Of a stretch of DNA of 39,720 nucleotides, positions 1 through 39,720 are shown one piece after another. Positions within the stretch are counted from its first letter, which is position 1, and each line of letters begins with the position of its first letter. Source of the stretch: Caldifarciminota bacterium (GTDB taxonomy: Bacteria > Hydrothermota > Hydrothermia > B15-G9); the NCBI GenBank assembly GCA_015489175.1, contig WGAI01000018.1, forward strand, positions 1 to 39,720. The letters run 5' to 3'. The position numbers and the translations under genes were made by a program. The notes beneath the pieces were generated by a model. It did no database searches. It had not been told where the DNA came from and saw only the letters and a program-made list of their open reading frames with translations.

Positions 1-251
1 CTATCCCTTATCATGTCGCTTAACAGTTTGGCGAGGTTGTTGAAATCGGTTGCTCTTTTCTTGCACGCCTCATCGCAATATTCAAATTCATGGTAGTCAG
101 TGAGCCAGTGCAGAAATGTGGGGTTGCTCCAGCGGGTTACGGGATTTGCATCCTCATCGTATATCTTCACCGGCAGCATCGCCAGCGAAGATAATACATC
201 CTGAGCGTCCTGTATGAGAGCCTTTTGCTTATCGGATAACTTCTCAGCCAT
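1..251 (-). CDS. Hypothetical protein, N-terminal part, cut by the window edge
   Basis: The frame opens at an ATG (249-251 on the complement) and stays open to base 1, giving 83 residues of an incomplete protein. A strong Shine-Dalgarno AAGGAGG sits about nine bases upstream of the start. The visible part begins with a polar helix (MAEKLSDKQKALIQDAQDVL), then a short beta-like segment (LPVKIYDEDANPVTRW) and a stretch with two cysteines (YCDEACKKR). A loop of the form 'IYDEDGNPVT' followed by a C-x3-C is loosely like small-molecule-sensing domains of the PAS or PocR type, but this is only a resemblance. No signal peptide is seen. It has its own -10-like element upstream. I cannot name a function. 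Confidence 0.7.
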   Translation of the reverse strand, partial: MAEKLSDKQKALIQDAQDVLSSLAMLPVKIYDEDANPVTRWSNPTFLHWLTDYHEFEYCDEACKKRATDFNNLAKLLSDMIRD

Positions 252-310
252 AACTCTCAAGCCTCCTTAACGTAATTTGCGACAACAAACTACTTTACAA
301 AACACTCATG

Positions 311-316
311 ATTATA
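311..316 (-). promoter_or_regulatory. Candidate -10 element for the partial gene at the left edge
   Basis: On the minus strand the hexamer TATAAT lies about 60 bases upstream of the start codon at 251. I see no good -35 at the usual spacing, so only the -10 is claimed. Confidence 0.45.
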
Positions 317-346
317 CGATACAGGTTGTTTCGGTGCAGCAGAGGC

Positions 347-1210
347 CTATTCCGTCTCGATGTTGTTCTGCCTCTTGGCCGCCTGAACAGTGTTGTAAAG
401 CAGCATTGCGACGGTCATGGGGCCGACGCCGCCCGGCACCGGCGTGATCATCGATGCTACCTCTGACACGGATTCAAAATCCACATCGCCGACCAGAGAG
501 CCGTCTTCAAGCCTGTTGATGCCTACATCGATTACCACTGCGCCGGGTTTCACCATGTCCGCAGTTATCATGCGCGGTCGGCCGGCAGCCACAACCAACA
601 CATCCGCCCTTTTGGTATGGAATGCGAGGTCTCTGGTTCTTGAATGGCAGGTTGTGACCGTGGCGTGGCGCTCAAGCAGCAGAAGCCACATCGGCTTCCC
701 GACTATCACGCTTCGTCCAACGACAACAGCTTCCTTGCCCTTCAGCTCAACGCCGTATTCGTCCAGCAACCTCATGATGCCCAATGGAGTGCACGGTTTC
801 ACTATTGGGCTGCCGGATAGAAGTCGCCCAAGGTTGTAGGGGTGAAAACCATCGACATCCTTGGATGGATCAACGAGTTCCAGGAGGGATTTCTCATCTA
901 AATGGTCAGGCAGTGGCAGCTGGACGAGGATGCCGTTCACTTTCTTATCCTCATTGAGCTGTTTTATCAGGTTCGCCACCTCATCGTAGCTCGCATCGGC
1001 AGGAAGTCTGTGCGTGTAGGTCTTTATGCCGACTTTGGCGCAGGCTTTCTCTTTGTTCCTGACATACACTTTTGAGGCGGGGTTGTCACCAACAAGCACC
1101 ACAGCGAGAAACGGCTCGATGCCATGCTTTTTAAGGGCCTCAACTTCGGCCTTTACCTCTTCATGCACCTTTTTGGATACCGCTTTTCCATCTATGATTT
1201 GTGCTTTCAT
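347..1210 (-). CDS. folD: FolD bifunctional methylenetetrahydrofolate dehydrogenase / methenyltetrahydrofolate cyclohydrolase
   Basis: Cytosolic enzyme that interconverts 5,10-methylene-THF, 5,10-methenyl-THF and 10-formyl-THF, feeding purine and formyl-Met-tRNA synthesis. The 287-residue length is normal for the family. Visible hallmarks are the N-terminal [10 protein letters not shown], the catalytic Tyr/Lys segment ([15 protein letters not shown]), the QLPLPDHL active-site segment, the [11 protein letters not shown] dinucleotide-binding loop and the C-terminal [11 protein letters not shown] signature. I chose the ATG at 1210 because FolD proteins begin right at this point. The frame stays open eleven codons further upstream, but those codons would overlap the apparent -10 element. 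There is no Shine-Dalgarno before the chosen start; TATAAT ends only six bases before the ATG, so the mRNA may be leaderless. The gene stands alone, divergent from rimP. Confidence 0.96.
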
Positions 1211-1216
1211 AGCCAA

Positions 1217-1243
1217 ATTATAAAGTAACCGTCGCATCGGCAA
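1217..1243 (-). promoter_or_regulatory. Promoter of folD, positioned for a leaderless transcript
   Basis: The minus strand has a perfect TATAAT (1217-1222) with a TTGCCG-like -35 (1238-1243) at a short 15-base spacing. The -10 ends six bases before the folD ATG, so a normal start site would fall at or next to the A of the ATG. The -35 is weak; the -10 is strong. Confidence 0.55.
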
Positions 1244-1282
1244 CCATGTTTCCCTAACTTGTGGTGAGACGACTATATCTAT

Positions 1283-1311
1283 TTGTTTTTTGCCTCTCTA
1301 TCTCCTAAAAT
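1283..1311 (+). promoter_or_regulatory. Promoter of the rimP-nusA-infB operon
   Basis: TTGTTT (1283-1288) and TAAAAT (1306-1311) are separated by exactly 17 bases. Transcription would start near 1318, about 19 bases before the rimP ATG at 1337 and downstream of the upstream in-frame codon at 1283. This supports the shorter RimP. Confidence 0.6.
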
Positions 1312-1336
1312 CTTTGCCAAAAGTGAGGTGATGGAC

Positions 1337-1792
1337 ATGATCATCGATAAGGAAGAAATTGAGGCTCTGGTTGAGCGGCTTCTTGACCCCATTGTCAGGT
1401 CTCGAGGGATTACCCTCGTCGATGTTGAGCTCAGTGGACTTGGCGGGCGGAAAGTCCTTAAGGTGTTTATTGATAAGCCTGGAGGCGTTACAATAAGTGA
1501 CTGTCAGAAGATATCCGGCGAGCTCTCTGTTGTGCTTGATGATGTGGATCCTATCCCCGGCTCCTATGATCTCGAAGTGTCCTCTCCGGGACTTGATAGG
1601 GTCCTTAAGAAGGAAAGAGAGCTAAGATGGGCCGTCGGTAAGAAGGTGAGAGTTATCACACTTAAAGGCGAAAGACGGGGCGTTTTGTCGAAAGTGACCG
1701 ATGATCTGATCGAGATCGACAGGGCTGGAGATGTTCAGTCTTTCGCAAGGGATGAAATTTTGAAAATACAACTTGATGAAATTGGAGAGTGA
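1337..1792 (+). CDS. rimP: Ribosome maturation factor RimP
   Basis: RimP helps assemble the 30S ribosomal subunit in the cytoplasm. The 151-residue product shows the usual N-terminal alpha/beta domain (EALVERLLDPIVRSRGITLVDVEL), the central DxVDPIPGSYDLEVSSPGLDR signature region and a C-terminal SH3-like barrel (VGKKVRVITLKG to IEIDRAGDV). The ATG at 1337 is chosen because GAGGTG lies six bases ahead of it and the promoter's predicted start excludes the longer frame opening at 1283. The ATG at 1331 is possible but abuts the Shine-Dalgarno. It is the first gene of the operon and is followed directly by nusA, the classic rimP-nusA-infB order. Confidence 0.94.
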   Translation: MIIDKEEIEALVERLLDPIVRSRGITLVDVELSGLGGRKVLKVFIDKPGGVTISDCQKISGELSVVLDDVDPIPGSYDLEVSSPGLDRVLKKERELRWAVGKKVRVITLKGERRGVLSKVTDDLIEIDRAGDVQSFARDEILKIQLDEIGE

Positions 1793-1797
1793 GAAAA

Positions 1798-3033
1798 ATG
1801 GGCAGTGAGATCGTTGAACTTATAAACTTGATAACAAGAAGGCGGCGTCTTGATAGGGATTTTGTGGTTAGAACCCTGCGAGATGCCATTCTCTCAACTG
1901 TGAAAAAGAAGAGGGGATTGGATTACCCGATAGAAGTTGAGATAGATCCTCGGAGGGGTGACCTGCACATATACATCCAGAAGGAGATTGTGAAAGAAGT
2001 TACTGACCCTGAGCGTCAAATCTCCATAGAGGAAGCCAGAAAAATAGACCCTGAAGGCGCAATTGAAGGCAGGAAGATATTGATTGAGGTGCCTCTGTCG
2101 AGTTTCGGCAGGAGTATGGTTTACAGGATTCAGAACATCTTCATGCAGCGCATTCGTGAGGAAGAACGGCAGCACATTTACAAGGACTTTCAGGAGCGCG
2201 TTGGCGATCTGATAACGGGCATGATCCAGAAGGTTGACAAGACGGGCGTTTATGTCGGGCTTGGACGCGCTGAGGCGCTTCTGCCTCCTGAAGAGCAGAT
2301 CAAAGGCGAGAAATACAAGCAGGGTGGCAACATCAGGGCGTTGATACTCAAAGTTACCGAGCCAAGACGGGGACGCCCTCAGATTATACTCTCTCGCACG
2401 CATCCAGATTTCCTGAGGAAACTACTTGAGCATGAGATACCTGAAGTCGCTGAAGGCACTGTCGAGATACGCGCTGTCGAGCGCATACCCGGTAAGCGCG
2501 CTAAAGTTGCCGTAAGGTCGAAAGATCCGAGGATCGATGCCGTCGGGGCATGCATCGGGCTTAAGGGCATGCGGATTCAGCCGATCACAAAAGAGCTATT
2601 CGGCGAAAAGATAGATGTGGTGAGGTGGGATCCTGATTTGCTTCGTTTCGCCGTAAACGCCATGTCGCCGGCCCAAATCCTTACAGTCTATGAGGCAGAC
2701 GATAAGCTTTATGTCGTGGTTCCGGACGAGCATGTTGCCGAGGCCAAAGGTAAAGAGGCACAGAATGTCATCCTTGCATCGAGACTTGTTGGGAAAGAGA
2801 TCATGGTGCAGCCGCTTTCCGAGTATCAAGGTGCACCGGAGGTTGTCACGATACTCGATCTCGATCTGGATGATGAAACAATGGAGAAACTCAGAAGGGC
2901 TGGCCTTTATGTCTTCAAGGATGTGCCAACCCTGTCGGAGGTTATCTCCGCCGATATACCCGAAGAATTGGCCATGAAGATCCTCGCCAATATCGAGGAG
3001 AAACTTGAGGCCAAAAAGAAGGAGGTTCTATGA
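1798..3033 (+). CDS. nusA: Transcription termination/antitermination factor NusA
   Basis: NusA binds RNA polymerase and nascent RNA to control pausing, termination and antitermination. The 411-residue protein has the N-terminal polymerase-binding domain (about 1-125), an S1 domain (about 135-201, GDLITGMIQKVDKTGVYVGLG), a KH1 domain (about 215-282, with RIDAVGACIGLKGMRI) and a KH2 domain (about 285-345). The tail (about 350-411) has one helix-hairpin-helix-like segment (ADIPEELAMKILANIEEKL). It is shorter than Escherichia coli NusA, which carries two acidic repeats, but longer than the minimal form. GTG at 1789 is an alternative start overlapping rimP; ATG 1798 is preferred because GGAG lies about ten bases ahead. 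Its last four bases overlap infB. Confidence 0.96.
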   Translation: MGSEIVELINLITRRRRLDRDFVVRTLRDAILSTVKKKRGLDYPIEVEIDPRRGDLHIYIQKEIVKEVTDPERQISIEEARKIDPEGAIEGRKILIEVPLSSFGRSMVYRIQNIFMQRIREEERQHIYKDFQERVGDLITGMIQKVDKTGVYVGLGRAEALLPPEEQIKGEKYKQGGNIRALILKVTEPRRGRPQIILSRTHPDFLRKLLEHEIPEVAEGTVEIRAVERIPGKRAKVAVRSKDPRIDAVGACIGLKGMRIQPITKELFGEKIDVVRWDPDLLRFAVNAMSPAQILTVYEADDKLYVVVPDEHVAEAKGKEAQNVILASRLVGKEIMVQPLSEYQGAPEVVTILDLDLDDETMEKLRRAGLYVFKDVPTLSEVISADIPEELAMKILANIEEKLEAKKKEVL

Positions 3034-5231
3034 GTGACGGGAGAAGAAAAAAAGGGGGGCGCCCGCCCCAAAGAAAAGGGGGAAAGCCGCCCTTTAGAAA
3101 CAAAAAAAAGAGACGCAAACCCAAAAGGGTTACCGATCTTGCAAACGAATTAGGATTGTCCACTAAAACTTTAATTTCTTTGCTCGCAGAGCTTGGTTAT
3201 AAGGTTCGTTCGTCTGTCAGTCCCGTAAACAAAGAGATGGAAGAGGCCATACGGGAAAGGATCGAAAAAGAGAAAAAAGAGCATCAGAAAAGCCTTGAGA
3301 GGAAGAAAAAGATCTGGAGTGAGGGTAAAGAGAAATCCGACAGGCGCGCTCCAAGAAAGCGCCACAGAATAGATGAAAGCACTGTTGATAGGAAAATTAA
3401 AGAGACCCTTTCTAAAAGGACCACCAGGCGGAAACGGAGGAGGGTGCAGCAGGAGAGCGAGGTCATCGAAGAGGACAATGTGATTGTAGTGCCCGGCCCA
3501 TTGCCGCTACGCCAGTTCGCCGACATCATCGGCATAAGTCCCACAGAGGTCATAACATTCCTTGCCAATCAGGGCGTCCCTGCCACCATTAACCAGACAC
3601 TCGACGAAGACACGATGAGCATCATCGCAGCGGAATACGGATATGAACTTGAGGTCGAGGAAGAGACCGAGGAGGCGATGGAGGAACTGGAGGCTGTGTC
3701 CGAAGGCGATTTGAAGCCGAGACCGCCTGTGGTGACAGTGATGGGACATGTTGACCATGGGAAAACCACTTTGTTAGACTACCTGCGCAAATCCAACATA
3801 GCCAAGCGCGAAAGTGGTGGGATAACCCAGAGCATAGGCGCTTACAAAGTGGAATACGATGGCCACATCATAACTTTTATCGATACCCCTGGCCACGAGG
3901 CGTTCACGGCCTTGAGGGCGAGAGGAGCTCAGGTCACCGACATCGTCGTCCTTGTGGTCGCAGCTGACGATGGCGTGATGCCGCAGACTGTTGAGGCCAT
4001 AAACCACGCGCGTGCCGCTGGTGTGCCTATCATCGTGGCAATCAATAAAATCGATAGGCCCAATGCCGATCCGCAGAAGGTGATGACACAGCTTACCGAG
4101 CACGGGCTTGTGCCTGAGGAGTGGGGCGGTAACACGATAGTAGTCCATATCTCCGCTCTGGAAGGCACCAACATCGATGACCTGCTCACGGCCATCGTAG
4201 TTAAGGCCGAGGAGCTCGATCTCAAGGCACCTTACGATGGGCCGGCAAGGGCGGTTGTCCTTGAGTCCAAACTCGATAGTGGGCGCGGCCCTATGGGCGC
4301 GGTGATCGTCAAACAGGGCACACTCAAGGTCGGTGACCACTTCGTCGCTGGCGTAACTTACGGAAAAGTTCGCGCACTCTACGATGAGTTCGATCAGAGG
4401 ATCAAAGAGGTGACCCCCGGTCTGCCGGCGCTCATTCAGGGATTTGAAGAGGTGCCTCAGGCGGGAAGCATATTGAGGGTTGTCGAATCCGATCGAAAGG
4501 CGCGTGAGCTTGCGGAAGCAAACAGAGAGAAGCTTAAAGGACGCTCCGTCTCCAAATCGGTCGAGGATAGGGTTAAGGAGATCATGGAGGAGATCGAGCG
4601 AGGTGAGAGAAAACAGCTGCTCGTTATCATCAAGGGTGACACTCAAGGCTCGGTGCAGGCCATTCACGATGCGCTTTCCCGAATGAAATACCAGAAAGTC
4701 AAAGTTGAAGTGCTCCATTACGGCGTCGGAAAGGTGTCCGAATCCGATGTCCTCCTCGCTGACACGGCAGACGCCATTATCGTGGCGTTTAACACGGGTG
4801 TGGATGCCCGTGCAAGGGCTGCTGCAAAGTCGAGAGGTATCCTTATCAAGCAATACAAGGTCATCTATGACCTTCTTAACGACATCAAGGACATCCTCAA
4901 AGGCCTCCTTGAGCCTCAGAAGGAGGAGGTTGTCATCGGACAGGCTGAGGTGAGGCAGACATTCAAAATCTCGAAGGGTGGAACTGTCGCTGGATGCTAT
5001 GTCCTGAACGGCGTGATAGAGAGAAACGCCTTCGTTAAAGTCAGACGGGATGGCGAGGTGATCTTTGACGGCAAAATCGAGTCGCTGAAACGATTTAAAG
5101 ATGATGTGAAAGAAGTTCAGGCTGGATACGAATGCGGGCTAAAAATCGAGGGATTTGACAAGATCAAGCCGGGTGACATCATCGAGGCATACAAAATCGT
5201 TGAGAAGGAACCAACCCTTGAGCCAGCTTGA
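3030..5231 (+). CDS. infB: Translation initiation factor IF-2
   Basis: GTPase that delivers fMet-tRNA to the 30S P site and promotes subunit joining. The 733 residues hold a very basic N-terminus, an IF2_N domain (about 33-70, [17 protein letters not shown]), a basic linker, a second IF2_N-like domain (about 157-205) and the G domain. The G domain has GHVDHGKT (239-246), DTPGHE (285-290), NKID (339-342) and SALEG. Beta-barrel domains II and IV and the TIF2 C-terminal region follow. The start ATG overlaps the nusA stop by four bases, implying coupling, with AAGGAGG ahead of it. The ylxR and L7Ae-like genes often found between nusA and infB are absent. An A7G6 homopolymer block near the 5' end (3047-3059) is noted separately. 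Confidence 0.97.
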
Positions 5232-5234
5232 GCT

Positions 5235-5513
5235 ATGCCGATAGGTGTGCTTGAAATAGACATTTACATACCGCATTCAAGTTCATTGAAAGAGAAGAGG
5301 TTTGTCCTGCGCAGCATCAAAGACAGGGTAAAAAAGTTCAATGTCTCTGTTGCCGAAGTTGATGCGCAGGACCTGTGGCAGAGGTCGAAGCTGATGGTCG
5401 CCGTTGTTTCGAGCGACAGCGGCATCGCAAATTCTATATTGTCAAAAGTTATGAACACGATCGAGCAGGAAAAGAGAATCCATGTGCTCGACTATACACT
5501 GAGGTTCTTCTGA
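5235..5513 (+). CDS. DUF503 family protein (YlxP-like)
   Basis: Small 92-residue protein of the DUF503/YlxP family. The sequence shows the family pattern: an opening beta strand (PIGVLEIDIYIP), the SSSLKEKRFVLRSIKDRVKKFNVSVAEVD segment across residues 15-43, and a closing strand (HVLDYTLRFF). Family members are cytoplasmic and sit beside infB and rbfA in many bacteria; a role in ribosome biogenesis is presumed from context and not proven here. It starts three bases after the infB stop, so translation is probably coupled. Its stop overlaps the next start (TGATG). The rbfA gene expected next is missing; ptsH takes that place. Confidence 0.88.
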   Translation: MPIGVLEIDIYIPHSSSLKEKRFVLRSIKDRVKKFNVSVAEVDAQDLWQRSKLMVAVVSSDSGIANSILSKVMNTIEQEKRIHVLDYTLRFF

Positions 5514-5788
5514 TGGTTGAAAAAAAGGTCAAGATAGTCAACAGATTGGGTATCCATGCCAGACCTGCGACGCTGTTCACAAAAACGGCCAGCGATTTCG
5601 ATTCCGAGATAGAGGTCGAGAAGGACGGCATGGTTGTTGATGGCAAATCCATACTCGGATTGCTTATGCTGGTTGCTGGCAAAGGTAGTGAGATCATCAT
5701 ACGAGCAGATGGCCCTGACGAAGAGGAAGCTTTGGAGGCACTTGTAAAACTGGTGGAAGACGGCTTTGGTGAAGACAAAGACCCATAA
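5513..5788 (+). CDS. ptsH: HPr phosphocarrier protein
   Basis: Accepts a phosphate from enzyme I on a histidine and passes it to PTS components. The 91-residue length is typical. The active-site motif GIHARPA places the histidine at residue 15, and the regulatory-site motif GKSILGLLML puts a serine at residue 46, the same numbering as classical HPr. The presence of Ser46 is compatible with regulation by an HPr kinase, but no such kinase gene is in the window. The ATG overlaps the ylxP stop by one base, and the 3' end overlaps ptsI by about twenty bases. No sugar-specific EII gene is visible, so the pair could serve a regulatory PTS or EII genes located elsewhere. Confidence 0.95.
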   Translation: MVEKKVKIVNRLGIHARPATLFTKTASDFDSEIEVEKDGMVVDGKSILGLLMLVAGKGSEIIIRADGPDEEEALEALVKLVEDGFGEDKDP

Positions 5789-7535
5789 AGAGAGCTTTTT
5801 CAAAGGGATTGGCGTCTCGCCGGGCATATTTATCGGCCGGGCCACGCTGGTCGCAAGGAGAAATCTCAGAATCTCCGCACGACGGCTTAAATCTGAAGAG
5901 GCGGTTGAGAAGGAGATCGATAAATTCCTGAAAGCACGCGATGCCTTTGTCAGAGAACTTGAGGAGGTCATACCGACATCGCCGGAGATGGTCCAAAAGG
6001 TTGTCGATACCCAGATCACCATCTTGAGAGATCCCAAACTTGAGCAGGATGTCATTCGGATAATCAGAGAGGAGAAGCGGCCAGCTGAATATGCCATAAA
6101 CAAAAAACTTACAGAATTGGCCGAAAACATCGAACGCAGCGAATGGGACTACCTCCGTGAGCGCGCTTCGGACATCCGTGAGATAGCGCGCGATTTGATT
6201 CAGAGGATTCAGAGCTCCGAACACCCGCAGGGCCACAAGGTTACCCTCAGGAACAGGGCCATCATAGCTTACGACCTATCGGTTCAAGAGACTTTGAGGG
6301 CAATCAAGGGTAGTGCCAAGGCATTCGCTTTTGCCTACGGCGGCAGGACGACGCACGCAGGCATCATCATCCACAACTACCACCTGCCGGCTGTTTTTGC
6401 GTTGGGAGATGGGTTTATAGCATCTGTCAATGATGGTGACAGGATCATTGTCGATGGTTATTCCGGCGTAGTGATACTTCACCCCAAGAAGGCCACCCTT
6501 TTGCGGTATCAGAATTTGCGTGATCGGTATCAATTGCATGAAAAGAAACTGCTTGAGCTCAAAGACAACCCTGCCATGACAAAGGATCAGGTTAGGATAA
6601 CCCTTCTCGCAAACATAGATGTTCCTGACGAGCTTGACCTCGTGAAAAAGTTTGGAGCTCAGGGGATTGGCCTGTTCAGAACCGAATACCTCTTTGAAAA
6701 TTACAAGCTTGACGAGGCAATTCAGACGAGGATTTATCGCAAAGTGGCTCGCACGGTCTATCCCGGCCCGTTCGTCATCAGGCTTTTTGATCTCGGTGCG
6801 GACAAGGTCTTCGGTTTGCCTATGCAAAATCCCGGGCTCGGCATGCGCGGGATACGCGTTCTTTTGAAAGACGAGGAACTTCTCAGGACTCAGATCAGGG
6901 CGATAATTAAAGCCAATGTCATGGGCAATGTTAAGCTCATGATCCCGATGGTCAGCGTCGTTGAGGAGATCGAGAAAGTAAAGGAAATTCTGAAGCAGGA
7001 GTATCGTAAGCTTAAATCCAACCCGGTTTACAGGAGGGTGCAACTCCCTGAACTTGGCATAATGGTTGAAACACCATCGGCCGCCGTTATGAGTGACATG
7101 ATGGCTGAACATGTCCAGTTTTTCAGCATAGGGACCAACGACCTTACTCAATACATGCTTGCCGTTGCGCGTGGCAACGCTGAACTGGCCTATATGTATG
7201 ACCATTTGCATCCCGCGGTTATCAGGACCATTAAACTGATAAGCGAGAACGCACACAAGAAAAATATCTGGGTGGGTGTGTGCGGAGAGCTCGCTTCCGA
7301 TCCTCTCGGAATCCCTCTTCTTGTGGGCATGCATGTTGATGAGCTTTCCGTTGCACCGGGAACATTGTTGAGCACAAAGCACATAGTTAACAGCATATCG
7401 TTTTCCAGAGCCAGTGAGTTAGTTGAGGATGTCCTTAAAATGTCTTCCGGTCAGGATGTTAGAAATGCCGTCAGGCAATTCCTGAGAGAGTTTATCGGCG
7501 ATGAAATTCCGGGAGGCATAGAGCATGAAGCTTAA
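5769..7535 (+). CDS. ptsI: Phosphoenolpyruvate-protein phosphotransferase (PTS enzyme I)
   Basis: Transfers phosphate from PEP to HPr. About 588 residues, close to the usual 570-580. The N-terminal phosphohistidine domain contains GGRTTHAGI with the active-site histidine at about residue 196. The C-terminal PEP-binding barrel contains GIGLFRTEYLF, MLMIPMVS-like strands (KLMIPMVSVVEE), FSIGTNDLTQYMLA and the conserved catalytic cysteine in WVGVCGELASDP. Two non-ATG starts are possible, TTG at 5766 or GTG at 5769. GTG is preferred because GGAAG lies nine bases before it and GTG is the commoner start, but the choice is uncertain by one codon. It overlaps ptsH, and its 3' end overlaps the next gene by eleven bases. 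Confidence 0.95.
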   Translation: MKTKTHKESFFKGIGVSPGIFIGRATLVARRNLRISARRLKSEEAVEKEIDKFLKARDAFVRELEEVIPTSPEMVQKVVDTQITILRDPKLEQDVIRIIREEKRPAEYAINKKLTELAENIERSEWDYLRERASDIREIARDLIQRIQSSEHPQGHKVTLRNRAIIAYDLSVQETLRAIKGSAKAFAFAYGGRTTHAGIIIHNYHLPAVFALGDGFIASVNDGDRIIVDGYSGVVILHPKKATLLRYQNLRDRYQLHEKKLLELKDNPAMTKDQVRITLLANIDVPDELDLVKKFGAQGIGLFRTEYLFENYKLDEAIQTRIYRKVARTVYPGPFVIRLFDLGADKVFGLPMQNPGLGMRGIRVLLKDEELLRTQIRAIIKANVMGNVKLMIPMVSVVEEIEKVKEILKQEYRKLKSNPVYRRVQLPELGIMVETPSAAVMSDMMAEHVQFFSIGTNDLTQYMLAVARGNAELAYMYDHLHPAVIRTIKLISENAHKKNIWVGVCGELASDPLGIPLLVGMHVDELSVAPGTLLSTKHIVNSISFSRASELVEDVLKMSSGQDVRNAVRQFLREFIGDEIPGGIEHEA

Positions 7536-8346
7536 AGGCGACATGTTGCGGGCGGTTATCTACATAAACATAGTGTTCTACCTTTCACTTTTCGTGATTT
7601 TTGGCTTAAAGTTGCCAATGAGCAACAAATTGGGGTTGTGGGCTGTTTTTAATGTGTATGATGTCATAGCGTATTGGATCGTCGGCATTGTGGTTTTTGC
7701 CGTCGCCATGCTGTCAAATCCACCGATAAAACACAGGAAAGCGTGGGAGCTCATCGGCACAGGCTTACTCCTCTATGGTCTGGGGGATCTCTTGTGGGAC
7801 ATTATGGATATGCTTTATGTGCCAAGTGAAGTGCTTAACATCGTGCAGGATGCAATTTACATATTGGCTGTAACTTTCTGGACATATGGGATTATGCAGC
7901 TGTTTCTGGGGATCTTTGAAGATAGAATTATGCAGCGAATTCCATCGAAATATAGTTTGATTTCTGGCTTTGTCACTATCTTACTTTTTCTTGGGGCCAC
8001 GATGGCGGTGTATGGGACTAACAATTATTCCGTTAGCGTTTTGGTAATCAATGAAGTGTATGTGTTACTTGATTTTGTCTTTTTCTATCTCTCGCTTAAG
8101 GGGATGCTCTGGGCCAGTTATCTTGGCATCAAACCGCTGAAACGTATGTGGAGCTACATGTTTACAGCGGCTTTCATGCTCGCGCTTCTGGATACACTGT
8201 TTGCGGTTATGACTGATTTCTTTTCCACTTATTCTATGGTGCTTGCCTATCTATGGATTTTCCCTATGTTTATGATAGGCCTTGCATCTGCCGAATACAT
8301 CAACTACCTCAAATTTGCCCCATCAGAGATATTTGTATCTAAATGA
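7525..8346 (+). CDS. Polytopic membrane protein of unknown function
   Basis: A 273-residue integral membrane protein with about eight hydrophobic helices, roughly at residues 9-28, 40-60, 75-95, 110-132, 143-160, 168-195, 208-228 and 238-260. It has no recognisable catalytic domain and no cytoplasmic output domain. The helix segment LLYGLGDLLWDIMDML, with acidic residues inside the membrane region, recalls the 7TM sensory modules of some histidine kinases, but that is a resemblance only. The ATG at 7525 is chosen because GGGAGG lies eight bases ahead; it overlaps the ptsI end by eleven bases, so it is probably translated with ptsI. A link to phosphotransfer signalling or transport is a guess from position. 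Confidence 0.8.
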   Translation: MKLKGDMLRAVIYINIVFYLSLFVIFGLKLPMSNKLGLWAVFNVYDVIAYWIVGIVVFAVAMLSNPPIKHRKAWELIGTGLLLYGLGDLLWDIMDMLYVPSEVLNIVQDAIYILAVTFWTYGIMQLFLGIFEDRIMQRIPSKYSLISGFVTILLFLGATMAVYGTNNYSVSVLVINEVYVLLDFVFFYLSLKGMLWASYLGIKPLKRMWSYMFTAAFMLALLDTLFAVMTDFFSTYSMVLAYLWIFPMFMIGLASAEYINYLKFAPSEIFVSK

Positions 8347-8760
8347 CTACTCGCCGATAGCTTTTATTAGCAACCTCTTTGGCCTCTGACCGTCAAATTC
8401 TGTATAGAACACCTGCTGCCACGGGCCGAGATCCAGTCTGCCGTTGGTTATAGGCAGTATGACCTGATGGTGGACGAGAATGGATTTCAGATGGGCATCG
8501 CCATTAGTTTCGCCTGTCAGATGGTGTTTGTAGTCGGCTCGATAAGGGGCTAATTTCTCCACCCACTCCCAGAAATCGCTGTGAAAGCCGGGCTCATCGT
8601 CGTTCACTATCACACCTGCTGTAATGTGCATAGCTGAGACGAGGACAAAACCTTCCTTAATTCCGCTTTTCCGGACAACCTCTTCAACTTTGTCGGTAAT
8701 TCGAATGAGATCCCTCTTTTTCTTTGTGTTAAAGACTATGTATTCCGTGTGTGATTTCAT
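8347..8760 (-). CDS. YjbQ family protein (UPF0047)
   Basis: A 137-residue cytoplasmic protein of the YjbQ/UPF0047 family. Family landmarks are clear: [16 protein letters not shown], the histidine-rich [20 protein letters not shown] segment at mid-protein, and [23 protein letters not shown] near the end. Some members have weak thiamine-phosphate-synthase activity, but the physiological role is unsettled. The ATG at 8760 is chosen because AGGAGGGAACC precedes it; the open frame extends 25 more codons upstream, through the apparent -10 element, and is not used. The gene ends directly against the convergent membrane-protein gene with no gap and no visible terminator. Confidence 0.92.
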
Positions 8761-8788
8761 GGTTCCCTCCTTTCTGATTATGCGTTTA

Positions 8789-8794
8789 ATTATA
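8789..8794 (-). promoter_or_regulatory. Candidate -10 element for the YjbQ-family gene
   Basis: TATAAT on the minus strand lies about 28 bases before the start codon. No convincing -35 is seen at 16 to 18 bases. The 164-base gap between this gene and the upstream radical SAM gene fits an independent promoter. Confidence 0.45.
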
Positions 8795-8924
8795 AGACTT
8801 TTAGGGGCAGGTTCATTGAACCGATTGCAGGTCAATTAGATGTGCGTTTGAGATTTGTGGGAGTTCTCCTAACTCTCATGGCCTGAATAGACAGCTTGTA
8901 GGAGTGTCATAAGAAACGAACAGG

Positions 8925-11252
8925 TCACCCTGGTGTGGCAGGGATTGGCGTTTCGCCGTCGAAAATGAAACCGATCCTGTGCACAGACATGCCGTTGAGG
9001 TCCTTCAACCATTCGGACAGCTTTTTACCGCCGTGCCTGACCTCTATTTTGACTTTTTTGCCGTCGGAAGTCGTTACGATGTAGATGGATCCGACAATTG
9101 AATTCCATTTAAACGGTGAATTCAGCAGTAAAACTCCTTTAACCTCCATGCCTTCGGGCATCTCAGGGGCAATTTTGTCCTTGATCTTCTCAGGGTCGTA
9201 AAATTTCACTGTTTCAAAGCCGAATAGCTCGGATTCGCCTGTGGCTCCCAGCATGAGGGAGGGGCCAGCGCTGACTTTTGGCCTTTTGACAAACCCTTCG
9301 CTCAGCCGCAGCTCTATCCCTGAGCGCCTTAACCCGTGAATTATCAGCCTCATCAGGTCATTGTGTCCGATGAAGGATGCCGGTGGTGAAAGTGAATAAA
9401 CCATCAAATACCTGTATCTTTCGTTGGGTTGAGATACTGGTTTTAGAACAGAACTGTCAATCTGGTTGGGGTAGAGAGGCTTCAGCCCCGTCAGGCATAG
9501 CGGATACTTTTCCCTATACCACGGGCCACATCCCTGACAGCGGGACTTCATGCAGTCGTCGGTGTATTTCGAGCCCAGTGCCCGCCTGTATTCCCGTTTC
9601 AGGTAGGGTTTGAATATGCCGGTGTCGATGAAGTCCCATGGGAGAGGCTCGTCCAGCGAGCGCGCCTTGAGGTAATCCCTCCAGTCTATGCCTGTTTTCT
9701 CGAAAGCCCTTTCCCAGATGGAAAAGTCGAATGTCTCGGTTCTATCATCGAATTTTGCGCCCATGCGATACGCTTCAAGGAGCACATCGTGCAATTTTTC
9801 GTCGCCGCGCGCAAAAATGCCCTCAAGTACGCTCTGATACGGATTGTGAAAGGAAATTCTGAGCCATCGGTAGCGTCGGAGGGATTTTCTGATGCGTTTC
9901 AGCCGTTCAAAAACCACATCTGGTGGAAACTGTTCCGACCACTGCAAAGGTGTGTGCGGTCGCGGGACAAAGGGGCCGAAAGATGCCCTTATTCGAATCC
10001 TTTTGGCCGCTTTTGCGACTTCCTCCAAAAACCTTATATTTTCTTCCACATCCTCCTCGGTCTCACCGGGCAGACCGATCATGAAATACAGTTTTACGCC
10101 CGGCCACCGCTTTTTCTGGGCGAGCTCGATCGAGCTGAAGATCTCCTCAAGAGGCACATTTTTGTTTATAGTGCCCCTCAGTTTCGGGGATGCTGTCTCA
10201 GGAGCGAGTGTGATGCCGAACCGGGACAGGTCGGAGAGAAGGTCGAGCAATTGTGGCTGAAGCGCGTTCACGGGCAAAGACGGCAGCGAGAGGTTGACAT
10301 GCGGCAGCGCTTTTTTCAGCCTCACGATCAGTTCGATCAGGTCAGGGTAATCCGACACGGTGAAGGCGAGGAGGCCGATCTCGTCGTAGCCTGTTGCTTT
10401 TATGCCTTCCTTGGCGATGCTGACTATCTCATCGACTGGCCGGACCCTCAGCGGGCGATAAGTCATTCCTCCCTCACAGAAACGGCAGCCGCGCGTGCAG
10501 CCCCTCATGATCTCGATGGTGTATCTGTCATGGATTATCGAAACATTCGGCACCAGCTGCTTCACGGGGAAAAATTTCCTTTCCAGCATGGCTATCCTAC
10601 GCCTAACCGTGCCACTCGTGTGAGATGGGACATAAACCCCCTCGATGTGGGATAGCTCTTTCAGAACTTCGTAGCGCGACAATTCGCCGTTTTTCCATGC
10701 GAGGACCGGCTCAATCAGCTCTGTCGAAACTTCCTCCCCTTCGCCGATGACAAAGAAGTCGATAATTTTTTTGAGGGGCTCGGGATTGAAAGCAGTGGGC
10801 CCCCCGAGCATGATCAACGGATGTCTTTCATCCCTGTCGCCAGATTCCACTGGAATGCCAGATAAGTCGAGTGTTAGCAGGATGTTCGTGTAGTTCAGCT
10901 CTGTGTGCATGGAAAAGCCTATTATGTCCATCTCGTTCAAAGGGGTGTATGTCTCAAGCGTGAAAAGCGGGATATTTCGGGATTTCATGAGTTTTAAGGC
11001 ATCCAGCCACGGGAGGTATGCCCGTTCTGCGTAAGCGCGCGGATGGGAGTTTAAAACATGATAGATTATCGAGAGACCCAGATTTGACATGCCGAGCTCA
11101 TAAAGTTCCGGGTAAACGAGTGCAATACGGACGAGGTTGTCAGAATCTTTCACAACCATGTTCAGCTCGCCGCCGATATACCTGCCCGGCCGCTCAACTT
11201 TCAAAAGATCATTGCCGAACGGATGGCGAAACCTGTTGTTTTCCAATCCCAT
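8925..11252 (-). CDS. Radical SAM protein with B12-binding-like N-terminus fused to a DUF2344-type domain
   Basis: A 775-residue protein that appears to join two widely paired families, TIGR03960 (radical SAM with B12-binding-like N-terminus) and TIGR03936 (radical-SAM-linked, DUF2344). The N-terminal third has the Rossmann-like segments IALVYPELYELGMSNLG and LIMLGGPTAFNPEP. The radical SAM core carries the cluster motif C-x3-C-x2-C at residues 252, 256 and 259 (RGCTRGCRFCEGG), and barrel segments such as MIGLPGETEEDVEENI. A cysteine-rich segment (DDCMKSRCQGCGPW) precedes the C-terminal domain, which starts near residue 610 (RYRYLMVYSLSPPASFIGH). In many genomes these parts are neighbours near RNase G and rplU-rpmA; the substrate is unknown. 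The ATG at 11252 has GAGGAGG ahead. Confidence 0.9.
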   Translation of the reverse strand: MGLENNRFRHPFGNDLLKVERPGRYIGGELNMVVKDSDNLVRIALVYPELYELGMSNLGLSIIYHVLNSHPRAYAERAYLPWLDALKLMKSRNIPLFTLETYTPLNEMDIIGFSMHTELNYTNILLTLDLSGIPVESGDRDERHPLIMLGGPTAFNPEPLKKIIDFFVIGEGEEVSTELIEPVLAWKNGELSRYEVLKELSHIEGVYVPSHTSGTVRRRIAMLERKFFPVKQLVPNVSIIHDRYTIEIMRGCTRGCRFCEGGMTYRPLRVRPVDEIVSIAKEGIKATGYDEIGLLAFTVSDYPDLIELIVRLKKALPHVNLSLPSLPVNALQPQLLDLLSDLSRFGITLAPETASPKLRGTINKNVPLEEIFSSIELAQKKRWPGVKLYFMIGLPGETEEDVEENIRFLEEVAKAAKRIRIRASFGPFVPRPHTPLQWSEQFPPDVVFERLKRIRKSLRRYRWLRISFHNPYQSVLEGIFARGDEKLHDVLLEAYRMGAKFDDRTETFDFSIWERAFEKTGIDWRDYLKARSLDEPLPWDFIDTGIFKPYLKREYRRALGSKYTDDCMKSRCQGCGPWYREKYPLCLTGLKPLYPNQIDSSVLKPVSQPNERYRYLMVYSLSPPASFIGHNDLMRLIIHGLRRSGIELRLSEGFVKRPKVSAGPSLMLGATGESELFGFETVKFYDPEKIKDKIAPEMPEGMEVKGVLLLNSPFKWNSIVGSIYIVTTSDGKKVKIEVRHGGKKLSEWLKDLNGMSVHRIGFIFDGETPIPATPG

Positions 11253-11277
11253 CTGAATGCCTCCTCAAGGAGCGCAA

Positions 11278-11306
11278 ATTCTAATGGCATTCAACCAGAT
11301 GGGCAA
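11278..11306 (-). promoter_or_regulatory. Promoter of the radical SAM gene
   Basis: On the minus strand TTGCCC (11301-11306) and TAGAAT (11278-11283) are separated by exactly 17 bases. This puts a start site about 20 bases ahead of the ATG at 11252, leaving room for the GAGGAGG site. Confidence 0.6.
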
Positions 11307-11383
11307 TAGAAAAATCTCTCCATTTCGCTTGTTGTCGGATTTGCGTTTCCATTAAACTTTTACAAAACCTCTGGAGGTTTCAA

Positions 11384-11854
11384 ATGTCTCTTCTGGAAAC
11401 AGGCGTGCCTGATAGGTCGATGATTTCATCTGTTACGCCACCTTTTGATCGAAAGAAGCCGGTGGCTGTGCTTGAGTGCTTTCAAGAGATTCCGTGTAAC
11501 CCGTGTGTTGGGGCCTGCCCCACTGGCGCCATCACCATGGAGAACATATCGGCGTTGCCCAAACTGGATCCCGACAAGTGCATAGGTTGCGCCAAGTGTG
11601 TGATTGCCTGTCCGGGGCTTGCCATTTTCATGGTCCTGCCGTCTAAAGGGCTTGTGTGGGTGCCTCACGAGTTCTCACCTGTTCCGAAGCGGGGTGATAC
11701 TGTGCTCGCCCTCGACCGCGAAGGCAATGTGCTGACAGAAGCCAGAGTCAGGGCTGTTATGAACGCTCATAGGAAAGAGGCAACCACTGTCGTGTGTGTG
11801 GAAGTCCCACAGGACCTTGTGATGGAGGTCAGGGCAATACGCATGGAGGTGTGA
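11384..11854 (+). CDS. Ferredoxin-like protein with two 4Fe-4S motifs, small-subunit type of amine/proline dehydrogenases
   Basis: A 156-residue cytoplasmic protein with two cysteine motifs. The first is C32-x5-C38-x2-C41-x3-C45-P (CFQEIPCNPCVGACPTGAI) and the second is C66-x2-C69-x2-C72-x3-C76-P (KCIGCAKCVIACPGLAIF). The pairing of an 'EIPCNPC' motif with 'CPGLAIF' is typical of the ferredoxin-like subunit that accompanies FAD-dependent proline, hydroxyproline, sarcosine or similar dehydrogenases. The last 60 residues have no cysteines. Translation starts at an ATG with GGAGG eight bases upstream. The next gene, a BFD-type 2Fe-2S protein, is the usual partner, but no FAD-dependent large subunit is present in the window. 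The electron donor is therefore unknown. Confidence 0.88.
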   Translation: MSLLETGVPDRSMISSVTPPFDRKKPVAVLECFQEIPCNPCVGACPTGAITMENISALPKLDPDKCIGCAKCVIACPGLAIFMVLPSKGLVWVPHEFSPVPKRGDTVLALDREGNVLTEARVRAVMNAHRKEATTVVCVEVPQDLVMEVRAIRMEV

Positions 11855-11855
11855 A

Positions 11856-12149
11856 ATGGCGGAAAGAAAAAAACACCCGGTGATTATTTGCAGATGCAAC
11901 GATGTAACGGAAGAGGACATCGTAAATGCCATCAAGATGGGCTTTACGGACCCTGAGGAGATAAAAAGGTTGCTTCGCGTTGGTATGGGGCCATGTCAAG
12001 GTAGGACATGTATCCCGTTGATGCTTCGCATAGTGGCGCGTGAGACTGGCAAGCCGATCTCCGAGTTGAAGCCTCCAACTGCTCGCCCGCCACTCATACC
12101 TGTGCCTGTGAAAGTCGCCAAAGTTGGAGGCAACCCTTTATCCGAGTGA
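11856..12149 (+). CDS. BFD-like [2Fe-2S]-binding protein
   Basis: A 97-residue protein with a bacterioferritin-associated-ferredoxin-like (Fer2_BFD) domain. The four ligand cysteines are in CRC near residue 13 and in the segment [10 protein letters not shown]. The spacing and the C-terminal proline-rich tail ([16 protein letters not shown]) match small subunits of FAD-dependent amino-acid or amine dehydrogenases, which bind the 2Fe-2S cluster between two flavin subunits. Its ATG follows the ferredoxin stop by one base, so the two are co-translated. With no flavoprotein nearby, either the large subunit is encoded elsewhere or this pair now serves a different donor. Confidence 0.88.
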
Positions 12150-12150
12150 T

Positions 12151-12768
12151 ATGAGGCGCACAATCATAGGCATAGCAGGCGGCACAGGCTCCGGTAAGAC
12201 TACGATTGCCGCCCGTATATCCTCAGTCCTTGGCAGCGATAGAATAGTTGTTATCCCTCAGGACATGTATTATCGGGACCAAAGTCACCTGCCACTTGAG
12301 GTCAGGGCAAAGGTCAACTACGATCACCCATCCGCGTTCGACACCGAGCTTTTGCTTTCCCATTTGAAAATGTTGAAGGCCGGGTATCCCATAGAGCGTC
12401 CGACCTACGATTTCGTGGTCCATGCGAGAAGCAAGGAGACTGTTCGGATCGAGCCCCGCGATGTCATAATCGTCGAAGGTATCCTTGTCCTGTATTATCC
12501 TGAGCTAAGAGAACTTATGGACATAAAAATCTATGTTGACACACCCGATGACATCAGGTTTATCAGGAGGCTTAAGCGAGACACCGCAGAGCGCGGTAGG
12601 ACGATAGAGTCTGTTATCGAGCAATACATATCCACGGTCAGGCCCATGCACATGGAATTTGTCGAGCCGAGCAAACAGTTTGCCGATGTGATAATCCCTG
12701 AAGGCGGATACAACGACATCGCCATCGAAATGGTGGTCTCCACCGTCCTTCGACGGCTTTCTGCCTGA
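12151..12768 (+). CDS. udk: Uridine kinase
   Basis: Phosphorylates uridine and cytidine in the pyrimidine salvage pathway. The 205-residue protein has the P-loop GGTGSGKT (residues 10-17), the substrate-binding [10 protein letters not shown] segment, NYDHPSAFD, and [23 protein letters not shown] as a chain of uridine-kinase landmarks ending in the lid region ([16 protein letters not shown]). The ATG at 12151 directly after the BFD stop is chosen. An upstream in-frame TTG at 12124 would add nine residues not found in the family and overlap the previous gene. The local Shine-Dalgarno is weak, so translation is probably coupled to the preceding gene. Confidence 0.94.
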
Positions 12769-14276
12769 TGCGTTACAGGTCAGTTTTCTCATTTGCGCTT
12801 GCTACATTTTTCAGCCGCATTGCCGGTTTCATACGGGAAGGCGTTGTGGCATATCTTTTAGGTGCCTCAGGTATCGCTGACGCATTTTATGCCGCCTTAA
12901 GGGTGCCTGCATTGCTTCGCGACCTGCTTGCAGAGAACGCCGTTCAGAATGCCTTTATCCCCTCAATGGTCGAGGCACGAGAGAAAGGCGATAGGCCCGA
13001 TGTCTTTCTCGGAACGACGCTGTTTTTGTGGCTCTCGGTTGCGTTCACCGTTTCCCTTCTCGGCGTTATAGCCGCTCCACTGGTGGTCAAAATCATAGCC
13101 TACGGGTTCACCGAACAGCCTCAAAAATACCTCCTTGCGGTCAAACTGGTCAAAATAACCTCGTTTTACCTGCTTCTTGTGACAATGTCGGCTCTTGCGA
13201 GTGGGCTTCTCAACACGATAAAGAGCTTCTTCGTGCCGGCGGTCTCTCCTGTGCTTTTCAACGCCGGGATAATCATCTGCGGGCTCCTGTCCACCAGATT
13301 GACAAATCAACCTGCTGGATTTGCGATTGCAATGGCGATTGGCGTGATAGTGGGAGGCCTCCTGCAGGTGGTTTTTCTGCTGCCTTTTCTGAAAAAGGCG
13401 TCATTTCCGATCTCGTTCAAGTTAGATCTGTATCACAGGTCGCTCAAAAAGTTGAGTAAATTGCTCCTTCCCGTTGCGTTTAGCACCGGATTTTCCCGTC
13501 TGACGCTGTTCGTCAACACATTCGTGGCCAGCTTCTTGCAGAACGGCTCGATAGCCCTGTTGAACTATGCATTTAGAATAATGAATCTGCCGCTTGGACT
13601 TTTCGGCGTAGGCATATCCACTGTTGCCCTGCCTGAGCTTTCGGAATACGCTGCCCATGAAGCCGATCCGTCGGACATCATCGCTCGCAGCTTCAACCTC
13701 GTGTTCTTGCTCGCCCTGCCTGCTACGATTTTTATGATGTTAGATGCCGATTCCATCATCTCATTCCTTTTCGAGAGGGGCTCGTTCAGCCGCATGAACA
13801 CCTATATGTCCGCAATGCCGCTCGTCTTGTATTCCCTGCTCGTTGTGCCAGCTTCCCTCTCAAAGGTTTTGCTGGCCGTTTACTTTTCTCATGGCAGTGT
13901 CAGGCGGCCCAATGTGGCTTTTGGGGTGGGGGCGGCGACCAATATCCTGCTGGCTATCACTCTACCGTTCAAAATGGGTTATTCCGGGCTTGCACTTGCC
14001 ACAGGATTGAGTTCATGGGTTCAACTTTTGCTGCTGTGGCACGGTGGAGGTCGCTTCTTCCAGTTCCGCAGGGGGCACATATCGGTTTTCTGGAGGTTGC
14101 TGATGGTTAATGTGTTATCCGCCACCGCGATGCTTGGCTCAATGGCGTATCCTATGTTTACGATTAAGTTTAGGTGGATTCAGGATCTTGTGGTTTTCGG
14201 AGTGATCTATATCGTTTTGAATTTGGTCTTTGTCCCGGAATTGAGGCGTCAGGTCATTGTGATGGTCAGAAAATAA
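12768..14276 (+). CDS. murJ: MurJ lipid II flippase (MviN family)
   Basis: Inner-membrane flippase that moves lipid II to the periplasmic side for peptidoglycan synthesis. The 502 residues form about 14 hydrophobic helices. The N-terminus is diagnostic: FSRIAGFIREGVVAYLLGAS, followed by ADAFYAALRVPALLRDLLAENAVQNAFIPSM across residues 38-68, which carries conserved arginine and asparagine residues of the central cavity. Later landmarks are LNYAFRIMNLPLGLFGVGIST and MDLGYSGLALATG-like segments. The start ATG overlaps the udk stop by one base. It is the last gene of the operon and converges on tRNA-Lys four bases downstream. Confidence 0.95.
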   Translation: MRYRSVFSFALATFFSRIAGFIREGVVAYLLGASGIADAFYAALRVPALLRDLLAENAVQNAFIPSMVEAREKGDRPDVFLGTTLFLWLSVAFTVSLLGVIAAPLVVKIIAYGFTEQPQKYLLAVKLVKITSFYLLLVTMSALASGLLNTIKSFFVPAVSPVLFNAGIIICGLLSTRLTNQPAGFAIAMAIGVIVGGLLQVVFLLPFLKKASFPISFKLDLYHRSLKKLSKLLLPVAFSTGFSRLTLFVNTFVASFLQNGSIALLNYAFRIMNLPLGLFGVGISTVALPELSEYAAHEADPSDIIARSFNLVFLLALPATIFMMLDADSIISFLFERGSFSRMNTYMSAMPLVLYSLLVVPASLSKVLLAVYFSHGSVRRPNVAFGVGAATNILLAITLPFKMGYSGLALATGLSSWVQLLLLWHGGGRFFQFRRGHISVFWRLLMVNVLSATAMLGSMAYPMFTIKFRWIQDLVVFGVIYIVLNLVFVPELRRQVIVMVRK

Positions 14277-14280
14277 AAAA

Positions 14281-14353
14281 TGGGCCGTGCAGGATTCGAA
14301 CCTGCGACCCCCTGATTAAAAATCAGGTGCTCTGCCACCTGAGCTAACGGCCC
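14281..14353 (-). tRNA. tRNA-Lys (anticodon TTT)
   Basis: The minus strand folds into a full cloverleaf of 73 bases. The acceptor stem pairs GGGCCGT with ACGGCCC, the D arm begins TAGCTCAGG, and the anticodon stem CCTGA/TCAGG encloses the seven-base loop TTTTTAA, which places TTT at positions 34-36. The T arm is GCAGG-TTCGAAT-CCTGC. The discriminator base is A. The 3' CCA is not encoded; a run of six T follows, which may end transcription. It lies between convergent murJ and divergent rpmA. Confidence 0.97.
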
Positions 14354-14368
14354 TTCAAAAGCGGCTCA

Positions 14369-14397
14369 ATTATAATTTTTGAGCTTGACACAGTCAA
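14369..14397 (-). promoter_or_regulatory. Promoter of tRNA-Lys
   Basis: On the minus strand TTGACT (14392-14397) and TATAAT (14369-14374) are separated by exactly 17 bases, close to a consensus housekeeping promoter. The predicted start is about 10 bases before the mature tRNA 5' end. The -35 overlaps that of a divergent plus-strand element. Confidence 0.75.
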
Positions 14398-14414
14398 CCC
14401 GTGTGTGTTACCTT
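14385..14414 (+). promoter_or_regulatory. Candidate promoter of rpmA, back to back with the tRNA promoter
   Basis: A consensus TTGACA (14385-14390) is followed at 18 bases by TACCTT, a weak -10. Its -35 and the tRNA -35 together form the inverted repeat TTGAC-ACA-GTCAA (14385-14397), so the two elements cannot be bound independently. Confidence 0.35.
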
Positions 14415-14451
14415 TAAAGCCTTCTCTTCCAAAAAAGAAGGAGGCGATAAT

Positions 14452-14709
14452 ATGGCTCACAAGAAGGGAATGGGAAGCACCAGAAACGGAAGAGATTCCA
14501 TTTCTAAAAGATTAGGTGTTAAGAGATATGCGGGTCAGGTCGTGAAGCCTGGTCAGATACTTGTGCGGCAAAGAGGCACAAAGTTTCACCCCGGATACAA
14601 TGTGAAAAGAGGTGGAGATGACACCCTTTTCGCCGTGGCAGAAGGTGTCGTCAGGTTCGAGCACAGGAAAAACAGAACCTATGTGTCCGTGTATCCACTT
14701 GAGCAGTAA
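14452..14709 (+). CDS. rpmA: Large ribosomal subunit protein bL27
   Basis: Ribosomal protein whose N-terminal tail reaches towards the peptidyl-transferase centre. The 85-residue protein opens with [16 protein letters not shown] and continues with the family segments [15 protein letters not shown] and [20 protein letters not shown]. It starts at the ATG at 14452 with AAGGAGG eight bases upstream; an in-frame extension back to 14401 is rejected because bL27 starts at this MAHKK. No cleavable N-terminal extension is seen. Its usual partner rplU is not next to it. It instead leads a run of envelope genes (lipoprotein, amidase, acetyltransferase). Confidence 0.97.
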
Positions 14710-14712
14710 ACT

Positions 14713-15243
14713 TTGAAAAAACACCTCCGTAACATCCCCATCATAATTCTTGCAACTCTTTTTTTGAGGGGATGTTACAATCCTTTTCACCCCCTCATGC
14801 ATGAGGGGGATTTTATTAAACCCGTTGAGCCTGAACTTGTTATCGATAACCTCGTAATGGCTTTCAATTCCAGAGACATCCTTGGATACATCAACTGCCT
14901 TGATCCAGACTCGTTCCGTTTCTTTTTCGATTCGGCCGAGGACTCCATCGAGGAGATTTTGAGGCAGAACCTCGGCCTCGATAGCCTTTACTGGGGTATA
15001 GAAGAGGAACGCATTTCAACGGAAGCCCTGTTCAATTCAGCCGATTACCTTTACCTCGAAATGATTTACATTGGTGGATTCAGGCCTTCGGAGGACAGAG
15101 CCGCGTTGTATTACGATTACCATCTTGAGATTGTGCCATCACCCGAACAAAAGCCCATAGAAGGCAGAGGATACTTTATCCTTAAGAAGCACAGCAACGG
15201 ATTGTGGTATATACTTGAATGGCATGATTTTGCATATAGTTAA
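14713..15243 (+). CDS. Putative lipoprotein of unknown function
   Basis: A 176-residue protein with a basic N-terminus and one hydrophobic segment (IPIIILATLFL) ending at LRGC with a cysteine at residue 21. The lipobox is imperfect because arginine sits at position -2, so lipidation is likely but not certain. The mature part is acidic and aromatic-rich, with a segment (LVMAFNSRDILGYINCLDPDS) that recalls NTF2-like lipoproteins of uncultured diderm bacteria. The only usable start is a TTG at 14713, three bases after the rpmA stop, consistent with coupled translation. Sharing a run with an amidase suggests an envelope role, but I do not recognise the family with confidence. Confidence 0.75.
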   Translation: MKKHLRNIPIIILATLFLRGCYNPFHPLMHEGDFIKPVEPELVIDNLVMAFNSRDILGYINCLDPDSFRFFFDSAEDSIEEILRQNLGLDSLYWGIEEERISTEALFNSADYLYLEMIYIGGFRPSEDRAALYYDYHLEIVPSPEQKPIEGRGYFILKKHSNGLWYILEWHDFAYS

Positions 15244-15260
15244 AAAAGGAGTTAGAAAGC

Positions 15261-17351
15261 ATGTTGAAAGGTAAGGTTGTGGTCATCGACCCGGGACATG
15301 GTGGTGACGCCACAGGCGCTATTGGGCCGACCGGGCTTAAAGAGAAGGATGTCAACCTTTCGGTTGCGCTCATGCTTGCGGAGATGCTCAAAGCCGCTGG
15401 CGCTTCCGTCTATCTCACAAGAGATGGCGATTACGACATTCCTCTTGCTGATAGAGTTAAATTCTCCCTTGAGAAAAAAGCCGACGCTTTCGTGTCCATT
15501 CACCACAACGCCAACGCAAGAAGGGACTCTTCAGTGGATAGAACGGAGATCTACTGCGTTTTTGAGCCCGATTCCCCGTCCTTCGACCTTGGCTACCTGC
15601 TGTTTTATTCTTTCAGGAAATATCTTGGCCTTCCGACAGTGCCGCCGCTTCCCGCGCGATACAGGGTTCTGAAGGGTAATGTGCCTGTTTCCGTTCTGGG
15701 AGAGGCCTCTTACATTACCAATCCAGCGGAGGAAAAGAAGCTTGCGACCGAAGAATACCGTCGTAAAGAGGCGCTCGCATATTACGAAGCGTTGAAGATG
15801 TATTTCGATCGCGGCGTGCCGATGATCAAGAACCTTGATGTGAATGTCAGTAAGGGATTGGTAACCGCTGAGATAGTGGACGAGGATGGCATGGGCATCG
15901 ATGCGAGCTCGATATCACTTCTGCTCGACGGGAAACCGCTGGAGTTCGAGTTCGCTGAGGGCAGATGGCTGGCAGCTGAGTTGCCTGAGCTTCTTCCAAA
16001 CGGTGAGCATGTTGTTGAGTTGAAGGCAAGGAATCTCAACGGAAATGTGACGCCACCATCGAGATACACCTTCAAGATCAAGAGGAGGGCAGAATCCTTT
16101 GCGGTTACCCCTTACCCTGAGAATTCGAGGAACCCGTTGATGGTGACCATCCGCCTTGTCGATTCCTACGGCATGCCCATAGCCGAAGGCGAACGGGTCA
16201 TCATGAGCGTTCCGTCCGGCAAAATACTGGCCATTCAGCCGCACGCCGATGCTGATGGATGTGTGAGGGCAGTTATCAGGTTTGAAGAAGCAGGCGGGAA
16301 TGTAGAGATCAAGGTTCGCGACTTCGAGGGTGTCGGCATGGTCAAGGCTGTAAGGCGGAAAAGCAGTCCGTATCTTTTCGGAAAGTTAGTTGACATCAAC
16401 GAAAGACCTATCGAAGGCGCCACAGTTAAGGTCAAAAACAGGCATTACACGACAGTGCTTGGCGGATATTTCCTGATACCGCTTCCCATCGATGGGCCGT
16501 GGACACTGGAGTTCAAAAAGAGAGGGTTTTACCCCACATCCGTGGAAGTTACCGAGGATGAGTTAGATGATGAGCAGCGGGTTGTCATAACCCCGATGTT
16601 CGGCGGCGTGCTTCTTGGCAGGAAGATAATCGTCGATCCGGCGATAGGCGGTAGGGTGAAGGGCAGGGAGTATCTGCCCGGTCTGACATCTTCAAGGGCG
16701 AACCTGTTTGTTGCGAAAATGTTGTATGAGATGCTTTTCGCTGCGGGGGCCGATGTGGTGCTCACAAGGTCAGACGAAGAGACCACTGTCGAGGAAGTTG
16801 AGCGTGTCAAACAGATCATAGATGAAGGTGGCGACCTCCTCGTGTCCATCGATCACCGTGATAGCGACAGATACATGGAGCCCGGCACGCACTTTTACTA
16901 TAGGGATACGGAAAGCATGGAGTTCTCGAAGAGGATATCGAGGCTTATGGGCAAGCTGTTAGATGTCGAAGTCGATGCGCGGGAATGGTCATCCTACCTG
17001 ATTATCCATCCTCCGATGACGCGTTCGCTCGTCGTGTTCCCTGAGCTTTCCACATCCCGTATGGATGACTTTGTGAAACGTGCCTATGTGCTGCTTCTTT
17101 CGATCGTGGAGCATTTGGGGTTCAGACCTGTCAAATACAGCGGTCTACTTCTTAACGAGAAGCGCGATCCAATCCCTGATGCGATGGTTATTTCCGAGGA
17201 ACAGATAGCAACCTATACCGATGAGCGCGGACGCTTCGCATTTCTGCATCTCAGACCTGAGCCACAGATATTGAAAATCATAACTGGCGGCAAATCCTTT
17301 GAGGTTGAGATAGATCCTGTCAAGGGTAAACCAGAGGAGGTTATACTATGA
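15261..17351 (+). CDS. N-acetylmuramoyl-L-alanine amidase (Amidase_3) with a second, degenerate amidase domain
   Basis: A 696-residue modular protein. Residues 5-185 form an Amidase_3 domain with the zinc ligands His13 (DPGHGG), Glu28 (KEKD) and His81 (VSIHHNA) and the catalytic Glu148 (LGEASYITN), which would cut the amide bond between MurNAc and the stem peptide. Residues 190-277 and 278-367 look like Ig-type beta domains. Residues 368-448 resemble a carboxypeptidase-regulatory-like domain. Residues 451-620 repeat the amidase fold (IIVDPAIGG, GLTSSRANL, LLVSIDHRD, VVFPELS) without the zinc ligands. A last regulatory-like domain is at 624-696. There is no signal peptide although the substrate is periplasmic. 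The start ATG has AAGGAG ahead, and the stop overlaps the next start by four bases. Confidence 0.9.
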   Translation: MLKGKVVVIDPGHGGDATGAIGPTGLKEKDVNLSVALMLAEMLKAAGASVYLTRDGDYDIPLADRVKFSLEKKADAFVSIHHNANARRDSSVDRTEIYCVFEPDSPSFDLGYLLFYSFRKYLGLPTVPPLPARYRVLKGNVPVSVLGEASYITNPAEEKKLATEEYRRKEALAYYEALKMYFDRGVPMIKNLDVNVSKGLVTAEIVDEDGMGIDASSISLLLDGKPLEFEFAEGRWLAAELPELLPNGEHVVELKARNLNGNVTPPSRYTFKIKRRAESFAVTPYPENSRNPLMVTIRLVDSYGMPIAEGERVIMSVPSGKILAIQPHADADGCVRAVIRFEEAGGNVEIKVRDFEGVGMVKAVRRKSSPYLFGKLVDINERPIEGATVKVKNRHYTTVLGGYFLIPLPIDGPWTLEFKKRGFYPTSVEVTEDELDDEQRVVITPMFGGVLLGRKIIVDPAIGGRVKGREYLPGLTSSRANLFVAKMLYEMLFAAGADVVLTRSDEETTVEEVERVKQIIDEGGDLLVSIDHRDSDRYMEPGTHFYYRDTESMEFSKRISRLMGKLLDVEVDAREWSSYLIIHPPMTRSLVVFPELSTSRMDDFVKRAYVLLLSIVEHLGFRPVKYSGLLLNEKRDPIPDAMVISEEQIATYTDERGRFAFLHLRPEPQILKIITGGKSFEVEIDPVKGKPEEVIL

Positions 17352-18223
17352 TCTTCAATCCCGCTGTAGTCAGTAAGGACAGGATTGAGGCCATTGTGGA
17401 GTTGCTGGACATCGCTTTTGAACACACGCCGGCCGAATATTTTAGGCGCAAACTCGTGGAAAACGACACTACGACTATAGCCATATCCGACGATGACATG
17501 CCTGTGGCGACCGTGACTATGTATGACCGTGAGGTGTGGTATCACGGGCGAAAACTCAGGATGTGCGGCATCGGTGATGTGGCGACTCACCCCGAATACA
17601 GAGGCAAAGGGCTTGCCTCAAAACTGATGCGTCATGCAGTGGAAATAATGAAAAAGGAAGGTTATGACCTCTCCATCCTCTTTACCGACATAAACTCGTA
17701 TTACGAAAAATTCGGCTACTCGACCGTTGTTAGGCAGGTGTCCCGCATAGAGATACCCGAACCACAAATTTCGGAAAGCAGAATCTTGCATCTCAAAAAC
17801 ATCGATGAGGCGACCTCACATGTCGAGGAGATGTTGGCCCTGTATGAGCCGATGGCCTCGAAATACGACTATTCGATAGTCCGCACCAAAGCCTATTTCC
17901 TGAGGACATTGAAGTGGTTTTACGACGATGGCGGCAGGGGCATTGTTGTCTTTGATGGAGATGGCAAACTGCTGGCATACGGTTTTTATCGTATGGTCTC
18001 TGAGAATAAGGCGGTTTTCTACGATGCTGGCGGAGACATGAATGCCCTCATCCACTCGATTGACTTTGCAACTGAAGCCAATTTTCCAATCCCGCACGAT
18101 GACATCGATGTTGAGGGCGACCTCGTCCATCCGCTTGAGGACAATGGCATGATGGTTTTGTGGATAAAGGAGGGCAGAGGGACGGACGAAAAGCCGTTTT
18201 TCTCATGGATTGACAGCTTTTGA
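17348..18223 (+). CDS. GNAT family N-acetyltransferase
   Basis: A 291-residue protein whose first half is a GNAT domain. The acetyl-CoA loop is visible in GIGDVATHPEYRGKGLASKLM (Arg/Gly-x-Gly/Ala type RGKGLA) and the family's later strand in FTDINSYYEKFGY. The second half (about 145-291) looks like another GNAT-like half with no clear acetyl-CoA loop, the arrangement seen in Eis-like acetyltransferases, although here without the C-terminal sterol-carrier domain. It is probably cytoplasmic with an unknown acceptor. Its ATG overlaps the amidase stop by four bases, and GAGGAGG lies upstream. It closes the rpmA run. Confidence 0.85.
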   Translation: MIFNPAVVSKDRIEAIVELLDIAFEHTPAEYFRRKLVENDTTTIAISDDDMPVATVTMYDREVWYHGRKLRMCGIGDVATHPEYRGKGLASKLMRHAVEIMKKEGYDLSILFTDINSYYEKFGYSTVVRQVSRIEIPEPQISESRILHLKNIDEATSHVEEMLALYEPMASKYDYSIVRTKAYFLRTLKWFYDDGGRGIVVFDGDGKLLAYGFYRMVSENKAVFYDAGGDMNALIHSIDFATEANFPIPHDDIDVEGDLVHPLEDNGMMVLWIKEGRGTDEKPFFSWIDSF

Positions 18224-18228
18224 TGGAT

Positions 18229-18254
18229 AAAATTCGGCTGTTCGGTTGAATTTT
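18229..18254 (+). terminator. Candidate weak terminator after the GNAT gene
   Basis: A ten-base-pair stem (AAAATTCGGC with GTTGAATTTT, including two G-T pairs) and a six-base loop begins six bases after the GNAT stop and is followed by T-rich bases. The outer stem is A/T-rich, so the strength is uncertain. Confidence 0.35.
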
Positions 18255-18580
18255 TGTGTCATCTGCCTGTCTTGTCTGTTGCTGTGAGGGATAGATGTTT
18301 TGCTTCTCTAATCGAGCAGGGACTGAATTGACTGATAGAACTTACCTGCCACATAAGTGTGGGGGTTTCCAGATCTTTCCGGCCTTTTGACGAGCTGTTG
18401 ATTATAAACCTATGCTAAGTCCTCCATAGATGGAGTGTATTTCCTGCCTGTTGTGCCCTCAAATCGTTTGACAGGAGCGCAAATTTGTATGACCATAATA
18501 TCCCTCTCACTTTTAATTTTGTTTCATGCGGTATCTTGGCGATTTGGATAACCCCTAAAAACATACATGGAGGTGGAGGA
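18255..18580 (+). promoter_or_regulatory. Intergenic region upstream of the beta-propeller pair with two possible promoters
   Basis: No gene was found in this 326-base region. It holds TTGACG (18387-18392) with TATGCT at 18 bases (18411-18416), and TTGACA (18468-18473) with CATAAT at 20 bases (18494-18499). The first is nearer consensus spacing. The Shine-Dalgarno GGAGGTGGAGG lies directly before the ATG at 18581. An in-frame opening at 18485 adds 32 residues but is ignored because this site fits 18581. The remaining sequence shows nothing recognisable. Confidence 0.4.
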
Positions 18581-19345
18581 ATGGCCCTTATCCACTTGTT
18601 GGCAGTAAGCATCACCTTATTTGTCAACCCAATGGGTGTCACGGTGAAAGGTGACACAATCTTTCTCGTTGAGGCAGGCCAGTTTGGAGCTCCTGATGGC
18701 AGAGTCCTGTGGTCGAAAGATGGTATAGAGTGGAAGGTCTATGCCGCCGGCCTGTTCGACCCCAAATCTATTGCGGTCTATAACGATAGCGCTCTCGTTG
18801 TGGTGGACAAAAACGGAGTGTGGCTGGTCGCTAACAAGAAAGCCCTTCCCTTCGTTTCGACATCCGATTTCCCGGTTTCAACCAATTTCATACGGGACAT
18901 TGCTGTTGGCCCTGATGGTAAGATATACATACCTGACCTCAGATCAGGCAAAATATTTGCTGTGAACCCGGACAGAACAGTTGACTCCGTGTTTGCTGTC
19001 CCCAAAGTGTCGTGCATCGCAGTTTCGAGCGACACCACGATTTACTTTGCCACTTATTCAAATCCGGGCATGGTTTTCAAATTGAAAGACGGCAAGGCGT
19101 CAATTCTGGTTCAGGATCACGAGTTGGATAAGGCCAGCAGCATGGTGGTGGATGAGAAAGGAAACGCCCTGTTCGTCGCAAGCCGCACCACCGGCAAGAT
19201 AGCCAGAATTGACCTCTTCGTTGACAAAGCGCAGCTCATAGATACAGTCAATTTCCCCGGCGATATGACCATATCCCCTGACGGGAAATTCCTTGTCATA
19301 CCGTTGACAAGGAGCGGAGCAATTAAGAAAATACCGATACGCTAA
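18581..19345 (+). CDS. Beta-propeller (SMP-30/NHL-like) protein, first of a tandem pair
   Basis: A 254-residue protein made of repeated strand-turn units typical of six-bladed beta-propellers of the SMP-30/gluconolactonase/NHL group. Examples are FIRDIAVGPDGKIYIPDLRSG, VPKVSCIAVSSDTTIYFATY, ASSMVVDEKGNALFVASRTTG and PGDMTISPDGKFLVIPL. The first 15 residues are hydrophobic (LIHLLAVSITLFV), possibly a short signal without the usual basic start. No catalytic metal ligands can be assigned by eye, so sugar-lactone hydrolysis is not claimed. It is 24 bases from its paralog and presumably co-transcribed with it. Confidence 0.75.
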   Translation: MALIHLLAVSITLFVNPMGVTVKGDTIFLVEAGQFGAPDGRVLWSKDGIEWKVYAAGLFDPKSIAVYNDSALVVVDKNGVWLVANKKALPFVSTSDFPVSTNFIRDIAVGPDGKIYIPDLRSGKIFAVNPDRTVDSVFAVPKVSCIAVSSDTTIYFATYSNPGMVFKLKDGKASILVQDHELDKASSMVVDEKGNALFVASRTTGKIARIDLFVDKAQLIDTVNFPGDMTISPDGKFLVIPLTRSGAIKKIPIR

Positions 19346-19369
19346 AAACCTGTCAGGGGGTGAAATAAT

Positions 19370-20182
19370 ATGATGGTCAACATTTTATTGGTGGTCTCCC
19401 TCGCGCTTTTGCATCCAGAAAGTGCATTTGAGCTCAACGGAAAGCTTTATGTCTCGGATATAGGCAAGTTCGGCGTCAAAGATGGCAAAATTCTGGTGAG
19501 AAAAGCGGGCTCATGGAGCGAAATAGCTCACGGTATGCTCGATCCCAAAGGGCTGGCTGCCATAGATGACTCAACTTTGATAGTCACGGATGTGAAGCGG
19601 GTCAGGAAGGTTAGGCTGAGAGGACGGGTCGAGGATGTGTTCCCTTACGAGGCCTTTCCGAAAGATGACAGGCCTCAGTTTTTGAACGATATCACCATAG
19701 GCCCCGACGGATATGCCTACTTCTCGGACACGAAAACGAACACCGTCTATAAAGGCAACCTCCGCACCGGCTCCGTGGAGAAGCTGTTTTCGGTTACTTC
19801 TCCGAACGGCCTTGCATTCGGCGAGGATTCCGTCCTGTATGTCGTGACATTTGAGAAGCCAGGCAAAGTTTACGCTTTCAAAGGCGGTAGGCTCAAACTG
19901 GTGTTTTCGTCCCACGATATCGATGGTGGCGATGGACTGGCTGTCACGAAGGATGGCAGACTTGTGATCAGCGGTTTTCTCTCAGGCAAGGTCGTGATTC
20001 TGGACCTCAAAACGGGAAAGCATACGGTCCTAAAGAAAGGGCTTGATAATCCGGCGGATCTGTCGTTATCCAGAGACGGGTCTAGAATTTATGTGCCTCT
20101 GTTGAGTGCGGGCAAAGTGATAGAGCTTAATCTGCCGAAGCGTAGAAAATCGAAATCGAGTGAAAAAGATGATGTCTTTTGA
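19370..20182 (+). CDS. Beta-propeller (SMP-30/NHL-like) protein, second of a tandem pair
   Basis: A 270-residue paralog of the preceding protein. Matching segments include IGKFGVKDGKILVRKAG against GQFGAPDGRVLWSKDG, and the propeller units ITIGPDGYAYFSDTKTN, PNGLAFGEDSVLYVVTFEKPG, GDGLAVTKDGRLVISGFLSG and PADLSLSRDGSRIYVPLLS. It opens with a hydrophobic stretch (VNILLVVSLALLH) and ends in a lysine-rich tail of about 20 residues absent from the first copy. Two adjacent ATGs, 19370 and 19373, both follow GGGGGTG. The pair looks like a recent tandem duplication that has since diverged. The function is unknown, with export to the periplasm possible. Confidence 0.75.
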   Translation: MMVNILLVVSLALLHPESAFELNGKLYVSDIGKFGVKDGKILVRKAGSWSEIAHGMLDPKGLAAIDDSTLIVTDVKRVRKVRLRGRVEDVFPYEAFPKDDRPQFLNDITIGPDGYAYFSDTKTNTVYKGNLRTGSVEKLFSVTSPNGLAFGEDSVLYVVTFEKPGKVYAFKGGRLKLVFSSHDIDGGDGLAVTKDGRLVISGFLSGKVVILDLKTGKHTVLKKGLDNPADLSLSRDGSRIYVPLLSAGKVIELNLPKRRKSKSSEKDDVF

Positions 20183-20183
20183 T

Positions 20184-20212
20184 GGGCGAACGCCGCTTTG
20201 CGGCGTTCGCCC
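20184..20212. terminator. Strong hairpin between convergent genes
   Basis: A perfect 13-base-pair stem (GGGCGAACGCCGC with GCGGCGTTCGCCC) and a three-base loop (TTT) lies two bases after the propeller stop and eight bases before the lysS stop. It lacks a T tract on either side, so it may be a bidirectional terminator or a barrier that protects both mRNA ends. Confidence 0.7.
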
Positions 20213-20219
20213 TCTGTTA

Positions 20220-21686
20220 TCAATCGGTTTTGGGGCGAAGCTGAGGAAATAAAAGCACATCCCTGATCGCAGGACGGTTGAACAAGATCATCACAAGTCT
20301 GTCAATACCTATCCCTATGCCACCGGCGGGTGGCATACCGTATTCGAGCGCTGTCAGAAAGTCCTCATCGATCTCGTTCGGCACCTCGTCGTCCTGACCG
20401 CGCAGCTCCATGAGCGCTTCAAACCGCTTTCTCTGGTCTATCGGATCGTTCAGCTCCGAGAACGCATTTGCCAATTCCATGCCGAAAACATATAGCTCGA
20501 ACCGCTCGACGAGACGGGGGTCTTCCCTGTGCACCTTGGCAAGGGGCGACAGGATTCTCGGATGATCCATAACAAATGTCGGTTCAATCAGATAGTCTCC
20601 GACAAGAGCATCAAAGAGCTTATCGATGAGTTTGTGGCGGGGCATCTTCTCAGCTCCGTTTATTTCGGCCTTCTTTGCGGCTTCCACAAGCCTTTCGACC
20701 TCAGCGTCTAACGGGTCAAAACCAAGCTTTTCGGCGAGCGCATCGACGAACTTTATGCGCGGAAACGGCCGTTTAATCTCCGCAGATTGGTTATCGAATT
20801 CGAGCGTTTCACCCCTGTCAAAATGCTCGATGAGGTGTATGAGCAGTCTTTCCGTTAGAGCCATCATGTCGGTGTAGTCCCAGTATGCGGCATAAGCTTC
20901 CAGCATCGTGAATTCGGGATAGTGGAATCTGTCGATGCCTTCGTTCCTGAAGTCCTTGCATATCTCGAACACCCGTTCATATCCCCCGACAAGCAGCCTT
21001 TTCAGGTATAACTCGTCGGAGATTCGCAGATATAGCTTTGAGTTGAGGGCGTGGGCGTATGTCTCAAACGGTTTGGCGTAAGCGCCTCCGTAGATGGGTT
21101 GCAATGTTGGCGTCTCAAATTCGATAAATCCGTTTTCCACGAAGAACTTCCTTATCTCCGATATCGCCAGAGCGCGGTTTTTGAAAAATTCGCGCGAGTC
21201 CGGGTTGACCATGAGGTCGAGGTAGCGCTGCCTGTATCGCGCTTCGCGATCCCTCAGGCCGTGCCATTTTTCAGGCAGAGGCCGCAACCCCTTGGCGAGC
21301 AAATAAATGCGTTCGACTGCTACGGTTTTCTCGCCGGTTTTCGTGACGAATGGTCTTCCGACGACGCCGATTATGTCGCCGATGTCCAGGTCCTTTTTGG
21401 CGAATTTGATGGCGTCATCTTCCGTATCGCCAATTTTTGCATGGCCTTTCTGGATGGCTATCTGGACGCGGCCTGTTTCGTCCTGAATGTGTGCGAATAT
21501 CAGTTTTCCAAAAATCCTTCTGGCCACAAGTCTGCCCGCAAGGGATACCTGCTTCTCTCCCAGAGCCTCAAATTGCTCTTTGAATTCGCTGACATGATGG
21601 GTCAACTCAAATCTGTATGGGTAGGGTTCAATTCCGCGATCACGCAGTGCCTCGATTTTCGCCTTCCTGTTTTCAAATTCGTCCAT
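20220..21686 (-). CDS. lysS: Lysyl-tRNA synthetase, class II
   Basis: Charges tRNA-Lys with lysine. The 488-residue protein has the N-terminal OB-fold anticodon-binding domain (VSLAGRLVARRIFGKLIFAHIQ) and the class II catalytic core. Motif 1 is near ETPTLQPIYGGAYAKPF, motif 2 is FEICKDFRNEGIDRFHYPEFTMLE at about residues 240-263, and motif 3 is GGIGIGIDRLVM near the C-terminus. The length is normal. Two normally conserved asparagines look replaced: the 'HNAL' segment reads AHAL and the 'HNPEF' segment reads HYPEF. Its start ATG has GAGGTGAG ahead and it follows the repeat protein by 24 bases, so they share a transcript. A tRNA-Lys gene is about 6 kb away. Confidence 0.95.
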   Translation of the reverse strand: MDEFENRKAKIEALRDRGIEPYPYRFELTHHVSEFKEQFEALGEKQVSLAGRLVARRIFGKLIFAHIQDETGRVQIAIQKGHAKIGDTEDDAIKFAKKDLDIGDIIGVVGRPFVTKTGEKTVAVERIYLLAKGLRPLPEKWHGLRDREARYRQRYLDLMVNPDSREFFKNRALAISEIRKFFVENGFIEFETPTLQPIYGGAYAKPFETYAHALNSKLYLRISDELYLKRLLVGGYERVFEICKDFRNEGIDRFHYPEFTMLEAYAAYWDYTDMMALTERLLIHLIEHFDRGETLEFDNQSAEIKRPFPRIKFVDALAEKLGFDPLDAEVERLVEAAKKAEINGAEKMPRHKLIDKLFDALVGDYLIEPTFVMDHPRILSPLAKVHREDPRLVERFELYVFGMELANAFSELNDPIDQRKRFEALMELRGQDDEVPNEIDEDFLTALEYGMPPAGGIGIGIDRLVMILFNRPAIRDVLLFPQLRPKTD

Positions 21687-21710
21687 GACTCACCTCGCAG
21701 GTTTGAGTTT

Positions 21711-23489
21711 CTAAAATCCTCGTCTTTTTTCCCTTTGCCTCAGAATTGACCACGCCTTGTCGATGCCCTCGATCAGTTTTTTGCGGTCTTCCCGTCTGAG
21801 CCGCGCCCTGCGGATGTCGCGATAGACATCTTCGAGCACCTCGCGCACATATCGGAAATCGCGCTCTATCTCGGCAAGTGTGATGCACCTCTCGACCGCT
21901 TCCTCAAGTTCCTGATAGTTGCGCTGGAACTCCATTTCAAGCTCAAGCTGCCATCTTTTCTGGCGCTCCCAGAGGATATCGAATGCCGCTCTGAGCCTCT
22001 CAAAAAGCTCGTCCTTTTGCTCTCGGCTCATCTTTGCAACTTTCATCTCGTCTCGAATTTGCCTCAGAAAGTCACGTGCCTCCCTGAAACTCTGTGATGT
22101 CTGTGCCATCTCAAGTCCGCGTGACACCAGCTCTCTAAATCTGGCGTAGTTTTCGTCATATTCCTGTCTCATTTTCTCGAACCATTCGTTTTGGCGTTGA
22201 TTGAGAATCTCGGTGGCCTCGCGCATCTTTGAGAAAAGTTCATCTTTCTGATCCCGTGATAGGGCAAGTTTTTTGAGTTTTTCACGCACGGCGCGGAAAT
22301 GTTCCCTGATCTCCTTGAAATGCGTTCCACTTTTAGCGAGCTCAAGGCAATTCTCGACCTCGCTTTTCATTTCCTCATAGTTGCGCTGCCTTTCAAGCTC
22401 AAGGGCGGCCGCAAGCTCTTTCTGGCGCGCGGATAGCGTGTCAAAAAGCTTCTGGACGCTGTCCAGAAGTTCGTCGCGCTTTTCACGATCGAGTCTCAGT
22501 GTTTTGACTTTGTCCTGAAATTTTATCAGCAATGTCTTGATCGCCCTGAAGTTGTTGGACTCGCGGATTTCTTTCTCAATCTCGGCCAGTTCCTTCGAGA
22601 GCTCTTCGTAATTCCGTTCTTTTTCTGCGTCGGCCGATTTCTGCCACTCCTTTTGCCGTTCCCACAGGACATCGAATGCCTGCTGAATTATTCCGAAAAG
22701 CTCATCCTTCTTATCCTTTGGCAGGCTGGCGGCTTTCAAAATCTCCTTATAATCTTTCAGATGTTCCCTTACCTGAGCGAAGATTCGCCCCTCGCGCGCC
22801 TCCTGAAACAGCTCAAGAGCGCGTGATTTTAGCTCGTCGTATGTGTCTTTGAGCTCCTGCTCGATCTTCTCCTTCTTCTGGAGAATCGTTTCCATGAGCG
22901 CATTGCCGGCTTTCGTCAGCTCATCAGCACCGGCTCCAATCTTGTCAGCAGGTATGGAGTTGATGAACTCTTTGATTTCGCCGATGACGCGGTCGATCGA
23001 CTGCTGGGTCTTCACCTTCTCCACCGAATTGGCGAGGAATTTCAGCCTCTTGAGAAGCCTGTGGATGATTCTCGCTGCATCGATGAAGAGGATAACTGCG
23101 CCTGCCGGATTGCCGCCTTGAGGCTCAAGGAAGCCTATCTCGCGGCCGAGAGAGCCTTCAAAGTCCTCATCTTCCATGTAAGCCTTGCCAGTCCAGTTGT
23201 AGATACGGCCATACTCGTCAACATACCCGCGCGGATGCCATTGCCCATCGTCCATCTTCTTGAAGATATAGCCGTCAGGCTCTATCCGCCATATCGGTTC
23301 ATCGTGCCCGATTTCCGTGATGTAGCCGTCTGATGATGCATTCGCTATCTTGATCTTTTGCTTTAGTTCAGGATCGCTGATGACGAAAAGCTCTCCGTTC
23401 CCGTTCATATAGCCGAAGATCTCCTTGCCCGTTGATCCAACGGAATACACGAATGTCTCCTCTATCAAGTCCATTTTGAACATAGCCAA
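21711..23489 (-). CDS. DUF349-like repeat protein with N-terminal GY-rich beta region
   Basis: A 592-residue acidic/basic cytoplasmic-looking protein. Residues 20-105 hold short repeats of the form GYxxxxG...Y/W (DGYITEIG, PDGYIFKKM, RGYVDEYGRIYNWTGKAY), probably beta-hairpins carrying a membrane- or ligand-type tether. Residues 130-205 are a helical linker. Residues 208-592 are five repeats of exactly 77 residues, each with a YEEL-type start and a signature like KDELFxxxxxAFDxLWERQKEW. The size, repeat count and charged helical nature fit DUF349 repeats, whose role is unknown. The ATG at 23489 has GAGGT seven bases ahead. It is the first gene of a unit with lysS and has its own good promoter. 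Confidence 0.82.
   Translation of the reverse strand: MAMFKMDLIEETFVYSVGSTGKEIFGYMNGNGELFVISDPELKQKIKIANASSDGYITEIGHDEPIWRIEPDGYIFKKMDDGQWHPRGYVDEYGRIYNWTGKAYMEDEDFEGSLGREIGFLEPQGGNPAGAVILFIDAARIIHRLLKRLKFLANSVEKVKTQQSIDRVIGEIKEFINSIPADKIGAGADELTKAGNALMETILQKKEKIEQELKDTYDELKSRALELFQEAREGRIFAQVREHLKDYKEILKAASLPKDKKDELFGIIQQAFDVLWERQKEWQKSADAEKERNYEELSKELAEIEKEIRESNNFRAIKTLLIKFQDKVKTLRLDREKRDELLDSVQKLFDTLSARQKELAAALELERQRNYEEMKSEVENCLELAKSGTHFKEIREHFRAVREKLKKLALSRDQKDELFSKMREATEILNQRQNEWFEKMRQEYDENYARFRELVSRGLEMAQTSQSFREARDFLRQIRDEMKVAKMSREQKDELFERLRAAFDILWERQKRWQLELEMEFQRNYQELEEAVERCITLAEIERDFRYVREVLEDVYRDIRRARLRREDRKKLIEGIDKAWSILRQREKRRGF
21714..22868 (-). repeat. Five tandem 231-base coding repeats
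   Basis: The C-terminal 385 residues of the repeat protein are five units of 77 residues with no insertion or deletion. The motif KDELF/RDELL/KKLI recurs at residues 261, 338, 415, 492 and 569, and the NYEEL-type motif at 216, 293, 370, 447 and 524. The DNA copies are diverged, so the repeat is old and held in register by selection. Confidence 0.9.
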
Positions 23490-23548
23490 TACCTCATGAG
23501 TTTTTGTATCAGGGACAAAAGAAATGGCAATTGTTTATGCCGCTGGAA

Positions 23549-23577
23549 ATTATAAGTCTCTGTGGCCTAAAAGCCAA
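23549..23577 (-). promoter_or_regulatory. Promoter of the repeat protein-lysS unit
   Basis: On the minus strand TTGGCT (23572-23577) and TATAAT (23549-23554) are separated by exactly 17 bases. The start site would be about 55 bases before the ATG at 23489. Confidence 0.65.
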
Positions 23578-23636
23578 ACAGACGGGCTGTCGTTTCCAAC
23601 TCTGCCTGCCTGTGGCGTGGATTTCAGGACTCTCTA

Positions 23637-23666
23637 TTGAGTTTAGCTTGCCCATGTGGCTATAAA
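23637..23666 (+). promoter_or_regulatory. Possible upstream promoter in the dciA leader region
   Basis: TTGAGT (23637-23642) and TATAAA (23661-23666) are separated by 18 bases on the plus strand. This would add a 180-base leader to dciA or make a short RNA. The 362-base gap from 23490 to 23851 otherwise holds only the promoters on either side; I see no gene in it. Confidence 0.35.
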
Positions 23667-23781
23667 ACGGCATATCCGTTCGACATGCTGGCCGATATTC
23701 TGAAGATCCGGATGTTGCCCTGTGCCCTCCTTACGAGCAGGTCTGAAAGTTGCGGAAAACACGGTTTTTCAATGCTTTCGA

Positions 23782-23811
23782 TTGAAAAGGGATGGATGTC
23801 TGGTGTATAAT
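23782..23811 (+). promoter_or_regulatory. Promoter of the dciA-gyrB operon
   Basis: TTGAAA (23782-23787) and a perfect TATAAT (23806-23811) are separated by 18 bases. The start would fall near 23818, about 34 bases before the dciA ATG at 23852. Confidence 0.65.
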
Positions 23812-23851
23812 TTTGGCCGAATTTCCAATCAATTCTGGAGTTTATTCCCTG

Positions 23852-26039
<2,188 letters not shown>

Positions 26040-26051
26040 AGAGAGGTGATC

Positions 26052-27131
26052 ATGAAACTCCACTGGTCGCCATCACGGCTGCCCGATTGGGTGCTTGTGG
26101 TGGTTGCGCTGTTGTCCATCGGGGGATTTTACCTCTTTGAGCACACCAAAAGGCGGGTGAAAGTAAAAGATTACGAGCTAAAGCTCGCAGCAACTCAGAC
26201 AACATACAGGGCGTTCGATGAGGTTAGAAACCTCAGGGACGAATTGAATTGGCCCATCGACACGCTTTACGACCCACTCGTAACCGGCCTTATCGGGCAT
26301 CAATACAGCCCGATCACCACGCGTAGAGGTGAATTGACAGAGAAGATCCTAACTACAAACCCCAATTTTGCCGCTATTGTAGTTGAACTCTTCCAAAAAG
26401 CAGGCATAAAGGAAGGCGATGTCGTGGGAATTGGCTGGAACGGCTCATATCCCGGGCTCAACATCGCCGTGCTTGCAGCATGTGAGGTCATGCATGTGAA
26501 ACCTGTGGCCATAACATCGAACGAATCGTCTATGTGGGGCGCGAACGATTCAATGTTGACATGGCTCCACATCGAGAAGCGACTTGTCGAGAAAAAGATA
26601 TTTGGAAAGACCACATTGTGGGCGACTATCGGTGGTGATGACGACAACGGGCTCGGTGTGACGCAACACGGCGTCGATCTCATAATCCGTTCCATACAGG
26701 ATAACGGATTTGAGCTCAGACGATTCCAATATTTCGACGATGATGTGCGAAGCAGGATTGATTCCTACGGCGACATCAAAGCGTATATCAACATAGGCTA
26801 CAATCCCGCATCCTACGGGCCAGCCGGTGTGAGAATTGAGCCGGGCGTAATCAGGCATCCCCGATGGAAAGGCGAAGTCAAAAGCGTTTTGCAGTATTAC
26901 ATGGCTCAGGGTAAACCTGTCATCAATCTCGTGTCGATCGACGAAATCGTTTCAGATTACATTGAGCCGCAGAAATTTATGGAAGGCACCGCGCCCGGAA
27001 ACAACAGGATTTTCAACGAAATGAAATACTCCCTGACGATAACAGGGCTTGTCGTTTTAGTCATTGGAATAATCCTCTTCGGGCTGATCAGGTTTGACCT
27101 CTTTAGTTACCTGATCAGGAGGGGGAAATAA
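26052..27131 (+). CDS. PgsW-like poly-gamma-glutamate system protein
   Basis: A 359-residue protein anchored by one hydrophobic helix at each end, about residues 11-29 and 327-350, with a soluble middle between them. The central region (EGDVVGIGWNGSYPGLNIAVLAACEVM, then GDDDNGLGVTQHGVDL) matches my recollection of TIGR04332, a poly-gamma-glutamate system protein found beside pgsB and pgsC; I am fairly but not fully sure. The start ATG has GAGG ahead; a GTG two codons upstream is less likely. It follows gyrB by 12 bases, which is not its usual context. No pgsB, pgsC or capA is visible here. A C26-type hydrolase is its convergent neighbour. Confidence 0.68.
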   Translation: MKLHWSPSRLPDWVLVVVALLSIGGFYLFEHTKRRVKVKDYELKLAATQTTYRAFDEVRNLRDELNWPIDTLYDPLVTGLIGHQYSPITTRRGELTEKILTTNPNFAAIVVELFQKAGIKEGDVVGIGWNGSYPGLNIAVLAACEVMHVKPVAITSNESSMWGANDSMLTWLHIEKRLVEKKIFGKTTLWATIGGDDDNGLGVTQHGVDLIIRSIQDNGFELRRFQYFDDDVRSRIDSYGDIKAYINIGYNPASYGPAGVRIEPGVIRHPRWKGEVKSVLQYYMAQGKPVINLVSIDEIVSDYIEPQKFMEGTAPGNNRIFNEMKYSLTITGLVVLVIGIILFGLIRFDLFSYLIRRGK

Positions 27132-27139
27132 GCCTATTT

Positions 27140-27820
27140 TTACTTTTTGAGTGCTGCATCCACCAGTGCTTTGATCAACTTTAGTGAGTAATCGTCGATA
27201 TCCACTTCGGGATGCCATTGCACCCCCACCAAAAACATTGAATTGGTGAACTCAATGGCCTCAACAATTCCATCTTCCGCTCTGGCCGAGATCGCAAGAT
27301 CGTGCCCAAGGTTGTTAACCGCCTGATGGTGATGGCTCATAACCTCAATTTCATCGGCGCCGAGTATCTCATGGAGCAGTGATCCTTTCTCTATGGTAAC
27401 TCTATGCCTCTGGTAATCTTTCCCATTGGAACCGTGTATTGGCTGGCTGATGTCCTCTATGTCCTGGTGCATTGTCCCACCGAAATAGACATTTATTACC
27501 TGCATACCGCGGCAAATCCCTAATACTGGTATGTGATTATCGACAGCCTGTTTCAGAAGGTCGAACTCAATGTTGTCCCTCGCACTGCTGATCTCGTTTT
27601 CGCGTGTCCCGTTCATCTTTTCACCGTATCGGCCAGGATCTATGTCGCCGCCGCCGCTGAGAAGCAGGGCATCAACCTGCGTCAGGTCAACGGTGAACCC
27701 CGGCACGAGCGGCAATGGGTCCCCTCCTCCCTGTTCGATAAGTTCGAGATAATTCCTGTATTTTTGGGACCTGAACGCCGAAGCATTGGGTAATGTTATT
27801 GCTACTGACGGTCTTTTCAT
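27140..27820 (-). CDS. Class-I glutamine-amidotransferase-fold hydrolase, C26 / PuuD-like
   Basis: A 226-residue cytoplasmic hydrolase of the peptidase C26 family, which includes gamma-glutamyl-GABA hydrolase PuuD and other gamma-glutamyl hydrolases. The nucleophile Cys103 is in GICRGMQV, and His203 and Glu205 are in GVQWHPEVD. The oxyanion-type segment LLLSGGGDIDPGRYGE is also present. It is the third gene of a minus-strand operon with AIR-synthase-like and DUF3467 genes, 18 bases after the DUF3467 gene. A GGAAGG lies upstream of the ATG. The exact gamma-glutamyl substrate is unknown. Its 3' end faces the PgsW-like gene with eight bases between the stops. Confidence 0.9.
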   Translation of the reverse strand: MKRPSVAITLPNASAFRSQKYRNYLELIEQGGGDPLPLVPGFTVDLTQVDALLLSGGGDIDPGRYGEKMNGTRENEISSARDNIEFDLLKQAVDNHIPVLGICRGMQVINVYFGGTMHQDIEDISQPIHGSNGKDYQRHRVTIEKGSLLHEILGADEIEVMSHHHQAVNNLGHDLAISARAEDGIVEAIEFTNSMFLVGVQWHPEVDIDDYSLKLIKALVDAALKK

Positions 27821-27838
27821 GGCCTTCCACTTAATTTT

Positions 27839-28126
27839 TTAGCTTTGAAAGCCTATCTTTTTCTCATCTGTATGGTCGATTTTTATCTCCCCAAATCTCT
27901 CCTCGTATTTTTTTATGTTCTCCTCAAGCGCCTTGAGGAACATTTTGGCGTGCTGAGGCGCCATTATCACACGGGACACCACCTTGGCTTTGGGCAGTCC
28001 CGGCATAATTCTCGCAAAATCAAGCACAAATTCCGAGGGAGAATGGGTTATCATCACGAGGTTTGAATAAACCCCGAGCCCTTTCTCCTTGTCTATCTCG
28101 ACCTCAAAAGGCTTTCCGTTTGGCAT
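27839..28126 (-). CDS. DUF3467 family protein
   Basis: A 95-residue protein that matches the DUF3467 pattern closely: YSNLVMITHSPSEFVLDFARI, then MPGLPKAKVVSRVIMAPQHAK and a closing helix (FLKALEENIKKYEERFGEI). The function of the family is unknown. The ATG at 28126 is chosen because AGGAGG precedes it; an in-frame extension would run back into the upstream gene. It is the middle gene of a three-gene minus-strand operon, ten bases after the AIR-synthase-like gene. Confidence 0.9.
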   Translation of the reverse strand: MPNGKPFEVEIDKEKGLGVYSNLVMITHSPSEFVLDFARIMPGLPKAKVVSRVIMAPQHAKMFLKALEENIKKYEERFGEIKIDHTDEKKIGFQS

Positions 28127-28136
28127 AGCAATCCTC

Positions 28137-29153
28137 CTATATGACTTTTGTGATCTCATCCTGAGAAAAAATAGGCAGGTCATATAACCTGCCATTGCGG
28201 CTTATTTTAATGCCAAATGAGCTGTCTTTCACTTCGCCTATGACATTTGCATGTTTACCCATGGAGCTGATGGTATTGATCACTTCCTGAGTGCGATCAG
28301 GAGACACAGAGATGAGAAGTGCACCTGATGCCAGTAATCCGAGCGGGTTGATGTTGAACGCCTCGCAGATAAGTTTCGTTTCTTCAAACACATGGATTTT
28401 CTCTTCGTAAACAATGATGCCTTTGTGGGAGGCCGACGCCATTTCGTGCAAGGCTGTGGAGATGCCGCCCTCGGTTGGGTCGTGCATTGCGTGGACCCCA
28501 TCTATTCCTGCGACCGACAGAGCAATATCCACAACAGATATTCCGGGGTCGTTGATGAAATTGAGTGCCCTCTCAAGTCCACTCTCGCCCAGTAATCCCC
28601 TGAGGAGCTCTCTTTTCTCCCGTGCGATCGTCGCTGTTCCTTCGATCGCAATGCCGGATGATAGGACTATGGAGTCGCCTTCTTCCATCCCTGCGGCCGT
28701 GATGGGTGCCCTTCCCCTGAGTCGGCCAAACATGGTGCCCACAGCGATTGGCCTGTCCAGCCCGTAGGTGACCTCGGTATGCCCTCCAATCACGGATAGC
28801 CCGAGTTTGGAGGCCGCTTCTTTAATCTGGCTGAAGATCATGGCGACAAGGTCTTCATCTGTTTCCTTTTCAGGGAGAAGGAGATCAACAACAAGATACA
28901 TAGGGCGCGTTCCGGTAACTGCTATGTCATTTGCGTTGATTGTCACGAGGTAAAAGCCGATATCCTCTGCCGTGAAAGTTATCGGGTCGGATGAAATCAC
29001 GAGGTAATCGTCAGGCGCAAGCCTGATGACGGCGCTGTCAAGCCCGACGCCTGGTCCTACAACGACAGATGAATCCATCCCATCCGCTTTCAGCTCATCC
29101 AGAAGTGCTCTCAGAAGCTCATGTGGCAGTTTCCCTGTATGCAATCTTCTCAT
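28137..29153 (-). CDS. AIR synthase-related protein (HypE-like)
   Basis: A 338-residue protein of the AIR-synthase/HypE/SelD superfamily. Landmarks are the N-terminal ATP-binding region VVGPGVGLDSAVIRL, the metal/substrate strand SSDPITFTAEDIGFYLVTINANDIAVTG around residues 55-82, IGGHTEVTYGLDRP, and HDPTEGGISTALHEMA. The C-terminal tail lacks the cysteine used by true HypE to carry the thiocarboxamide, and no hydrogenase or other hyp genes are nearby. It is therefore better called an AIR-synthase-related protein. It is the first gene of a minus-strand operon with a good promoter. A GAG-type Shine-Dalgarno is weak. Confidence 0.88.
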   Translation of the reverse strand: MRRLHTGKLPHELLRALLDELKADGMDSSVVVGPGVGLDSAVIRLAPDDYLVISSDPITFTAEDIGFYLVTINANDIAVTGTRPMYLVVDLLLPEKETDEDLVAMIFSQIKEAASKLGLSVIGGHTEVTYGLDRPIAVGTMFGRLRGRAPITAAGMEEGDSIVLSSGIAIEGTATIAREKRELLRGLLGESGLERALNFINDPGISVVDIALSVAGIDGVHAMHDPTEGGISTALHEMASASHKGIIVYEEKIHVFEETKLICEAFNINPLGLLASGALLISVSPDRTQEVINTISSMGKHANVIGEVKDSSFGIKISRNGRLYDLPIFSQDEITKVI

Positions 29154-29174
29154 TTTTCACTCAAGTGGCCTGAA

Positions 29175-29202
29175 ATTTTATTCGCATTCATGAATTTTTC
29201 AA
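29175..29202 (-). promoter_or_regulatory. Promoter of the AIR-synthase-like operon
   Basis: On the minus strand TTGAAA (29197-29202) and TAAAAT (29175-29180) are 16 bases apart. The start would be about 15 bases before the ATG at 29153. Confidence 0.55.
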
Positions 29203-29287
29203 GATTTCAGGGTAAACCGCATCGCTATTGTGCTGTCGATTGCTGTGTTTCAGCTGAGCGTGATAGGCTGAGCTTGATTCTCGACAT

Positions 29288-29293
29288 TATAAT
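29288..29293 (+). promoter_or_regulatory. Candidate -10 element for the phosphatase-superfamily gene
   Basis: A perfect TATAAT is 24 bases before the ATG at 29318 with a strong AGGAGGGG between. No clear -35 is seen at 16 to 18 bases. Confidence 0.45.
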
Positions 29294-29317
29294 TCCTGCC
29301 TCACATTAGGAGGGGAT

Positions 29318-30565
29318 ATGAACATGGTTGAAGTCATAAAAAAATACGGGTTTGTATGGCCAAATTACGATGGAGGTTCCAATGCCAACATACTCGCTTC
29401 TCTGGTCAAACTTCTGCATCCCGACACAGATATAAACGGACAACTTCTACCGCCGCTCGATGATAAGCATCTTTCATGGGTTGGACCGGAGATAGACCGA
29501 ATTGTTCTGATGGTGCTTGACGGGTTGGGATTTGATCTGCTTCAGGAATATGTCTCCGAGCATCCGAATTCCCTGTTCGCCAGTCTTGCGAGGGACGGCT
29601 ATCTCGCTCCGATCACCTCCGTCGTTCCGTCCACCACTGCCACAGCCATGGCGTCTATCTGGAACGGCGTGCCTGCCTCCCTCCATCTGGTTTCTGGATA
29701 TGAGATTTTCATGAGCGAGATCGGCATGATGGTTAACACGCTCAAGTCAAGTCCTGTTAAGGCGGACGAGTCAGGAATGCTTGAGAAAATGGGCGTCAAA
29801 TTTGAGTCATTTTTCAAAACAGGGGAATTGCAGAACTTGTTGATTAACCGGAACATAAAGCTTTTTGTCCTTTTGAACAGGTTTATCGTCGAAAGCCCTT
29901 TGTCGGTGGTGATTTACAGGCATTTCACGAAGAAGATAGGCACCGTTAACCTTCAGGATCAGATTTACATGGTCCGTGAATTGCTTCAGAAAGAGTCACC
30001 TCCGATGATCATTGGGGCATACTGGTCAGCTCTGGACAGCCTATCACATCACTACGGTTACAGCCATGAGGTGTGGGAATGCGAGATGAACTGCATATCA
30101 ACATCGCTCGAAACGATGCTCTCAAAATTGAATGGCTCTGTGAGGCGCAAAACGCTGATTGTGATAACTGCGGATCACGGTTTCCACCATTCGCCGCCCG
30201 ATAACTCGGTCTATTTAGAGGATTACCCTGAGATTATCGATAATCTGCTGATGCCGCCGCTCGGAGAATCCCGTTTTAGATACCTCTACATCCGAAGTGG
30301 ATTGGTCGATGAGACGCTTGAGATAATCAGGGAGAGGCTATCGCCCGATTTTGTTGCCTTCAAATCTGTTGAAGCTTACGAGAGCGGCCTTTTCGGGCCT
30401 CAGGTATCAGATAGTTTCCTGACACGAATAGGCGACATTGTGGTGACGCCTGCTGGCGATAAGAACCTGATTTTCAGAAAAGACGATGCGGATGAACTGA
30501 TTGGCAGACACGGCGGGATGACACACAGGGAGATGGTTGTGCCGTTTCTTGCCTTTGTCCCCTGA
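29318..30565 (+). CDS. Alkaline phosphatase superfamily protein (nucleotide pyrophosphatase/phosphodiesterase type)
   Basis: A 415-residue metal-dependent phospho-hydrolase. Metal-site residues can be seen in order: Asp68 in MVLDGLG, the nucleophile Thr in VPSTTATAM (residue 106 or 107), Asp and His in WSALDSLSHHYG, Asp-His in TADHGFHH, and the last His in RHGGMTHREM. The VPSTTATAM motif fits the phosphodiesterase branch of the superfamily, with threonine and not serine as nucleophile. There is no signal peptide, so a cytoplasmic role is suggested, unlike secreted alkaline phosphatases. It starts at an ATG with a strong AGGAGGGG. The substrate is unknown. Confidence 0.88.
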   Translation: MNMVEVIKKYGFVWPNYDGGSNANILASLVKLLHPDTDINGQLLPPLDDKHLSWVGPEIDRIVLMVLDGLGFDLLQEYVSEHPNSLFASLARDGYLAPITSVVPSTTATAMASIWNGVPASLHLVSGYEIFMSEIGMMVNTLKSSPVKADESGMLEKMGVKFESFFKTGELQNLLINRNIKLFVLLNRFIVESPLSVVIYRHFTKKIGTVNLQDQIYMVRELLQKESPPMIIGAYWSALDSLSHHYGYSHEVWECEMNCISTSLETMLSKLNGSVRRKTLIVITADHGFHHSPPDNSVYLEDYPEIIDNLLMPPLGESRFRYLYIRSGLVDETLEIIRERLSPDFVAFKSVEAYESGLFGPQVSDSFLTRIGDIVVTPAGDKNLIFRKDDADELIGRHGGMTHREMVVPFLAFVP

Positions 30566-30574
30566 TGGCGCAGC

Positions 30575-30602
30575 TTGTAAAACCAGTTATCTGACTTAAA
30601 AT
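30575..30602 (+). promoter_or_regulatory. Promoter of the Cys/Met PLP enzyme gene
   Basis: TTGTAA (30575-30580) and TAAAAT (30597-30602) are 16 bases apart. The -10 is followed by AAAAGGAGGGAAG before the ATG at 30625. Confidence 0.55.
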
Positions 30603-30624
30603 CAAGCGCCAAAAGGAGGGAAGA

Positions 30625-31815
30625 ATGGACGAGAAGAAGAAATCGGGCATATCTACCATCTCCGTGCATGCAGGAAGTCTTGAGGACAAGGAATATGGCG
30701 CTGTAAACACGCCCGTGTATCTTTCGACCACATTTAGGCTTTCGGACGAGGATTACGAGGCTATTCTGAACGGGAAAGCGCGTGACATCTGGGTTTATAC
30801 GCGGTATGGAAACCCATCAAGGCGCGCTGTGGAGCTCAAGGTCGCCGCTCTCGAAGGTGCGGAGGATGGACTGGCTTTCGCTTCCGGCATGGCAGCTATC
30901 TCTACCACCCTGCTGACATTTCTGAGAAAAGGCGATCACCTCCTGACCACGCTGGACCTTTACGGCGGCACTTCGTATCTGATTCAGAAGGAGTTCCCTA
31001 AATTCGGCATAGATGTGACATTCGTTAACCCGCAGGACATTAACTCCATAGAGAATAGCCTCAAATCGAACACGAAGGTAGTCTATTTCGAGACGCTGTC
31101 AAATCCCCTGCTGAAATTCATCGATCTGGAGGCGGTTGCGGAACTTGCGCACAGGAACGGTGCCCTTTTCATCGTGGATAACACATTCATGACGCCGTTT
31201 AACCTCCGTCCGCTTGAGCATGGCGTTGATATCGTGGTTCACAGCGGCTCTAAATATCTCAACGGGCACAGTGATGTCATATCCGGCTTCGTTGTGGGCA
31301 CGAAGGAACACATCGAGATGATCTGGGAGACGATGCTCCATTTCGGTGGCTCAATGGAACCGCTTCCGGCCTATCTGGTTGAGCGAGGCCTTAAGACATT
31401 CGCCATAAGGATGGAGCGGCATAACAGCAACGCGATGGCTGTGGCAGAATTCCTGAAAGACCATCCCCGTGTCAGGAGGGTGATCTATCCCGGCCTCGAC
31501 GATTATCCCCAGAAGGAACTCATCGACAGGTATGTGACAAATGGTTACAGCGGAATGGTCAGTTTTGAGATAGACGGCACGGATGAAGACGGTGTTAAGT
31601 TCATGCACAATCTGAAAATCTGGAAAGAGGCCACAAGTCTCGGCGGCGTTGAATCGCTCGTGAGCATGCCCTACAACACATCGCATGCCGGACTCACACC
31701 TGAACAGCGGCAGGAAATGGGCATAGGCCCCGGTTTCATCAGGCTATCGTGCGGCATAGAGGACGCCGACGACCTTATTGCGGATCTCGAGCAGGCACTG
31801 AATTCTGTCAAATAG
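30625..31815 (+). CDS. Cys/Met metabolism PLP-dependent enzyme (cystathionine gamma-synthase/methionine gamma-lyase/sulfhydrylase type)
   Basis: A 396-residue cytoplasmic PLP enzyme of the trans-sulfuration family. The lysine that binds PLP is Lys210 in VHSGSKYLNGHSDV, with a serine in place of the more common threonine before it. Other landmarks are TRYGNPSRRAVE (residues 59-70, includes the PLP-phosphate Tyr/Arg), ASGMAAIST, DNTFMTPF and the C-terminal SLGGVESLVSMPYNTSH. These do not separate cystathionine gamma-synthase, gamma-lyase and O-acetylhomoserine sulfhydrylase by eye. It has its own promoter and a strong AAGGAGG. No other methionine-pathway gene is beside it. Confidence 0.93.
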   Translation: MDEKKKSGISTISVHAGSLEDKEYGAVNTPVYLSTTFRLSDEDYEAILNGKARDIWVYTRYGNPSRRAVELKVAALEGAEDGLAFASGMAAISTTLLTFLRKGDHLLTTLDLYGGTSYLIQKEFPKFGIDVTFVNPQDINSIENSLKSNTKVVYFETLSNPLLKFIDLEAVAELAHRNGALFIVDNTFMTPFNLRPLEHGVDIVVHSGSKYLNGHSDVISGFVVGTKEHIEMIWETMLHFGGSMEPLPAYLVERGLKTFAIRMERHNSNAMAVAEFLKDHPRVRRVIYPGLDDYPQKELIDRYVTNGYSGMVSFEIDGTDEDGVKFMHNLKIWKEATSLGGVESLVSMPYNTSHAGLTPEQRQEMGIGPGFIRLSCGIEDADDLIADLEQALNSVK

Positions 31816-31823
31816 GCCGAGAT

Positions 31824-33209
31824 TTAGATCGAGAACCAGAAATCAGTCATAAATCTGCCGCCTTTTGAGCTGGTTCCGGTGCTGCCGATGTTCTGAAACC
31901 CAAAATCGAAGTGGATTCCTTTTATGCGCAATCCGAAGCCGTAGCCGATCTGTGTCCCATCTCGATCTCCAAATGCGAGCGAGAAACGCAGGGGCAACCA
32001 CGATGTCGGATGTAGCTCTGTGGCCAGAGACACAACTGTCCCTTTGTGCATTGCGACGGATTCGTTGAGCGCCACTTTCAGTGCGGCTCCGAGCGACGGC
32101 TTGCTCCAGATATTTCTGAACTGATAGGCCGCTGAGAACTGAAGCATCTGCGGCAGCTGCGCCTTGTAGCCCGTGGCGGGGAAAGTGTATTGGGTATCAG
32201 GCTCTATGGAAACGCTATCATCGAGCGAGGATATAGTGTCTGACCCAAAGATGATGACCTTCACCGAATCCGCATCCGAGAACTTCAGATTGGCTCCTAT
32301 GTTGACGAGTGACATCCCGATGGTCAGGCCTGGCAGTGGCTGTGCCGCCATCCCCAGATTTATCCCTGTTGCCATAGTGCCTGTCCCGTATAGGATTTCT
32401 TCCCTTCCACCGTTGATTACGATCTTCTCCGTGTCTGTTACGATAGAAAAGTTGAGAGAATTCAGTCTAAAGTATCCGAGATTAGGAATATCCTCTTTGA
32501 ACTGAGAGAACGGGATGGCCCTCGTGAACCTCAAACCGACGCCTAAATACAGCGGGATTCCCCGGATATCCAGCCTGTGGCCGTAATTTACTGTCAGGAC
32601 AATTGAGCTGAGCTCCTCGATAAATGTGTTTTCTTCCGTGAAAGAGTATTCTGTATTCAGCTCATTGCCGAACAAAATCAGTTTAAAGAGGTCGCGTGGT
32701 ATCCTGACCCTCATGTATTGGCTTTGTTTTAACGAGATGCCGAAACCGCCGCTTGCTATGCTGAAGGTGAGGAGTTCAAGGTCGGTGTTAATTCTCGCAT
32801 ATCCGTCTGTCATTAAGGATAGAAATTTCTGTTTATCGGCCTCTGTCAGCGTCCTGTTTGAAAAGAAGTAATCGTAAATTACCCTGGGTGAAAACACATT
32901 GCTCTGGCTGTTAATCGCAGGGATTATGTAATAGCCCAGGTTGTATTGTGAGATTATGTCCTTATTTGAGGAGGCTTCCGATAGCAGTGAGTCGATGGTG
33001 TTGTATTGCAGGGCTGCACCCACCGCACCAATCGGCATGTCAAGATGTCCCAGCTGGATATGAGACTCGCCCTTGAGCGCAAGGTATGCTGGATTGCTCC
33101 AGACGGTTGCAGGATCCTGATTGCCTGTGAGTGGCACTCCTCCCAGTGCAAGTGAGCGAGCTGATGGTGCCGAAAAGTAAAAAGTTATCATCCATGCCAG
33201 CACGCTCAT
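31824..33209 (-). CDS. Outer-membrane beta-barrel protein (DUF5723-like)
   Basis: A 461-residue barrel-type protein. A short hydrophobic signal (VLAWMITFYF) is followed by the segment SARSLALGGVPLTGNQDPATVWSNPAYLAL across residues 16-45. This is the 'ALGG...WxNPA' hallmark of PorV/FadL-like and DUF5723 barrels. Strands of alternating residues then run to a C-terminal FRFSLAFGD, YGFGLRIKG, FDFGFQNIG and MTDFWFSI. It begins with ATG overlapping the stop of the upstream lipoprotein by four bases, with GGAGG seven bases ahead. The two are therefore made together and probably act together in the outer membrane. The transported substrate, if any, is unknown. Confidence 0.78.
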   Translation of the reverse strand: MSVLAWMITFYFSAPSARSLALGGVPLTGNQDPATVWSNPAYLALKGESHIQLGHLDMPIGAVGAALQYNTIDSLLSEASSNKDIISQYNLGYYIIPAINSQSNVFSPRVIYDYFFSNRTLTEADKQKFLSLMTDGYARINTDLELLTFSIASGGFGISLKQSQYMRVRIPRDLFKLILFGNELNTEYSFTEENTFIEELSSIVLTVNYGHRLDIRGIPLYLGVGLRFTRAIPFSQFKEDIPNLGYFRLNSLNFSIVTDTEKIVINGGREEILYGTGTMATGINLGMAAQPLPGLTIGMSLVNIGANLKFSDADSVKVIIFGSDTISSLDDSVSIEPDTQYTFPATGYKAQLPQMLQFSAAYQFRNIWSKPSLGAALKVALNESVAMHKGTVVSLATELHPTSWLPLRFSLAFGDRDGTQIGYGFGLRIKGIHFDFGFQNIGSTGTSSKGGRFMTDFWFSI

Positions 33210-35197
33210 TGTTGACCTCCTTTTTCTAATTTGGTGACATCAACGCGGGCTTTCAGGAATCCGTAAGAGCTAAAGGTCAGTTTGCTATCCCTGAAAAGAG
33301 CTGCTCTGTGTATCGCGGGCCAGATCACATTTGCATAGACTTTGTTGGCATGTGTCAGGAATTGGAGGAATGAGCTGTCCGCCGCTATCGTGTCCACAAA
33401 TGCCGTGTCCCTTATCGGGATTCCGAGGCTGTCAGTCGGTGCGGGTGGGAACCTGTTGACTGTCAGTATGGCAGAGTCGCCGCTTGTCGTGTCGAGCAAC
33501 ACGATGTTGAATTTTGAAAAGCCGAACGGGAACCTGTTCCGTATGCGCAAAATAACGGAAACCTCTTTGAGTAGAGAAGAATCAATAAGGGCTCTCAAGA
33601 AGTCATCGTTGAGTGAGAGGTCATAGGTGTCGGTGTAAGCCGTATCCGCTCCTATCGAGAATATGAATGGGACATTTATCGAGAAGTTGCCGCCAATGAA
33701 TGAGTTACTGTAAATTGCACCATTGCCGTCTATCTGAGCGATGCCTCCAAACGCCACAGATGTAGGATGAAAGTTTATGAGCGGTGCCGCATCTATGGAG
33801 ATCGATGTCGTCTCAGGATTGTATGGAGTGCCCGGCCTGAGCGTGATCGGTGATATCGGCAGGACGAGCGAATCTCCATCATCGTTGAATCCCACCACAT
33901 GCAGGCTAAATGCCGGTGAAAACCGTATCCCGTTCACTATGTTTAGCCTCAGAAGTGCGGAGCTTATGTTGAAATTCTCCGGTAAATCAACATTCCCGAT
34001 TGTGATCGTGTCTCCCTTTATTGTGTCTATGTAAGGTTCTGAAAATGTAATAGCTGCCCTATCGAACTGGGCGCCTGTCAGATCGAGTGCTATCCCCAAA
34101 CTGTCACTTGGACTAAGCACAACGACGCTGTCACCCGGGATTTGGGCATCTACGGATAAAGCCACCGACACCGCATTTGAATCTGGATGTATTCGAACAT
34201 AGGGATGAGTTGAGAGTTCTATTGGAAAGTCTGTAACTCCGTTCGGGCGGATATTCAGAATCGTGTCCATGTTGAATTCCGGTATATGCATGTTGGAAAG
34301 GATATTAAATCCGAGAGAATTGAACACATGGATTGCCAAAAGTCCGTTTGAAAACGCTACTGTGTCCACCAATATGCCGTGCTCGATGTCAAATGTTTTT
34401 TGAGAGCTGTCCTGTCCATGCAACCGCCCGCCTGATATGGCTATACTGTCAACTCGGAGAGAGTCGAACGAAAACACAATGACCAGAGAATCATCTCTCC
34501 TTATCCAGACTGAATCCCCCGGACTTCCCGATGAAGAAAGCTCGATCCTGTAAGTGGTTATCGAATCCACCCATACATTTGACAGGCGGATAATCGTATC
34601 CTGCTCGCCACCAAACGGGATGTTATTAAATCGGAGGTTCAAGATGTTCTCATTTCTGGAGTTGTTTAGAGCGATGTTCAGGGTATCTATGGTGAGTGGA
34701 ACGAAATTCCTTATCGCTACATAGATCTTGCCTCTTCTGATGCTTGTCCAATGCACGCCCTGCACTGTATCGGTTGTCGATACAGTGTTGTGGAAAGGTG
34801 GAATTACGCCATAACCTGAATCTGGCAATAGCGGGCGGAATGCCGGAGGCACAAGGTCGAAGAGAGTGATGCTCGTGGTTGTGGTGTCAATATCTATCAC
34901 GAAGAAATCATGCAGGTTTATGGCAAAGGTATCGTGAACTTCCGGCAGGTCAAGTATGCTTTGAAGGGTCTCAGGGGGAAATGTATCAGAAAAGTCAAGT
35001 GTCAGGATACCAAGCGAGTCGTAACTTATTCCAAATGTAGAATCGAAATTAAATTTCAGGCTATCGAACAACAGGGAATCCCTTATCAGTGGAGTTGCAA
35101 GTTGTATATCCCAGTTTGTTGGCCCTTCAGGCTTTTCGAGGCAGCCTGCCACAAATAAAACGAAAATCAGTGAACTAACTGCCCACCACTTTCTCAT
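33206..35197 (-). CDS. Large lipoprotein of unknown function, partner of the barrel protein
   Basis: A 663-residue protein with an N-terminal signal and lipobox LFVAGC, so the mature protein should be lipidated at the cysteine. The mature part is rich in Asp, Thr, Ser and beta-type segments (DTFAINLHDFFVIDID, TIDTLNIALNNS), suggesting stacked beta-sandwich domains at the cell surface or in the periplasm. No catalytic motif is seen. A GTG at 35206 is an alternative start, but the ATG at 35197 has GGAGG eight bases ahead and is preferred. It overlaps the barrel gene by four bases and lies downstream of the flippase-like gene with a 48-base gap. Confidence 0.8.
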   Translation of the reverse strand: MRKWWAVSSLIFVLFVAGCLEKPEGPTNWDIQLATPLIRDSLLFDSLKFNFDSTFGISYDSLGILTLDFSDTFPPETLQSILDLPEVHDTFAINLHDFFVIDIDTTTTSITLFDLVPPAFRPLLPDSGYGVIPPFHNTVSTTDTVQGVHWTSIRRGKIYVAIRNFVPLTIDTLNIALNNSRNENILNLRFNNIPFGGEQDTIIRLSNVWVDSITTYRIELSSSGSPGDSVWIRRDDSLVIVFSFDSLRVDSIAISGGRLHGQDSSQKTFDIEHGILVDTVAFSNGLLAIHVFNSLGFNILSNMHIPEFNMDTILNIRPNGVTDFPIELSTHPYVRIHPDSNAVSVALSVDAQIPGDSVVVLSPSDSLGIALDLTGAQFDRAAITFSEPYIDTIKGDTITIGNVDLPENFNISSALLRLNIVNGIRFSPAFSLHVVGFNDDGDSLVLPISPITLRPGTPYNPETTSISIDAAPLINFHPTSVAFGGIAQIDGNGAIYSNSFIGGNFSINVPFIFSIGADTAYTDTYDLSLNDDFLRALIDSSLLKEVSVILRIRNRFPFGFSKFNIVLLDTTSGDSAILTVNRFPPAPTDSLGIPIRDTAFVDTIAADSSFLQFLTHANKVYANVIWPAIHRAALFRDSKLTFSSYGFLKARVDVTKLEKGGQQ

Positions 35198-35245
35198 CAG
35201 CCTCACCTCCTATAAGCCGCAAAAATGATTGGTTAAACATTTATG

Positions 35246-36235
35246 TTATCCCTTCTCTTTGAGCGCTTCAAGCGTCAGGGATTTACGGAAAAATACTATT
35301 CCTCCTAAAATCGCTCCTATGTAGAATGTAAACACCCTTATGAGAATCACGAAAATGCCGATGGCGTAAGTAGGGCATACAGTTGAAAACAATGCAGCAG
35401 CCACCGTCTCAGCAATCCCTACACCGCCGGGCGTCGGCGTGTATAGCAAACTGCTATACATCAGGATAAGAGCCGCTGCCGATTTCAATGGTTGCGGAGG
35501 AAATCCCATCCCGTAAAGGGTAAGCGGGGCTATTGAAGCCAGCAGGAGTATTGAAACGAGGTAAGAAAGCACCGCCAAAACCGTTCTAAACACATCTTTT
35601 GCGTCGAGGAGGACCCTGATGCCTTCCTGGAGATTTTTTAGCTCTGTGAACACGAAAGCCCTCACTTTTGACCATTTTGATGGAACAAGCCTGATTAGGA
35701 GATCGGGACGGCGCACGAATAAAATGTATAGGACGATAGCTATACTCCCAGTTACCATCAGATATCCGAAGAGCAGCTTTACCACGAAGTTAGACGAAAT
35801 TCCGAGTATCGCAAAGATGAAGGGCAACAATGGCACTACGACGAGGTAATAGAGCACGCCGCGCGCCATTATGACAGCCGTCGCTTTCCCTACATCCATG
35901 CCTTCTTCGTGTAACATGTATATCTGCATTGGGATGCCGCTTATCTGGAAAGGGGTTACTGCTGACAGGAAAAGCCCCACAAGCACAACCTCAAACCCTT
36001 TTATGGGCGAAATTTTATGACCAAGTAACCTTGCAATTACCGATATGCCAAATCCATCGGCAAATCTATAAGCAAACCATACAAAAACTATGAACAAAAA
36101 GAGCTCCGGATTGAAATTTTCAAGGAGTTCGATCGTCCTTTTGTCTATTGTCAGCAGCAGCAACCCTACGGAAACAATGGTAAAAGAAAGGATTGCTATC
36201 TGGATACCTCTTTTGATTCGCTTGTCTAATTTCAT
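35246..36235 (-). CDS. Flippase-like membrane protein, lysylphosphatidylglycerol synthase TM-region family
   Basis: A 329-residue polytopic inner-membrane protein of the LPG_synthase_TM/UPF0104 (TIGR00374) type. About eight hydrophobic helices are seen. The signatures are VGLFLSAVTPFQISGIPMQIYML near residue 95 and the C-terminal half YSSLLYTPTPGGVGIAETVAAALF, which carries the 'TPTPGGVGxxE' family motif. There is no soluble C-terminal lysyl-transferase domain, so lysinylation of lipids is not implied; a lipid flipping or lipid-modifying role is typical of such stand-alone forms. The ATG at 36235 has no Shine-Dalgarno: CACCCCC precedes it, and the promoter -10 ends nine bases upstream, hinting at a nearly leaderless mRNA. 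Confidence 0.9.
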   Translation of the reverse strand: MKLDKRIKRGIQIAILSFTIVSVGLLLLTIDKRTIELLENFNPELFLFIVFVWFAYRFADGFGISVIARLLGHKISPIKGFEVVLVGLFLSAVTPFQISGIPMQIYMLHEEGMDVGKATAVIMARGVLYYLVVVPLLPFIFAILGISSNFVVKLLFGYLMVTGSIAIVLYILFVRRPDLLIRLVPSKWSKVRAFVFTELKNLQEGIRVLLDAKDVFRTVLAVLSYLVSILLLASIAPLTLYGMGFPPQPLKSAAALILMYSSLLYTPTPGGVGIAETVAAALFSTVCPTYAIGIFVILIRVFTFYIGAILGGIVFFRKSLTLEALKEKG

Positions 36236-36244
36236 GGGGGTGCA

Positions 36245-36274
36245 ATTATTCAGCAGGCATAACAGGCAAGTCAA
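36245..36274 (-). promoter_or_regulatory. Promoter of the flippase-like gene, very close to the start codon
   Basis: On the minus strand TTGACT (36269-36274) and AATAAT (36245-36250) are 18 bases apart. The -10 ends nine bases before the ATG, so transcription should start within about two to four bases of it. Confidence 0.55.
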
Positions 36275-36432
36275 AGGAACGGATATGAGGCATAGACATT
36301 TTGCTTTTAATCAGCGGTTTTGGACGGAGTTGATCTGGATTTAGAGAATTTCTATTTATCCTTCTAATTATCAGGGAGATTGGGTATGCGAAAATTATAG
36401 CACCATCGCCCCCCAAAAATCCACAACGATTG

Positions 36433-36461
36433 TTGACGAAAATGGAATTAGCGGTTAACCT
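36433..36461 (+). promoter_or_regulatory. Promoter of the BadF/GlcNAc-kinase-like gene, very close to the start codon
   Basis: TTGACG (36433-36438) and TAACCT (36456-36461) are separated by 17 bases. The ATG chosen for the gene is ten bases after the -10, leaving a leader of about three bases. The upstream in-frame codons (36430, 36442) fall inside the promoter. A weaker pair TTGATC/TATTTA with 17 bases lies at 36330-36358. Confidence 0.5.
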
Positions 36462-36471
36462 ATGGGCACCT

Positions 36472-37392
36472 ATGTGGATACTTGGAATTGATATTGGTGG
36501 CTCAAAAATTGAGGTGGTATTATCTCAGGGCGATAGAGTGGTCTCGACCTACCGAACCGATGGCATCAACCGCCAGATAGCCGGTGAGGAGATGCTCGCC
36601 GCAAAGCTTTCAGAGGTTGTCGGCCATGTCCTCCACAATCACGGTCTTGTTCGTGCCGATGTCCTTGTAGCGGGCGGCGCCGGGCTTGGCCGAGCCAGAG
36701 AGCAGCACAGTCTGGAACATATCCTTAAATCTCACGGCCTTGCCGATAGGATTATCGTAAGGAGTGACGCTGAGATCGCATTGTGGGGGGCGCTTTCCGG
36801 TTTGCCGGGCGCCGTGACTATAGCTGGCACAGGCTCCATTGTTTATGGCCGAAATGAGAAGGGGAAGGTTTATCGTGCTGGTGGTTACGGTTATGTGATA
36901 GGCGATGATGGGAGCGGGTTCTGGATAGGTCGAGCTGGGCTCAGGGCGGCTATCGCTGCCGCTGAGGGATGGGGTGAGCCAACAGTATTGAAAGATCTTG
37001 TTCTTAAAAGATTTAGTGCAAGACAAATAGAGGACATAATACCCAAAATCTACGACGGCTCGCCTCAGAAAAATGTTGCTGAGTTCGCCCTGACGGTCAT
37101 CCAGACGGCAGAAAACGGCGATGATGTGGCAAAACGAATCGTGCTGGAAGCGGCAAAACGACTTGCTATCGTGTCAGTTAGCCTCCTTAACAGGTTGAAA
37201 TTGAAAGGCCAGAAAAGACTGCGATTATCCGGAAGCGTGTTCAGAAACAGCACCTATCGAGAGCATTTTGAATCCATAGTCCGAAAGGAATGTCCCGATA
37301 TAGACATCGGAGTTGCAGAGCATAGCCCTTCCTATGGCGCTATCCTCCTTGGGCTGAGCCATGTCCACGAGAAAGAGAAGCACAAAGTCTAA
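36472..37392 (+). CDS. BadF/BadG-type ATPase, N-acetylglucosamine-kinase-like
   Basis: A 306-residue protein of the ASKHA superfamily. The opening WILGIDIGGSK is the phosphate-1 motif. ITIAGTGSIVYG and the GYVIGDDGSGFWIGR segment are typical of BadF/GlcNAc kinases, as is the later adenosine loop (RLRLSGSVFRN). It probably phosphorylates an amino sugar such as GlcNAc, perhaps in cell-wall recycling, but the substrate is not fixed by the sequence. The start is the ATG at 36472 because the family begins there; upstream in-frame codons lie inside the promoter. There is no Shine-Dalgarno. The 3' end overlaps topA by 32 bases, so the two are co-transcribed. Confidence 0.88.
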   Translation: MWILGIDIGGSKIEVVLSQGDRVVSTYRTDGINRQIAGEEMLAAKLSEVVGHVLHNHGLVRADVLVAGGAGLGRAREQHSLEHILKSHGLADRIIVRSDAEIALWGALSGLPGAVTIAGTGSIVYGRNEKGKVYRAGGYGYVIGDDGSGFWIGRAGLRAAIAAAEGWGEPTVLKDLVLKRFSARQIEDIIPKIYDGSPQKNVAEFALTVIQTAENGDDVAKRIVLEAAKRLAIVSVSLLNRLKLKGQKRLRLSGSVFRNSTYREHFESIVRKECPDIDIGVAEHSPSYGAILLGLSHVHEKEKHKV

Positions 37393-39511
37393 ATCCGGCA
37401 CATCCAAGAAGACCACATCCCGTAAGAAACTGCTGATAGTGGAGTCTCCTACAAAGGCTAAGACCATCAAAAAATATCTTGGCCGCAATTTTGAAGTCAT
37501 CGCTTCCAAAGGCCATGTTAAGGATCTTCCCAAAAGTCGGCTTGGGGTTGACATCGACAACGATTTCGAGCCGCACTACATCACAATAAAAGGCAAGAGC
37601 GAGGTCTTAAAAAAGCTGAAGCAGCGTGCCGTTAAGTCTTCGGAGGTTTATATCGGCAGCGACCCTGACCGTGAAGGTGAAGCCATCGCATATCATGTGG
37701 CACAGGAGATAAAAAAAGTCGGTCAGGATAACATCAAGCGCGTCTTGTTCTACGAGATAACGAAGGATGCCGTCAAAAAGGCCATTAAAGAGCCTCAGGA
37801 GATCGACATGCGCAAGGTCGAGGCGCAGATCGCTCGCCGCATACTCGACCGACTTGTCGGATACAAGATAAGCCCGTTGCTGTGGAAGAGCGTTCGGAAG
37901 GGGTTGTCCGCAGGCCGGGTTCAGACCGTGGCCTTGAGGCTTCTTGTAGAGCGCGAGAAAGAGATTCAGGCGTTCAAACCGCAAAAATACTGGAAGCTCT
38001 TTGTTTATTTCGAGAAGGACGGCATCATCTTCAAAGCTCAACTGCCGGACAAGATAGAAGACGAGAAAGAGGCCAGAAAACTTGAGCAGATGGCAAAGAA
38101 CGGTGTTTTCGAGGTCGTAAGCTTTAACAAAAGCAAAAAGCACATCTCTCCGCCCCCACCTTTTAAAACTTCCACCATGCAGCAGGACGCTGCGAACGAA
38201 CTCGGTTACTCGTCCCGACAGACTATGCGCATCGCACAGCAGCTTTACGAGGGTGTTGAGCTTCAGGATGGCAACATGATTGGACTTATCACCTACATGC
38301 GGACGGATTCCGTCCGCATGGCTGATAAGGCGATTGAACAGGCGCGCAAATTGATAAAACAGGCTTTTGGCGAACCATATATCCCGCCGAGACCTCACAA
38401 GTTCAAAGACAAATCTTCGGCGGTTCAGGGAGCACATGAGGCGATCAGGCCGACGAATTTCGAGATAACCCCTGACTCGCTGCCTCCCTCAATCGAGAAG
38501 CACCTTTCGAGACTGTATTCGCTCATCTGGAGGCGAGCGCTGGCCTCCCAGATGAAGGAGGCTGAAGTTGAGGTTAAGAACCTGAAACTCAAGCACGACA
38601 AAATAACGCTGACCGCCGAAGGCAAGAAGATTCTGTTTGACGGGTTTTACCGCATTTACGGCCGCAAGCCGCAGGATATCGATTTGCCTGAGTTCAGCCC
38701 GGGTGAGAAGCTCAGACCAATCAAGGTTGAGCTTGAGGAGCGGGAAACTGAGCCACCGAAACGCTACACCGAAGCAAGTCTGATCAGGGCGCTCGAAGCC
38801 AAAGGCATCGGCAGGCCATCCACTTATGCGCCCACGATCGCCACACTATTTGACCGCGAATATGTGGTCAAGGAAGGGAAGGCGTTGAAACCCACAGAGC
38901 TCGGCATGCTTGTCGCTGACCTTTTGATTCCGAGGTTCCCTGAGCTGTTCGATGTCGGCTTCACCGCAAAAATGGAGGAAGAGCTTGACAAGATCGAAGA
39001 GGGCCAGAAAACCAGATTGCAGCTTCTCAAAGAATTTTATGAGAGGTTCAGCGAAGAGTTAGAAAAGGTCGAGTCGCAAATAGATGAGATGCGGCAGCAA
39101 AGCGTTCAGGTGCTGGACGAGAAATGCCCGATTTGTGGACGCCCGCTTGTCGTCAGGTGGGGTAGATACGGGAAGTTTATCGCCTGTTCCGGTTATCCTG
39201 AATGCAAATACACCCGCCCAATATTTGATGTGGTCGAGGGCGTGAAATGTCCTAAATGCGGGTCTGACATAATCAGGCGGCGGAGCAAGAAGGGACGCAT
39301 TTACTACGCATGCTCAAACCCAAAGTGCGATTTTTATCTCTTTCAGGAACCTGTTGGCGTGAAATGCCCCAAATGCGGGTATCCTCTCATGGTAAAGGTC
39401 AGAAAGGGCAGGGGCAAAAACAGCAAGTTTATACTCAGGTGTCCTCAATGTGGATATGAGATGGATATGCCCGAGGATGTTGAGGCCGCTAAATCGGAAA
39501 AGAAGAAGTGA
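37361..39511 (+). CDS. topA: DNA topoisomerase I
   Basis: Type IA enzyme that relaxes negative supercoils. The 716-residue protein has a basic tail (1-22), the TOPRIM domain (LLIVESPTKAKTIKKYLG, then GSDPDREGEAIAYH), and the active-site tyrosine, Tyr312, in LITYMRTDSVRM. The C-terminal part has three zinc-ribbon motifs with four cysteines each: CPIC...CSGYPEC, CPKC...CSNPKC and CPKC...CPQC. The start ATG is inside the preceding gene's end and has only a weak local Shine-Dalgarno, so it probably relies on reading from the upstream gene. With gyrB in the same window, both enzymes that set supercoiling are present, but in different operons. Confidence 0.97.
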   Translation: MSTRKRSTKSKSGTSKKTTSRKKLLIVESPTKAKTIKKYLGRNFEVIASKGHVKDLPKSRLGVDIDNDFEPHYITIKGKSEVLKKLKQRAVKSSEVYIGSDPDREGEAIAYHVAQEIKKVGQDNIKRVLFYEITKDAVKKAIKEPQEIDMRKVEAQIARRILDRLVGYKISPLLWKSVRKGLSAGRVQTVALRLLVEREKEIQAFKPQKYWKLFVYFEKDGIIFKAQLPDKIEDEKEARKLEQMAKNGVFEVVSFNKSKKHISPPPPFKTSTMQQDAANELGYSSRQTMRIAQQLYEGVELQDGNMIGLITYMRTDSVRMADKAIEQARKLIKQAFGEPYIPPRPHKFKDKSSAVQGAHEAIRPTNFEITPDSLPPSIEKHLSRLYSLIWRRALASQMKEAEVEVKNLKLKHDKITLTAEGKKILFDGFYRIYGRKPQDIDLPEFSPGEKLRPIKVELEERETEPPKRYTEASLIRALEAKGIGRPSTYAPTIATLFDREYVVKEGKALKPTELGMLVADLLIPRFPELFDVGFTAKMEEELDKIEEGQKTRLQLLKEFYERFSEELEKVESQIDEMRQQSVQVLDEKCPICGRPLVVRWGRYGKFIACSGYPECKYTRPIFDVVEGVKCPKCGSDIIRRRSKKGRIYYACSNPKCDFYLFQEPVGVKCPKCGYPLMVKVRKGRGKNSKFILRCPQCGYEMDMPEDVEAAKSEKKK

Positions 39512-39720
39512 TCACCATCTGAATTCCAGTTCAATGCCCGTTCCAAACTCGCCGCTCCGCTCACGCTCAGCGTAAACCGCTATGTTCCTCCTGAGGAAAT
39601 ACTTGATCTGAACCGTGAAATGATCCACGGCGCGCGGGTCGTAGCTGTATCTGAACAACATGTTCGGCGATGGTCGGAACCCCACGGTAAAGCTGGTGTA
39701 ATTTCCGCTCCACGGGTCAG
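39512..39720 (-). CDS. C-terminus of a TamB-like or other outer-membrane beta-barrel protein, cut by the window edge
   Basis: The minus strand carries an open frame from the window's right edge to a TGA at 39512, giving 68 residues. The end reads as alternating beta strands (MLFRYSYDPRAVDHF, VQIKYFLRRNIAVYAERE, GTGIELEFRW) and finishes in an aromatic residue, as in proteins inserted in the outer membrane. The spacing 'KYxLxRNIxVxAExExxGxFGxGIELEFRW' resembles the C-terminus of TamB (DUF490), although the stretch is too short to be sure. Its stop directly abuts the topA stop. Confidence 0.55.
   Translation of the reverse strand, partial: DPWSGNYTSFTVGFRPSPNMLFRYSYDPRAVDHFTVQIKYFLRRNIAVYAERERSGEFGTGIELEFRW

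Follow-up and report, generated by a model that had tools for sequence, protein, structure and literature searches.

A tandem amidase of candidate division WOR-3 pairs a zinc amidase domain with a conserved pseudo-amidase domain

What does an amidase domain do in a protein when its zinc ligands are gone? The question is raised by a gene in the window, a stretch of 39,720 nucleotides from a Caldifarciminota bacterium (contig WGAI01000018.1), which encodes a protein of 696 amino acids with two Amidase_3 domains, here called D1 and D2. An earlier note, made from the sequence alone, had described both folds and reported that the second lacks the zinc ligands.

Layout of the protein and fold of the second domain

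The start of the coding sequence at position 15261 is secure, because an in-frame TAG (15237-15239) and the ribosome-binding site AAGGAG (15246-15251) lie just ahead of it. The features of the gene are as follows, with the basis of each assignment in brackets.

15261..17351, forward strand: whole coding sequence of the 696-aa tandem amidase/pseudo-amidase (candidate division WOR-3)
15261..15815, forward strand: D1, predicted catalytic Amidase_3 domain, residues 1-185, with H13, E28, H81 and E148 (Pfam)
15819..16358, forward strand: all-beta linker region of Ig-like type, residues 187-366 (DSSP on the model of the whole chain; weak Big_1/MG4 matches)
16380..16553, forward strand: CarboxypepD_reg (transthyretin-like) domain, residues 374-431 (Pfam, 4.1e-11)
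16611..17126, forward strand: D2, pseudo-amidase domain, residues 451-622 (Pfam, 5.5e-12 alone; pLDDT 92; PDB amidase matches)
16644..16646, forward strand: codon of I462, at the position of zinc ligand His13 (D1/D2 alignment)
16689..16691, forward strand: codon of S477, at the position of zinc ligand Glu28 (D1/D2 alignment)
16851..16853, forward strand: codon of D531, at the position of zinc ligand His81 (D1/D2 alignment)
16989..17024, forward strand: D2 signature SSYLIIHPPMTR, residues 577-588 (a single pattern match per protein in 35 family members, always in D2)
17130..17348, forward strand: C-terminal beta domain, residues 624-696 (DSSP on the model; CarboxypepD_reg reports two stretches)

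The Pfam Amidase_3 profile matched the whole protein at 8e-49. A model of the full-length chain reached a pLDDT of 89.8 and a pTM of 0.83, and its best Foldseek match was AmiC2, with a TM-score of 0.93 over the target. The C-terminal beta domain (639-699 in the numbering of the frame) gave a weak internal match to the first CarboxypepD_reg domain and is probably a second transthyretin-like domain.

We examined D2 separately. Residues 437-629 alone scored 46.5 bits against Pfam Amidase_3 (cut-off 27; E = 5.5e-12), and a genome-wide Amidase_3 search likewise picked up D2 as a separate match. Comparison of the D1 and D2 profiles gave E = 9e-14 over 160 columns. AlphaFold2, supplied with 23 homologous D2 sequences, modelled the domain with a pLDDT of 92 and a pTM of 0.89. 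When this model was compared with the PDB using Foldseek, it matched CwlD (TM-scores 0.79/0.74), CwlV (0.79/0.81), AmiP (0.75/0.81), AmiC2 (0.74/0.74) and also LytH, all at approximately 0.7 to 0.8. The reading of two Amidase_3 folds in one protein is thus backed by Pfam, AlphaFold2 and Foldseek, and the structure check that the earlier note had proposed for D2 returned a predicted amidase fold.

Loss of the zinc site and a motif specific to D2

D1 carries the complete His-Glu-His set of ligands (H13, E28 and H81) together with the catalytic E148, and these were kept in all homologs in which the residue is present. Judged by this set of residues, D1 would be an active N-acetylmuramoyl-L-alanine amidase. 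The profile alignment pairs H13, E28 and H81 with I462, S477 and D531, so the His-Glu-His site is absent from D2; the residues and positions previously given for both domains were correct. Both zinc histidines were missing from D2 in 28 of the 28 aligned homologs; intact zinc ligands, which would have spoken against the earlier reading, occurred in none. A glutamate at the second ligand position (Glu28) survives in the D2 of family f3 only. The earlier note had held that exactly the zinc ligands were lost. This stands for the two histidines, which are gone everywhere, but understates the change, as the DPGHGG loop of D2 is also degraded or deleted in most families.

The same note had proposed Glu595 as the counterpart of the catalytic Glu148. 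This assignment did not survive: E148 lies opposite a gap in the D1/D2 profile alignment, and an ungapped match of the strands would place it at F593. Moreover, column 595 holds Lys, Glu, Arg or other residues, with Glu in 3 of the 17 homologs that have a residue there. A retained catalytic Glu595 was therefore rejected, since the column is variable and the position is not equivalent to E148. Neither the profile alignment nor the homolog columns revealed a catalytic glutamate on the last core strand of D2. With the fold kept and the zinc ligands lost across homologs, D2 is almost certainly a conserved pseudo-amidase, as had been suspected.

In another genome, a 197-aa Amidase_3 frame has its second zinc histidine replaced by aspartate (SIDCN). 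This frame (L093, G039:C106) stands at the start of an intact 473-aa amidase to which it is near-identical, and it looks like a separate, recent partial duplication.

D2 has a conserved signature of its own. Each of 35 family proteins has a single match to the pattern [SG]-x-[YFHQ]-x-x-I-[HQ]-x(3,4)-R, and this match falls in D2 in every case, never in D1. Among the 28 aligned D2 rows, G496, I582 and R588 are invariant, and Tyr occupies position 546 in 27; position 577 alternates between Ser and Gly, and position 583 is divided equally between His and Gln. The motif aligns with the D1 stretch ARYRVLKGNVPV, which comprises the turn and strand leading to catalytic E148. This alignment, together with the secondary structure, suggests that the motif adjoins the former active site. 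D2 is likely to have a function that depends on this motif, which names the residues to mutate.

Conservation, origin and cell location

The nearest named relatives, in a scan that returned the closest relatives only, were metagenome assemblies of candidate division WOR-3. We surveyed 147 genomes of the phylum with a family profile and then inspected the frames. Of the 40 genomes in the window's class, 33 have a D1 followed by a full or reduced D2, the check for D2 covering all but two f9 genomes. Outside the class the pair was found in four genomes (families f17 and f37), so that at least 37 genomes of WOR-3 have it in total. Such a protein is absent from families f5 and f10. The two halves lie apart in 2 of the 37 genomes, on separate contigs in G007 and in two overlapping frames in G141. 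Apart from this one split frame and one contig break, a search with the D2 profile found no stand-alone D2 gene. D2 is thus a fixed partner of the D1-type amidase in at least these WOR-3 genomes and not a local oddity.

Several members depart from the layout in the window. The short forms of family f9 (L084-L089; 329 to 362 aa) retain both the motif and the C-terminal portion of D2; an unrelated-looking segment replaces its N-terminal half, and there is no Ig linker. The overlapping frames of G141 (L096, contig C77) are fused in the sister genome G142, where the protein (L097) has 445 aa and no long Ig linker; the overlap reflects either an error in the sequence or a gene that is genuinely split. 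The window's genome also contains a third Amidase_3 gene (L101, G000:C20:22500-23027), the product of which has 186 aa, no leader and no D2, and reads CAGHS where DPGHGG is expected.

As many pairs of genomes are saturated at synonymous sites, dN/dS was taken from the three least saturated pairs. D2 gave 0.090 (G000/G001), 0.130 (G010/G023) and 0.157 (G004/G006), and D1 gave 0.033, 0.064 and 0.048 for the same pairs in the same order. D2 is clearly under purifying selection, although it is less constrained than D1.

In a tree of D1, D2 and the ordinary amidases of the phylum, each formed its own group. When Nostoc AmiC2 was added and the fastest D2 rows were removed, AmiC2 joined the ordinary amidases with D1 and D2 opposite (support 95/93), in a tree with long D2 branches and this single outside sequence. 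The grouping favors, tentatively, an internal duplication as the source of D1 and D2. Recruitment of D2 from an ordinary amidase is disfavored by the same split, subject to the long D2 branches. A phage or plasmid source was also rejected, as tblastn gave no match to D2 in a phage or plasmid collection.

We recognized no signal peptide or membrane anchor by eye in any family member examined. Where the N terminus is complete, the first strand of D1 lies at the opening of the frame or close to it, and in most members only a few codons precede the amidase core. In contrast, a hydrophobic leader, also judged by eye, stands at the N terminus of most of the phylum's ordinary amidases. By eye, the 696-aa protein shows no sign of the N-terminal leader expected of an exported amidase of the AmiA/B/C type. 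Since a leader is not visible, the protein is probably cytoplasmic, and the simplest reading of the N termini is that the tandem amidase probably acts there. Ig-like and transthyretin-like domains are more common outside the cell, which fits badly with this location.

The neighboring genes encode an aminotransferase, NusB, a metallophosphoesterase and a radical SAM protein, or else DprA, PfkB and M48. These are housekeeping genes that differ between families, so the neighborhood gives no functional hint and was rejected as a clue. Directly upstream of the amidase in the window (14713-15243, forward strand) lies a gene for a small putative lipoprotein that has a leader ending in LRGC and matches no Pfam family; of the loci compared, only those of the window's genus have it beside the amidase. 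The CwlD activator GerS is likewise a lipoprotein; nothing here ties it to the upstream gene.

Possible roles of D2 and comparison with known systems

Because the zinc site has been lost and yet the copy is kept by selection, D2 probably binds something or controls D1. To the more specific proposal, that D2 is a binding module for a ligand derived from peptidoglycan or a cis-acting control on D1, we give about an even chance. According to this model, part of the WOR-3 phylum would descend from an ancestor in which an Amidase_3 domain had doubled within a single gene. The copy at the N terminus would have remained a zinc amidase, while the C-terminal copy would have lost its zinc site and catalytic glutamate, kept its fold and gained a fixed motif in and beside the strand that carries the catalytic glutamate in D1. 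In the cytoplasm, D2 may hold a muropeptide or precursor in the former substrate groove and, with the ligand held, would either position substrate for D1 or switch D1.

Alternatively, D2 may be a structural or docking module that packs on D1 or the linker, dimerizes or binds a partner, with the groove empty and the conserved motif maintaining that interface. The pTM of 0.83 predicted over the whole multidomain chain is consistent with a fixed arrangement, and in other Amidase_3 enzymes control comes through protein contacts outside the active site, an example being GerS with CwlD (PMC8496864). However, the most conserved residues of D2 align to the strand lining the former active site and not to an outer helix, and we regard this role as possible but not the one to be expected.

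A further reading is compatible with ligand binding or control by D2 and specifies it: the whole protein may take the place of AmpD in the cytoplasmic recycling of muropeptides, recognition of the muropeptide falling to D2. In addition to the lack of a visible signal peptide, the window's genome has genes for AnmK and NamZ_N and contains neither Amidase_2 nor GH3 (NagZ), which would leave room for a cytoplasmic recycling amidase. Against it, AnmK was found in only 8 of the 40 genomes of the class (there only in families f1 and f3 and genome G034), and families f4 and f9 have the tandem amidase alongside an Amidase_2 gene. A simple replacement of AmpD was rejected on these grounds, as the family also co-occurs with Amidase_2 and mostly occurs without AnmK. 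Since other genomes with the family show a different pattern, the co-occurrence of recycling genes does not settle an AmpD role, which we consider rather doubtful. The AnmK-bearing f1, f3 and G034 also rank with the groups in which D2 has degraded least, an overlap that is possibly a coincidence.

It is improbable that D2 is a new enzyme with a catalytic site formed by Y546, H/Q583 and R588: a few polar residues are indeed fixed while the old site varies, but position 583 is half His and half Gln, which is unusual for a catalytic residue, and there is no conserved nucleophile or acid. That D2 is a functionless duplicate in decay would fit the extensive erosion, seen in several families, of the DPGHGG loop and of segments from the N-terminal side of D2, but is largely refuted by dN/dS values far below 1, the motif kept in 35 of 35 proteins and the presence of D2 in nearly every genome with a D1 of the same type, and we consider it highly improbable.

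The earlier note knew of no described protein with this layout, and we found none in the open-access literature: our search of it yielded neither an inactive Amidase_3 domain nor a tandem Amidase_3 protein of the D1/D2 kind. A literature search on cell-wall amidases of the WOR-3 phylum found nothing. Beyond what that note described, we add the conservation across much of WOR-3, the purifying selection, the D2 motif, the lack of a visible signal peptide and, tentatively, the internal duplication. These findings point to a leaderless, probably cytoplasmic Amidase_3 protein in the phylum.

D1 and D2 share the fold of the Amidase_3 (PF01520) zinc amidases CwlD, CwlV, AmiC2, LytH and E. coli AmiA/B/C, and D1 resembles these enzymes in all ligands and the catalytic glutamate. 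D2 differs from them in lacking both zinc histidines and that glutamate, and the WOR-3 protein differs in its second amidase fold and in the lack of a visible signal peptide.

Carboxypeptidase D offers a parallel in architecture. It combines tandem metallohydrolase repeats with transthyretin-like domains, and its last repeat (domain III) has lost the metal-binding and catalytic residues, yet is conserved, and flies require it for full viability (PMC5683605). Foldseek with our full-length model matched carboxypeptidase D structures weakly (E of about 1e-7; TM-scores 0.16/0.27). This match reflects the domain types and does not imply common descent; carboxypeptidase D is an M14 carboxypeptidase of the animal secretory pathway and not an amidase.

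Control of Amidase_3 enzymes by partners, the candidate role of D2, has several precedents. GerS controls CwlD allosterically (PMC8496864), and in the EnvC/NlpD (degenerate LytM) and ActH-LytH systems the enzyme is controlled by a partner that is sometimes a degenerate hydrolase (PMC10964502). By analogy, D2 may act in a similar way, but GerS, EnvC/NlpD and ActH are separate proteins of other folds, whereas D2, as a candidate regulator, is a dead amidase copy in cis.

Inactive copies of peptidoglycan hydrolases serve elsewhere as receptors or switches, as in PGRPs and the degenerate LytM activators. The non-catalytic PGRPs (PGRP-LC, PGRP-LE and others) keep a zinc-free amidase fold that serves to recognize peptidoglycan (PMC8124813). 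Like them, D2 has an amidase fold without the zinc site, and it may bind peptidoglycan; PGRPs are animal proteins with the T7-lysozyme-like (Amidase_2) fold. In WOR-3, the inactive Amidase_3 domain is fused to an active-type amidase, has its own motif and is conserved over great distances. D2 may conceivably be a bacterial, Amidase_3-based counterpart of the non-catalytic PGRPs, although we hold this to be rather unlikely: a cytoplasmic receptor for muropeptides or lipid II precursors, in cis to a live amidase and established throughout much of an uncultured phylum that often lacks recycling genes of the AmpD/NagZ type.
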